NCBI RefSeq assembly: GCF_018687715.1
Contig: NC_056766.1
Span: forward strand, 26,950,433 to 27,014,432
Length of the DNA: 64,000 bases
Source: Carya illinoinensis
Taxonomy: Eukaryota > Streptophyta > Magnoliopsida > Fagales > Juglandaceae
Direction of reading: 5' to 3'
Shown here in pieces: positions 1 to 64,000 of this stretch. Under the pieces are notes generated by a model. That model made no database searches, was not told where the DNA came from, and worked only from the letters and a program-made list of their open reading frames with translations. A program made the position numbers and the translations under genes. The number at the start of each line of letters is the position of its first letter. Within the stretch, counting starts at the first letter, position 1.

Positions 1-362
1 AATGTATGTTAGGAACATTGCATCTTTATATGTCATGAACGGGGAAGGTAACTATGTGTTACATATCTTGATACTTTATATGTCTGTCTGATCCTAAGTG
101 GAATCTGGGGACATCACATCATGTTAGGCATTGAGTTACGAGAATGTGATAATTATGAGGAGAGAAATTTTAAAGTCTTATTGCAAAAATTTCTTAGATT
201 ATGAAATCACAAAAGACTAATTATTCGGGAATAATGATATTTTATCGTTATGAGCATTTTAGGTATTGTGGAAATAAATTTTATTTTAAGTACCATTTTA
301 TAGAGAACACATCATTCACCTGAAATATCGAATCAATGTTATAAGTTAAGTAGCATAATCAT
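1..362. other. No gene seen (AT-rich flank)
   Basis: No coding exon, RNA gene or clear repeat boundary was recognised. The interval ends at the 8-bp target duplication of the adjacent hAT-like element. Confidence 0.4.
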
Positions 363-370
363 ACCTTTAC

Positions 371-1413
371 TAGGCCTGTGCATTCAACCCGGCAAACCGA
401 ATGACCTGAGTAGCTAGACCTGACCCGACCCGACATAAGACGGGTTCCTAAATGATCGATTCACCAATTCGATAGAAAGACGGGTTCACCAATGCGACTG
501 ACTATAAATTCCTCCTTACCCTTCACTTCTCTCAAACCCTAGCCTCCAAGACTCCAAGGCTCTCCAGACGTACAACTCAACAAATCACAATGGGTAAGAG
601 TGAATGAATCCAATAAAAGAATTGTTCCGTGAATACTCGAAGGGAATCGGAAGTCGTTAGAACTAATATTGGGTAGTTCTTCGAAAGGTAGATCACCAAC
701 AAATAAGCCCGTTTCCATGAAGAGATCATTTTTGTGAATGGAAAATTCTTGTTATTCAACTACAACCAGAGTCGAAACTTAGTTTTGCAAAGCTTTTGAT
801 TTCAGTTTGAGTGAGTTGTTGGAAAAACTCATATCTTAGCTCTCAACAAGCTTAGAGAGATTACATGATTTTATTAGAACTGTCATGATCTCTTTTTGTG
901 GAGATCTTGATCCTGATCTAAGAATACTTTTTCTAAGAATAATGTGATGAACCTTATGTTTGTTAATGGAAGAAAAAAAACCAGAGAATAAAAGAAATTT
1001 GAAGCAGTTTGGCAAACACGATTTGACCAATTTGTGTTGAAGCAGAGATAAGAAAATGATCTTTATTTTCCTGGAAGATTTTTTTTCAAGCATACTTTTG
1101 GGAATAATCTGGTGCCATCATGCATTGCACCACTCTAGCATTCTAATTTTAGTGACAACAAAGACCCAACACAGTTCGGGCCACAGAAACACCATATTTG
1201 CTTTAAAAACCTCTATTGTGCCATTATAAAATTGAATGTATTCAGTTTTAGGATGAAAAAAAAAAAAAAGACGACGACGAAGACTGGGAAAATCTGAAGC
1301 TCGACTTGACCCAGCTTGTGCAGGTTGGATCAGATCGGGTTGGTCCACACAAGGTGGTGCCACGGGTTGGGTCGGCCCAAAATAATGGCTAGATGGGTTG
1401 GGTTGCAGGCCTA
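371..1413. mobile_element. hAT-like non-autonomous DNA transposon
   Basis: The element starts TAGGCCTGTGCA and ends TGCAGGCCTA, so its first bases and the complement of its last bases match (TAGGCCTG). The identical octamer ACCTTTAC lies immediately outside both ends, at 363-370 and 1414-1421. An 8-bp target duplication is characteristic of hAT transposons. Subterminal regions on both sides carry repeated CCCGACCC / GGGTTGGGTC motifs. The 1043-bp interior holds only short, unrecognisable ORFs and no transposase, so the element would depend on a transposase supplied elsewhere. A MULE-type assignment is less likely because those duplications are usually 9 bp. Confidence 0.8.
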
Positions 1414-1421
1414 ACCTTTAC

Positions 1422-4154
1422 ATAGTAAGTATGGTGAAAGACATGACTTTTCTAAAAATATTATATGTGTACGAGTTGGAAATCTCTTTTTACATACTCA
1501 AGTCATGAATGACGTAATTTTTTATAACTAGGATAAATCATAAATGCCATGATTTTATGTGCATATTTCATGAAATTTGGCATTCCACATACATCACAAT
1601 AATTCACAAACAGTCATAATTTTATGTGGTTTCCAGGCATTATGACATTCTATGACAAGCCATGATTTCAGGTGATTCCCATGCATTACAATATGATATG
1701 GCACGCTATGATTTTATGTGAAATCCATCCATCATGACGAATGTATAATAGTTAAGATATGTAATGGCATATATTATGATATGTATGATGGTACGATGAG
1801 GTAAGCGCATATTACATTTCAAGGATAGTCATACTGGTAGTGGTAGTTCACCCAGATTTGTCATTCTTATATATGATTTTCTAGTCCATGGCTATGGGTG
1901 GAATCAAATTTTTCATTGGGCTTCATAATTTTTTTTTAGCATAAGATTTATAATATATATATATTTTTTGCAGTGAGTTAGATTCATTTTACCCATTAAA
2001 CTATAGCACTTAGTGTCATCAGTAGTAAGCTTAAGGGTTAACTATGGATGGTTTAGTTAGCAAGCCATTAGTTCTACACTTAAGGCCCTTAAACCCTTAG
2101 AATGTTATGGGCTAAGACTTGAAAGCCTTGAACCAAGCCTTGTAAGAGTTTAACTCTTTATAAGAAAGCATTAGAAAGACTTGGCCTAAGTGTGAGGAAG
2201 GCATAAGGCTTTTTGGGCCTAACTTAGTTTTAGCTTTGACCGATGGCCCATTTCTATTAAGACAAGCTTTTCAAGCCTCATTTTTGTGGATCTTGAGGGC
2301 TCTCATGACCTCTTAAAATCTAGAATTAAGGCCTCCTATCAACCCACACCCAAAGCCCATAAACCATGTAAGTCTCTTTCGTGGCCTTTTTAAACCCAAC
2401 AAAGGCCCAAAGCCTTATCTGACATTTTCACACTTCCATTTTAAGCCCACATACACCGTACCATTGGTTTCCCTCAAACCATATTGTACCCCATGCCCTA
2501 AGGATTTCTTTTGACCCAAATTAAGTTTTGAACTTGAGTTAAGAGCATTAATCAACTTCCATTTGATTAGTAGTATCTAAACCATATTTTAAGCTTAATT
2601 TCCTTTTTAAATATTTCTCACATTTTTTATCTAGAATTTATTATTTTTATTATTATTTTTCATCATTCTTAGACCAAATTAGAAGATTAGTCTTAATCCG
2701 ACACATGTCATTAGAGGCAAATACATGTCAATGCCCAAAACATCACAATCGGTGCCCTAATGCATCACTTGGTGCATTGGACTAATTTAGCCTAGCTCAC
2801 ACTTTTTTCATTCTTTTTCCAAGGGAATTTATATCTTTTAACATCTCACATTACACCCTTAGTTCAGTTTGAGTATTGTTTATTTTTTTGCTTGAGGAAA
2901 CTAAGCCAAAGAAGCCAACTGATTCAATTGGAGGCCAAGTTGAAGCCAAATTGAATGGCTTATGTTTGGTTGCACTTTTGCACATGGCTGAGCCACCACC
3001 ACACACCACCCCCTCATCCTCCAATCCCAAAGAGCCCTCTAGTCATCATGAAGGACCTTGACTCAAAGCCACCTTAAATAGGCCAAAATCGATTGGCTTT
3101 TTGTGCATGACACCACTCGGCAACCACCCCCAAATTCACCCTCTTCTTTGAGCCACCACCCAAATTCACTTGGCAGCCAGTCTTCCACCATCTACCACCT
3201 AAAAAGGGCCTCCAAGGGTGTCATTATACTTGTGCATTTCAGTCACAGAGATAAAACAAAGAGTTGTAGATCAAGGAAGTAAAAATCTACCCAGATTTTC
3301 AGAACCATACCTGGCGGCATCATGGCATGACTCCATGCCTCCTTGCTGCACCACGGTAGCCCTACCCTTAGCCTCCTTGCAGCACCTGACCATGTTGAAA
3401 TCATGTCAGCATAGGGCACTATTCAAATCTGCAAAGGATGACACAAGTTGGAGGTATGCATCATCACCACCACCATCCACTACACCAATCACAAGGCTCT
3501 CCTCCAAGCCATGACTGGCATCTCCCTCCCCTCTTAAAGCCTATTAAAACCCCATCCATGCCCTCATTTCTCCACACCACTTCTCAAACCATCTCTTGAG
3601 TTCTTGAGAGCTTTTCTCCTCCTAGTGTGCAAGAGAGTTGAAGACGAGTTGCTTGTGAGAGTGATCTTGAGGTGAGTGAGTTTGAGAGCTTTTGAGGCCA
3701 CAATTTTTATAAGTATTCTTGCTTAATATCTTGATAAGTATTAGAACAACATGTTAGGTTTAATTTATGCCATGAGAATGAGTTTTGTTTGAGTTTAAAT
3801 AAGGTTAGCATGCTAAGTTCAAAACTGGGTCAGATTTGAAGTTTTGTTTGAATTAATTATGTTGGGTGGAATTTTTAGCCATGGAGTTGGTATGATTTTA
3901 TATCATTCATTAATGTCTTAGAATGATTTTTTAATGTTTAAATTTAAGGGTGAAAATATCATTCTCCCTGGATTGGCATTTTTTTCCCTTCTCTTAAACG
4001 ACCCATTCTCCCTCTCCTACAATTTTTCGGTAATTTTTTATCCTTTAAATTGTGGGTTCCTAGATTGGCATCACCGAGCTCTTTTTCAAATGGTGGTAAG
4101 ATCTCCTCACTCACTCTTTGATCTCAATCTCACACAACTTCCACTCCGAGCTCG

Positions 4155-4198
<44 letters not shown>

Positions 4199-5765
4199 AT
4201 AATTCTATACCTCAACCTTATGTTTTCTTTTTCTCTCTCACATTGAACAGTCTCATCACTTACCTCCATGCACCATTGTTGGTCGAGTGGTTGACTATCA
4301 CCCGTCACCACGCAAGTAAACCACCACTGCCTCTATTTCTCTCAATATTTTATTTTTCTCCTTAATTGATCTTGATTTCCCTCACCTTATATTTTTGTAG
4401 AAATCCCTCACATCAATGGTCTTTGTAGATCTCCCCTTCCCTTGTAATTTCAGTATAACAATTGGTGTTTGAAGAATAGTTTACTCTCTTAGGTTTTCTG
4501 AACCAAGGTAGGATGCATCCTAATATGTACGTGCATTTTTCTCTATCATTTGTTTATATGCTAAGCTATATATATGGCTAACCTTTGGTTTCCACTCTCT
4601 CTCAACAATGTCGCCTTCAGATAGTTTTAAGTTTTGACCAACTTAGCCACTGGGATCGAATTACGTCCCTAAACACTTAGGTAAGTTTCCTCTTTATGCT
4701 TGTCCAATTGAGTGATTCCATCATGATGTTTTCCTCATCTTAAGACTTAAAGATTAGAAGTATTTCTGGTTCACAAGGCAAAACTTATGATATTGGACAT
4801 TGTTGCTCTGCTCACTAACTCCATTGGCCACCAACAAGATTAGGTATGATAACTAGAATATTAGACTTGTTGTTTGCATGCTATGATTATTATGATTGGT
4901 AGTTTGCTGGAAAAATTTTAGGAAATATATTTTAAATAATGAAGCCTATAACTTGTGTGAGTTATTATTGGATGGCGGTTTGGATTGAGTGGATATTGGC
5001 TATCAGTTGGATGTATGTGGCGGATTGAGTTGGTTTTATGGGTTGTCCTTATTTTTATATGGGCTAATAGAGTTGACGTTGGGTTTGCTTTAATTTATAT
5101 TTTTACTATTGGATTGATATGTGGAGGCTCAAGTTAGTATGTGGTTGGTTGCCTATTTTGAGCTATAGGTCAACTGCGTTGGAGTTGCATACTAATGGTT
5201 GAGTCCACGTTAACAGTTTTTTGGATTTGTATGCAGGCTATTTTGAGTTGATGTTGGCTGTTAGGTTGGATTATTTGGTTGATTTAGTGATTGAGTGTGT
5301 CAGGCTGGTCGGATTGGAACTGTTGTAAGTTGTGTGGATGTTTAAGTTTGACTTGTGGGCCGGTTGGGTATTATATTTCAATTTGGTTTGCATTAACATG
5401 TGGAGAGTGGCTAATATATCGTTGAGGGTAGGTATTGATCTGCGTGACAATGTGTAATATGTGAAATGATTGAGTGGTTTACATACCGAGAATAAATGGG
5501 TGTTGGTTAGGTATTGGATTTATTGGTTTGTGGGTTGTTTAATGTACTTAACTAGTTATGAGCCTGTTCTATTCTATTTTTTTGAAGGTCTCTAATTGCC
5601 ATGTTTGTGTACTCATCATCTTGATCATGCTTTCATTGTAGTTAGGCCAGCCCATTGAACTTGGTTAGCTTCGAGTGCAGCAAGTATTAAGATGTGGTGC
5701 TGGTGCATATGTTTTGTTATAGGGTATCAGAACTGGATTTAGATTTTCTATGCTTCATGTAAGCA
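1422..5765. other. Intergenic repeat-like DNA, no gene
   Basis: No exon structure was recognised. Weak direct repeats built on CATGATTTTATGTG occur around 1548-1720. A C-rich stretch around 3000-3560 encodes only compositionally biased short ORFs. About 4900-5560 is strikingly T/G-rich on the plus strand with many GTTGGATTG-like words. GGGTATCAGAACTGG near 5726 resembles a decayed tRNA-Met primer-binding site, so the DNA to its left may be an old LTR. I could not place the boundaries of such an element. Confidence 0.35.
4157..4195. repeat. (CT)n microsatellite
   Basis: An uninterrupted CT dinucleotide run of about 39 bp. It creates low-complexity SLSLSL / RERERE reading frames on the two strands that are not genes. 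Confidence 0.95.
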
Positions 5766-6120
5766 ATCGTTTGATTTATGTCTCATTTTTACATGCTTGA
5801 TTTTAGAAGTTGGTTATGTTTAAATTGGTGATACTTTGGACATAAGTAATAAGTTCATGTTGTTTAGTTCAAAACTATTATGGATCCTCATCAAGTGTGT
5901 GACAAGATGTCCTAGCCACAAGTTTATATGTGATATTGTTAATTATTGTATTTTATCTCAAATGTCATATCTCATTTTTATATGCTTGGTCTCAAAAGTT
6001 GGTTATGTTTAAGTTGGTGATTACTTCGGGCATAACTGATAAGTTGATGTTGTTTAGTTCAAAAATACTCTGGATGCTCATCAAGTGTTTGACCAGATAT
6101 CCTAGCCACATGTTCATGTT
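5766..6120. repeat. Tandem duplication of a ~160-bp segment
   Basis: Two adjacent, diverged copies are visible, about 5766-5925 and 5955-6117. They share in order a TCTCATTTTTA(C/T)ATGCTTG block, AAGTTGGTTATGTTTAA, GTTGTTTAGTTCAAAA, CTCATCAAGTGT and TCCTAGCCACA. The copies differ by scattered substitutions and small indels, so the duplication is not recent. No coding function is evident. Confidence 0.75.
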
Positions 6121-6529
6121 GACTTAAAATAATAAAGAGATTATAGAAAACTTTATAGAGAAAATTTTCAAAGAAAAAAATGAAAAAACCTAACAATATA
6201 ATAAATACAATACAACTAAAACAAAAGCAATTTAGAAAAAAAAAAAAAAAGAGCCATGCGACACTCTCGGATGGTTCTAGATGATCATATCTTGGGAAGC
6301 CTAGATTGAGTTGCCTATTGGGTAGATTGCCTAAATGCCCTCCATAGGGTGGCAAATCTTGGCCACCCATAAGGCCTCTGATTGTGGGTATGCTTTTATC
6401 TTTTTTCAATGTTTTTATTTTTAATTTTCCACGTACAATGTAGGAGTTTTCAAACTCCCTAACTCCCTTACTAGAAATATCAATTGAGTTATATGACAAT
6501 ACTAGTGGGGACAACAAGACAAAGAAAGA

Positions 6530-7960
6530 AAAATAAATTGAGTTTCTTGGAATAGGATGGGAAAGGCTAAGTCTACTGGTGGGTTAGGATTTAGGGACTT
6601 GGAAAGTTTTACCATGCCATGCTTGCAAAGAAATGTTGGAGGCTTATCCAAAGCCCTAACTCTTTAGCTTCACAAGTTCTAAAGTTCAAATATCTTGCTG
6701 AGGTCTCTTTCTTTTGGGCTAAAGTTAGCAGCAAACCATCATTTATCTAGAGAAGTATCCTAGCAACAAGACATACGTTAAAAGAATGAACAATATGGAA
6801 AATTGGCAATGGTGAACAAGTTCAAATATGGAAAGACAAATGGTTACCCCATCCACTTCATTCTAAGTCCATATTGCTGTAAAGATCCTTGAGGAAGATT
6901 CAAAAGTGCAAGCCTTAATAGACTCAAATACTAATCACTGGATACATTCTGATCTGATTGTAGAAACTTTCTCAATAGAAGAAGCTTAAACCATCATGAA
7001 AATTCCACTAAGTTTCTGCAATAGTCCATAAAAGCTACTATGGAGAGGCACTACAAATGGACAGTTTTCAATTAAGAGTGCTTGCCATATGCAAAAAGAA
7101 ATTCAAGAGAGAACTAAAAGGCAGTCTTCTAAAAGTAAAAGACAAAGGAGAGTATGGCCAATAATTCAGAAGCTAAACATTCCAAATGCTGATAAAGTTT
7201 TCTTGTGGAGAGAATCCTTAGAAGCACTCCCTACAAACTTGAATCTATTCAGAAAGAAAGTTGTGGAGAACCCAAAATGCCCTATCTGCATAGAGGAGGA
7301 AGAGTTAGTGGATCATGCATTGTGGGGATGCATTGCAACTCGAGATGTCTAGAGTCAATGTACCAATAAAATACAGAAAAGTAGTTTTACTAAGATGAAT
7401 TTTATGCAGTTAATGAAAAACATCTGTGAAACCTTTGAGAAGGAACAAAATGAGGAAATTTCTATAGTTGCTAGAAGAATATGGTTGAGAAGGAATGATT
7501 ATGTTTTTATTTCATTTTTAACCCATCCAAGAAATCATGTGGTGTTGCATTCTAAACAAATTTTGTAGGAGATGAAGGTAATTTAGGTAGAGAGAACAAG
7601 CTCACCAGAAGCTATTAGCAATCAACCTCAGTGTTGGACACCTCCACAAAACTCCATTAACCTCTATTGGGATGCTGCAATCAACAAAGCTCTTTACAAG
7701 ATTGGAATTGGGGTTATAGCTAAAGATTTGGAAGGAACAATCATGGCTACTTTGAGAATGAATAGGAGTTTATTTCCTAATCCATTACTTGCGAAAACCT
7801 TTGTTGCTCTCTAAGCAATCATCTTTGAAACTGAGTTGGGGCTAACAAATATCATACTCGAGGGAGATTCTCTTCAAGCTATTCAAGCAATAACTAAAGC
7901 CAAAGAGTCTTGAACTAGTATTGGGATGCTTATTAGTGACATTAGAAGTAATTAAACTCT
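6530..7960 (+). pseudogene. LINE (L1-type) ORF2 3'-part remnant
   Basis: Translation across several frames gives the C-terminal part of a plant L1 ORF2 protein. It includes a zf-RVT-like region (about 7089-7352, with a Cys-x2-Cys and WGC context), an ARRIWLRRND block, and an RNase-H-like domain (about 7650-7910) with INLYWDAAINK, IIFETELGL and LEGDSLQAIQA. Several in-frame stops and frameshifts interrupt it, for example after TRDV at 7350. The reverse transcriptase and endonuclease parts are absent, as expected for a 5'-truncated LINE. The related, much better preserved LINE at 47.8-53.4 kb supports the identification. Confidence 0.8.
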
Positions 7961-8815
7961 AAAGCTTTTCACGAGCAGAAGAAAAATGAGAGAAAAAAAA
8001 AGAAAAAAAATTCATGAACTTTTAGTTTGGCAGGGAAGAAATAGATACTTTTCAACAACTGAATTGGCCCTTCAGATCCTGAAGAGGTTGAGTGGTAGTA
8101 CTTATAGAAAAATGATGACAAGCATGTGATCATGATGATGCACATCATGATAACACATGATATAATCATAAGTTACTTATTAATTTGTGATAAGATTTGA
8201 CTAATTTTTAATAGAAAATAATTATTTTTTTAACAAATTACTAACTACAAATAAATATTTATTTTATAGGGTATTGCTGTTCAATCCATGATCTTAAACT
8301 TATTACTGGTGTAATTGCAATTTTTTTCTTTTTCTTTCAATAATTTTTTAAACATCTTTAAACATTTTTAGTGATAAAAAAACCCACCACTTACCATATA
8401 GTGCGTTTCTTAACCATTAAAAAAAAATAAAAAAAAAAATAAAATAAAATACTAGAGCAGCGATTTTGAGGGGCAAACTCATGAGGTCAAATATCATTTT
8501 TCTTTTTTTATAATGATCCATATTTTTTAAATGTAGGACAAAATATAATCGTAGGAGTATCATTATTTTACAAAATACTATTTATTTAAAATGAAGTTGT
8601 AAGAAATTGTAAAAGAGTTTATCCATACCACTACTCAAAAGCTATATGATATGGGGTACTTACGTTGGTCGGCATTGCATGATTGTCGGAGCTAGCGCCC
8701 TGCATTGATGGCTGCAACTCAAGAGTTACAAATATACCTTCTTTGCATTAAGTCAATTTCCAGCTGCAACCATGCCAAGTTGTTGTGATCGATGCCAGAT
8801 GATCATTTTGCCGTA
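7961..8815. other. AT-rich intergenic DNA, no gene
   Basis: Contains A-rich and T-rich runs, for example around 8410-8450, and no recognisable exon. It separates the LINE remnant from the 3' side of MIR169. Confidence 0.4.
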
Positions 8816-8818
8816 TTA

Positions 8819-8967
8819 GTGCCTCACATAGGAAGAAAAGAGCCCAGCGTAGCCAAAGGCAACTTGCCGGCCAGCAGCCATAGATATCAATACCATATAT
8901 AATTTCGCCAATGCCGGCAAGTCATCCTTGGCTGCTCCGAGCTCTCTACTTCTTTGTGCGAGGCACT
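8819..8967 (-). ncRNA. MIR169: MIR169 microRNA precursor hairpin
   Basis: Plus bases 8914-8934 are the exact reverse complement of the conserved plant miR169b/c mature sequence, whose first 20 nt are CAGCCAAGGATGACTTGCCG. Read on the minus strand it occupies the 5' arm. The 3' arm (plus 8849-8868) reads GGCAAGTTGCCTTTGGCTAC, matching the known miR169* form. The arms pair over the mature region with mismatches only at miRNA positions 1 and 10 plus three G:U wobbles. Pairing continues outward so that GTGCCTC near 8819 meets GAGGCAC near 8967. The loop is about 45 nt. By family knowledge, miR169 guides cleavage of NF-YA (HAP2) transcription factor mRNAs, linking it to drought and nutrient responses. 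Expression and target were not assessed. The family member number cannot be assigned from sequence alone. Confidence 0.93.
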
Positions 8968-9012
8968 TTCGACGAACTCTGGTATTAGCTGGCTGTGCTA
9001 CTCGACTACTTA

Positions 9013-9023
9013 AGCATATATAA
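9013..9023 (-). promoter_or_regulatory. Possible TATA box of MIR169
   Basis: On the minus strand the sequence reads CTTATATATGC, about 50 bp upstream of the hairpin base. It would place a start just before the hairpin. TATA-like words are frequent in this AT-rich DNA, so this is only suggestive. Confidence 0.35.
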
Positions 9024-10410
9024 GTATTCCTGCATGCAGTATTAATGCTTTAGGCAAGCAATGGGATGTATATGTATATAGGAAGAACGCCTAAGTTGAT
9101 AAGTACTAGTGAAGTGTGCAGAAGTTTTGTAGCATGATGAAAGTTAGGAGAGGGAATGCATCAATCATGATCAAGAAGGGCGTGATGACAGCCAAAAAGG
9201 GCAGACAACAAAAGCCACCGTCCAAATGTCATGAATGGATTCAGCACGGCCGAATCCATCCAAAGGCTTTCTAATTACTCAAATGGGAATAGGAGATCGG
9301 TGCCTAATTCAAGATACTTGGGGTCCCACTTTTCCTTTTTGTGGTGACAACAACCAGTTAAAAGTCATGAGCATGGAGATCAGCAGGAGCTAGCTAGCTA
9401 GGCAAGGGATTTGATTTTTTTACTCATCTTTAATTTGGTCTGGGGATATGATCTTCAAGGGATCTTGAAATCTTGACAGTACTGTCAATGTTTTGGGTTT
9501 TGATGAGCGCCTACTTAATTGATTTTCTGTCTGTTGTGGGTCAAAATAACAGTATCTCCCTCGACCTTGGTTTTTTCTTTCATGACATGCATAGGGCCGG
9601 GTTTTCATTAGGAATTCAACAAGCTGCATACATGATATATATATATATATATCTGTTGAATTACATGATATATATATATATATATATATAACACGATCTT
9701 TTTTATTTTTATTTTTTACTTTTTAAAATCTTTTTAGTCCTGTGTTTTGGGACTTTCACTGCTCAGTTCAGCCTTCAATTTTAGTACTGCAGCTCAAATA
9801 ATTACCGGAGCTATCATAAGCAAGGTCAAGAGTTTGAAATCCGGCCACTTGCTTAACAAAAATATTTCTTTGGGACTATATATCCTTGGTGTATGACACG
9901 ACTCAATTTTGTCAGAGTTAATCAAGACCAATGAAAAAGAAAAAGTGCATGCAGATCTAGAGATTGCAGGCTGTTACATGATATTATGGGGGATAGCTGT
10001 CCTGAGCATGTACTGGGGACCCACAAGGTTATTTTGTTCCCTTGCATTGAAGGCATCCATGATGGGAAGCCTCAAGTCTCCTGTTTCTTTGTTGCCCTTT
10101 CTTATAGCAATCCTCCGTCTAATTGAAAAAGTGTGGATTCATATGAAATATTGTCACCACAAAGGTAAAGCCCTCCTTCCCCGCGCGCCGCACTAGTTAG
10201 GGTTGAATGTGAAAACTTAAACTCGCTCTTCTAGACAAGGCCAGTCAACATAAACAAGGTTTACAAATGATTAATTTGTATAACTTCTAACATGTGCAAG
10301 CACTTCTTTACAACAACAAACTCGAATCCCCATTTCTTCTAAATGATCATATGCCCGTAGTAGTACCACTTCTTCATCCAATTGTCTCACTTGCTTACAA
10401 GCCACCCATA
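9024..10410. other. Intergenic region upstream of MIR169
   Basis: No coding exon was recognised. It contains two (TA)n tracts (9635-9652 and 9666-9690) separated by a short duplicated context around TACATGATATATAT. A tRNA-B-box-like word (GGTCAAGAGTTTGAAATCC near 9820) is present, but no tRNA or SINE could be completed around it. The first several hundred bases probably hold the MIR169 promoter. Confidence 0.35.
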
Positions 10411-10411
10411 A

Positions 10412-10645
10412 TATTAGGTCTGTGCAAAAAGCCTATTGGACCAAATAGCCCTTCTGAACCAATCCGATCTATCCGATAATTAGTTAAAGTGTAGTGATGT
10501 TGTGTGAATATTAGTGTATTCTTCTTTAGATCTCACCCGACTCGAATGTTACGGATTGGGTCGTTTTGGCCCTAGTATGCATATGGGTCGGATCGGGTCC
10601 AAAACAAGAATGGATTGGACGGTTTGCATGCCATACTTCTTTAGA
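10412..10645. mobile_element. Degenerate hAT-like fragment
   Basis: The start TAGGTCTGTGCA resembles the TAGGCCTGTGCA end of the element at 371-1413. The interior has similar CCCGACTCG / GGGTCGGATCGGGT subterminal motifs. The opposite end and target duplication could not be matched, so the boundaries are approximate. Confidence 0.45.
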
Positions 10646-11555
10646 CATCTGTATGTATGGCTGTTGTCATCGGTGCCGCTTCTAAAGTGTCTGTGCCGCC
10701 TTATTGGTTTTTTTCATATCATAGCTGCAGAACTAATATTGGCCTCAAAAAGTCAAATATACATATATTTTTAAAAAAATTTAATGATAATAATATAAAT
10801 TAAGTGTATCCCTAAGCAAAATAAAATTACAATATAATGATTAAGGAGATAACTTCTAAAGATAATTTAAGTTAATATACCACAATGAATTAATTTTTTA
10901 TTTTTATTTTTACAATTAAATAACTGGTTTATAAGTAAATTTTGTAAGATCGACAGATGAATAAGCCAATGATAGAGTTATTAAATCTAAGATTGAGGTT
11001 AATAAAGTAATTATGAAAAAAAAGTAAGGATGTAACGTCTTGGGGATCATCATGTGGTCTTGGTCTATTTGAACATGCATGGGGCACTCGATTGACCCAT
11101 TCACGCAACAAGGGTACTCACGCCTTGTTCCTCTCAATGTCAATATGGGTGCATGTGCGCCCCATGTTCTTTTCAAAGCTATCGTGGGTACACCCTTATG
11201 TTTTGTCATCCAGTAAGATAAGAGTTAAAGAGAGAGAAAAGAAAAGGAGGAAGAACGAGAAGAAGAATTAAGAAAAGTGGGAAGACATCTCTAAGATAAT
11301 ATCTCATATCTTAACATATATATATTTTTGTAATCTTTTGTTTGTGCAATAGCTAAAATAATTTTGATATTAAAACAGTAACGTCCCGTATCCAGAAGGT
11401 AAGTGAGTTAGTTCCTGTCACAAACAATCACATGTAAATAGTACATCTAGATTCTAATGATCACATGGAAAACAACTCCATAACATGTAAAACTCCTTTA
11501 ATAAAATTATACATACTTCCACAAAAATATAATATCAATGATATCCTTTAACACA
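10646..11555. other. Intergenic AT-rich DNA, no gene
   Basis: Only short ORFs with no recognisable domain. The right part (about 11380-11555) begins to resemble internal LTR sequence leading into the fragment that follows. Confidence 0.35.
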
Positions 11556-11673
11556 TTTTGTGGTGTCACTAGCCCCCGCTTGAGATTGGGCGGTGACTGA
11601 AATGCTCATGCTCATGACAGATAATATGCAATGCTCATAAATATACTAACAGTATGCAATAAACAATGTAACG
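11556..11673 (+). mobile_element. Fragment of the 5' end of a long gypsy-type LTR
   Basis: The words CACTAGCCCC, TTGGGCGGTGACTGAA and AGTATGCAATAAA recur in the same order at the start of the solo LTR at 17400. This is therefore a truncated copy of the same LTR family, cut on its right by the copia LTR that follows. Confidence 0.6.
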
Positions 11674-12085
11674 TGTTGGTAATGGGTGAATCCCACGACC
11701 AAGTTGTGTCCACTACTCCACATAGGTGGGGAAGTTATTTGTTAACTCCCCACCACTATCACAACTTTAGGGAGCTTATTTAACTTCCTCATATTTAGGG
11801 AAGTTAATTAACTTCCAGGTGTGAAAACTCTTTTAAATTGAGTGTACGTACATTTATTTGGGGTGTGGAAAAGTATAAGATAAACTCCATTCTCTCTCTA
11901 CATTTTCTTAGAGAAACTATTTACATCTTTTGATCTTGAAGCGTGAAATTTTCTAAGAGACTTTAGCAGCCTCCAAAGTGACGTAGAAATGCAAACAACA
12001 AAGTGACGTGTGTCGTAAGACGAGCAAAGATCCGACCTTGTGGAAATCCCGCTCCTTGAGGTAATTCGATTTAACCTTATTTAAT
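11674..12085 (+). mobile_element. Ty1/copia 5' LTR (probable)
   Basis: It begins TGTTGGTAATGGGTGAATCC, a start familiar from plant copia LTRs. It is followed at about 12086-12100 by TTGGTAACAGAGTC, close to the tRNA-Met primer-binding consensus TTGGTATCAGAGC. The 3' LTR of this element was not found, so the target duplication cannot be tested. The LTR end is set by the primer-binding site. Confidence 0.6.
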
Positions 12086-12100
12086 ATTGGTAACAGAGTC

Positions 12101-13750
12101 TATGCTGCTTGTTTTCGCCCATATGAATATGATTACATATTGTTTGATGCTTTGAAATGAGTGTAAAAGCATGTAATTGATGATATGCCATGATTGTTTG
12201 TGTTTCAGATTTTTCAATAGAAACTACGGTATGACATGTTTAAGGTTGAATTATTTACATGAAAATATTCCTTATAATGTCACAAAAATTTCTATTAAAT
12301 TTGGTGAAATTTCGTTGCATATAGAAGAAGAAATTTGAAACCCTAGTTTTTAAAGTTCATGTTGAGACCTTGACTTTGAGCCCCATTTTAACCAACCATA
12401 TCTTATTTTATGGAAATAAATATTTATATTTTTAGAAAGCTAGGTTCATTAGATTTAATTTGATATATCATATGCTTGATTTGGACTTCATATGAGTAAG
12501 TTATGATCGATTGAACATGGGTGCTTGAAATTGAAAAAAAAAACCAGAGTTTTTGGCCTGAGGAAGAAGATGATGAACAGTTTTTTTTCCTGTCCCACTC
12601 TTGGTAAGAGAGAGTGTAGTCCACCCATCCACTTAAATCCATTTTTTATCACTTTACCGACAAATATACACATGAAAATCACTAAAATTTGTGTTTAGAA
12701 GTCTGAAAACACCGTGAGAGGTGGAAGTGATGTGCACTCTCCGCTGCAACAAGTGAAGCAGAGGCAAAACAAACTCTAAAGCAAAAACGAAGCCCACACG
12801 CATAGGCTGCGCGTGAGGGCGTGTGCAGCGGATTCCGACACCATATTTTGTCACTTCTGGCAAGTGTAATAATGTGTTGGTGTCTAAAGTTAATTCATAT
12901 TTTTTTGGTTGAAATAAAGAGCCAAAATGTTTTTAAAATGTTTAAAAAAAAATTGGAATCTTTTTGTCATACTTCTTCAGGTCCAATTTTTCTGTGTTAT
13001 ATGATATTTATATAAATTAGTTGTGGATATATGTATTGAATTATTATTAAATGTATGTCCACATTGAATATATGTCCCTAGTTTTGAGGACCTATGAAAC
13101 GCTTCTCATTAGTTGAGAATGTGGGCTCTCTATCCATTAAACCATCATGCATACTACTACGATTGAATGTTTGAGTTCAGTAGCTTTATATATATATATA
13201 AATGGATAGAGTGTACATTGGTAATTTGTTGGGCTGATGTGTAATGTATATATATTTTTTTTATGTGAATGGATAAAGTGTACCTTATAAGTATATCGAT
13301 GACGTGGCATTCCTATTTATTTATTGTTCTCCTAAAAAATTTATAGTATTATTTTCTTTGGAAATGTAATTTTATTGTTGAGGCCATGTAAAGGGATGTG
13401 TTTCACGTTTATCGATATACTTTAAGGTCATCTTAACATGATGTACCAAATTATCAATGAGACTTCGGGTGGAGCTTATGCGCAATATGTTTAGTGCAAT
13501 GATTGTGAATTCTCATTTTTAATGAATGAAGTATATGTGCATGAGTTTTGAGTATTTAAAAAAAAATTTCATAAATTTTATTCAAAATTAATTGGATATG
13601 GTATTTTGAATCATATAGTGGGAGATGATTACTAACTTTTCACGAAATTTTCAATTTCACTATGTAGGATGGAATTCCATAGTCTAGTTAGATTTTGGAA
13701 TAAAATTAAATGTGTACTAATGTCAATCTCGCGCAATGAATGTAATGATA
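12101..13750 (+). mobile_element. Copia 5' leader / untranslated region (probable)
   Basis: No ORF of note lies between the primer-binding-like site and the gag start at 13751. Two similar blocks containing AATGGATA(G/A)AGTGTAC lie near 13200 and 13268. I infer this is the element's leader, possibly with later insertions. Confidence 0.4.
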
Positions 13751-14275
13751 ATGGCCACTAAGAACGTAATTACTGACCTTACTAAAGGAGAGAAATTGGA
13801 TGGGATCAACTATGATATGTGGCATAGAAAAATCCAATATTTTCTTAATGAACAAGATGTCCTTGAGAATCTGTCTCACTTCATGATTCAACCTGAGGAA
13901 AGAAATACTTCCTAACATCGTCATAATATGGAAGCCTATCAGGCTTGGGCAAAGAAAGATCGGTGTGCATGCTTTACCATGCTTAGAAGTATGAACAATG
14001 ATCTTATTGGGGAGTTTGAGAACAGCCCAATTGTGCAAGACATCTGGAACCAACTGAAAATCACCTATGGGGGGACATCAGCTACTAGGCTTTGTGCCCT
14101 CACCTTAGGGTTTGAGCAGTATGTTATGGACCCTAAACATACCATGACTGAGCATTTGAGGTCGATGTCTGCCTTGATTCGTGATCTGAAGACTGCTAGC
14201 AATAATCTCACTGATGAACAGCAAGTTACCGCTGTGATACGATCATTGCCATCTCTTCCAACAGAAGGCCAAACA
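13751..14275 (+). pseudogene. Ty1/copia gag remnant
   Basis: Reading from ATG 13751 gives MATKNVITDLTKGEKLDG, the NYDMWHRKI block and, downstream, MEAYQAWAKKD, DIWNQLKITYGGTSATR, FEQYVMDPKHTMTEHL and LTDEQQVTAVIRSLPS. These are hallmarks of copia gag (UBN2-type capsid). An in-frame TAA at 13913-13915 interrupts the N-terminal part. After about 14270 the gag similarity stops abruptly and unrelated repeat DNA begins, so the zinc knuckle and all of pol are missing. The gag follows the copia LTR and primer-binding-like site in the expected order, and it is not functional. Confidence 0.8.
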
Positions 14276-14379
14276 GATAACGCCTCAGACCCTTGCCACA
14301 CTCCATCTCCATCAAACTTGAGAGACCAAATGAGTAATGCCTTAGACCTTCAATGCACCCCAGCAAGACAACTCAGGTT

Positions 14380-14850
14380 TACTAATTTTGCACCCGTGAT
14401 TGGAGTTTGTTTACACTAACTGATTTCACTTTTGTAGCATGATCAAACATCTCTTACTTACCTTCCGGTTGAGGGTCAACCGGAGTGTCCAGCCTTTAGA
14501 CAGCCTGGCCTACCACACTGCAAAGTGTCGGTTCAGTCTTTTGATTGCCCAACGTTACTCCAGGAATCGCATCTCCTCCAGCAAATGCCAAGCCTCTAAT
14601 CTTCGCCGCCCTCTAGGATGATGATTAAGATTTTCAAATTTTGCACTTGTGATTGGAGAATATTTACACTGACCAATTTGACTTTTGTAGCACGATCAAA
14701 CATCTCTTACTTATCTTCCCGTTGAGGGTCAACAAGTCGGTCTAGCCTTAAGGTGGCCTGACCTACCTCACGATGAAGTGCAGATCCAGTCTTTTGATTG
14801 ATTGACATTATTCCTGAGACAACATTTCCTCCAGCAAACCCATAGTATTT
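14380..14850. repeat. Tandem duplication of a ~250-bp segment
   Basis: Copies at about 14380-14595 and 14633-14850 share GTGATTGGAG, CTTTTGTAGCA(T/C)GATCAAA, CATCTCTTACTTA, GTTGAGGGTCAAC and TCCTCCAGCAAA in the same order. The period is about 250 bp. This pair forms the left part of the LTR-like repeat that continues to 16260. Confidence 0.75.
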
Positions 14851-14969
14851 ACACTGGAGCCATGACCACCTCTCCTGGGTTATTTTTAACAATGAGTCAA
14901 AAAATGAGAAGAGCCAAGGGCTGCTCAGCCCACTTAGCGCCCAACAGGTAGGCATGTTACTCGACTGCT

Positions 14970-15440
14970 TGACCTTTGCACCTTACACGGTAGAGTAAGC
15001 CACCTCGCCTAGATGAGCTATGCGCTCGCACCTTATGTGGTAGAGTACATCTCCTGCCATAGCCAAGCTATGCACTCGTACTTTACGTAGTTGAGCACAT
15101 CTCCCTCCATAGCCGAGCTACGCACTTGCAACTCACGAGGTTGAGCACGTCTCCCACCATAGACGAGCCCCCGTGCTCGCACTCTATGTGGGCAAGTCCT
15201 TCTCCCCCTCATCTCGTCAAGTCGTGCCCCTTGCTCGTACTTTATGCAGTCGAGACCGTCTCCTGCTTACCTCACCAAGACAAGTCTTAGACTCACACTT
15301 TATGCAGTTGAGTTTGTCTCCCACTCACCTCGCCAAGACGAGTCCAGTCATTACACTCTATGCGGTCGACTCCATCTCCCACTTATCTCGCTAAGCTAGC
15401 CCTCGCGCTCACACTTCACACGGTCAAGCCCACTCCCGCC
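14970..15440. repeat. GC-rich tandem array, 50- then 58-bp period
   Basis: Copies of a unit containing CTCGCACTTTATGCGGTCGAG-like sequence followed by a CTCC(C/T)-rich half recur at about 14973, 15023, 15073, 15123, 15174, 15232, 15291, 15349 and 15406. The first five steps are 50-51 bp and the later ones about 58 bp, so the unit length changes within the array. Short ORFs through it (for example 15173-15394) are consequences of the repeat, not genes. Confidence 0.85.
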
Positions 15441-16260
15441 TAATCCTGCGCTTGGAAATCTCTACTATTTAATGTGAGAGGGATAGATAACTAGGAACCT
15501 GCACCCTAAATTTATTTCTCTATGGACTTTGGTAGATTATTTAAATTTCATATTTTTTCTTTATAGATTTTCAAGGTTTTATTTTTGGAACAAATTTCCC
15601 TTAAGAATTGAGGGAAATTGTAAGGGCTAAAATATAACTAGCCCATGGTATTTCCTAGACTCAGCCCAAGGGAAGGAACTCATCAGGAGGGAAGAAAGAG
15701 AGAGGAAAGGACAAGACAAAGGGATGTGGGAGGGTAGAGTGTTAGAATGGAAAATGGGTGATGTGACATAAAGCAAATGGAAGTGACATGAAGCAAAGGG
15801 GGGCAGGAGATAAAAGGTACAGACATACGACTTCAGGGATAGGAGGGGGAGCAGGCTTCTTCGAGACTTCACCGTCTTCAACCTCACCACAAAGACTCTA
15901 TTAAGAGGTTGAAAACCAGAAGATAGAATTCAGATCTCCATTGTAGAATGAGGACGAGAGACTATGAGAGATTGTAAACAAGCATATTATAATGGATTCT
16001 CCCCTCCCCAAGCCCCTGTGAACGTAGGCTTAGTGCCAAACCATATAAATATGTGTGTCTCCCTCTATTTATTTTCTCTGTATTTATTTACTATTCACTG
16101 CCATGAACGTATGCATGGACACCGTACAGCCTCACCGAACCATCGTCAAGGGCTCCACACAACAGTAATCAAGGCACAAAACAACCATAGGGGGGCTAAG
16201 AATGGATCTTTCTCCCCTTCCAGGCTGTTGTGCTATTCTTAGGCATTAACAATAGAGTTT
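15441..16260 (+). mobile_element. LTR-like dispersed repeat, copy 1 (right part)
   Basis: It shares an ordered set of words with 21770-22265 and 34675-35265: CTTCAACCTC, a GAGA(C/G)..ATGAGAGATT block, TATAATGGATTCTCCC, GCCAAACCATATAAAT, TTTATTTATTTTC and ATGAACG. The layout (TATA-like region, conserved 3' part, T-rich stretch) resembles the LTR of a Ty3/gypsy element. No internal coding domain is attached, so lineage is not assigned. Confidence 0.5.
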
Positions 16261-17394
16261 TGCAAACCCTGATGGCCAACCCAGTAGAAACAGAATGTGA
16301 AATCTTATCTTTATTATTCTCGGAGCCCCGAGTGTGTACATAGCAAGACCACACAAAAAATCACTTTATTTCCAAAGTCGGGATACGAGAAATACAGATG
16401 TTGGTACCAACACAATCAGAGGCCATAGTTTTATACCCATGGTAAGGTTGAGATGGAAGCAGAAACATAGTGTCATGCTAGAGATTTTCGGATTTCATAT
16501 TCCCTCTTATTTATACAGTTGAGAAATTGAGTGCCAAAAATTCTCATGTCTACACCAGTCATGACAGAAAATAGTCTTCTTTTCTTATTCAGATATAGTG
16601 AGTTTGTTATGCAAAAAAATGACCAAGGTTGTTTCCATCGTTCCGTAACAAAATATACAAAATTTTCATAAAATCCACCCTAGTCTATATAGGTAAAGTC
16701 TAGCATAAGAGCATTACTTACCTAATTCTTGCGGTGTATCATCTAAGTCTTGGGCCAGCCCTCTAATAGTATCATAATCTAAACCAGAAAATATTTACCT
16801 AGTGTTAATAACCCAAACAAGCACCAAAACTAACTTTACTAAGAAACCCTAAACAAACACAAAACTAACTTTACTAATGAAAATCCGTATCCCGAACTAC
16901 CGATTTAACATGTACAAATTCATCACAACATTCAAAGAAATTCACTACTTTCCAAAAATCTGCCCATCCTCCTTATATTTGCTTTACTGTTTCCCACAAG
17001 CACATTAACCAAACAACTCACTTTCAAAAAACAACATTACTCTTAACTTATTTATCACACAAACAAATAGCTCACAAATGACAAATCAAGCAATCAAACA
17101 GCCTAAACAACAACACATCAACCCCAAACAACCACACATTCACCCAATTAGCCACATGCATCAACTCAAATAGCCACACACATCAACCCACTATGCATTC
17201 TCAATTTCCACAATTTCAAACACAAAAATAGAGATAGTACAACCTCCATCTCCAACATTTCATTCAAAAGAACCTCCACAAACCAACCCACTAAGGATGA
17301 TCATAATCTTCACAATTTCAAACACCCAAACAGAGATAGTACCACCTTCAAGTAGACACCAACATACAACTTACATATTAACAGTGTCGAGACT
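16261..17394. other. Intergenic DNA, no gene
   Basis: No coding exon was recognised. About 16800-17340 is CA/AAC-rich on the plus strand with many short CACAAAC and CCAACC words. Confidence 0.4.
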
Positions 17395-17399
17395 GTAAC

Positions 17400-20300
17400 T
17401 ATGACGCCCCTAGCCCCAATTTGGGGTTGGATGGTGACTGAAGCGTCAGGACACATAACACAAGACTACATACCCCTCGTACATGATAGTTAAGATGCAA
17501 TACACCTATTAATCTAGTAGTATGCAATAAATCACAGTGAAAATTCCACTAAGGTCAATTGATAAAATAAATATCATGGTACCGAAGCACAAAATCCCAA
17601 AAGATCAGATTTGATAAAATCTCTCAAAAGAACATAATTGTTTTTCAGAACTCCCAAAACATGGGACTATCTTTCTTAAGCCATCAAAATATTCTTCTTT
17701 TTCTAACCCTTAATAGTCCCTTGCAAATTGTCTTCTAGCTAGGCCATTCATACTTGGTCTTATCCTAGTTTAGGATCCTCCTTAACTCCTCGAAGAGCTG
17801 TAGAACTTCGATAATGAACTGGTCGGCGACTACCAACCTCCAAAATGGATGGCTCTGATGAGGTTAAGGGGCTCTTTGGTGTCTCCCTAGGTATTTGGAG
17901 AGCTGGTCTCTTCCGCTTGCCCATGGTTTTCCTCTTGTGTTTTTGTTACAACTTCTACCATTCTGAGTGAGGGAATGGTAACTTCTACCATCCTGAGTGA
18001 GGGAATGGTAGTGGAAATTACTATAGTGAGATTTTAAGAAATCTCAAAAAGTAAACAAATAACGTACGACGGATATCTTAAGCATACAAGTGCAAACCAA
18101 AATGAATGCATGGATATGAACTTTTACTTATGCATTTGACTTTTGAAAACACAACATATAACATAGCTTTTAAAACTTCTTCATAAAACCTCTTTTCATC
18201 ATTTCTTTCTTGAATATTAAAACATACATATGAGTTTAGGTTCTAATTCATATAACATAGCATAACATGTCTTTGAGTTCAAGGCCTTATTCTTGACTTT
18301 AAGCATATGATTAGATACCTCACGGCTCCCCTCTGCACCACGTGTTTCCCACTAGTTACCGCATCAACCATTGGCCAACTTTGACCAATGTAACTACGTC
18401 TTATTCTTAATCATACTTAATACAGTAGTTCACCTTTTTGCTTTCACTGAATGCCACACACTAGCTTTGGGTGCAACCCCACTCCGGTATCCTTTCCTTT
18501 TAGAAACCATTCGAGACTCGTCAATTGTACCTCATCAACTTAAGGGTTACCACTCTATTTTAATCACTCCTAAGTAGATAGAGGGGTTCTACTAGGGAAT
18601 TCCCCTGTCCTAGCGTTTGGGGTCATGACAAAATTTTAAACAACTCTTTTCTTTTCAGAAAAGGTTCACAAACCCAATGCATATGACATGGACTATGAAA
18701 CCCTATACTTTCATGAGACATGTACTAATGCATGCCGAGACTTAACATAAACCAATCATCATGAATCATGCACAACCATGTACATTCTGCATTACAGCTT
18801 AAAAACATTAGAACATGCAACCAAGTTCTTAATCAATAATTCCAAGGCATTTGAACAACAAACAAAGAACAAAACATTTATATCTTGGCTGAAACATGAA
18901 AACCCTAATATGCATGGATATTTGTTTTATGCACTTAGAACTTCAAACATATATTGATAACACATCATTCATACTCATAACCGAAACATGCCAATGATTG
19001 AAACATACAATATAGAATCTTTTCATGAACTTAGAATCTTCTAATGCATTCGGTGGAACATTACCAATACACATACATATATAGCCGAATCATGCATGTC
19101 AATATACATATGGAAAAGCAAGTATTTCATGGACTTGAACCACTAATGGATTTGGTTACACAACAAGTATTCACAAGCATTTTAAAGCATGCAAGTTCGA
19201 ACCCTAGATGTGGCATCACATCTCATTTTTATGATGTAAATCAAATAATAACAAACCAATCCAATAACATGGTACGCAAACACTTTAGAAACTGAATATA
19301 GACATGATAAAGTATCATCACCTCAAATACAAATATGCAAATAAACAAACAAATGAGTTTACATAACATATACATAGGATATCTGAGAGTAAGTTAGAGG
19401 TTCACTTAAGAAAATCCAAGGTCCAATGAAATAAGCAAGCTGAAAAATATGTCAACATAGTCATAAGAATCAACTCCTCCTAAACCCGAATCTATGCATG
19501 AGTGAGTGAGTGAATGCTTTAGTTTTTTCTTGAAGACAAGAAAAATCCTAATCTTCAAGTTTCTTCCATAGGTCCAAAACTCTAAAGAATAAAACCCTAG
19601 TTTTTCAAACAAGTGCCTAGGCCATGGCCTTCCTTCCTCTTACAAATATTCATCATCAAAACTTGACCAAAAAATGGTTTGGATTCTGACACTTGGAAGA
19701 AGAAACCCTAAGTATTTGGAATGTACATGTGCATGCTCATGTGGAAAATCACCCCAAAAACTGAAAGAATTCTCCTTCCTTTGGTCATGTGTGTGAGAGC
19801 ACTTGTTCATGAAGAACATGTGGAAAAACCGAAGCATTCCCTCTCTTGGCCGTGTGTGAGAAACAAGAAAAGAAACGATTGGTTCTTCCTTACCTCGTGG
19901 CTTTCCCTTGGTAAAAGATGACTCTAGTCTTGCGAATACTTAGAACAAAGCTTGTTTGGATAAAGGGTGGCGTGAATGGTGTTTGAGTGAAGAGAAAATG
20001 GTAGAGAGTAGAGAGAAAGTGAGTGACCAAAATTTCTAAGCCTGTCTTCAAAAAGTCCCAAAAAGACTCTTGGTCTTTCGATTCCCCCTTCTTATAGGCG
20101 TGATCTCCCCTCTCTAGAAAATTTTGGTGCATGGATGCCAAATGGTATCACCACCGTGTGACTCTTCCTCTTTTCCCATCATGAGATTGTGTTGGGAACA
20201 AAAACTAATCCTTTGGACAAGTGGAATAAAGCCCTCCAAACCGAAACCCTAGTTCCTTCTTTGCCCTTCTTCAAGTGTCTATGTCCATTGTATCTAGTGG

Positions 20301-21054
20301 CAAAAGGGTCTATTTCAAAACCCAAGATTTTTTCTTGAAGCTCTACTCGTGTGTATGCTTGCCAAGTGGCAAGTAAAGCGTGCGTGAGTGAGGTGGCTGC
20401 CAAAACCCTTCAATTCCCAAGGTGATCCTTAATCTTTCCAAAGTCTTGGAGAAATGTGATTAGGCATGGATGGCAAGCACCCTTCCCAAGTATCGTCCAT
20501 CTCAAAGAGCTTCCCACCAAGATCATTCTAGAACCCTTAGATGTGTGGCTCTTCATCTCCCATGTAGATTTCACCCATTCCCAAGGCAAAACCCTTCATC
20601 TTCTATCTTGCATGCATGACACATTGCAACTCCTTCTGGAAACTGAAACCCTTTCTCTTCTATGGTTGCCGTGCCTTGTCCCTTTGTCTTCCCTAGGCTC
20701 CACTCATCGTTTCCCTTCTAGAAACCTTCCTCTACTAGTGACAAGTGTCACAATACCTCTTCTTACAAGCAAGCTTTCTTGCATGCATGACACATGGCAA
20801 GAAGGTGGGTGATCCCCTAGGGTAGGCGTGTAAGACCAATACCCTAAAATCTCTCACCTCTTTTTCCTCAATTCAGTCCAGATTCATAATGTCTTAGTTG
20901 TAGGTTCCATTGGATGACATGTGGCATCCAAGGAATTGGGTTGGGCATGTGTCTATACCAAACCTAATTTCTAATTGGGCTACTCCACCTTGCTTGGCCC
21001 TAAATAATACACCAAAAATAAACTAAGAGGGTTAGCTTAATCCTGGTCGTCACA
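17400..21054 (+). mobile_element. 3.65-kb solo LTR, Ty3/gypsy (Tekay/Del-like)
   Basis: The element starts TATGACGCCCCTAGCCCC and ends GGTCGTCACA, like long plant gypsy LTRs that run TGTGACG...CGTCACA; the expected TG appears mutated to TA. The pentamer GTAAC lies directly outside both ends (17395-17399 and 21055-21059), a perfect 5-bp target duplication. The interior has no gag, pol, primer-binding site or second LTR. The whole is therefore best explained as a solo LTR left by recombination between the two LTRs of a full element. An exact 30-bp period direct repeat (ACTTCTACCAT / GAGTGAGGGAATGGTA) occurs at 17951-18010. Short ORFs inside are not genes. Confidence 0.8.
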
Positions 21055-21059
21055 GTAAC

Positions 21060-21769
21060 TTATTCAAATCGCGTTGTGGTGGTCTGTCACACGTGAGAAT
21101 GAGGGGCATTGCCTAGAGGTGAAATTACTACTCTGTGATCATCATTTAGCACCCACATTAGAAATTAATTTCCAAAATTGGGGAGATAATCGCTTGGTGG
21201 AAGAAATGAAAATCAAAGGCGTGGTATAATTGATTGAAGGGTGGTGAAGCAAGATGGCTAGAATCAAAATAGAGACTAGAGAAAGGCAAGAGAAGCCAAG
21301 GGATGAGCTAAAGCACATTCAAAGGAAAAATAAATCCAATGAAAAAAATAGAGACAAGAGAGAGAAAGAGAGGGAGAGAGAAAAACATGAACATAGACAC
21401 AGGACTTACCAATGTGATGAAGGGCACCTTACGACGGCACCTAGACAACAACAATGCACGACGGAGAGTAGAGTGATTTGTGAGAGAGAATTTGTGAGGA
21501 AGTGGGGCATGGAGAGAGAAAGAGAAAGGGAACAAAGAGCGTGAGAGGGAGTGTGGAAAACTTATTGGTGCCAAACTTAGGCGATGGGACTCATCTACAA
21601 TTGGAACCTTAGAAGTAGCTATGGCAGCAAACCTCACCAAACCTAACCAACGCAAGAATGAGAGAGAGATGGAGTGAGAATTGAAATGGTGTGGGTGAAT
21701 GGGGAGGACGGTAAGAGGAAAAATAGAGTGTAGGGATCAAATCAGTAACCTATAATTTAGCCCCGAGAT
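21060..21769. other. Purine-rich intergenic DNA, no gene
   Basis: Direct continuation of the locus interrupted by the solo LTR. About 21250-21560 is GAGA-rich on the plus strand, generating charged RERE-type reading frames (and LSLF on the other strand) that are compositional artefacts. Confidence 0.4.
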
Positions 21770-22265
21770 AAAGTCAAAATCAAGATAAAAGAAAAGGCCA
21801 AGAAGAAATAAGGAAAGAGACCCAGACTCTGGAAATGAAAAGACTTTACAAGGTAAGTTGGACTCAATCATTCCAAGGAAATAGACCTCTATATAAGAAG
21901 GAGATATGCACAAATCTATAAAAGCTCCTTACATACAAATTCCACCACACATAGCTACTCCAAAGGATCTCCTCTCAAGGGACGCATTATCTTCAACCTC
22001 CTGAAACCCTAAATTCCTCTATTGTATTGTGAGATATGTGAGACGATGAGAGATTATAAAATCGACCATTATAGTGGATTTTCCCCGAAACAACCTGTGG
22101 ATATAAACTTTTATGCCAAACCACACAAATTCTCGTGGCTCTCTTTATTTGTTTTTATTTTCTTATTTGCTATTTATTTCATAGATGAATGCGAAGAGCA
22201 GCGTATCAAAGCCTGAATCATCATCGTGGCTTGGGAATAATTCTTTCCTCCTTTCTAATTTGTTA
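21770..22265 (+). mobile_element. LTR-like dispersed repeat, copy 2
   Basis: Colinear with 34675-35265: AAAAGACTT(T/C)ACAAGG, ACAAATTCCACCACACATAG, ATCTTCAACCTCC, GTGAGA(T)..GAGAGATTATAAAATC, TTTTATGCC, TTTATT and GATGAA(T/C)GC(G/A)AAGAG. Only the right part of the family is present, without the GC-rich array seen in copies 1 and 3. Confidence 0.55.
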
Positions 22266-22889
22266 TGCAAATTTATGAATTAACATAGGTAGAAGGAAAC
22301 TGAAGAGAAAAAGAAGGAGAAACTATTGGTGGAAAGGGAGAAAGAAGGAAAGGAGAAGAACTTCACTTACCCAAAATGATGCCGTTCTGTAGAAGGGATG
22401 ACTTCTTTGCGAACCTGAGCCTGGGCTTTGGCTTGGGTATTATAAAAACCATAAAATATAAACATAAAACCTTGAAATAAAAGACCCCTTCTCTATTTCT
22501 ACACTACTTTTATCACCAACACTAGTCACCTTTGATTGATTGTCCCTCTGTGTGGCAACTGCGACTGGATAAGGTGGTTTCTATTCTAAACTAAACATTT
22601 TGTCTACTTCTTAGAGTGGCTTAGATTTGCCTTGCCCTAGGATGATCTACAGCTACCCAATGTGGGGTGGCCACCACCATATTTTTTTCTAAAATTTTTC
22701 ATGTGAACTTATTTTACATATGATGAAAATTTGATGTAGCAGCTTTTGGTTGAAGGATATAAAAGGTTCATTTTAGTGGTGATCTACCTGAAACCGTAAT
22801 TAGTTCTCCATTTCAGTCCGTATGCACTCCCATTTCTAACTTTTTTTTTCAAGTTATTTTTTTAATTGCATTGGTGTGACATTGTAAAG
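22266..22889. other. Intergenic DNA, no gene
   Basis: No exon, RNA gene or repeat boundary recognised. Confidence 0.35.
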
Positions 22890-23940
22890 ATACTTGTAGC
22901 ACAAACCAGATCTAAAGATACATTGGCATGGAAGCATACTACTAATGGGTGTTTCTCAGTCAAGAGTGCCTATCACCTATGTAAGCAGAGGCAAGATTAG
23001 AAAATAGGAGAAACTTTAACGGAGGGAGAGCATAGAGAATTATGGAAGCAAATATGGCAAATTCAAACCACAAATGCTGTCAAAATATTAATTTGGCATG
23101 CATGTCATGATGCTTTACCCACTAAACAAAATTTATACAAGAGGAAAATTGTAAATGACCCTTTCTATCTAATCTGTCAACAAGCTAAAGAAACTCAAGG
23201 TCATATCTTGGGACTTGTCCATCTACACAGGATGCATGGATGTTAGGAAGTCAAAAATTTCAAAAAGCTACAATCACACAAGAAGAGTTTGGAGCCATTT
23301 TCATGCAAATGCTTCAGAGAATAGGAACAACTGAAATATGCTTGTTTGTAGAAATAGCCAGATTTTTGTGGATAAGAAGGAACAAAATGTTGTTTGAAGA
23401 TTATTTTCTACCCCCTTTAATTCTGATGAATAGAACTATATAGGCATATCAGGACTTTCAACAAGAGCACAACAAGTAACACAATTCGAGACCCAATGAT
23501 AATCAACTGTGCTCTACTCATTGGAAACCTTTTGGTGCAAATTGGATCAAAATCAATTGGGATGTAGCAATGAGAGAAAGAGGCAACAAAATTGGAGTTG
23601 GGGTGGTAATTAGAGACTGTGAGGGTGATTTATTGGCTTCATTTATGCAACTATTATAGTTTTACTCACAATCTACCATGGCAAAAGCTAGAGGATTAAT
23701 ATCAATTGCAAATGTGTGTAAAGAGCTTAATTTACATAATGTAGTTTTTGAACTGGACTCAATTCGGGTTGTGAAGGCAATAAAACAACATAAACAGCAA
23801 AATGGCATATTTGGATGCCTTGTGGAAGGATGTTCACACCATCTTGGCTAATATAAGTTGGGAGATTAACCATGTAAAGAGGAATGCAAATCAAGTGGCT
23901 CACCAGTTAGCACAGCAAGACCGCCACATGTTTAGTTTTC
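22890..23940 (+). pseudogene. LINE (L1-type) ORF2 3'-part remnant
   Basis: Conceptual translation shows the zf-RVT region (GCFSVKSAYHLCKQRQD, IWQIQTTNAVKILIWHACHD, ALPTKQNLYKRKIVNDPF), then LWIRRNKMLFED near 23370. The end of an RNase-H-like domain follows (ISWEINHVKRNANQVAHQLA near 23850-23920). Frameshifts and stops separate the pieces. It is a 5'-truncated, inactive copy of the same broad LINE class as at 6.5 and 48-53 kb. The A-rich tract near 23972 may be its poly(A) tail. Confidence 0.75.
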
Positions 23941-23944
23941 CTAT

Positions 23945-24146
23945 TTTTATTTTTTAAAAATTCAACTTAAAGTAAAAAAAAAAAAAAATTATAATAATTT
24001 TAAATTAAAAACCAAAATCTGTGAGCTAAAATCTCAAACATAGCTTAGCATCAAAGATAAAGATACTATGTTATACAAATCATTTGCCCTTAGAAAATTA
24101 AATAGTTAAGAAATTTGCAACTCTTTGCAGAACTTTTCTGCATGTT

Positions 24147-24185
<39 letters not shown>

Positions 24186-25125
24186 CAGCCAATGCAAAAA
24201 GCATTACCACCGAAAGGAAATCACTTTTTGAGTATTGGTTTAAAAATTCTCATTCCCAACACTATTTGTGAGTATTGCTATCTCAAAATCACTTTGAAAT
24301 AGAATAAAATCGTTATAAAAAAAAAAAATTAGAAGGATCAAAATGATAAATCACATATTGATTAGGGCAAAGTGTATGGTGTAAAGTTCTCATATAGAAT
24401 TTTTCTTAAAATTAAATCTCCTATAAATGAAATTTGCCGTGTAAGTAGTGTGAAGGGTGTGTCCTCCACATCTGTTTGTGAATAAAAGAACTCACATTTT
24501 CGCATATGGCATGGATCTATATCAAAGTTGCAATGGGAGAGTATGGATTAAACAATCCTCACCACTATTCCAAGAAAGAGTTAAGCTACACCCACTGATG
24601 GTATAGTCCGACAAATTCTCCAGCTATTTGGATTTTTCTTTTTAACTTTTTTTCATTCATTTTTTAATACTTTTAAACACTTCCTTAATCACTAAGTAAA
24701 AAATAAAAATATGTCGAAAGCCGTCAAAGACCCTTTATCGTGACATATAGCATTTTCCTTCCAAGAAAAAGTGTATACCATTTGCCATAATTTTGAGTTC
24801 CTTTCCAATGCACACTATTTCTTGAAAATGTGAAGTGCTCAACACTAAGCAATTCTGACCATAAACCCATGTAGGTATTTTATGATTATTGGCCTTCTTT
24901 GACATTCAACGGTGTGCCAATTCCTGCCATTGACACCTCATATAATAGGTGTTGATGTCTGTCTGGTTGTAACACAATTTTTTTTTTCCCCAGCTATGTA
25001 AAATTCCCAAAATTAAGCAATTTACCATCCTTTCCTCAATCAATACATTGCCAATGATGCTTATCATAATTTATTTATAATAAATAAATATGATCATAAT
25101 TTATTTTTTTGTGATCTCTTTGTTG
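23945..25125. other. AT-rich intergenic DNA with (TA)n
   Basis: A (TA)n tract lies at about 24152-24183. No exon was recognised. A short inverted repeat ACACCT...AGGTGT occurs near 24935-24955 but is too small to interpret. Confidence 0.4.
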
Positions 25126-25129
25126 CTAA

Positions 25130-25265
25130 GGCTGCAGATGTTTTGGCCCGTCTGGATAGTAATAGAATCTTTCATGAATGGTCAAGGGAGATGGAAGTTC
25201 CCCATCTATTGAAAGGTATACTTAGAACAGATTTTTGTGAACTGGCATACCTCAGGAAGTGTTGA
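25130..25265 (+). pseudogene. LINE ORF2 C-terminal tail remnant
   Basis: Translates to AADVLARLDSNRIFHEWSRE, then EVPHLLKGILRTDFCELAY and LRKC before a stop. This matches the end of the RNase-H-like domain and C-terminus of plant L1 ORF2. It runs directly into a LINE 3' UTR and poly(A) tract, so it is a severely 5'-truncated copy. Confidence 0.6.
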
Positions 25266-25304
25266 TATTTCTGGAGTGGGTTCCGGAAATTATTTCCTTT
25301 ATAG

Positions 25305-25965
25305 GCTTGTTTAGATAGATATATTTATTTTGATATATATATTTATTTATAGTTTTGACTTATTTGATTTGGTGTTTTGGTACTTGAGGGTAGTCTTTTT
25401 ATATTATTGTAAATCCCAAGTATCTTGATTGTTACTATGGTATTTCTTCGCTACAAGCAAGAGCTTATTAATAAACTTGGGCGGGTCACTAGTGGACATG
25501 TGGCTACCCTTTCTCTTTTTCTTTTAAAAAAAAAAAAAGCATTTATCAAAAAAGAAAAATTCACCTTTCAATCTTACAGTACAGGAAGGCATTCATCATG
25601 CCATCTTCAAAATTCAAATTTATTTATTTATAGGCTTGTTTAGATAGATTTATTTATTTATAGGCCTGTTTAGATGTTTTCTTATTATAGTTTTGACTTA
25701 TTTGATCTGGTGTTTTGGCTCTTGGGGTTATTAGTCTTTTTATATTATTGTAAATCCGAGTACCTTGATTGTTACCACGGTACTATTCCTCCACCACAAG
25801 CGAGAACTTATTAATAAACTTGGGCGGGGTCAGTAGTGGACGTGTGACTATCATCTCTTTGAAAAAAAGAAGAAGAAGAAAGCATTTATCAAAAAAGAAA
25901 AATTCACCTTTCAATCTTACAGTACAGGAAGGCATTAATCATGCCACCTAGAAAATTCAAATTTA
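25305..25965 (+). repeat. Tandem duplication of a LINE 3' UTR, poly(A) tail and flank
   Basis: Two copies, about 25305-25625 and 25640-25965, share TTTTGACTTATTTGAT(T/C)TGGTG, TTTTTATATTATTGTAAATCC, TTGATTGTTAC and TTATTAATAAACTTGGGCGG. Both continue past the A-rich tract with GCATTTATCAAAAAAGAAAA, TTCACCTTTCAATCTTACAG and TACAGGAAGGCATT. Because the shared part extends past the tail into flanking DNA, a segmental duplication explains it better than two insertions. Confidence 0.8.
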
Positions 25966-27095
25966 TTCGTATTTGTCTTTTGATTTACAAAGATGATATC
26001 CGTTAAGAGACGTCACAGATATGCCCTTCTCTAACCTTTGTCCGAAATTCAACTAAAGTCGCATCAGAATTTGGCATTTTTTTTATGAGCATCTTTAGGT
26101 TTGATGTTGACGGGTATTTGAGAGTCTGAGACTCTTCATATTGGAATATGCCTCATGAGAAATAACATTAGTTTAGTTATGATTAACAAAGACCCATAAC
26201 CTTTGTTTTTGAAGCACTGTCCATCTAATATTTTGCAGTTTCTTTCTCAGTAATACTAGATATAGTTTTAGAATATATAAACGATGTGAGTTTCCTTAAA
26301 AGAAAAAAAAAAAATAAATAAATAAAGGAAGAACTGGAGTCCATGTTAAAAAAAAATAATTTTTTTCATATGGATTCTAAATTTGTTCACTTTTTTTAAA
26401 ATGAGTGTATATATCATTTCTCTTCCTTTATAATCTATATTCCAATGTACTATAACAAAGACCCATTCCCTTTGTGTGTGAACAAAAGACGTCCAATCTG
26501 AACACAATAGGAGTCCAATTCTCTATGAAATTCCTTTTGCTTACATAAGAATTCGATATATCGTTTGGCAAATCAATCGTTTTTGTTCTGTTTTTCGGTC
26601 CTTGATTCAGAAAATCTGTCGTTATAGAATGTAAAGGACAGAGATGATCTGCTATATTCCAAATTTCTGCTCTGCTCAAGTATTTTCATTTCATCCCATG
26701 GCTCTAAACTCTCTAACTGAAGAATCGCTTCATAAACAATGAGGCGATTTGATCACATCAGAGTCCAATTTGACTTGGCATCCTCAAGAGAGAATATGCT
26801 CACTTTTTCATTTGTTCTGTCTTATCCAAACGATTTAAAAGGTAGTTGCCTCAGGTGCATCATTTGAGGCTCCCAAGTTGACAACTTGCCCGAAACACCC
26901 TCCCTCCCCCAAAACAAAAAAAGAAATCTTCAGAGAACAAAGGGAAAGAAAAGAAACAAAGAATCTTGTTTTTTTTGTTTCTTTTCTTTAGCATTTTCAG
27001 ATGCTTCCAAGTTCCAACATTTATGATTTATTCAGTGTTGGTCAGAAGAATTGTTTCAGGAAGAGTGGAATAGCAGTTTTTTCTTGTGGGTTCTT
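25966..27095. other. Upstream region of the nucleoredoxin gene
   Basis: No other gene recognised. The stretch just before the start (about 26930-27095) is rich in CTTT/TTTT and probably contains the promoter and 5' UTR. No convincing TATA box could be singled out. Confidence 0.4.
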
Positions 27096-28552
27096 ATGGC
27101 AGGGCCTGATTATCAAGCCAAATCTACAGATAGGAGTAATATTGTAACAATCTTAGCAGCAGAAGGGGTTCAGTTCCTTTTATCTGGCGAGGAAAAGGTA
27201 ATCTTTTTTTAAAATCCTTCAAATAAATGAAGGAAAGTTATTCTCCAAAAAGCAACACTGCTTCTAGAAATTGGACGATCATAGCAGAAGGGGTACAGTT
27301 GCAAAATCTTAAAACTTTGGCTTCCACTAACCTTAAATCAATTGCTTCCAGTTTAGAAATGGTCTCTCTTTCAGCGTTTACAGACGTACTAATATAGATT
27401 CTTGGGCTGATCTTGAAAATAGGTACCCTTATCCTCTTGTGATGGAAAGACAACTTGTCTCCTCTTCTCAGCAAACTGGTGCAGAACCTGCAAAACCTTT
27501 ATCCCCAAACTGGTACAAGTTTATGACATGCTGAGTGCAAGATGTGAAAAGATGGAGATAGTGCTTGTTTCATTCGATCATAACGAAAATGAATTTGAGG
27601 AGCACTTCAAGTGCATGCCATGGCTTGCAGCTCCATTCGATGTGAATTTGAGCAGACGATTGAGCAAAAGGTACCATGTAAAACATTTGCCATCACTAAT
27701 TGCATTGAATTGCGATGAAACATCAATTGAAGAGGACTTGGTTGGGTTGATTGAAGACTATGGGGCTGAAGCATTTCCCTTCACTAGGAGTAGAAGAGAG
27801 GAATTGAAGGCTGCTGATACTGCGAAGCTCGAAGGAGGAAAATTAGAAGATCTTTTGGCACACAAAGGAAGAAGTCATCTCATAGCCATGGACGGTAGAA
27901 AGGTGATGAGCATCATCTCATATCCTCCATTTCTAATTGGCATAAACTGACATGTTCTACTCTTTTGCAGGTTGCAGTGTCTGAACTTGTTGGCAAGACT
28001 GTAGGCATTTACTTCGGAGCACATTGGTGCCCACCTTGTCATACCTTCACTGCACAACTTTTAGAAGTTTACAACGAGCTCACGACTTCTGAAGAAGAAC
28101 GCTTCGAAATTATATTCGTCTCGACAGATCGAGACCTTGAAGAATTTGACATGAGTCTGAAAAGCATGCCATGGCTGGCTATACCATATTCGGACAAAAC
28201 ACGACATGACCTATGCAGGATCTTCGACATCAAAGGGATTCCTTCCTTAGTCATGATTGGACCAGAAGGAAAACCCATTAGTACAAACGGGAAGGCCATC
28301 ATCTCCTTGTATGGTGCCAAGGCTTTCCCGTTCACAGAGTCAAAGCTCGGTGATTTGGAAGCCGCCCTGAGGAAAGAAGGAGATGCACTGCCTCGGCAAC
28401 TGAATGATATAAAGCATGAGCACTTGCTCAAGTTGGATATGGCCAAAGCATACCTATGCGATTATTGCAAAAAGAGAGGGAGATTTTGGGCCTTTTCTTG
28501 TGATGTATGTGACTATGACCTGCATCCATGCTGTACAGAAGAAACATCTTAA
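27096..28552 (+). CDS. NRX2: Probable nucleoredoxin 2-like protein (three exons)
   Basis: Exons at 27096-27197, 27423-27902 and 27971-28552 join in frame through GT..AG introns of 225 and 68 bp. They give 387 aa starting MAGPDYQAKS, the length expected of plant NRX2-type nucleoredoxins. The order is an N-terminal thioredoxin fold with active site WCRTC (about residues 49-53), a linker with YGAEAFPFT, and a second thioredoxin fold with canonical WCPPC (about residue 213) and YGAKAFPFT. A C-terminal DC1-like zinc motif follows (CDYCKKRGRFWAFSC, CDYDLHPCC). By family knowledge, nucleoredoxins are thiol-disulfide oxidoreductases in nucleus and cytosol that reduce target proteins and protect antioxidant enzymes. 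The first domain lacks the usual proline of CxPC. No frameshift or internal stop was found. The exact family member is inferred from length and domain order. Confidence 0.92.
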
Positions 28553-28924
28553 GAATAGGTGGGAGGTGTATGACTTTTGGGGTAAAATATAGATCGGTTA
28601 GTCATTTGCGGCTTCACATGTACCTCCCACTCTAATGTTGAATTTTAATTTGTCTCTAGTTTTAGAGGGTGTGAAACTGTGACTGACGGGCATGCTATCA
28701 TATCATCAGAAAAAAGTAGCTCTTGTTAGACCAATCGCAACAGAAATTATAGACTTCAAATTTCAAATTATTATACTTCTTTCGAAATTTCTCAATAGCC
28801 TTTATTGTTTCGTACATTCCGTTTCCTCCGCAAGCTGCTACTACATTGCCACTCACCATCTCAAATGACACGTGCAAACTGTCGGAATCACGCGTGCGGC
28901 ATGGAGAGGGTAAGCAACAATAGG
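28553..28924 (+). other. Probable 3' UTR and downstream DNA of nucleoredoxin
   Basis: Follows the TAA at 28550-28552. No other coding sequence seen. A polyadenylation signal cannot be pinned down with confidence. Confidence 0.35.
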
Positions 28925-28933
28925 GTGATGGTT

Positions 28934-29324
28934 AAGGTTGTTCATCCATGTCAACCTGGGTTATGATCTAGGCCGGTACCCAATCGAATCGAGGTTGAAA
29001 TTAGGAAATCCATGTACCCAAGTTATATTCGAGGTATTTTTATTTTTTGAAAGCTTTTATTTTACTAAATTTTTTTCAAAGAAGGAAACACATCATTTTG
29101 AGCATAAACTTCTTTTTTTAAAAAAAAAAAAAAAAAACGTAAACTAGAATTGTGGGTACTAGGATTAAAATATGGTATCAGCCTCATGTATCCATGGGGC
29201 CTGCCCCTAAATATAGATGGGTTGGTAATCCGGTTATCACCCAAATTGATAATCGCTTCCAAAACTCAGTTATCCGAAACCTGAACGGGGCCAGGAAAAA
29301 ATCTAGCTTGGATGGACAATGCTA
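28934..29324. mobile_element. Small MITE-like element (candidate)
   Basis: The 9-bp word GTGATGGTT flanks both sides (28925-28933 and 29325-29333). The ends are loosely inverted: AAGGTTGTTCATCCA on the left and, complemented, TAGCATTGTCCATCCA on the right. The interior is non-coding with an A18-type run near 29120. The TIRs are imperfect, so a coincidental direct repeat remains possible. Confidence 0.45.
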
Positions 29325-29499
29325 GTGATGGTTCTGGCAGAGTTGTATTGAACCAAAACTCATGGAGTAAGTGATAAAGAGGTAATAGTTAAGTAGTTCT
29401 TCTACATACAGTTGGGGTGTGAAATCTTTGAGAAATCGGCTTGCCATGTCAGCTGATATATTTAAAAAGAAAAAACAGATGAAAAAGGTAGATCTTTGG

Positions 29500-29665
29500 T
29501 CTTCTTCTTTGTGTGGGAGTTACTCTCTGAGTTTCTTTTTGCCTTTGGTCTTCGTCTTCATGTGGGAGTCACTCTTAGAGTTCATCTTCGTCTACGCCAT
29601 TTTTGCCTCTGGACTTCGTCTTCGTCTTCGTGTGGGAGTCACTCTCAAAGTTCATCTACATTTGG
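29500..29665. repeat. Short direct repeats (CTTCGTCTTC...GTGGGAGTCACTCT)
   Basis: Three diverged copies of a block with TCTTCGTCTTC, GTGTGGGAGT(T/C)ACTCT and AGTT(C/T)ATCT. A second pair of direct repeats (TGAGTGATTCTTT(G/A)GGTGTG) lies just downstream near 29766 and 29838. The overlapping short ORFs reflect the repeat and are not genes. Confidence 0.6.
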
Positions 29666-29849
29666 GTCATCTGCATGGGTAGATGAAAAGGGTAGATTTT
29701 TGGTTCTTGGTGTGGGTCGTCATCTTCGTGTGTAAGATCAATGCTTCTCTTTCCTTCCATGCGAAGTGAGTGATTCTTTGGGTGTGGACATATGCAACGT
29801 TGTCTTCACGGGTAAGATATGCTTGACAGACTATCTCATGAGTGATTCT

Positions 29850-30870
29850 TTAGGTGTGGACACACTCATGAAGGTACCGCAGGCTTCCACCCTCTCTAGA
29901 GCAACACACCACCTTGCCTTCCACCCAAAATCCATAGCCAAGTCGTCACCTGCAAATAGAATGCAAAAATGCAAGAGTTAAATTAGGTCCTCACGTAATT
30001 TATATAGAATAACAATTCTCAAATTGATAAAAAATTTAGAAGAATATCACCTCGATATCTGGAATCTGAACTGAGAAATGGTTCCACCTTACTCTTTTTT
30101 CCATTTTTTTTCCAGGCTCCTTAATTCCAGAATTCTTATCAGTAAAGAGGCACAAGAATACAAGACACAATCTAGACCACAAGCATGCATATAAAATGTA
30201 ATAAAGTCATAAGTTATATAATTAACTACTAAGTTTCTTGTAGAGAATTTCTTGAGCAGAGATGATGCATCGGCAATTCATCATCTTGGTTTAACTATAT
30301 CAGGATTTCAGTAAGAGAAGTTCTTCTTACATTACAAGTTCAAATCAACAGTACCCATGCACATGCAATCATAAATCAAGGACTTAGGAGCACCTGTGTT
30401 GAGGTATCCAACATTGGTCAAGATATTGCAATTCTAAGAATTTCAGAGGAGCACTGTGGATGAAAAAGGCACATTTTTGTGGGTAGACAATGGTGGAAGA
30501 TGAAGGGAGGGAGAGGCATCCCTCTGTGGGAAGGTAGTGCTTCGTGGAAGACGATGGTGGAATAACGATGCAAATGGAGAGGTAGAGTTTGTGGGTAGGA
30601 AGAGGTTGGAAGATTAAGAGAGGAGCATTATGGTCTTCGAAGGGAGGGAGAGAATGTGGAAGACGAAGGGATTTGGGAATTGGATCATAGACCAAAATGA
30701 ATCGTATTTTTCACTTGATCAAAACGGTGCATTTTATTTCCACATGGACATCGCTTCCCCCACGATTATGCACGGGGACTACGTTCAGCATTTTTCATAG
30801 TCAAGAGGAACAAATGAAAATAAGGTGGTAGTTCTCAAGTGAAATGGAATTGGTAATAAGAGATTGGCCT
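29850..30870. other. Intergenic DNA, no gene
   Basis: No exon recognised. A minus-strand ORF at 30384-30695 has no recognisable domain and is Pro/Ser-rich. Confidence 0.35.
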
Positions 30871-31048
30871 TGTTTAGATAGTGAAAGTGTTTCATCTAAT
30901 CTCATCTCATCATTACAACTTTTTTAAATTTTCATATAAAATATAATAAACAATTCAACTTTTTCAATTCCTAAAACAATAATAATATTAAAAAATCATA
31001 TTCTAATAATATTTTATTTAACTTTCATCTCAACTCACTATCTAAACA
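30871..31048. mobile_element. AT-rich MITE with 14-bp perfect terminal inverted repeats
   Basis: It begins TGTTTAGATAGTGA and ends TCACTATCTAAACA, exact reverse complements. Subterminal TCATCTCA-type words and AT-rich (AATAATATT) sequence fill the 178-bp interior. A target duplication could not be established. The design matches a MITE family I associate with Fagales genomes. A more decayed relative lies near 55.2-55.5 kb. Confidence 0.8.
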
Positions 31049-33470
31049 GCAACTTACTAAACAATGATCACTTTAATTTCCCCGACATGATCCCAAGAAT
31101 GAGGCCCGCATCAATATGACGTTGATTGTAAAGGCCTCATACTAACAGCATTTTCTAAAACTTAAGGAATGGAAACTCTAGTGATTGAAGATACATCCTC
31201 GACTAAAATCCAATGTGAAAATTGTAATGGACTATTAGCCTAATACTAGCACATGCATTGTTTCAAACAACATTGTTTGTATTTGGCATTAAGCGTAAAT
31301 AGATATGTCTACACCCAAATGATAGACGACCATGATGGAACTCACTTCTCATTGCAAGATGCCTGAATGCCAATTAGCAAAGTGTATTTCTTTAATAGTG
31401 AAACATGCATTTAGGGAAATAAATCAAGCACTTGATTGAATGACCAGAGTTGGAGCTCGGGGTGGCACTAAGATCTACATGGGGGCATAGGATTCCGAAC
31501 TTTGTTAGAGGAATGATGAGGTTTGATGAGAAAGGCTTACCAACTAGTGGGGATAAAATGTGACAAAACCTATAGGTATTAGCCCTGCCCATTCGTATAT
31601 AAAGATCCCACTAATAGAAGAGGAAGAGACAAGGAAATAAGAGAAAATGAGTTACCATGCATGGTGAAGAGCGGAAGTGATGTAAAACGAGAAGTCTGCA
31701 GCTAAAAATGTGCATAAGACAAGACATAAAGCAAGCGAGATAGCTTCGAGGGAAAGAAATGAGATAGATAAAAGGGAAGAGACTTCTTCACTAGAGGTGC
31801 TCTCTCCCTACTCCCTAGACTCTCAACTTCTACACAGACATCATCATTTTGAATGTTTCTTTGACCTCCATTTTCACCATTAAATTGCAAGCAAAGTGAA
31901 CCATGAGAGACAACATCATATTCAACCTCTCACCATGGCTAGAAACCATAGCTCCATCACTAGGTGAGCCCACCTCATCGCATGTCATCGTGGTACAGGA
32001 CTCCTAACTCATCACTCCAACAAAACCCTCATTGTAGCAACATGACATGATGACACCTACCTCATCCTTAAGCCTTAACCTTAATGATATGAAGAATGAA
32101 CATGAACCTTGCCCCATTTTCACTTGAAACATGTGCATATAACCATCAAATAATCTTGGAACACATTGAATAATCTTGGTACCAATGAACTGGGCAAGCT
32201 GCAATGCAGGGTAAGTTATATTGGTAGTGCACCCAATGATGCCCCTTGACTCAAAGTGATTCCCAAACTTGTGGCCATGAGCAGAATCTGGATCAAAAAG
32301 ACCATTAACCCTAACATACAAGGCTTAACAGAGTGTACTAGCCAATGGAAAGTAATAGCAATTAATTAGATGTTATGAAATCATTTAACTCTTTATAATG
32401 AAGTACTAGGTGTGAGAAATGTTTTTATGAAGAATGAACCCCCCCCTTTTTTTTAATTTTAATGAAAACCCCACTTTGTAATATTTTCTACATTTTTTTT
32501 TTTTTTTTGTGTAATGTATGTATGTACGTACAAGAATAATGAATGCATGAATGAAAACCTATGTTAGTAAAATTTTACAGTATAAAGTAATGTTTATTGA
32601 GTATTTGACTCATTTTGTTTTTATTGGATGCCCCCCTAATAAATGAAATGAGGATGATGCGTCAAGATGGACATGGCCCAAGGAAAATGTGACAGATGCC
32701 TAGACATATTTTATGTAACATATGAACTCTCATTTTGTAAAAGCACTTTGTGTTTTAATTTTAATAATTTCCACTACAAACTCTCATTCCAATTTTCAAA
32801 ATAGGTTTAAATTTCAACTATAGAATCTTTTTATATTTTGGCAAGGAAATGAAAAAATTTAAAAAGTTTAGTACTTTTCGTCTAATTTTGTAAACTATTT
32901 TTTAAAGTCTCACTATAAGGATGGGTTACAATATTCAATCATTTTCAGATAAGAAATAACACATTTCGAGTATACCTAAAACTTTACACCTATTAGCTCT
33001 TTCATAACAAAAAATAAAAGTTTATTATTGACTTCAGTGCAATACTAGCACGCACATGCCTCACCTCCAAGAAAGTGAACAAACAAAAATCATCAACAAT
33101 TTTTATTGCTACAAAAGTGATCAAGATCAACAAATAATTTCCCCGTGCAAAAACAAAATCGACAGTGAACGATCTCAGTCATGGAAGAATGGAAAGAATT
33201 AACTAAATTGCTATGGTTTGTCTCTTTCAAACTTGTTGTTTTATTTTTACTAACAAATTTAATTTTTAGAAGATTTTCAGCACAAAATTCCTCGAGGTTC
33301 CACGAAGACCTAGTGTCTATACGCCCAGGAAATATACTTTGCTGGAAATCACCTGCGAGGCGAGAAACATCGACTACCTCTCACCAGCTTTCACCACACT
33401 CAAGTGAGATGGCTCAGGTTTGCAAATCTCAAACGTGTAATTTTCAAACCTAACCTGTTTGTTTCTTTTT
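31049..33470. other. Intergenic DNA, no gene recognised
   Basis: Contains a T-rich tract near 32450-32510 and several ORFs of 60-105 codons without recognisable domains (for example 32004-32321, minus). Nothing supports a gene. Confidence 0.35.
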
Positions 33471-35265
33471 GTTGGTACGATCAAGCTCCAGCTCCCACCG
33501 CAACAAAGTGGTTGAGCTCAACTTTAACATCAATGCGGCCGAGGTATGCTCCAGCTACACTCTTGTTGCCATGAGTTACGCAGTCGAGGCATTCTCTCAC
33601 TAAATTGGCATTGCCAGAGTTACACAGTCAAGGCATCCTCTCGCTACACTCGAATCGTCAGAGTTATGCAATCGAGGCATCCTCCCGCTACACTCACATC
33701 GTCAGAGTTATGTGGTCGAGGCATCCTTCCCCTACACTTGCATTGCTAGAGTTATGTAGTCAAGGCATCCTCCCGCTACACTCGAATCACTAGAGTTACA
33801 TGGTTGAGGTATCTACTTGCTACACTCGCATCGCCAAAGTTATGTCGTCAAGGCATCCTTCCGCTACACTTAATTAGCCATAGTTACGTGGTTGAGGCAT
33901 CCTCCCGCTATAGTCTTCTTGCCAGAGTTACAAGGTCTAGGCATCCTCCCACTACACTCACAGCCCAGTGACTCCACTTGCACATCAACGCGGTTGAGGC
34001 ATCCTCGCACCAAGTACAAGCCTAGTGTCTTCACTCACTACAATCGCCGCTAGTGGGTTACCTTCAGGAATGAGCTACTGAGATTTACGACTGCCTGAAG
34101 TGGGTGTCCTTCAGGTGCGAGTTGATAGGCTCAGCAAACGCCTAAGATGGATCTAAGGTGTCAATGGGTACTCTGACCACTTAAGTGCAGGTTACTACAA
34201 ACAAACTTTCTACATCAAAATGGAAAAGCACCAACAAAAAATCACAGCACGGGACAAAATCCATTGATGCCACCAAAAACAAAAAATGATCACTGAGCAT
34301 GAAAGTATGCACACTTTACTAAAAATAAACAGTCACATACAATCATTAGTACACTAAATTATTATGAAAACGTTCTTACAAACAAACTTCATAGAGGCTC
34401 ATCCTTGAAGGCCCTTACTACAAAGTTCACAAATTATTCTTGAGGATCGCTTATAGAGATCTCCATTTCATTGCATAACAAGTGACAAACTATGGACCAG
34501 TTTCCAAAATTGCTTTTTCTATAGCTTTTTACAGGTTACCTCCATCATGGTTGACTTGAAAATTCTCAAGACTTTCTTGATGAATAAGTCGACCTTAAGA
34601 ATAGCAGGCATTTGTTAGGGATAAAATTGACTAGGTCCAGATCATTGAAAATCTATCACTAATAATAAAGGAAAAGATAAAGTCAAGAGATACGACATGG
34701 AAGATATAAGAAAAGGAAGAGATAAATTGAAAAAAGTTAGCTCAGACTCCTAAAAGGAAAAGACTTCACAAGGCAAGTTGAATTGAATTACTCCAAGCAA
34801 GAAAATAGATGTTTAAAAAAGGAGGAGATCCCTACAAATGAAGGGGACTTTCCACAAGCTCTCTATGTACAAATTCCACCACACATAGTGACTCCATCAG
34901 ATCTCCCTCAAAGGAGGCATCGTCTTCAACCTCCAGAAACCCCAGATTTCTTCATTGTACTGAGCAATACGTGAGGTCATAAGATTTTGTAAAATCATCA
35001 ATCATAGTGGGTTTTGCCCCCAAACAACCTGTTGATGTAGGCTTTTATGCTGAACTATGTAAATCTCTATGTCCTACTTTATTTATTTTTATTTGGTTAT
35101 TTATTATGATTTTATGGATGAACGCAAAGAGTACCGTATCGAAGCCTGAATTACCATGTGGTCATGGGCCGAGGATAATTCATTCTTCCCTTCCGGTCTG
35201 TTCTGCAATTTTAGGCATTAATAATATGTTTTGTTCCGACTCTATTTTTGGTTTGATGGTTTACT
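33471..35265 (+). mobile_element. LTR-like dispersed repeat, copy 3
   Basis: Same order as copy 1: a (G)TACGATCAA-containing lead-in near 33478, a GC-rich tandem array, then the conserved right part (34675-35265) colinear with 21770-22265. Shared words include ACAAATTCCACCACACATAG, CTTCAACCTCCAGAAACCC and GGCTTTTATGC. No gag or pol accompanies it. It is interpreted as a long LTR or a non-autonomous element. Confidence 0.5.
33573..33968. repeat. Minisatellite, exact 44-bp period, about 9 units
   Basis: GAGTTAT/ACG(C/T).GTCGAGG-like anchors recur at 33573, 33617, 33661, 33705, 33749, 33793, 33837, 33881 and 33925, an unbroken 44-bp spacing. Each unit then carries CATCCTCCCGCTACACTCG-like sequence. 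Substitutions are scattered but indels are absent. ORFs reading RGILPLHSN or SRHPPATL are translations of the repeat. Confidence 0.92.
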
Positions 35266-35956
35266 TTGGTAAAAGCTTGATACTAAAATTGTTCACTTGT
35301 GTCAACAAGGATTGTGGTCTTTGCTACGGAGGCTTGCATGTGGACTAAACATTTGCATCTTTGCTTCTCAAATGGCTACCCGACAAAAGGCAGGATGCAT
35401 CCCAATTGAGTTTGCTTTGTTAATACTACACTTATTTATTTATGCTTTTAATTTTGTTTTATTAGTTGACATTTAGTGCTTTTTTCCCTATGTATATACT
35501 TTTATAGTAAGGGTTGCTATTAAGAGAGGTATTAGTTGGCTTGGTTAATAAAAAAAGGTTGGTTCATATTTTGGTAAATACATTGACGCATCATCTCTGC
35601 CTCACCAAAAGAAGTGAAAGAAAGCAAGTCTTCCTCATATAGACATATAAGGATCAAGTGTTTGAGAAAATGTCTCACTCTCAATGAGAGCATCTTTGCG
35701 AGTCTGTGATTATATAAACTATATATACAAGTGTAGTCGTTTAGAGACAAGTTGTATAGTACTATTACAGAGGAGAAAAATAATGTATTTAATTAAATTA
35801 TATAATGAGATTATTTTTCCAAATTTTGATTTTTGTAACTGTTAGTTCTGGTATTTTTTCTTAGTTTCCTTGTGTTTGTAGCTATTGAGTATGTTGTTTG
35901 GTTTTGTTTTGGGTTGAGTAGGCTGCATTATCATTTTCAATATCTTAGTCTCTTCT
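35266..35956. other. Intergenic DNA, no gene
   Basis: No exon or repeat boundary recognised. Confidence 0.35.
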
Positions 35957-35964
35957 ATATGGCT

Positions 35965-36825
35965 AGGGGTGAACAATTAAACTGCCAACCCGACCCATTA
36001 TTTTGACCCAACCTGATGCAAATTAACCGTATCAAAACAAAAAGGGGTCGAAATCGGGTATTTCCATTTACTACCCGTTTGAAACAAACCGGGTCGGGTA
36101 ATTACCTGTTAACCGACTAATGCTTCAAACGACGCCATTTACAATACCGAAACTTCCCCCTTCCCAGTTTACAATACCAAATCTTCCCCCTTCCTAGTTC
36201 CTCTTCCGAAACCTACGCCCTACGCTGTAAACACAGAATCTTCTCCCTTCCCCGTTTACAATACCGAATCTTCCCCCTTCCCAGCTCCTCTTTCGAAACT
36301 TACGCTCTACGCCCAGCGGCCAGCTCTCAATTCCCTCTCTGTGACTCTCCGTCTCCCAGCCTCACAGTGGCGACTCGCCCATCTCAGCCCTAACTCTCTG
36401 TCTCCCAGCCTCATATGCTTGACCAACTTCTTCTTCTTCTGAAAGACGCTTCCGGCTTTAGGCTTGAACCGCAGCTTCGTCTCCGATCTAGCCGCTTGAT
36501 CACCACTTGGGTTTAGCTTTACCCCCTCATCTTGCTCCATCTCCTATCCTCACCGTCTTCGATCTGGCCGCTTGGTTTAGTTGCCTCATCGCCATTTCTC
36601 TTTCTCTGCCTTTTCTCTCTGTTCTTTCGGCATGATTGGATTAGACTCATGAGTCATGACAATATAACTAATGACAAAAAGGAATAACCCATTCCGACCC
36701 AAAAACTTTCGGATCAGGTAATCAGGTAATGGAAGAGTTACGGAAGAATTCCGTTTGGAACAAAGGAACTCGGTTCGGGTCGAAACATCCTCTTTCTGGG
36801 TCGGGTTGGGTCGGCGTATAGCCTA
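35965..36825. mobile_element. hAT-like non-autonomous DNA transposon
   Basis: The octamer ATATGGCT lies at both ends (35957-35964 and 36826-36833). Termini are AGGGGTGAACA on the left and ...GTATAGCCTA on the right, with inverted subterminal CCAACCCGACCCA / TGGGTCGGGTTGGG. The 861-bp interior contains three direct copies of a TTTACAATACC..TTCCCCCTTCC block (36135-36270) and a C/T-rich stretch that mimics a 5' UTR. No transposase is encoded. The subterminal CCCGACCC motifs are shared with the element at 371-1413. Confidence 0.72.
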
Positions 36826-36833
36826 ATATGGCT

Positions 36834-38060
36834 ATTTCCCTCTTCCCTTATGCTTTGAACAATCTCTTAGCATAGCCCACTTAGTAGCCCTCATAGCATA
36901 GTCATATAATGATTCGTTTGTTGTATTCACAAGTTTGGAGAAAGTTTTGTAGTTTCTAATTTTAGTTTATGCATTTTGTCATGCATTGCCCATTAAACAT
37001 AATTTAGGTCCAATACAAGTATACTTATCTCAGTGCAATTATTTTATTAAGTAGAATAATGTAAGAAAACATGCAAGGGTTATTATTAGACTAAATACTA
37101 ACACACACCATGCAGGAGTTTTTGCCAAGTAGTATGATTCTCAACTTGACCTCTAGGTTACCAAGCATAGCAGCCTTACTTAGCTGACTGGTTATTGTCA
37201 AGCTTATTCTTTGCTCATTTAACTACTGAGTTTTGATATTTGGATTAACCCATCCTTGCTTAATCAGTGTATTTGCATCTCATCCAGAACAAGATTATCA
37301 GTTTCTTATGTATAATACTCAATTTAACTCACTGCAGATTATTTTTCTAGGTTCATCTTTGTCTCAAGAGGTTTTTGTTCAATTAGGAGAAAAGTTTGTT
37401 GTTTTACTAGTAAAATCAAAAAATTTAACGAATAACAAATGATATTTTCATTTTACAAAAATGAGGAAAAGAAGTTGATTGTTGGTAACGTTGTACCATT
37501 TATATGGATACATAAACCATAATTGGTTCCTTCTCTTCTTATCATTTACAATAGTGTCTCTCTTCTAGTTTTCTTCATATTTTGGGCTAGAATCTTCTGG
37601 CTTTCATTAAAAGGTATTGATGTAATAGTAGACCCTAATTTTTTTCAAAAGGTTTGAGCGACATTTGCGTACTCCATGATTGTATCTAGTATTACTCTTT
37701 TTAGTAGTTTTAAAGTGTAAACTGTCAGCTTTTGGAAGTTTGAGTATGTTAATTGTAATATGTTTGTATTGATGGTTTGGAGTGCAAAATATGAGGCTCC
37801 TGGTAGTTTACAAGTACAAAATTCACTTTTCTCTAAATTTAAGGGACATACAAGCTGCTTGTCAAAAGACAATCTTACATTTGAAATGTAACTCAAGTAA
37901 TAAAATGGCAATGTTATTGTCTTGCTAGAATTTTCTACCATCAACACATAGTCAAATATTGTTGGCAACAAACTTCTTTATATATATATAAGGTACTATT
38001 TTCCCCCTTAAAAAGCAAAGAAAAGAAAAGAAATGTAAGAGTGTGAAGCTTAGGGAAAAA
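36834..38060. other. Intergenic DNA 3' of the kinase pseudogene
   Basis: No exon recognised. The last part probably contained the kinase gene's 3' UTR. Confidence 0.35.
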
Positions 38061-38783
38061 TTAGCTACTTGGGTTCAACTCTTTGTGAGACTGTGTATGC
38101 ACCACTATGATCAAAGGTATCAATGTCACTAACATCCTTTTTGGGGCAAGGATCATTGTAAGGATGCTTAGAAGCACCCGTCGAAGCTCCAAAGTCAGTT
38201 GTAGTTGTGTTTGTAGCCACCCCATTGTTTTGTAATATAGTTTCAAGTGCTTTTACTACTTCACTCATTGTTGGACAGTCTTCATTGAAATCTTCAATGC
38301 ATTGCATGGTAATTTCCAAGAATTGCCCAAGCCCTATAAGATTTATTGTGTCTGTAATGGATGAATCAATCATATCCCGCAAGCCATAGTGCTTTTCATC
38401 ATCCTTGTTCATCATCATTCTTACTTGGTGGACGATGGACTTTCTCTTCTCAATTGGTCGCTTGGCTGTTAGTAGTTCAAGCATAAACACTCCAAAGCTG
38501 TAAACATCACTCTTCTTTGTTAATTGTTGAGTCTGATAATATTCAGGATCTAGATAACCCTGCAAGTAGAAGGCATCTCCTAAATATTAAAATCAAGAGA
38601 GGATTCCAATGAATGTAGAATCTAAAGTGTATTACGCAGACGTTTTTAGATTTATGGTAGGATTGGGAGGATTTGCATGTATTTTGAATTTTACAGTACC
38701 ATACATAAACAAGAAATGAAATAATAAAAATGTACTTTGATATAAGTTAATCTACCAATTTGGTTGTCTCAACTTCCTCAAAG

Positions 38784-40266
<1,483 letters not shown>

Positions 40267-41243
40267 CATTGTGCCTTTGACTTGAGTTGAAACGTGGCAT
40301 GTCAAAGCATCTGATACTAGCTTAGACAAATTAAAATCTGCAACCTTTGCAGTCAAATTTTCATCCAACGGAATATTTGTGGACTTAACATCTCTATGGA
40401 TGATAGCAGGGTTAGCAAGCTCATGCAGGTAAGCTAATCTTTGGCTGAACCAAGAGCAACGTGGAGTCTTCTCTTCCAATCAAGATAAATACCAGATTTT
40501 CCTACAATTCATATTTAGAAAAATAATGCCCTATATATATTAGACATTTGCAAAAAGGTAATTAATTGATATGAATGTACGTACCTGATAAGCTATCTCT
40601 AATTGTTCCATTAGGCATAAATTCATAGACTAGTATCTGCTCTCCTTGTTCGAAACAAAAACCCACAAGACCAACAAGATTCTTGTGATGAACTCGGGAA
40701 AGTAATTCAATTTTAGTCTTCAACTCAAGTGCACCCTGCATTGATCCTTGTTGAGCTCTTTTGATGGCAACAATTTGTCCATCAGAAAAACTCCCCCTGT
40801 AAACCTAGAGAGAACATAAAAACATCATCATCAACAAACAGTTCTTGGAAGTGAATTTTTGCAAAAGTTGGACTCATGAATATTGAGACATTTACCTGGC
40901 CATACCCTCTAGAACCTATCACATTTCTCTCAGCAAAATTATTGGTTCACTTTTGGAGTTCATTATAAGAGAACAATCTTGAACCTTTTAACTGTGGTAC
41001 ACCAGTGCTATCATTGCCACTTGATATCCAAGTAGCTAGGATATGGAGAAATGGTTAGATATTTAGCCTTGAATTTGATCTATAACAATCAATTACAATA
41101 AAAATTTATTTTTCGTATAAATTACCAAATAGTTCACTTGTTCGAATGGTTTCTTCTGCACGTTTTTTTTGTCGAACGACATCCCTACTCCCAGGAGCCC
41201 CAAAACCAAAATGGCTCAGCAAAATGCTATCCCAACTATCACA

Positions 41244-41919
41244 CTAGACCTGTTGAGAACTCGTTTCAAGAACCTAGATTATATTAAAATCTAGACCCGT
41301 TGAAAAACCCGTCTCAAGAACCCGAATTACAAAAGAGGAACGCTACAAAGGTTGTGATTTACCTTTGATAAGTTCAAACGTTCAATCAAAAACAAGAGGA
41401 AATAAACTCAACTCACAATGAATAAAATTTATCAATTTCAATAATGTCTTACCTCCTCAAATGAGGCTACAATTGGTTAAAATAAACAATCCTCCAAAAC
41501 TCTAGGTGAGTCGCGTGTACTGTAGCGTGAACAGTGCTACGCTACAGTAACTTCTAAAACCCTAGTTCACATAAAATAATAACTTTCCAAATAAGCCCTT
41601 GGTCAAAATACATGTCCTTCCCAAAAATCCTAGTTCATTAGAAATAAGACATATGTGTGTGAGCTGACATCCTCAAACCCACTTATTCTAAACTAATAAA
41701 ATAAGCTCTTTTAATGAAATAAATAAGTCCAAGGCCTTCAATAACAATAGGCCCAAGTCGTGTCTTCCATAGTTTGGATCAAGTGGATCAAAACTGGTTC
41801 TGACTCTTGCTAGCATCATCCCAATTGGATTGCACCAATCCTTGCATTGCTTCTTTGATCTTCGTGACTCTTAATCTTGTAATTGATCCTTAAGACTTGG
41901 TCCGCCTTGGGGCCCATCA
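41244..41919 (-). mobile_element. Gypsy 3' LTR (3' end missing)
   Basis: Colinear and highly similar to 45244-45949 but stops at CTAG, lacking the last ~58 bp present in the 5' LTR. The missing end coincides with the missing kinase exons, which suggests one deletion took both. Confidence 0.8.
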
Positions 41920-43093
41920 TTCCCCCTCTCCTCAAAAGGATTCGACCTCGAATCTCCACCTGGATCAAAGGGAAAAAGATCAGTAACATTAAAAATAGCA
42001 AACACATGATACATACCTAGAAGATCCACTAGATATGAAATATCATTAATTTTATCAATAATTTGAAAATGTCCATCCAATCTACTTCTGTCATCCACAA
42101 ACAAAAGTATCAGAGTTAAATGAGTAAGTGGATTAAAATCATAATCAACTTCGAAAGGAGAATATGAAGTAGTAGTATGCAATGTCCTATTATATGAAAA
42201 CTCTTTAAATGGCAAACAATCCTCCCAAGTTTTTAAATTCTTATGAAGAACAGTGCATAAGAGCTGAGTATTAGAAACAATACTCCTAGGTACACCATGA
42301 AGTCGCACTATCCCCCTGAAAAATAAGTTAGCTATGTTTGTGGTATCATCAATTTTATGACATGAAATGAAATGTGACATTTTGCTAAATCTATCAACAA
42401 CCACAAAAATAGAATCTCTACCCCTTTTAGTCGTAGGTAGCCCCAAAACAGAGTCCATAGATATGCCTACCAATGGTTTACTAGGAACGGGTAAGGGTGT
42501 ATACAACCAATGTGGCAAAACCTTAGATTTGGCCTTCCTACATGTAATGCACATGCCACAAATGAGATTGACGTCTCTTTTCATCTTAGGCCAAAAGAAA
42601 TATTCATCCAACAATTCAATGAATGGCAAATGATACTCTCACAAACGTTCATGAGACACATCTAAAGTTTTATTTGTACCAAAATGACCATTCCAATTAT
42701 ATGCAAACTCAATGAATGGTAAGTAGTACTCCCACCAATGGTCATCCAACACATCTAAAATCCTCTTTATATCAAAATTTCCCAACAGACCACATCCATG
42801 CACAAACAACTCACGCATACGACTAGTAGGCACACAAAGTCTTTTCTCTCTAAATAAGTACCAATCTAGTCTATATAAATGAGAAAACGATACACACTAG
42901 CCAAGCCATCATCATTAACAAACAAGTTCTTATCATATTCAAGTCTCAATAACTTTGCATCCAAAATGAAGACAAGGACATACCTTCTTGATAATGCATC
43001 AAACACAAGATTTTTCTTACCATGTGTGTATTTGATTTCATGAGGAAAAGTCTTAATACATTCATCCCACTTAGCATGCATTCTAGTCAACAA
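41871..43093 (-). pseudogene. Gypsy RNase H end and integrase remnant
   Basis: 43093-42866 gives MHAKWDECIKTFPHEIKYTH and DALSRRYVLV (end of RNase H). 42629-41871 gives the integrase zinc finger half (CGMCITCRKAKSKVLPH), LPTTKRGRDSIFVVVDRFSK and RLHGVPRSIVS. It then jumps to NLKTWEDCLPF, so the stretch with the second catalytic Asp and the Glu is deleted. The C-terminus reads FNVTDLFPFDPGGDSRSNPF. No chromodomain follows. An ~88-bp tandem duplication (about 42616-42790) inserts a second EYYLPFIEFAYN-like segment ahead of the zinc finger. Confidence 0.8.
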
Positions 43094-43099
43094 CTTACC

Positions 43100-43599
43100 T
43101 TATCCCTTCAAGTGTATCAAGGACTCATGTTCTTGAAAGAGAGGTCGGTTGGTAATTGTCGCACCCGGCACAAAGTCAATGTAATGCTTTATCTCTCTAA
43201 TAGGTGGCAATCCACTAAACACACCAGTAGGAATCATGATCTTATATCCCTGCAACAAAGAAACAACAATACTAGACAAATGTACGTCAAGTTCGTTAGT
43301 ATTAAAATTTGTCTTAGTATAAAAACTCACTTCTCTCTTTATTTTTCTCTCACTTTTTTCACTCTCACTTTTCTTTTCACTCTCATTTTTCTTTTTGCAC
43401 TCTTTTTTTCAACATCTTTTATTGAACTCTCAGCCTCACAATTGTTTTTCAAATCACACTCTCTTTTTCTTGAGGTTTCATTATTTCTTTCTTCCTCAAT
43501 CTCAGTCTCACTCTTTCTTTTTTCCTCAACCTCACTTTTACTCTCTTTTTTTATCAATCTCACTTTCTCCCTTTCTTTTTTGATCAACCTCACTTTTCA
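43100..43599 (-). pseudogene. Gypsy Lys/Glu-rich linker and pre-RT remnant
   Basis: The minus strand encodes KKEREKVRLIKKESKSEVEE-like low-complexity sequence, then SFYTKTNFNTNELDVHLSS, SGLPPIREI and DFVPGATITNRP, the usual approach to the reverse transcriptase. RT itself is absent: the frame jumps from NRP to HESLIHLKG of RNase H, a deletion of several hundred codons. Confidence 0.7.
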
Positions 43600-44298
43600 A
43601 CTTTAGTTGATCCTTATAGACCTGTGTTGGAGTTAAAGGAGCAATTTTGATTATTTTTCCATCCTTTTCATAACTATACATGTTTCTAAATCCATCATAG
43701 ATCACTCTCCTATCACACTGTCATGGCCTCCCCAACCAAATATGGCCATCATGCATAGGCACAACATCACAAAGTACCTCATCCTTGTACCTCCCAATTG
43801 AAAAAGAAACTAGCACTTACTTATTTACCCTAACCTCCCCACAATCATTCAACCACTGTAACTTGTATGGTCTAGGGTGTTTCAAAGTGGGTAAATTCAA
43901 TTTCTTAATTAAAGTTGTGCTAGCCACATTAGTACAACTTCCCCATCAATGATCATACTACATACCTTGTTGTTGATGTGACATCTAGTATGAAAAATGT
44001 TCTCTCTTTGCTGCTCTATATCATCCATCTTAAATTCTGTATTGGGAGCATGCTTAACAACAAGAGACTCGCCATACTCTTCATTCTTAATATCGTACCT
44101 ATTCTCAATACTAGGGTCACGTCTCCTCCTATCTCTCTCACTTTGCAAATTTCTAATTAATGCACCTTGTTGTTCCGTCTTATCCCTCACTTCCCCCAAC
44201 TTCAAATTTTGCCTTTCAAACTTTTGTTGCATGGACTGCAACACAAAGAATGAGTTGTCTGCCACCCCCTTCGGTGTTGAGTTACTATTATGAGACAT
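43600..44298 (-). pseudogene. Gypsy gag start fused to protease remnant
   Basis: The frame opens MSHNSNSTPKGVADNSFF with a coiled-coil-like stretch, then passes directly into the protease lead-in (NIFHTRCHINNKVCSMIIDG). Capsid and zinc knuckle are lost by internal deletion. At the active-site Asp-Gly-Gly-Ser a single G is missing from a G run (plus ~43940), shifting the frame. Further stops follow, for example after VNK and GRP, in the LGRPWQ-type region. Confidence 0.75.
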
Positions 44299-45185
44299 AG
44301 TACACGCTGCACAAAAAAGAATGTTAGTGAAAAAAAGACCTCACACACTCCCTTATGTGTTTACACTCGAATAATGGCACTCCACTCTTGTATCACTCTT
44401 AATTGGCTTTTTCTCAAAATGATCTCACACTCTCTTGCCTTTTACCTCAAGAGTTTTCCCACTCAAGTTCTTTAAGAACTAATTGAACTCAATCAAAATA
44501 GTACAACCTTGTTTTATCCGAACTAGTAATTAGGTCCTGGAAACAAGAACAAGAGAAACACAGAAGGAATAAAATGACAAGGGAATCAAGGAAGTTATTG
44601 GAATGGAAGGGTAACACTATAAGACAAGATACCAACTAGAAAAATGTATTCAACCCATTTAAAGATAAGGCTCAATCAATGCCAAATCACTCAATTTCAT
44701 ATGGCAAAATATTTCAAACAACTATACCCAAAATCATTTTCTTTCTCTTCTTTTTTTTTTTTTTAATTTTTTTAATTTTTTTTTTAAATTTTCTTTTGCT
44801 TTCTTTTCTCTTCTTTTCCTTTCTTTTCTTTTCTCAAAAATTCAACCACAAACAGAAATATTCAATTGTGATAATCAAACAATTGAATTCAAACACATAA
44901 AAATTGACAAGAAAATATAAGGGAATGAATGAAACCCTAGAAATTTCAAACCTTAGATGGTGCAAATTTTGGTAGCCCTCAAATAAGGAATTTAGCCACC
45001 CTACGATGATGAACACGAAACCCAAATGATAAATGAATTTGGCAGCCTTAGGGAAAAACGAATTTCTGCACCTTTATTTTTTATTTTTGGAAACCCTAGA
45101 ACAATGAAGCCCTAGAATTAACGATACAATAAATAAAAGATAGAATCAAACCTGATTGGAAACCTGACTCTGATACCAAATTATA

Positions 45186-45949
45186 TGAACCCCAATCGAC
45201 TCGCTTTGAGACCCAACAATAATATTGAAAAACCAACCCAAGAAAGCCAAAATCAAGTTTATGGATGGAGAATCTAGACTCGTTGAGAACTCGTTTCAAG
45301 AATCTAAATTATATTAAAATTTAGACCCGTAGAAGAACCCGTCTCAAGAACCTGGATTACAAAGGAGGAACGCTACAAAGGTTGCGATTTACCTTTGATA
45401 AGTTCAAACGTTCAATCAAGAACAAGAGGACATAAACTCAACTCACAATAAATAAAATTCATCAATTTCAATAATGTCTTACCTCTTCAAATGAGGCTAC
45501 AATTGGTTTAAATAAACAATCCTCCAAAACCCTAAGTGAACTGCGGGTACTATAGTGTGAACAATGCCGCGCTACAGTAACTTCTAAAACCCTAGTTCAC
45601 ATAAAATAATAACTTTCCAAATAAGCCCTTGGCCAAAATACATTGCCTTCCCAAAAACCCTAGTTCATTAGAAATAAGACATATGTGTGTGGGCTGACAT
45701 CCTCAAGCCCACTTATTCTAAACTAATAAAATAAGCTCTTTTAATGAAATAAATAAGTCCAAGGCCTTCAATAACAATAAGCCTAAGTTGTATCTTCCAT
45801 AGCTTGGATCAAGTGGATCAAAACTGGTTCTGACTCTTGCTAGCTTCATCCCAATTGGATTGCACCAATCCTTGCATTGCTTTTTTGATCTTCGTGGCTC
45901 TTAATCTTGTAATTGATCCTTAAGACTTGGTCCACCTTGGGGCCCATCA
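45186..45949 (-). mobile_element. Gypsy 5' LTR (complete)
   Basis: On the minus strand it runs TGATGGGCCCC to GGGGTTCA (764 bp) and is followed after a few bases by the primer-binding site. It contains a short internal duplication of CTAGA(C/T)(C/T)CGTTGA...CGT(C/T)TCAAGAA. Confidence 0.8.
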
Positions 45950-47778
45950 GGACACTTCCTGTTAGAGCATTTCTGTCAAGCCGACTATTACAAATTGGAA
46001 TAGTTTTAATTCTCATGAACAGTACAAAAGAGTGGACGTATGGAAAATTAAGGTTAGTTGAATAACACCAATGTGTCATTAAATTAGGTTGTATTTTACT
46101 CACAGAACCTCAAGACTTTGTACAAGCCCTAATGTTGGTGGGATACTTCCAGAAAGTTAATTTCCATCAAATAATTTGTCTTTGAACAAAGCATTTAGAA
46201 GTAGAAGAATTGAAAGCATGCATGAAAATAAACTAATAGTTGGTATCAACTTACATGTGTATCAATTTCATATTAGATCTGAATAGTTTGGCTAGAATGG
46301 GACCTGAAAGCTTGTTCTTATTGAAATGGCTGCAAGTTTAAATACATCACATTATTCTTCTTTTATAGATGCAATAATTAATGTTGTGTATCCTTAAACA
46401 TATTCAAATTCTTTCATTTATCTTAATAATAGATTGAGCCAAAGGCGTATTGGAAAAAAAAAAAGAATAAAACTCACAAGTGTTTAACCTTCAAAAGAAG
46501 GTCCAAGCCTGGGGCCATGGTGGTTGATATTGGGAGAGGTCCTGTCAACATATTATCCGCGATGTCTAGCCAGTAGAGCTTGGAGAGTTTACCTAAAGAT
46601 GGAGGTATCTTTCCAGTTAAGTTGTTTGAAGTGAGAGTCCTGCAAGGGGGAGAGTATTGAATAAAGTATAAAAGTATTATTTATTATGTACTCTCGAAAT
46701 ATATATGGAAATGCGCTACTCATTTTGTCATAGAATGCTATACCAATTAATCAATATTAAGGCCTACGTAAAAATTATAATTATATGGCATATTGTTATA
46801 AAATTGAGTATCACATCATTCTTGGAGATAGAGAAAAATTACTAGCATTGTGATTCATGTAGTGATCTTATAAGCATTGAAAGATCTTACAAGAAGAGAT
46901 CTGAAAGATTTCCCAATTCATCTGGAATATCACCACTGAAGCTGCAACTAGCTAGGATTCTGAAACATGAAAGTAGACAAAAATGTGTATATATATATGT
47001 TTCTCACTATTATAGGAGTACAAGTTACATGTAGGGTTTGATGGATGGGAAATAGGAAATTATACCTTGCTTATTGGATCTTACAGGATATTTAGCTTTT
47101 TCAAATCCCCTAGCCATGGAGAGAGGGAACCTGTGAGCCTACGGTTAAATGATAGGTCCCTGAAATTTAATAATGTTAGTAGCACTCCAAGGCACATCGC
47201 ACATGCCCAACAAGCCATGCATTAAGATTAATGAAGCGCCTCAACAAATTAGTGGAGTAGCAAATTCTATTTATATATGCTTTATCTACAAATTATGTAT
47301 ATTATTACAAATGTTAATAAGAGAAAAAGAAAAATATGAAGAATAGAAAAAAAATAATATTATATACAGTCACTTTTGCATATTCTTTGTATATTCTATT
47401 ATTGTGATCGGCTGCATCAATTTTTTTTTTTTTTTTTTTGCTATTAACTCATAATTTTGGGTATGCAGTTATTTCAATTTATTTGAGAAGAGGAAAAAAA
47501 ATTATTTGATAAGAGAAAGGAATTAGGGCTAAAGACTTTCTAGTATTAAATTGGGCCTTGCAATATTAATAATAATAATAAAAAATTATATTTTATGTTT
47601 TTCTGGAATTAGAACTATAATGAATCGGCCTATGTAGCAAGTGGTTTGTCAACAAACCAATTTTACAAGTAGCAAAATTATTTTTTATTAAGAATGTGCA
47701 TGTGTTTTCATTTAAAGAAAAAAGAAAGAATAATACTTACAGTGATGTCAATTCAGTGAGTTCCCCAGTGTCACCTTC
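45950..47778 (-). pseudogene. LRR exons of the RLK pseudogene
   Basis: Successive exons encode GDTGELTELTSL, DLSFNRRLTGSLSPWLGDLK, ILASCSFSGDIPDELGNLSD, then LTGKIPPSLGKLSKLYWLDI and ADNMLTGPLPIS. These are followed by HFNKNKLSGPILAKLFRSN, LFDGN then TAA and LSGSIPPTLGLVQSLEVL, and finally LRLDRNALTGSVP cut by the gypsy LTR. Each is one typical plant extracellular LRR (LxxLxLxxNxLTGxIP). The TAA in the sixth exon and the poor acceptor before it indicate decay. Introns between them are AT-rich and hold nothing else recognised. Confidence 0.85.
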
Positions 47779-47820
47779 TTTTTTTTTTTTTTGAAGGCAG
47801 AAACAAGCCTTTAGAACTTT

Positions 47821-50800
47821 TCATTTCAATGAACTAGAAATACACATAGGGTATTCCTCCATAGTGATGATACAATCTGAAATGGAAAGAGCATTCTTTG
47901 CAAGAATGTGAGCTACAACATTACCATCTCTCCTAACATGAGAGACTTCCCACCTTGCAAACTTTACAAGTCCTAACTTAGCTTCGAAAAGGAACATGCT
48001 GGAACTGCACCACACCTCTTGGTCCCTCTGCAAAGCTTGTATGGCTTGGACTGAGTCACCTTCCAGCACCACCTTTGACAGTCCCAGGTCCCTTGCAAAC
48101 TGAACAGCCTTTAGAGCCCCATATGATTCGGCCAGAAAAGGATCTGTGATTAGAGATTTCCTTTGCCTCAGTGTTGCTACAACCATGCCTTGACAGTCCC
48201 TTACTACCACTCCCACCCCAACAAAACCCTTTACTTTGTTCACAGCCCCATCCCAATTTACTTTAAACCAACCCTGAGGTGGTGGCCTCCACTCAGTTTT
48301 AGAAGAAGTTGTCCTTCCATGCATGTGGACCTGCTGACTTGCCCTTCCTTGTTCCTCCTGGTCCCATTGAATTCTCTCTTTCACTTCCCTGATGATCTTG
48401 TATGGCGGACAGAACTCTTGGTTGAAGATGAATGCATTCCTTCTTAGCCATAACTTCCTTGCCACTACTGTGAACTCCTCGAGCTCCTCTTCAGTGAGAA
48501 ATTGGAAAAGCCTTTCTAGGAGTTGCAACATGGGGGTGTGGGACAGTGTGCATTTTTGTAATCTCTTTGAGCATTGGCCCCATACATCTCTGGCAGCTTC
48601 ACACGACCACAAAGCATGTGTTGAGTTCTCTTCCTCTCTTTGACATATAAGGCACAAAGGATTTGGGACAATTTTCTTTTTGGAAAGATTGTATTGAGTT
48701 GGAAGAGTTTCTTTACATGCACGCTAGAGGAACATTCTCTCACTAGGGGTGACTTTAAGTTTCCATATTCCTCTCCAAATTTCACTAGCACTAGTGCTTG
48801 ATGATGCTTGACCCTTGACAGCCACCTCCCCAGCCTTTTCCAGGTGGTAAGCACTTCGAACTGAGAAGGAACCCCCTCTTGATCCATTCCATACCAGCTT
48901 ATCTTCTGTTCTGAGGGAGCTTATAGGTATCCTAAGAATCAAGTTAGCTTCCTCCTGGTCAAAAACTTCCCTAAGTAGCTCAAATTTCCAGCACTTATTG
49001 TGTGGGTCAATGAGTTCAGATACACTTGCATTTGCTTCAAGGATCTTCTGGTTGCTCGTGGCCTTGGTGGGTGTGCTCCTAAGAATCCATTTATCTGTCC
49101 ACACTTGAGTCTTTTCTCCTGTGCCAATTCTCCAATAGGCCTCTTTTTCAACCACATGCCTAGCAGCAATTAAGCTTCTCCATACATAGGATGGTTTTGA
49201 TCCAATCTTGGCTAGAAGAAATGAGGATTTAGGGAAGTATTTGGCTTTTATCACCTTTGCTGCCAGAGAGTTAGGGTCCTGGAGAATTCTCCAACATTGC
49301 TTTGAAAGTAAGGCTTTGTTGAAGATTTCCAAGTCTCTAAAACCCAACCCTCCATCCCTCTTCGACTGCCCCATCTTCTTCCATGAAAGCCAGTGTATTT
49401 TGTTTCCTTTTTCTTGGTGACCCCACCAGAAATTTGCCATTGCACTGTTGATAACTTGTAGGAGACTTAATGACAATTTGAACACACTCATTGTGTAGGT
49501 TGGCAGTGCTTGCACAACAGCTTTCAGGTATATTTCTTTCCCTGCCAAGGAGAGGGGTCTAGTAAACTTGCTGTTCAGCTTCTGCTTTATGTTGTCTAGG
49601 ATTGCCTTGAAGGTCTTAACCTTGTGTCTCCCAACAACTGAGGGAAGGCCCAAATACCTTTCATAAGGCATTGTTGTTCTGACCCCTGCAATTGATGTGA
49701 TGTAATCCTGAGTAGCTCTTGCTGTGTTTTTGCTGAAAATTATGGATGTTTTCTCAATATTCAACCTTTGCCCCGAAGCCATTTCATAGCATTTCAAAAG
49801 ATTTATCAATTTGGCCCATTCTTCAGCTCTTGCCTTGCTAAAAACAAGGCTATCATCCGCAAAGAAGAGGTGGGAAACCTTCAGTTGACCTCTGGCTACT
49901 GGTATACCATGTATATACTGTTCTCCTCAGCTTTGGTTATTAAATTACTTAAAGCCTCTGCACACATGATAAAAAGGTAGGGTGACAGAGGGTCACCTTG
50001 CCTTATACCTCGAGTTGGAGAGAATTGTGGTTGAGCTGTTCCATTCACTAGAAGAGAATACTTGACTGTCTCTACACACTTCATCACCATTTCCACCCAT
50101 TTTCTGCAAAAACCCATCTTGTAGAGGATTGCTCTTAGGAAACCCCACTCAACTCGATCATAAGCCTTGCTCATATCGAGTTTGAGTGCCATATAGCCCT
50201 CTTTTCCTGCCATTCTACACTTCATAGTATGTAGTGCCTCAAATGCCACTACTATATTATCAGATATTAATCTAGAAGGTATGAATGCTGATTGAGATGG
50301 TGAAATAATACACGGCAGGATCCTCTTTAATCTATTTGCAATCATCTTAGATATAATCTTATAAATTACATTGCACAATGAGATAGGTCTGAAATCTGTT
50401 ATCCTTAGAGACTCCTTCTTCTTTGGTATGAGGGAGATGAGTGTGTTGTTGATGCTCTCCAAGCTGCCTTCTGAGTTCAGACAGCTTCTGTAACTTGGTC
50501 TCCTACAATACTCCAGTGCTTTTGGTAGAAAAGGGTGGGGAAGCCATCCGGGCCTGGTGAGCTCATCCCTTCCATATGGAAAACTGCATCTTCTACTTCC
50601 TGTCTACAATAGTCTTTGGTTAGTTGCACATTGTGTAAGTTGGTTACTTTGGCCTCCAAAGAAAGAACACATTCAGTTTCTAAATTGGGTCTCTAGGAAG
50701 TGAAAAACTCAGTGTAATACTCTTGAAAAAGGCCATTGATTCCATCTTTTGAATCTACCATTTGGTCTTGGTTATCAAGTATTCCCCTAATGAGATTTGT

Positions 50801-51925
50801 TTTCCTTCTCTGTGTAGCAGCTTGGTGGAAAAACTTTGTATTCCTGTCTCCCTCCTTCAACCACTTCTTCTTTGCCCTTTGCTTCCACTTGATGTTTTCC
50901 ATTTCTAGTGCTGTATCTATATCTCTTTGAAGGTGTCTTATTTGTTCAGTTAGGTGCCCTGAATTCCTGTTTTGGAGCTGAGCTAGTGCATCCATGTTAT
51001 CCCTTACCCCTATTCTTGTGTTTCCAAACCTTTTCCCACTCCACTGGGTCAATTTTTCCTTGCAGTGCTGGAGTCCTGCTAACATGCACTCCATCCTTCC
51101 TCTAGCAGTTTTTGGGGCTTTCCATGAGTTTTCCACTTGCTTGTAGCACTCATCATCTAGGAGCCACTTAGCTTCAAACCTGAATGTCTTTGTTTCTGAG
51201 GGGCCTGGTCTTGGTAGTTGGTTGTAGGTGATCCATAGTGGACTATGGTCAGAACTAAGAGTTGGAAGTATGTGAACTCTTGCATCATTGTTTTGGTCTG
51301 ACCATTGGCCATTACAAAAGGCTCTGTCCAACCTTTCTTTAATGAAATCTGGTCCTTGTCTCCCATTGTTCCACGTGAACTTACTTCCAACATACCCCAT
51401 ATCAAAAAGGCCACACTTAGTCACTGCTTCTTGGAACCTGTCCATCTGTTTTTGTGGTCTTGCAGGGCCCCCCTTCTTCTCATTAAAATGGAGCATTTCA
51501 TTAAAATCTCCAACACATAGCCATCCCAAATTGGCACTAGGATTCAAACTTTCCAAAAGCTCCCAGCTACCCCTTCTTGCTTCTGTGACAGGGTTTCCAT
51601 AAAAACCAGTTAGAATCCATTTCTTTGGTACATGCCCGGTTGAGACTTGTATGGATATGTGTGAGTTGGTGTATGAGATCACCTTTGCCTCCGTGTCTTG
51701 CTTCCATAGAAATGCAACACCACCTCTGGCCCCTACTGCATCAACAATAAAACTGTTTTCATACTGCAACACTCTCTTGACAGTTTCCATGCTAGGTCTT
51801 CTGCTCTTTGTTTCCATTAAGAAAACAAAGGTGTGAGACTTTGATTGCACTAAAAAATGCAAGTTATTCACTGTCCGAGGGTTTCCAAGCCCTCGACAGT
51901 TCCAGCTCAAGCAACTCATAACCAC
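47821..51925 (-). pseudogene. LINE ORF2 (endonuclease, RT, zf-RVT, RNase H)
   Basis: Order of domains: APE-like endonuclease 51925-50960 (LSWNCRGLGNPRTV, METKSRRPS, CVGDFNEMLH, SSDHSPLW), then reverse transcriptase 50659-49700. The RT shows FRPISLCNVIYKIISK, KLDMSKAYDRVEW, GIRQGDPLSPYLF and FFADDSLVF. The zf-RVT region follows (GGSFSVRSAYHL; CLICQREEENSTHALWSCEA), then an RNase-H-like domain 48290-47930 (FKVNWDGAVNK, AESYGALKAVQFA, LEGDSVQAIQ, HVRRDGNVVAHILA). Breaks are TAG at 50693-50695, a 1-nt loss near 50478, a 1-nt loss near 49905, and TAG at 48724-48726 replacing a Trp codon. The catalytic motifs themselves are intact. Confidence 0.9.
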
Positions 51926-53349
51926 TGGTGGGGCTGGGATCCAGCCACCACCATCTCATCACCATTTTGTTGTTCTGGTTCCACCCCCTCCTGTTTTATT
52001 TTTTTCCTGTGTGACTTGACAGAGGAAGAGTCCTCATGGTTCTGCCTTTTTCTTGAAACTGGAATGGTATTTTCTTTGTTACTAGTTGCCTCAGTAGTAA
52101 GGTTGCCCAAATTTTTGTCACGAGCCTTTCTCTTCCATGTGGCCTTTTTCTTAATTTCCGGCAGCACTTGCACCTGATCAGAGACAAAAAGGGCTAAAGA
52201 TGACACTTGGTCCTTAAGCCCATCAGTATGACCTTTTCCCACTGGGCCTTCTTGAGGCCTTTTTTGTTGACATGTTTGTATATCACTATTTGAGAATTCT
52301 AGTTTGTTGCTTTTTCTCATTAAGCACGGTTCAGTTTGGTTTATATACTCAGAAGTGACATTATACATAGGTAGCCTCACTGTTTCCTCTACAGGAAGGA
52401 AGGTACCTTTTACAAGTGATGGGTTGGCAGAGGTCTTCTTGTTTCCTCCTCGAGCTGCTGAACTGTCTGCATCAGTGTGTTTTGGTGTCTGCATGGTTGG
52501 TGAGATGTCAGGTTCCTTGGTAGCAAGGTCATCCCTGACCTCCTTGTCTATTTTCCATTGCTGTTCACCGTGGTCATGCTTGCTGCTATTTGTTCCATAC
52601 TTTTTCTTCTCACCATCCATAGGTTTGGTTGCTGGAGCTTGTAACCATGGTCCATACTACCTCATTTCACTACATGTGTTGTTAACAGAACAGCCTTTGG
52701 CATTGTGCTTTATGCAACCACACCTAAAGCACAGGTTGGGCAGTCTTTCATACTTCAGAACAATCCATGACTTCTTCCCTTCAATCGTAAGGAAAAGACC
52801 TCTTTGTATTGGCTTTGTAATATCAAGTTCCACCTTCATACGTATGAATTCTCCCCAGCATATCCCTCTGGTATCTGCTTGTACTTCTAAACATTTTCCA
52901 ATGCTATTTCCAATCTGTTGGCCAACATCAATATTCATGCTTGCAAAAGGTGTGTTGTGTGCCTGCACCCAGAAGATCTCCATGGAGAAAGGGATCTCTT
53001 TAACTGACTTCTTTCCATCGAATGAATGTAAACAGACCAACCATCTGTCAAAACACCATGGCCTTCCTTGTAGCACCTGTTCCAGGTCCTGTTCTAGGTG
53101 AAATTCTACCAGATATTGGTTGCTCCCTACCTTAGAAAACTGCATCCAGCTAGTGCATTTCCAAACTTTTGCTATAGTGTTTTTGAAAGCCTTCTTATTG
53201 ACAGCCCTCTCAGCGATGACCATAGCCAGTAGACAATGTTGTCCTTGTTGCACCATCCTTTCCTTTGAGCTGTGTGAGATAACAACCACTCCTTGCTCCT
53301 TTTCAGTGAGGCTGAGAGCCTCCCATTTCATAGCTAAATCCTCTTCCAT
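51916..53349 (-). pseudogene. LINE ORF1 (DUF4283 and zinc-knuckle protein)
   Basis: About 478 codons in one frame. The N-terminal part is a DUF4283-type domain (MEEDLAMKWEALSLTEKEQG, WMQFSKVGSNQYLVEF, GRPWCFDRWLVCLHSFDG). It is followed by a zinc knuckle CFRCGCIKHNAKGC near 52690 and a charged, disordered C-terminal region rich in Lys/Glu/Ser. A TAG at 52654-52656, just after NTCSEMR, splits it into 230 and 234+ codon parts. By family knowledge ORF1p binds RNA and chaperones the LINE transcript. Confidence 0.85.
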
Positions 53350-53400
53350 TTCCTCTTCAAACTAACTGAGATAGCTTAAGAGACCAGACTCTTCAAGAGA

Positions 53401-54250
53401 GAAAAACCTCACCCTGAAACTAGGAGAGGACTCCATTGGTTGTCGATCCTTCAAGCTATCTCGGTTGAAGCTTCCTTCAAGCTTTCCTTCAAGGTCCATC
53501 GTTGATAATTTCCTGAAAGAGGTTTAAAAACAACGGAATCCACAAAATAAGATAGTAGTTTTATTTGAACAGGATTCTTCCACTTTGTACACACCTTTTG
53601 TCTCTCTATTTGATTTTCCAAGTTTGAATAGTTTCCTAATTGGTAACCAATTCACACGGCAAAAACCCTAGTATAAATCCTCTTTTCCCCACAACAGTCC
53701 CTCCATCAAACAAAGAATTCTCACGGCCAGAACCTCCCTACGTGGAAACCAATATTTCCTACACAAATAGCCCGCACACCATTCTCACCAACCCAGGCGA
53801 CCACCTTGCCGAAAAACACCATGGAAGTTGCCGACCCAACCTCCTGAACTCATACGCAAGTCCCTCCTCCCTTGATAAGCCACGTCGACCACTCCCTCTC
53901 TCTGCCTTGCCGATTCTCAGTGTGAGGCACCTAACTAATTTCTCTTCTCTCCCTATGTCGCACCACCATGTTCAGAGGGAGCCTCCATTTGCGCCATCGT
54001 GACTCCAAGCCAGTCACCCATCCAGACCCTTCGTCGCAGTGGGTTCTCCTCTCTCTCGGTGAGCATCGCACGATCCTCATCTCCCGTAAGCCTGTGTTTC
54101 TCTTCTTTTATTTCTTTTGTTTCTGCCTTTCTCAAAAAGCCCATGCATTATTAATGATTTTACACAAATGCCCTTAAAACGGTTTTGGAGGCTTCCGTAA
54201 TTCCTCTTGAAGAAACTTTTGGTGTAATTACGTTTTTACCCTACAGTGTC
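53401..54250. other. LINE 5' flank with promoter-like sequence
   Basis: May contain the LINE 5' UTR. On the plus strand it has a telo-box-like AAAACCCTAG directly followed by TATAAAT at about 53663-53680, then a C/T-rich leader, as in plant housekeeping-gene promoters. No coding exon can be followed from it. The ORFs at 53640-54002 and 53968-54177 have no recognisable domain. Confidence 0.35.
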
Positions 54251-55195
54251 TATGACAGGCTTTATGTTTTAAACCTGTTCAGTACGTAGGCTGATCTCTC
54301 ATGTGGCTTGACTCTTGATGTTTAAATTGGGCTGATTGTGTTAAACCTGTTCAGTACATGGACTTTATGACAAACTGTTTTAGTAACTTTAAGTGGACTG
54401 ATTTTTCTTAATTGGGCCGGGCTGGGCTGGAATTTAAGTTAGGCCATATTTATTTGAATAAATATGAGTCAAAGACTTACTTTTATCAGAAAATATTTAA
54501 AGGCTTTAGTATATATTACTAAGTATTAAATTAAGGTTAAATCTATTTTGTAAATTGAGTTTCAAAGGCTTACCTAACAAATCTGTATTAAGCCTAAATT
54601 ACGCAACTTAGTATATATGAAAGATTGGATATTAAGATTTTAGTAATTATATGATATTAGTAATTATTGAATTTAGTATATAGCTAAATATTTTAGTGCA
54701 TGATATGTGTTAAATCGGGTAGAACACTATGACATGTTTTCTAGAAATTTAAGAAGCAGCGCTAAAAGGTAAATGGCATGATCATAACTTTGTGTTATAA
54801 ATATTCTAATTTTGCATGAAAAAAATGTGATGTTCCCTATGCTATGCTACGAGCCAATTCAAAATTAGTCCATTCTGACAAACCTCGATGAATTACAGTG
54901 ATATGCTCGTGAATAAGACTATGGATGCTATGTTAATATGGATTGTTGTTGGATGAATTAAGAGTAGCTCTATAACCACCGACTGATCAGGACCCAAATT
55001 TGGATCTCGACAAGTATAAAATTTTTATTTTTTATTTTTTAGTTTTAGTTTTATTTTTATGTGTTTTTAAGATAATGTTAAATATTAAAAAAATAAAATA
55101 TCAATAAAATAAAATAAAAAGGAAAAAAAATGTATTAGGAGAAATGCTTGGGATTTCTCTTGAGTTGAAATTATTTATGGGGTTTTGGAAAAGTA
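54251..55195. other. AT-rich intergenic DNA, no gene
   Basis: Contains a direct repeat TTAAACCTGTTCAGTAC near 54274 and 54340. No exon recognised. Confidence 0.4.
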
Positions 55196-55495
55196 GAGAG
55201 AAAAAGTTGAATAAAATTATTATAAAGTTAAAATATTGTTAGATTATACTTTTTTAATATTATTTTTTGTTTTGAAATTTGAAAAAGTTAAATTATTTTT
55301 TATGTTTTATTTAAAAGTTCAGAAAATTTGTAATAATTAGGTAATGATTAAATGAAAAAATTTAAAATTTAAAATTAAAAAGTGTTTGTGTTTTTGATGT
55401 TTGGATACTGAGATAGGATTAGTGTTTCTGTAATAATTGTTTTCATGAGATTAAAGTATCTCTCTATCCAAACACCACAAAACACCAATCTTGAT
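55196..55495. mobile_element. Decayed AT-rich MITE(s)
   Basis: The interior resembles the family at 30871 (AAAAGTTGAATAAAAT, TATTATTTTTTGTTTTGAAA, TTTGAAAAAGTT). A small inverted pair, GTTTGGATACTGAGATA near 55400 against TCTCTCTATCCAAACACC near 55461, suggests one terminus. Boundaries are uncertain. Confidence 0.4.
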
Positions 55496-55628
55496 CATGT
55501 TTTTGTTAATTAATTGTTTGTTTGAATTGTTAGGTCAAACAACAATAAATATTTAACACATTGTGAGGGGAAAGGGCCCTCGGGCCCAGCGGCCCAGCCC
55601 AGGACCTTCAAGTGACCCAGAACCAAGT

Positions 55629-55633
55629 TGGTC
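55629..55633. repeat. Target-site duplication (left), TGGTC
   Basis: TGGTC precedes the TGTTGAACTC start of the copia 5' LTR and is repeated at 63847-63851 after the CA end of the 3' LTR. Confidence 0.85.
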
Positions 55634-57037
55634 TGTTGAACTCAAGGTTTCAAGTTTTGTGTAATTATATATCTACACATGAATTTTGATGATAACAAAT
55701 GAATTCAAAGAATAAAGAAGTCTCAAGCTCAACTTATCTACACAATGGAGTCAAGCACATCAAGGAAACAAGCATGAGCAAGAAGGGAACAAGTTCACAT
55801 TAAAGTTATAAAGTAATGTTGTAAATCTCTTCAAAATTCGAAATTAGGATTAATGTTCAAAATTAATATTTTATCATAAAGCATTAAAATACTTTTTCCA
55901 CATGTGCATGAATATTTTGAAAATTAAATTTGAAAATTTTGAAAGATGATTGATTGTCATCTTTCACATGTGCATACCTTGATTAAAGGATTAAACTTTG
56001 AAAATATTAAAGATGATTGATTGTCATCTTTCACATGTGCATACCTTGATTAAAGGGTTGAAATTTAAAAATATTAAAGATGATTAATTCTCATCTTTCA
56101 CATGTGCATGTTTTATTTGAATATTTTCAAAAGTGATTGATGCTTTTTTAGACTTATACAAAAGGTAGATGATTTTGTTTGAAATATTTGAAAAGTAAAG
56201 TGTGCTCCTTTTGTCATATGCAAAAAGTAAAAGATTAGGTTTGAATTTTTTAAAAAGGAAAGTGTGCTCCTTTTGTCATATGCCAAAAGTAAAAGATTAG
56301 GTTTGAAGTTTTTGAAAAATGAATGATGTTGTCTTTGACAATTGAAAAGGAAGAACCTTTTATTTGAATTTTTTGAAAAAGTGAATGATGTTGTCTTTGA
56401 CATGTGAATCTTTTTAAATTTGAATATGAAGTCTCATATGCCTATAAATAGATCATTTGAGAGCTTCACATTTACAACATCCAGAGCATACAACATTCAT
56501 TCAAAGCTTTCATTCTCTCTTCTCTAAGCATTGAGCCTTAATTCTTGTTCATTTTGAGAGATATAGTTTGTGCTGTATTGTTCTTATTTCACTCATTGAG
56601 GAGTGTTTTCTGATAACCTACCCACTATCAGCTCTTGTATCAGAAAAAAGGTGTGTATAACCCTTGTGCGTGTAGAAAGTATTCTACACGGGGAATAGTT
56701 GAATCACCACATGTAAGGTGATTGTAAGTGTAGAGGGTGTTCTACACGGATCCTTTGTAGCGGTGTTGTTCAAAGGTGTAATAGGTTTCTATCTTCACCT
56801 GAAGGAGATTGAATAGTGAATTCGGGAATCCTCAAGGGATAGCTTGAGGCGAGGACGTAGGCAGTGGGGCCGAACCTCGTTAACATACTGAGTTTGCTTC
56901 TCTCTTACCCTTACTCTTTATATTTATTGCTATTTCATATTTTGTTTATATTTTATATTATATATTTGATTTATAATTGTTATTTTTTTAATACAACTCA
57001 ATTCACCCCCCCTCTTGGGTTAGTCATCTGGGCAACA
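55634..57037 (+). mobile_element. Copia 5' LTR (1404 bp)
   Basis: Runs TGTTGAACTCAAGG to GGGCAACA. It contains three 67-bp tandem units (hairpin arms at 55942-55964, 56009-56031, 56076-56098), a ~62-bp repeat twice (AGTGTGCTCCTTTTGTCATA), TATAAATAG near 56443 as a plausible TATA box, and the C-rich CACCCCCCCTCTTG near its end. Confidence 0.88.
56441..56450 (+). promoter_or_regulatory. Probable TATA box of the copia LTR
   Basis: CTATAAATAG, followed about 30-40 bp downstream by a likely transcript start region (ACATTTACAACATCC). The same site is conserved in the 3' LTR near 63290. Confidence 0.6.
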
Positions 57038-57056
57038 ATTGGTATCAGAGCTAAGA
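57038..57056 (+). other. Copia primer-binding site
   Basis: TTGGTATCAGAGC immediately after the 5' LTR, complementary to the 3' end of initiator tRNA-Met. Confidence 0.9.
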
Positions 57057-57096
57057 GCTCTATTATAAGATTAACTATCTTTTGAGTTAAGATCTT

Positions 57097-58731
57097 ATGG
57101 CTAACATTTCAGCTTTATTTGGTGAAGGTCAATCTAGCAGTTGGCCTCCACTTTTTTGTGGAGATAATTACTCATTCTGGAAAGTTAGAATGAGAATATT
57201 CCTTCAGGCTCAAGCTCGAGAAATCTGGAAATGCATTGTAAATGGACCTTATATTCCAACAAAAGTGGTTGATGGAGTAAAGGTCAAAAAGGAAGAAGAA
57301 GAGTTTGATCGTGAAGACGATAGACTTTATACTTTGAATTTAACTGCTACGAATTTATTATTTAATGCTCTCAATGGAAATGAGTTTAATAGAATAATGA
57401 CTTGTGCTACGGCAAAAGAAATTTGGGATAACTTGGAAGTTACTTATGAAGGAACTTCGCAAGTCAAAAAATCAAAAATTTATATTCTTACTCATGAATA
57501 TGAAATGTTTAAGATGAATGATGATGAATCTATTTCTAGTATGCACACTCGTTTTACTAACATCATATACAGATTGACAGCTCTTGGCAAACTTTATTCC
57601 AAGGTGGAGATAGTAAGAAAAATTCTCAACTCTCTACCAAAACGCTGGGAATCAAAAGTGACAGCGATTCTTGAAGCTAGAGACCTCAAGAAGCTCGAAG
57701 TGAATGAACTCATCGGGTCACTTATCACCCATGAGTACACATTGAAAAGAGGAGAAGAAGAAGGAAAGCCAAAGAAGAGCTTGACACTTAAAGTTGTTCC
57801 TCATGAAAGTGAAAGCGATGACGATGAGGAAAATGAAGATAAAGATGAAGAAGTTGCGATGATAACAAGAAGAATTTAGAGGTTCTTAGAGAAAAATAAA
57901 ACTCCTCCGAGGAAATCATTCAAAAAGTTTTCCAAGAAAGATTCAGGTAAAAATGACACTTTAATTTGTTATAAATGCAATAAGCAAGGTCATATCAAGC
58001 CAGATTGTCCTCTGCTAAAGAAAGATCGAAACAAGGGCAAGAAAGCAATGAAAGCTACATGGGATGATGATTCAAGTAGCTCAGATAGTGAAGCAAGTAA
58101 TGGAGAATCAGCAAATCTTTGTCTTATGGCTAAAGATGACATTGAGGTAACAAATCTTGATAATATTGAAGATCCTTCATATGAAGAATTACAAAATGTC
58201 TTAGAAGAGGTATATGAGGAATTTGAAAAATTGGGTATTAAATATACTGCTTTGAAAAAGAAAAATTCTTCTTTAACAAACGAAATTGATATTTTAAGAA
58301 AAGAAAGTATCATTTTAAAAGATGAAAATCTTGAGTTGAATAAGAAGAAAATTGATTTAGAAAATATTGTTGAAAACTTTACGAATGGAAAAAGAAATTT
58401 TGAAAAACTTCTTGGTAGTCAAAGATGTGTTTTTGATAAGGCAGGCTTGGGATATATGCCAAAACAAAAATACAAACCTTATAAAAATTTCTTTAATAAT
58501 CCTTCTACATCAAAGACCAATATTCAAAATTCTTTTCATAAAAATAATTTTGTCAAAAAGAGATATTATTATAATCATTCAAGTTTTTCATATATGTCAC
58601 ATGCTATTTGCAATTTCTGTAATAGAAATGGTCATAATTATCATGCTTGTCATATTAGAAGAAATCATACAATGACTATTAGGGCCATATGGGTACCTAA
58701 AAATCTTGTTTCTTCTACTACTAATAAATAA
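57097..58731 (+). pseudogene. Copia gag, interrupted by one stop
   Basis: One reading frame from ATG 57097 to TAA 58729-58731, broken only by TAG at 57877-57879 after MITRRI. Residues 1-260 are the UBN2/DUF4219-type capsid (WPPLFCGDNYSFWKVRM, EIWDNLEVTYEGTSQVKKSK, LNSLPKRWESKVTAI). Downstream are zinc knuckle 1 CYKCNKQGHIKPDC near 57970, an acidic Ser-rich region, a coiled-coil stretch, and zinc knuckle 2 CNFCNRNGHNYHAC near 58610. The stop lies where a Gln codon would be one C-to-T change away. Confidence 0.88.
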
Positions 58732-58789
58732 AGGACCCAAAGAACTTGGGTACCAAGAAAAATCATTTTAATTGTTTTTATAGGTATGC

Positions 58790-59089
58790 ATGAAGTCATC
58801 CACAAGCAAAAACAAGTGGTTTTTAGATAGTGGATGTTCAAGACACATGACGAGAGACAAGACTAAGTTCTTTGATCTTAGATCTAAAGAAGAAGGACAC
58901 GTGACATTTGGAGACAACTCGAAAGGGAAGATCGTGGGAATAGGTAAAATTGGTAATGAATCTTCTCTCATAATCGAAGATGTTCTACTTGTTGAAGGTC
59001 TAAAACATAATCTTTTGAGCATAAGTCAATTATGTGATAAAGGATTTACGGTTACTTTCATGTATTTGGATGCAAATGTTTTATTTTGA
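58790..59089 (+). pseudogene. Copia protease remnant
   Basis: Reads WFLDSGCSRHMTRDKTKF (catalytic Asp-Ser-Gly), VTFGDNSKGKIVGIGKIG and GLKHNLLSISQLCDKGF, a typical copia protease core. It lies one frame off from gag, so a small indel lies between about 58731 and 58790. The frame ends where integrase should begin. Confidence 0.85.
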
Positions 59090-60006
59090 ATGATAGAGAT
59101 AATTTAGGCAAGTTTGATGCAAAATCTGATGAAGGTATCTTTCTCGGGTATTCTACTAATAGTAGAGCTTATAGAGTATTCAATAAAAAGACTTGAACTG
59201 TACAAGAATCTATGCATGTAGTATTTGATGAATCTAATTCTCCACTCTCCAAGAAATCTATTGATGAAGAAACAGGAAGTATAAATAATACGGAAAGTCT
59301 CAATCTCAACAAAGAGAACACAATAGAGGAAGTTCAACATGGAGTCATCAGGAAAGATCATCAAAATTTAATACAAGATGCAACCAAACAATAGAAATTT
59401 GTGATAGATCATCTAGTGGAACAAATTTTGGGAGAATCTTCACGAGGTGTAAGTACTCGATCATCTGTTAGAAATATTTGCAATCATACTGCTTTTCTAT
59501 CTCAGTTTGAACCCAAAAATATTGATGATGCACTTCTTGATGAATCTTGGATTCTAGCTATGCAAGAAGAGTTGAATCAATTTTAAAGAAATGATGTTTG
59601 GACACTTGTTTCTAGACCTAAAAATCATACTATTATTGGAACAAAATGGATTTTTAGAAATAAGAAAGATGAGTCCGGAGTCATTACTAGAAATAAGGCT
59701 CGACTTGTAGCTCAAGGTTTTAATCAAGAAGAAGGAATCGATTATGATGAGACATATGCACCAGTCGCAAGATTAGAAACTATTTGAATGTTACTTGCAT
59801 ATGCTTGTTATAAAGATTTCAAACTTTTTCAAATGGATGTTAAAAGTGCTTTCTTAAATGGTTTTATAAATGAAGAGGTATATGTTGAGCAACCTCCAGG
59901 TTTTGAAAATCATATTCCTCAAATCATGTTTTCAAACTCACAAAAGCACTATATAGACTTAAACAAGCTCCTAGAGCTTGGTACGAGAGACTCAGTGGTT
60001 TCTTGA
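59066..60006 (+). pseudogene. Copia integrase tail and N-terminal RT, multiply broken
   Basis: The integrase zinc finger and DDE core are absent. Near 59070 the protease frame joins directly to the late-integrase LGKFDAKSDEGIFLGYS region. Stops follow at about 59194, 59392, 59583 and 59785. RT begins [32 protein letters not shown] and FKLFQMDVKSAFLNGFINEE. A 1-nt frameshift near 59925 precedes the KALYRLKQAPRAWYERL block. Confidence 0.82.
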
Positions 60007-61043
60007 TTGAAAAAGGTTTTTCAAGAGGAAAAATCGACTCAACTCTTTTCATTAAATATGAAAATGATGATATTCTTTTGATTCAGATTTATGTTGATGA
60101 TATAATATTCGGTGCTACTAATGAAAATATGTGTCAAGTTTTTGCTAAGACTATGCAGGAAGAATTTGAGACGAGCATGATGGGAGAACTTACATTCTTT
60201 CTCGGATTGCAAATTAAGCAAGCAAAAAGTGGAACATTCATCAATCAATCAAAATATATTAAGGAATTACTGAAGAAGTTTGGGATGGAAAATGCTAAGA
60301 AAATTGGAACACCAATGAGTCCATCAACTAAACTTGATAAAGATGAATCCGGTAAGCCAGTTAACTCGAAAATATATCGAGGTATGATTGGTAGCTTATT
60401 ATATTTAACAGCCAGTAGACCAGATATTATGTTTAGTGTGTGTTTATGTGCACGCTTTCAATCATCTCCAAAAGAATCACATTTAATTGCAGTTAAGCGC
60501 ATTCTTAGATATCTTAGTGGTACAATTAACCTAGGGTTATGGTACCCTAAGCACACATCTTTCGATCTAATTAGTTACACAGATGTAGATTATGCTGGCT
60601 GTAAAATAGATCGAAAAAGCACTAGTGGAGCATCTCATTTCTTAGGTCATGCACTAGTTTCCTGGTTTAGTAAAAAATAAAATTCTGTTGCACTATCTAC
60701 TGTTGAGGCAGAATATGTTGCTGTGGGTAGTAGTTGTGCTCAAGTTCTCTACATGAAGCAACAACTTGAAGGTTTTAAACTCATGTATAATCACATTCCA
60801 ATCAAATGTGATAATACAAGTGCTATAAATCTTTCAAAGAACCCAATACAACATTCTAGAACTAAGCATATTGAAATAAGATATCATTTTTTTCGAGATC
60901 ATGTGCAGAAAGGTGATATAGTACTAGAGTTCACAAACACACACAATCAGTTAGCAGATAAATTCAAAAAACCTTTACCGGAAGATAGATTGTGTATGAT
61001 TAGAAGAGAAATAGGTATGATGCATGTTGTAAATATCTCTTAA
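60003..61043 (+). pseudogene. Copia RT palm and RNase H
   Basis: 60003-60680 is open and holds the RT active site YVDDIIFGATNE, FFLGLQIKQ and YRGMIGSLLYLTASRPDI. It then enters RNase H (SYTDVDYAGCKIDRKSTSG). One TAA at 60678-60680 interrupts before NSVALSTVEAEYVA. The remainder, to TAA at 61041, has CDNTSAINLSKNP and SRTKHIEIRYHFFRDHV. Most catalytic positions remain. Confidence 0.88.
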
Positions 61044-61091
61044 AAGATAGATCAGAGTTCATAAAAATATAAAGATATTTTTTAAATACTT

Positions 61092-61529
61092 TTACATAAA
61101 CTTGAGGTTCTTAGCCTCATGTTTGAGACGCTCATTCTCTTCATAGAAAATCATGTCATCCCTATCCATGGGAACTGGCAAGCGGAATGAAGAATCTAAT
61201 AGAGATTTTAACTGTTTATTCTTCTGCTGAATGATTCCTTCCCTTGTGTGAGACTCTTGAACAATTCGTTGAAGTACAACAATTTTTTTTTTAAGCCTTT
61301 CAACCTCATGGTTTTTGGCTTGTACTCGCTGGGAAAAGGCAACAATAGAGGATGAGTAGTGAGTCCCAAGACTCACCAAGTCGTAGATAGCATCGGAGTC
61401 TGACTTATTAGCCAAACTATTATTCTCTTGCTGAAACATGGCACCAATGGTAGCTGCAGAAAGGACAGGAGGTTGAGGTGCAGAATGCCTCATGGATGGA
61501 TCTAGAGAAATGTTAGAAGAATGAGCCAT
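61092..61529 (-). CDS. Antisense coiled-coil ORF A inside the copia element
   Basis: An open frame of 145 codons read opposite to pol. I chose the ATG at 61529 (MAHSSNISLD) because the upstream frame extension is unlike the rest and ORF B also starts with MA and a Ser-rich segment. The N-terminal third is Pro/Ser-rich. The middle has LSAATIGAMFQQENNSLANK, then SIVAFSQRVQAKNHEVERLK with KKIVVLQ, a predicted coiled coil, and the end is charged (YEENERLKHEAKNLK). A TATA-like TATAAAATC (minus) lies about 105 bp upstream at 61632-61640. It is similar in layout and partly in sequence to ORF B. Function is unknown. It is not the sense-strand env-like ORF described for SIRE elements. Confidence 0.55.
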   Translation of the reverse strand: MAHSSNISLDPSMRHSAPQPPVLSAATIGAMFQQENNSLANKSDSDAIYDLVSLGTHYSSSIVAFSQRVQAKNHEVERLKKKIVVLQRIVQESHTREGIIQQKNKQLKSLLDSSFRLPVPMDRDDMIFYEENERLKHEAKNLKFM

Positions 61530-61772
61530 TGAGAAAAGAATAGAAGGCTTAAAACGAAAATGTTGAAGCAATGCAGATGAGTTATAGAGATGAGATGAAA
61601 ACTTGATGCGGATTGGATGAACTTCAGGATTGATTTTATAGAGATAGCATAAAGAATAAGACAAACTATTGTCTCTTCAAATCTTATTTAGTCAAAAGAA
61701 ATACAAGATATGCTGGACACACTTTGTCAAAAGTTTTCTTACTAAGCCAGCGAGATTAACAGTAGATTGTCC

Positions 61773-62225
61773 CTATTTTTCTAGTAAACGATGAACCTCT
61801 ACTGTTATCTGCCGATGTTGACCTTGTATCTGAACCCTTTCTTGTTCCAGCTCCTCTATTCGTGGTTGCAGATCATGAGCATACCAATCTGCAAATTTTT
61901 TCAACTCTTGGTTTTCTTGCTTTAGCCTTTTATTCTCACTATCCTTATTAGCAAGCTTCTGTCGTAACTCAAATATTTGCATGTTAAGATGATCAATCTC
62001 ACTTACCCTCGCCATTAACCTCCGAGACATGATCGTAACAGAGGCAGCATATTGACTACTGAGCATTCCTGATTCTGCAATAATCTCAGAATCAACCTTA
62101 CTAGAAAAATGGCTCTCTGCTCCTATCATGATATTGACGGCCTCAGGAGAGAAGATTGATGATTGATGCGTCAAGGGTTCCTGATTCAAGTCTGGAACAT
62201 TAGTGGAAGAGAATTGCTCAGCCAT
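61773..62225 (-). CDS. Antisense coiled-coil ORF B inside the copia element
   Basis: An open frame of 150 codons: MAEQFSSTNVPDLNQEPLTH, then FSPEAVNIMIGAESHFSSKV and SQYAASVTIMSRRLMARVSE. A long heptad-type coiled coil follows (LNMQIFELRQKLANKDSENK, LKQENQELKKFADW, IEELEQERVQIQGQHRQI). It aligns with ORF A over the middle (S-E/A-A..IM...ES...K.DSE..., then SxxAxSV..S.R..A...E...L...I..L). A TATA-like CTATAAAAAA lies 86-95 bp upstream at 62311-62320. No stop or frameshift interrupts it although gag and pol of the same element are broken. No known domain was recognised. Confidence 0.55.
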   Translation of the reverse strand: MAEQFSSTNVPDLNQEPLTHQSSIFSPEAVNIMIGAESHFSSKVDSEIIAESGMLSSQYAASVTIMSRRLMARVSEIDHLNMQIFELRQKLANKDSENKRLKQENQELKKFADWYAHDLQPRIEELEQERVQIQGQHRQITVEVHRLLEK

Positions 62226-62648
62226 TCTATCGTTGTGAAAAAAAAAAAAAAACAGAACTCAGGTCAAGAAGCGATTATTTTTTTTGGCATCCGATAGATG
62301 AAAATGATCTTTTTTTATAGCAACTCAGAGTCTTCAATCACGTTTGTCAACAACATCAGGAGATTGTTTAAATCTCCAGCCGCACTAAATTCATAGAGTT
62401 AGGCCTCGAGACTTTACAGCATTTGTCGGGTCACGGACGGCTCCTTTCTCAACTATCTACAGTGTCTATTAATGTACCGTTTTCTTCCGTCCATTTATTT
62501 GCTGCCGATCCTTTTTAATGATGCCAAAAGGGGGAGAAGTGCTAGAATAGAACATTAATATTGTTTGAATTGCTAAACTTGTTATATATGCTTGGAATTA
62601 TATTCATACTTTTGCTTGAAAAACTAACGCACATTCTCAGGGGGAGCT
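62226..62648. other. Copia internal DNA before the 3' LTR
   Basis: Holds two polypurine stretches, CCAAAAGGGGGAGAAG near 62524 and CAGGGGGAGCT near 62639. Such purine blocks are repeated in the 3' internal region of SIRE-like elements. Neither is followed by the TGTTGAACTC LTR start. Confidence 0.6.
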
Positions 62649-63846
62649 TAAAGTTATAGAGTAATGTTGTAAATCTCTTCAAAATTCCAAATTAGGATTA
62701 ATGCTCAAAATTAATATTTTATCATAAAGCATTAAAATACTTTTTCCACATGTGCATGAATATTTTGAAAATTAAATTTGAAAATTTTGAAAGATGATTG
62801 ATTGTCATCTTTCACATGTGCATACCTTGATTAAAGTGTTAAACTTTGAAAATATTAAAGATGATTGATTGTCATCTTTCACATGTGCATACCTTGATTA
62901 AAGGGTTGAACTTTGAAAATATTAAAGATGATTGATTGTCATCTTTCACATGTGCATGTTTTATTTGAATATTTTCAAAAGTGATTGATGCTTTTTTAGA
63001 CTTATACAAAAGGTAGATGATTTTGTTTGAAATATTTGAAAAGTAAAGTGTGCTCCTTTTGTCATATGCAAAAAGTAAAAGATTAGGTTTGAATTTTTGA
63101 AAAAGGAAAGTGTGCTCCTTTTGTCATATGCCAAAAGTAAAAGATTAGGTTTGAAGTTTTTGAAAAATGAATGATGTTGTCTTTGACAATTGAAAAGGAA
63201 GAACCTTTTATTTGAATTTTTTGAAAAAGTGAATGATGTTGTCTTTGACATGTGAATCTTTTTAAATTTGAATATGAAGTCTCATATGCCTATAAATAGA
63301 TTATTTAAGAGCTTCACATTTACAACATCCAGAGCATACAACATTCATTCAAAACTTTCATTCTCTCTTCTCTAAGCATTGAGCCTTAATTCTTGTTCAT
63401 TTTGAGAGATATAGTTTGTGCTGTATTGTTCTTATTTCACTCATTGAGGAGTGTTTTCTAATAACCTACCCACTATCAGCTCTTGTATCAGAAAAATGGT
63501 GTGTATAACCCTTGTGCGTGTAGAAAGTATTCTACACGGGGAATAGTTGAATCACCACATGTAAGGTGATTGCAAGTGTAGAGGGTGTTCTACACGGATC
63601 CTTTGTAGCGGTGTTGTTCAAAGGTGTAATAGGTTTCTATCTCCACTTGAAGGAGATTGAATAGTGAATTCGGGAATCCTCAAGGGGTAGCTTGAGGTGA
63701 GGACGTAGGCAGTGGGGCCGAACCTCGTTAACATACTGAGTTTGCTTCTCTCTTACCCTTACTCTTTATATATTTGATTTATAATTGGTATTTTTTTTAA
63801 TACAACTCAATTCACCCCCCCTCTTGTGTTAGTCATCTGGGCAACA
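62649..63846 (+). mobile_element. Copia 3' LTR, lacking its first ~166 bp
   Basis: Similarity to the 5' LTR begins at TTAAAGTTATA (5' LTR position 55800) and continues to the shared end GGGCAACA, with roughly 3% differences by eye over the first 300 bp and a ~40-bp deletion near 63770. The three 67-bp hairpin units are at 62790, 62857 and 62924. The first 166 bp of the 5' LTR have no counterpart here. Confidence 0.85.
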
Positions 63847-64000
63847 TGGTCGAAGAGCAAGCTCAGGCCAGTCCCAACAGATGCCTTTGCCCCACAAAAG
63901 AGGCCTCCGGTGTATGGGCCTTGGTTAGACTAAAAGCCCATCACGAACCCAACCCTCTTCAAGGCTGCACCAAGGATTGGGACCCCGACTGGGTCGCTCC
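63847..64000. other. GC-rich flank, continuation of the host repeat
   Basis: TGGTC at 63847-63851 is the right target duplication. The remaining sequence is GC-rich like 55560-55633 (GGGCCC, GCCCAGCCCAGG) and is probably the other half of a repeat into which the copia element inserted. It runs off the window. Confidence 0.5.

Follow-up and report, generated by a model that had tools for sequence, protein, structure and literature searches.

The window, a 64,000-nucleotide stretch of the Carya illinoinensis genome (contig NC_056766.1, positions 26,950,433 to 27,014,432), contains an LTR retrotransposon of the Ty1/copia type in which two minus-strand open reading frames, denoted here ORF A (61092-61529, 145 codons) and ORF B (61773-62225, 150 codons), are located past the RNase H end (61043) and ahead of the 3' LTR. 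The element is bounded by a TGGTC target-site duplication (55629-55633, repeated at 63847-63851). On the plus strand, a 5' LTR of 1404 bp with TG...CA termini (55634-57037) is followed by a gag region (57097-58731) with two ORFs, the first of which (57097-57879) matches Retrotran_gag_2 (E = 1.9e-32), the second (58048-58731) being assigned by position only, and by a pol remnant (58790-61043) with RVT_2 in 60003-60680. The plus-strand piece at 60723-61043 is what we take, from its position, to be the RNase H end. Both gag and pol are split into separate open pieces, in line with the interrupted frames described in the initial annotation. Relative to copy L056, the 3' LTR (62648-63846, plus strand) is missing its first ~166 bp, and ~60 bp at the end of the internal region are gone as well. 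Divergence between the LTRs (K2P = 0.0186, 1198 sites) indicates that this element copy is young; open frames here alone would thus mean little, and the evidence comes from other copies.

The LTR/PBS junction, CA-ATTGG-TATCAGAGC (57036-57051, plus strand), matches exactly, from position 57036, the Sirevirus junction given in passages of PMC2829016. Further Sirevirus marks given there are several AGGGGGAG polypurine tracts close to the 3' LTR, of which the last stands 10 bp before the LTR, and a C-rich integrase signal ~19 bp long and ~21 bp from the LTR end. Two AGGGGGAG octamers are present on the plus strand (62529-62536 and 62639-62646); the terminal site was lost with the deletion in the window copy, and a one-base variant occupies it in L056. 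In both LTRs, a seven-C run (CACCCCCCC, then TCTTG) ends 20 bp short of the LTR end when counted from TCTTG, the comparison covering the run and its distance only. By the junction and the C-rich run, the element is a Sirevirus-type Ty1/copia element, in keeping with the copia element named at the outset. Elsewhere in the window, the minus-strand ORFs at 47821-53349 resemble what is presumably a LINE (endonuclease- and RT-like).

Both minus-strand frames were recovered with the positions and lengths originally reported. The 1606 bases from 61043 to 62648 contain no sense ATG-initiated ORF of at least 60 codons, and dinucleotide shuffles of this interval yielded one or more same-strand ORFs of at least 140 codons in 13 of 5000 cases and two such ORFs in 0 of 5000. 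The products of A and B are similar to each other (BLASTP E = 3e-8, 24% identity over 94 columns), with a Smith-Waterman score of 100 compared to a shuffle maximum of 70 (n = 2000); for the N-terminal halves, the score is 59 and the shuffle maximum 55 (n = 2000). On this similarity, A and B are judged to be diverged paralogues and the duplication to be old, in agreement with the ancient duplication suggested in the initial annotation.

ORF A encodes a predicted basic (pI 8.9) and ORF B a predicted acidic (pI 5.5) helical protein. AlphaFold models, each built from 8 sequences, show long helices whose N-terminal parts are poorly predicted (mean pLDDT 78.5 for A and 81.4 for B), so no function follows from them; a fold search of the PDB with the A model returned 0 matches at E values up to 10. 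Pfam searches with A and B gave nothing above the curated cut-offs, the sub-cut-off matches being to two unrelated families for A and largely to coiled-coil families for B. TRP28 (PF04195), the mark of Retand-type antisense ORFs, was absent from the Pfam matches of both proteins at E values up to 1. Among close relatives of A sought in IMG/VR, 21 stretches fit a pattern and 0 were confirmed. Residues 12-17 of ORF B read DLNQEP, a segment kept in one decayed copy (L076) and absent in another (L084). We assume that it fits DLNxxP, an EAR-like repression motif; this reading was set aside as too weak to build on.

Searches of the pecan genome itself for A and B covered 674 Mb in 17 contigs. All of the best 150 of 4579 candidates scored for A are full-length and 131 are free of stops; for B, the best 150 of 4258 candidates are likewise all full-length, 147 without stops, in both cases a sample that favours intact copies. 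Homologous ORFs are thus present in related elements, with frames open beyond the window copy. Many matches have scores equal to the decimal. Two copies of A, P0005 and P0006, are annotated as hypothetical proteins in C. illinoinensis, and copies of B occur in tandem at a spacing of 7842-7843 bp (G000:C1:15282240-15306215 and C5:13100859-13109151), as expected of arrays of elements sharing LTRs.

From these best-150 lists, we examined 40 distinct A copies, leaving out second fetches of the same place (L009 for L001, L053 for L018, L016 for L051). They comprised 10 copies from window-type copia elements with A and B (denoted WC), 13 from main-type copia elements with A and B (MC), 3 from copia elements where no B appears within the stretch fetched (AC), 13 in Ty3/gypsy elements (GY), and 1 chimera (L011); these class numbers are no census, 20 of the 40 copies having been hand-chosen, partly by frame length to include likely gypsy copies. 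GY copies were defined by their flanks, and WC and MC were split chiefly by the similarity of A to that of the window. Mean A distances are 0.037 for WC-GY, 0.072 for WC-MC (partly so by construction of these two classes), 0.070 for GY-MC, and 0.032 for AC-MC, such that the gypsy A is nearer to the window-type copia A than the main-type copia A is. The mean WC-MC distance for B is 0.038, and in two loci (L019 and L067) a WC-like A stands next to an RNase H tail of MC type; within one element, A and B apparently differ in their history, as far as these sequences indicate. Of the 13 WC or MC copies that cover the RT/RNase H junction, 6 carry a stop there (60678-60680 in the window), mixed across subfamilies; the idea that this stop might characterise an entirely non-autonomous family was accordingly dropped.

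For codon analysis of A, 38 of the 40 copies were used (L063 and L003 were left out for length). Between types, dN/dS was 0.16 for MC-WC (dS 0.24), 0.165 for MC-GY, and 0.34 for WC-GY; within types, it was 0.29 (MC), 0.33 (WC), and 0.55 (GY). With fixation defined as 80% or more, MC plus AC differ from the rest by 4 nonsynonymous and 12 synonymous fixed changes, and singletons comprise 54 nonsynonymous, 2 stop, and 32 synonymous changes (Fisher p = 0.0056; 0.0064 without stops), the neutral opportunity being 2.94:1. The loci were chosen by protein similarity, which lowers dN, but the singletons of the same sample are still much nearer to neutral. A more distant comparison is provided by P0010, a protein 56% identical to A that marks another family (all 150 scored matches at 91% identity or above): almost full-length alignments of the window A to five P0010-like sequences gave dN/dS of 0.26-0.35 at dS of 1.05-1.24. 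ORF A behaves as a gene and is constrained as a protein.

The test of dN/dS across element copies, proposed for both ORFs in the initial annotation, gave low values for A and no clear constraint for B. The codon set for B comprised 11 of 23 copies, 12 being left out for length, mostly because the fetched stretch ended inside B. In these 11 copies, dN/dS was 0.33 within MC, 0.85 within WC, and 0.68 between groups; 4 of 6 WC copies carry a stop, and the shared variants comprise 13 nonsynonymous, 1 synonymous, and 1 stop. Comparison of B with pieces of decayed B (L084, L076, L075, L088, and L080) gave dN/dS of 0.21-0.68, one further piece (L074) being saturated. A-B pairs bearing stops are found in L084, L076, L075, and L088, which implies that the pair is old. 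ORF B is therefore old and shows no clear constraint within the family.

Each ORF is preceded on the minus strand by TATAAA, at -111 for A (61635-61640) and at -94 for B (62314-62319), matching the TATA-type motifs noted initially. TATAAA precedes A in all 42 matches with an assigned context (two of the 42 being second fetches), at -111 or -112 in 41 of them, and precedes the ORF in 44 of 46 P0010-like matches (one of the 46 being a second fetch, L052 with L021), at -108 in 36; mono-shuffles gave 8%. Relatives of A at ~50-57% identity keep TATAAA near -108. Such conservation is expected from relatedness within families, not between families at dS near 1. The leader is free of ATG in 38 of 41 A copies and in 39 of the 44 P0010-like matches with TATAAA (0.43 and 0.40 in the respective shuffles; second fetches included in these counts), and upstream ATGs are present in 13 of 14 B leaders. 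We infer from the TATAAA box that A has a putative promoter of its own.

The gene is shared with a second carrier, L053, in which the Pfam order RT, RNase H, integrase (RVT_1 in 43-1983, RT_RNaseH and then rve in 2055-4091) assigns the element to Ty3/gypsy on domain order; the gypsy carriers are presumably Athila-like, to judge by sequence features. The A homologue of L053 (4516-5178) is located downstream of pol on the same strand. Window positions 61087-61669 are about 95% identical at the DNA level to this gypsy element over 584 bp, and a leader segment (62299-62386, minus strand) shares 84% identity with the leader that precedes ORF A in L053. The module common to the Ty3/gypsy elements extends over 61087-62444 (minus strand), with the gypsy version lacking ORF B. 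In the A-only copia element L056, the shared block forms a single alignment of 748 columns with 92% identity and 16 gaps. Wherever gypsy pol is in view, A is sense to it (L015, L018/L053, L020, and L016/L051; for the second A of L051, pol is absent from view in the fetched stretch), and A is antisense in those copia loci where the RNase H is visible. Hence, A and its leader are a module common to the copia and Ty3/gypsy superfamilies of one genome. The copia location and antisense orientation originally described hold for the window element and its copia relatives, but the gene is not copia-specific and is sense in Ty3/gypsy. Likewise, the antisense pair consists of real paralogues, but B is without clear constraint, and no B accompanies A within the fetched flanks of the gypsy copies, the three A-only copia copies, or the P0010 family. 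In L051, a gypsy fragment is flanked by two A genes in inverted orientation, and the leader is repeated.

In L052, a representative of the P0010 family, the A homologue is antisense and lies between gag-like pieces, with a zinc knuckle just below the cut-off (E = 5e-4), and an RNase H-like end. This end has no Pfam match; the corresponding end in L039 overlaps with a match of 31% to the RNase H piece of the window. Comparison of SIRE-type pol pieces with L052 and the other checked P0010-like loci gave no match except in L039 and L090. The P0010 family is apparently a pol-deficient, copia-like one, a classification that is supported in outline and draws in part on general sequence features. Related A genes were also found in L094, where the element context is not recognisable, and in L075. 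P0011, considered as a further family of this genome, was rejected because its best match is only 58% identical; it is probably from another species.

How the module came to be shared was addressed with a tree of A rooted with four P0010-like sequences. This tree groups WC, GY, and the chimera (support 99/99) to the exclusion of the main-type copia copies, with the root inside copia; a single clade of MC plus AC is rejected (AU p = 0.021), by only 2.35 log units. In the chimera L011 (G000:C14, ~2559395-2559829), gypsy pol is followed by 49 bp from the 3' end of a copia element, by the leader with A, by the RNase H tail of a copia element, and finally by gypsy sequence from which the module is absent. 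The tree and the chimera together favour movement of the module from copia to gypsy, as far as these alignments allow it to be inferred. The opposite course, in which the module, a sense 3' ORF in Ty3/gypsy, passed from there into copia, is unlikely in our estimate, although the AU test does not reject rooting on the gypsy branch (p = 0.126), the best tree puts the gypsy rows and the chimera on one side of a weakly supported branch (78/82), and L011 could be a later, separate recombinant. Under both outgroup and midpoint roots, gypsy A sequences fall inside or beside the window-type copia A; at least two additional copia-like families (L084; L075 and L088) have A-B pairs, as does L076, where no pol is in view, and the examined gypsy copies have A without B within the fetched flanks. 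Moreover, copia sequence lies on both sides of the module in L011.

We consider it probable that ORF A is a selected, self-promoted accessory gene of LTR retrotransposons that has been exchanged as a module. The module would consist of the leader, the TATA box, a mostly ATG-free 5' leader, and the ORF, the product being, if translated, a 16.5-kDa helical, coiled-coil-like protein. In the Sirevirus-type copia elements, A would be transcribed from its own promoter, antisense to gag-pol. ORF B would have arisen by an old tandem duplication and been kept in some lineages and lost from others. The A module would have moved from copia into an Athila-like Ty3/gypsy family in inverted orientation, hence its sense direction there, most likely by template switching or recombination.

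The antisense unit might instead matter as RNA, with a TATA-driven transcript tuning sense expression or silencing and the ORFs being incidental. Conservation of the TATA box across families and the lack of clear coding constraint on B would fit this account, and antisense RNA is named as a possible role in a review (PMC7264820). Yet the A protein is constrained, with 4:12 fixed nonsynonymous to synonymous differences and dN/dS of 0.16, or ~0.3 over a dS of 1, and the module is sense in gypsy, so that it cannot be antisense to gag-pol there; we regard an RNA-only role as improbable. Still less probable is that A is a recently captured host gene spread by the elements, as raised in the initial annotation for both ORFs. 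The two copies listed as hypothetical proteins in the Carya annotation would be compatible with capture, but relatives of A with readable flanks adjoin element sequence (although in a few, L082 and L094 for example, no pol could be recognised within the stretch examined) and the A-B duplication dates far back. Capture found no support among the best 150 candidates, a sample that element copies fill and in which a host source may be missed. Chance ORFs, open only because the insertions are young, can be practically dismissed: the identical scores of many copies, to the decimal, and an LTR divergence of 1.9% in the window element would fit, but two such ORFs appeared in 0 of 5000 shuffles and homologues align nearly full-length at dS of ~1.

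For the selected accessory gene that we favour, the nature of the benefit is constrained by the carriers. These have unrelated gag-pol, and one family is apparently pol-deficient; the benefit of A is therefore probably not exerted via the element's own capsid or polymerase. A benefit that survives a change of superfamily, of orientation, and apparently the loss of pol is likelier to be host-facing than linked to gag-pol. Tentatively, A might act as a self-assembling coiled-coil protein with a host-facing regulatory role, for example in keeping the element's chromatin or transcripts expressed. The fuller scenario, in which a cassette exchanged between copia (antisense) and gypsy (sense) and kept by a pol-deficient family encodes a protein acting on the host, such as an anti-silencing factor, is possible but doubtful. 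The regulatory or trafficking role suggested initially for both proteins is a conjecture.

Antisense accessory ORFs downstream of pol have been described in Ty3/gypsy families, where most copies carry them (PMC7264820, PMC11963269, and PMC4093653). The Grande, Retand, and bean antisense ORFs share this position and orientation with A and B in copia, although the elements are Ty3/gypsy; the Retand ORFs contain the TRP28 domain, whereas A and B match no Pfam model above the curated cut-offs, and the bean ORF2 proteins are 211-939 aa long (PMC4093653), compared to 145 and 150 codons for A and B. Grande gene23, described in PMC7264820 as having its own promoter and a nuclear product, is proposed as the nearest functional parallel of A, by analogy of working and without a claim of membership. 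Within Sireviruses, the sense env-like ORF (eORF-3'F) occupies the same linker between pol and the 3' LTR; in a 2019 survey with a 250-codon limit (PMC6317226), a sense extra ORF was reported in 74% of SIRE elements. Unlike eORF-3'F, A and B are antisense and fall under that limit, and A is common to gypsy. In bdelloid rotifers, ORF3 genes are shared between retroelement classes (abstract of PMC5408684), a likeness to A in that a single accessory ORF type occurs in unrelated retroelement types; the rotifer ORF3 genes, however, encode enzymes or env, A is a plant coiled-coil ORF, and a switch from antisense to sense is absent from that abstract. Among the titles and abstract openings of open-licence PMC text, we recognised no report of antisense ORFs in Sireviruses and none of an ORF common to copia and gypsy elements of plants; a grapevine copia paper (PMC2576258) uses none of the terms looked for, antisense and additional ORF among them. 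Thus, antisense accessory ORFs were already known in Ty3/gypsy, and we found no report of the combination described here, one gene that is antisense in copia and sense in gypsy.

The role of antisense accessory ORFs in plant retrotransposons is an open question in the papers cited here. Selection on A in copia and gypsy, in opposite orientations, implies that its role cannot require an antisense position relative to gag-pol or one type of gag-pol. The finding also suggests that surveys limited to ORFs of at least 250 codons miss such genes, and A documents gene traffic between the copia and gypsy superfamilies.
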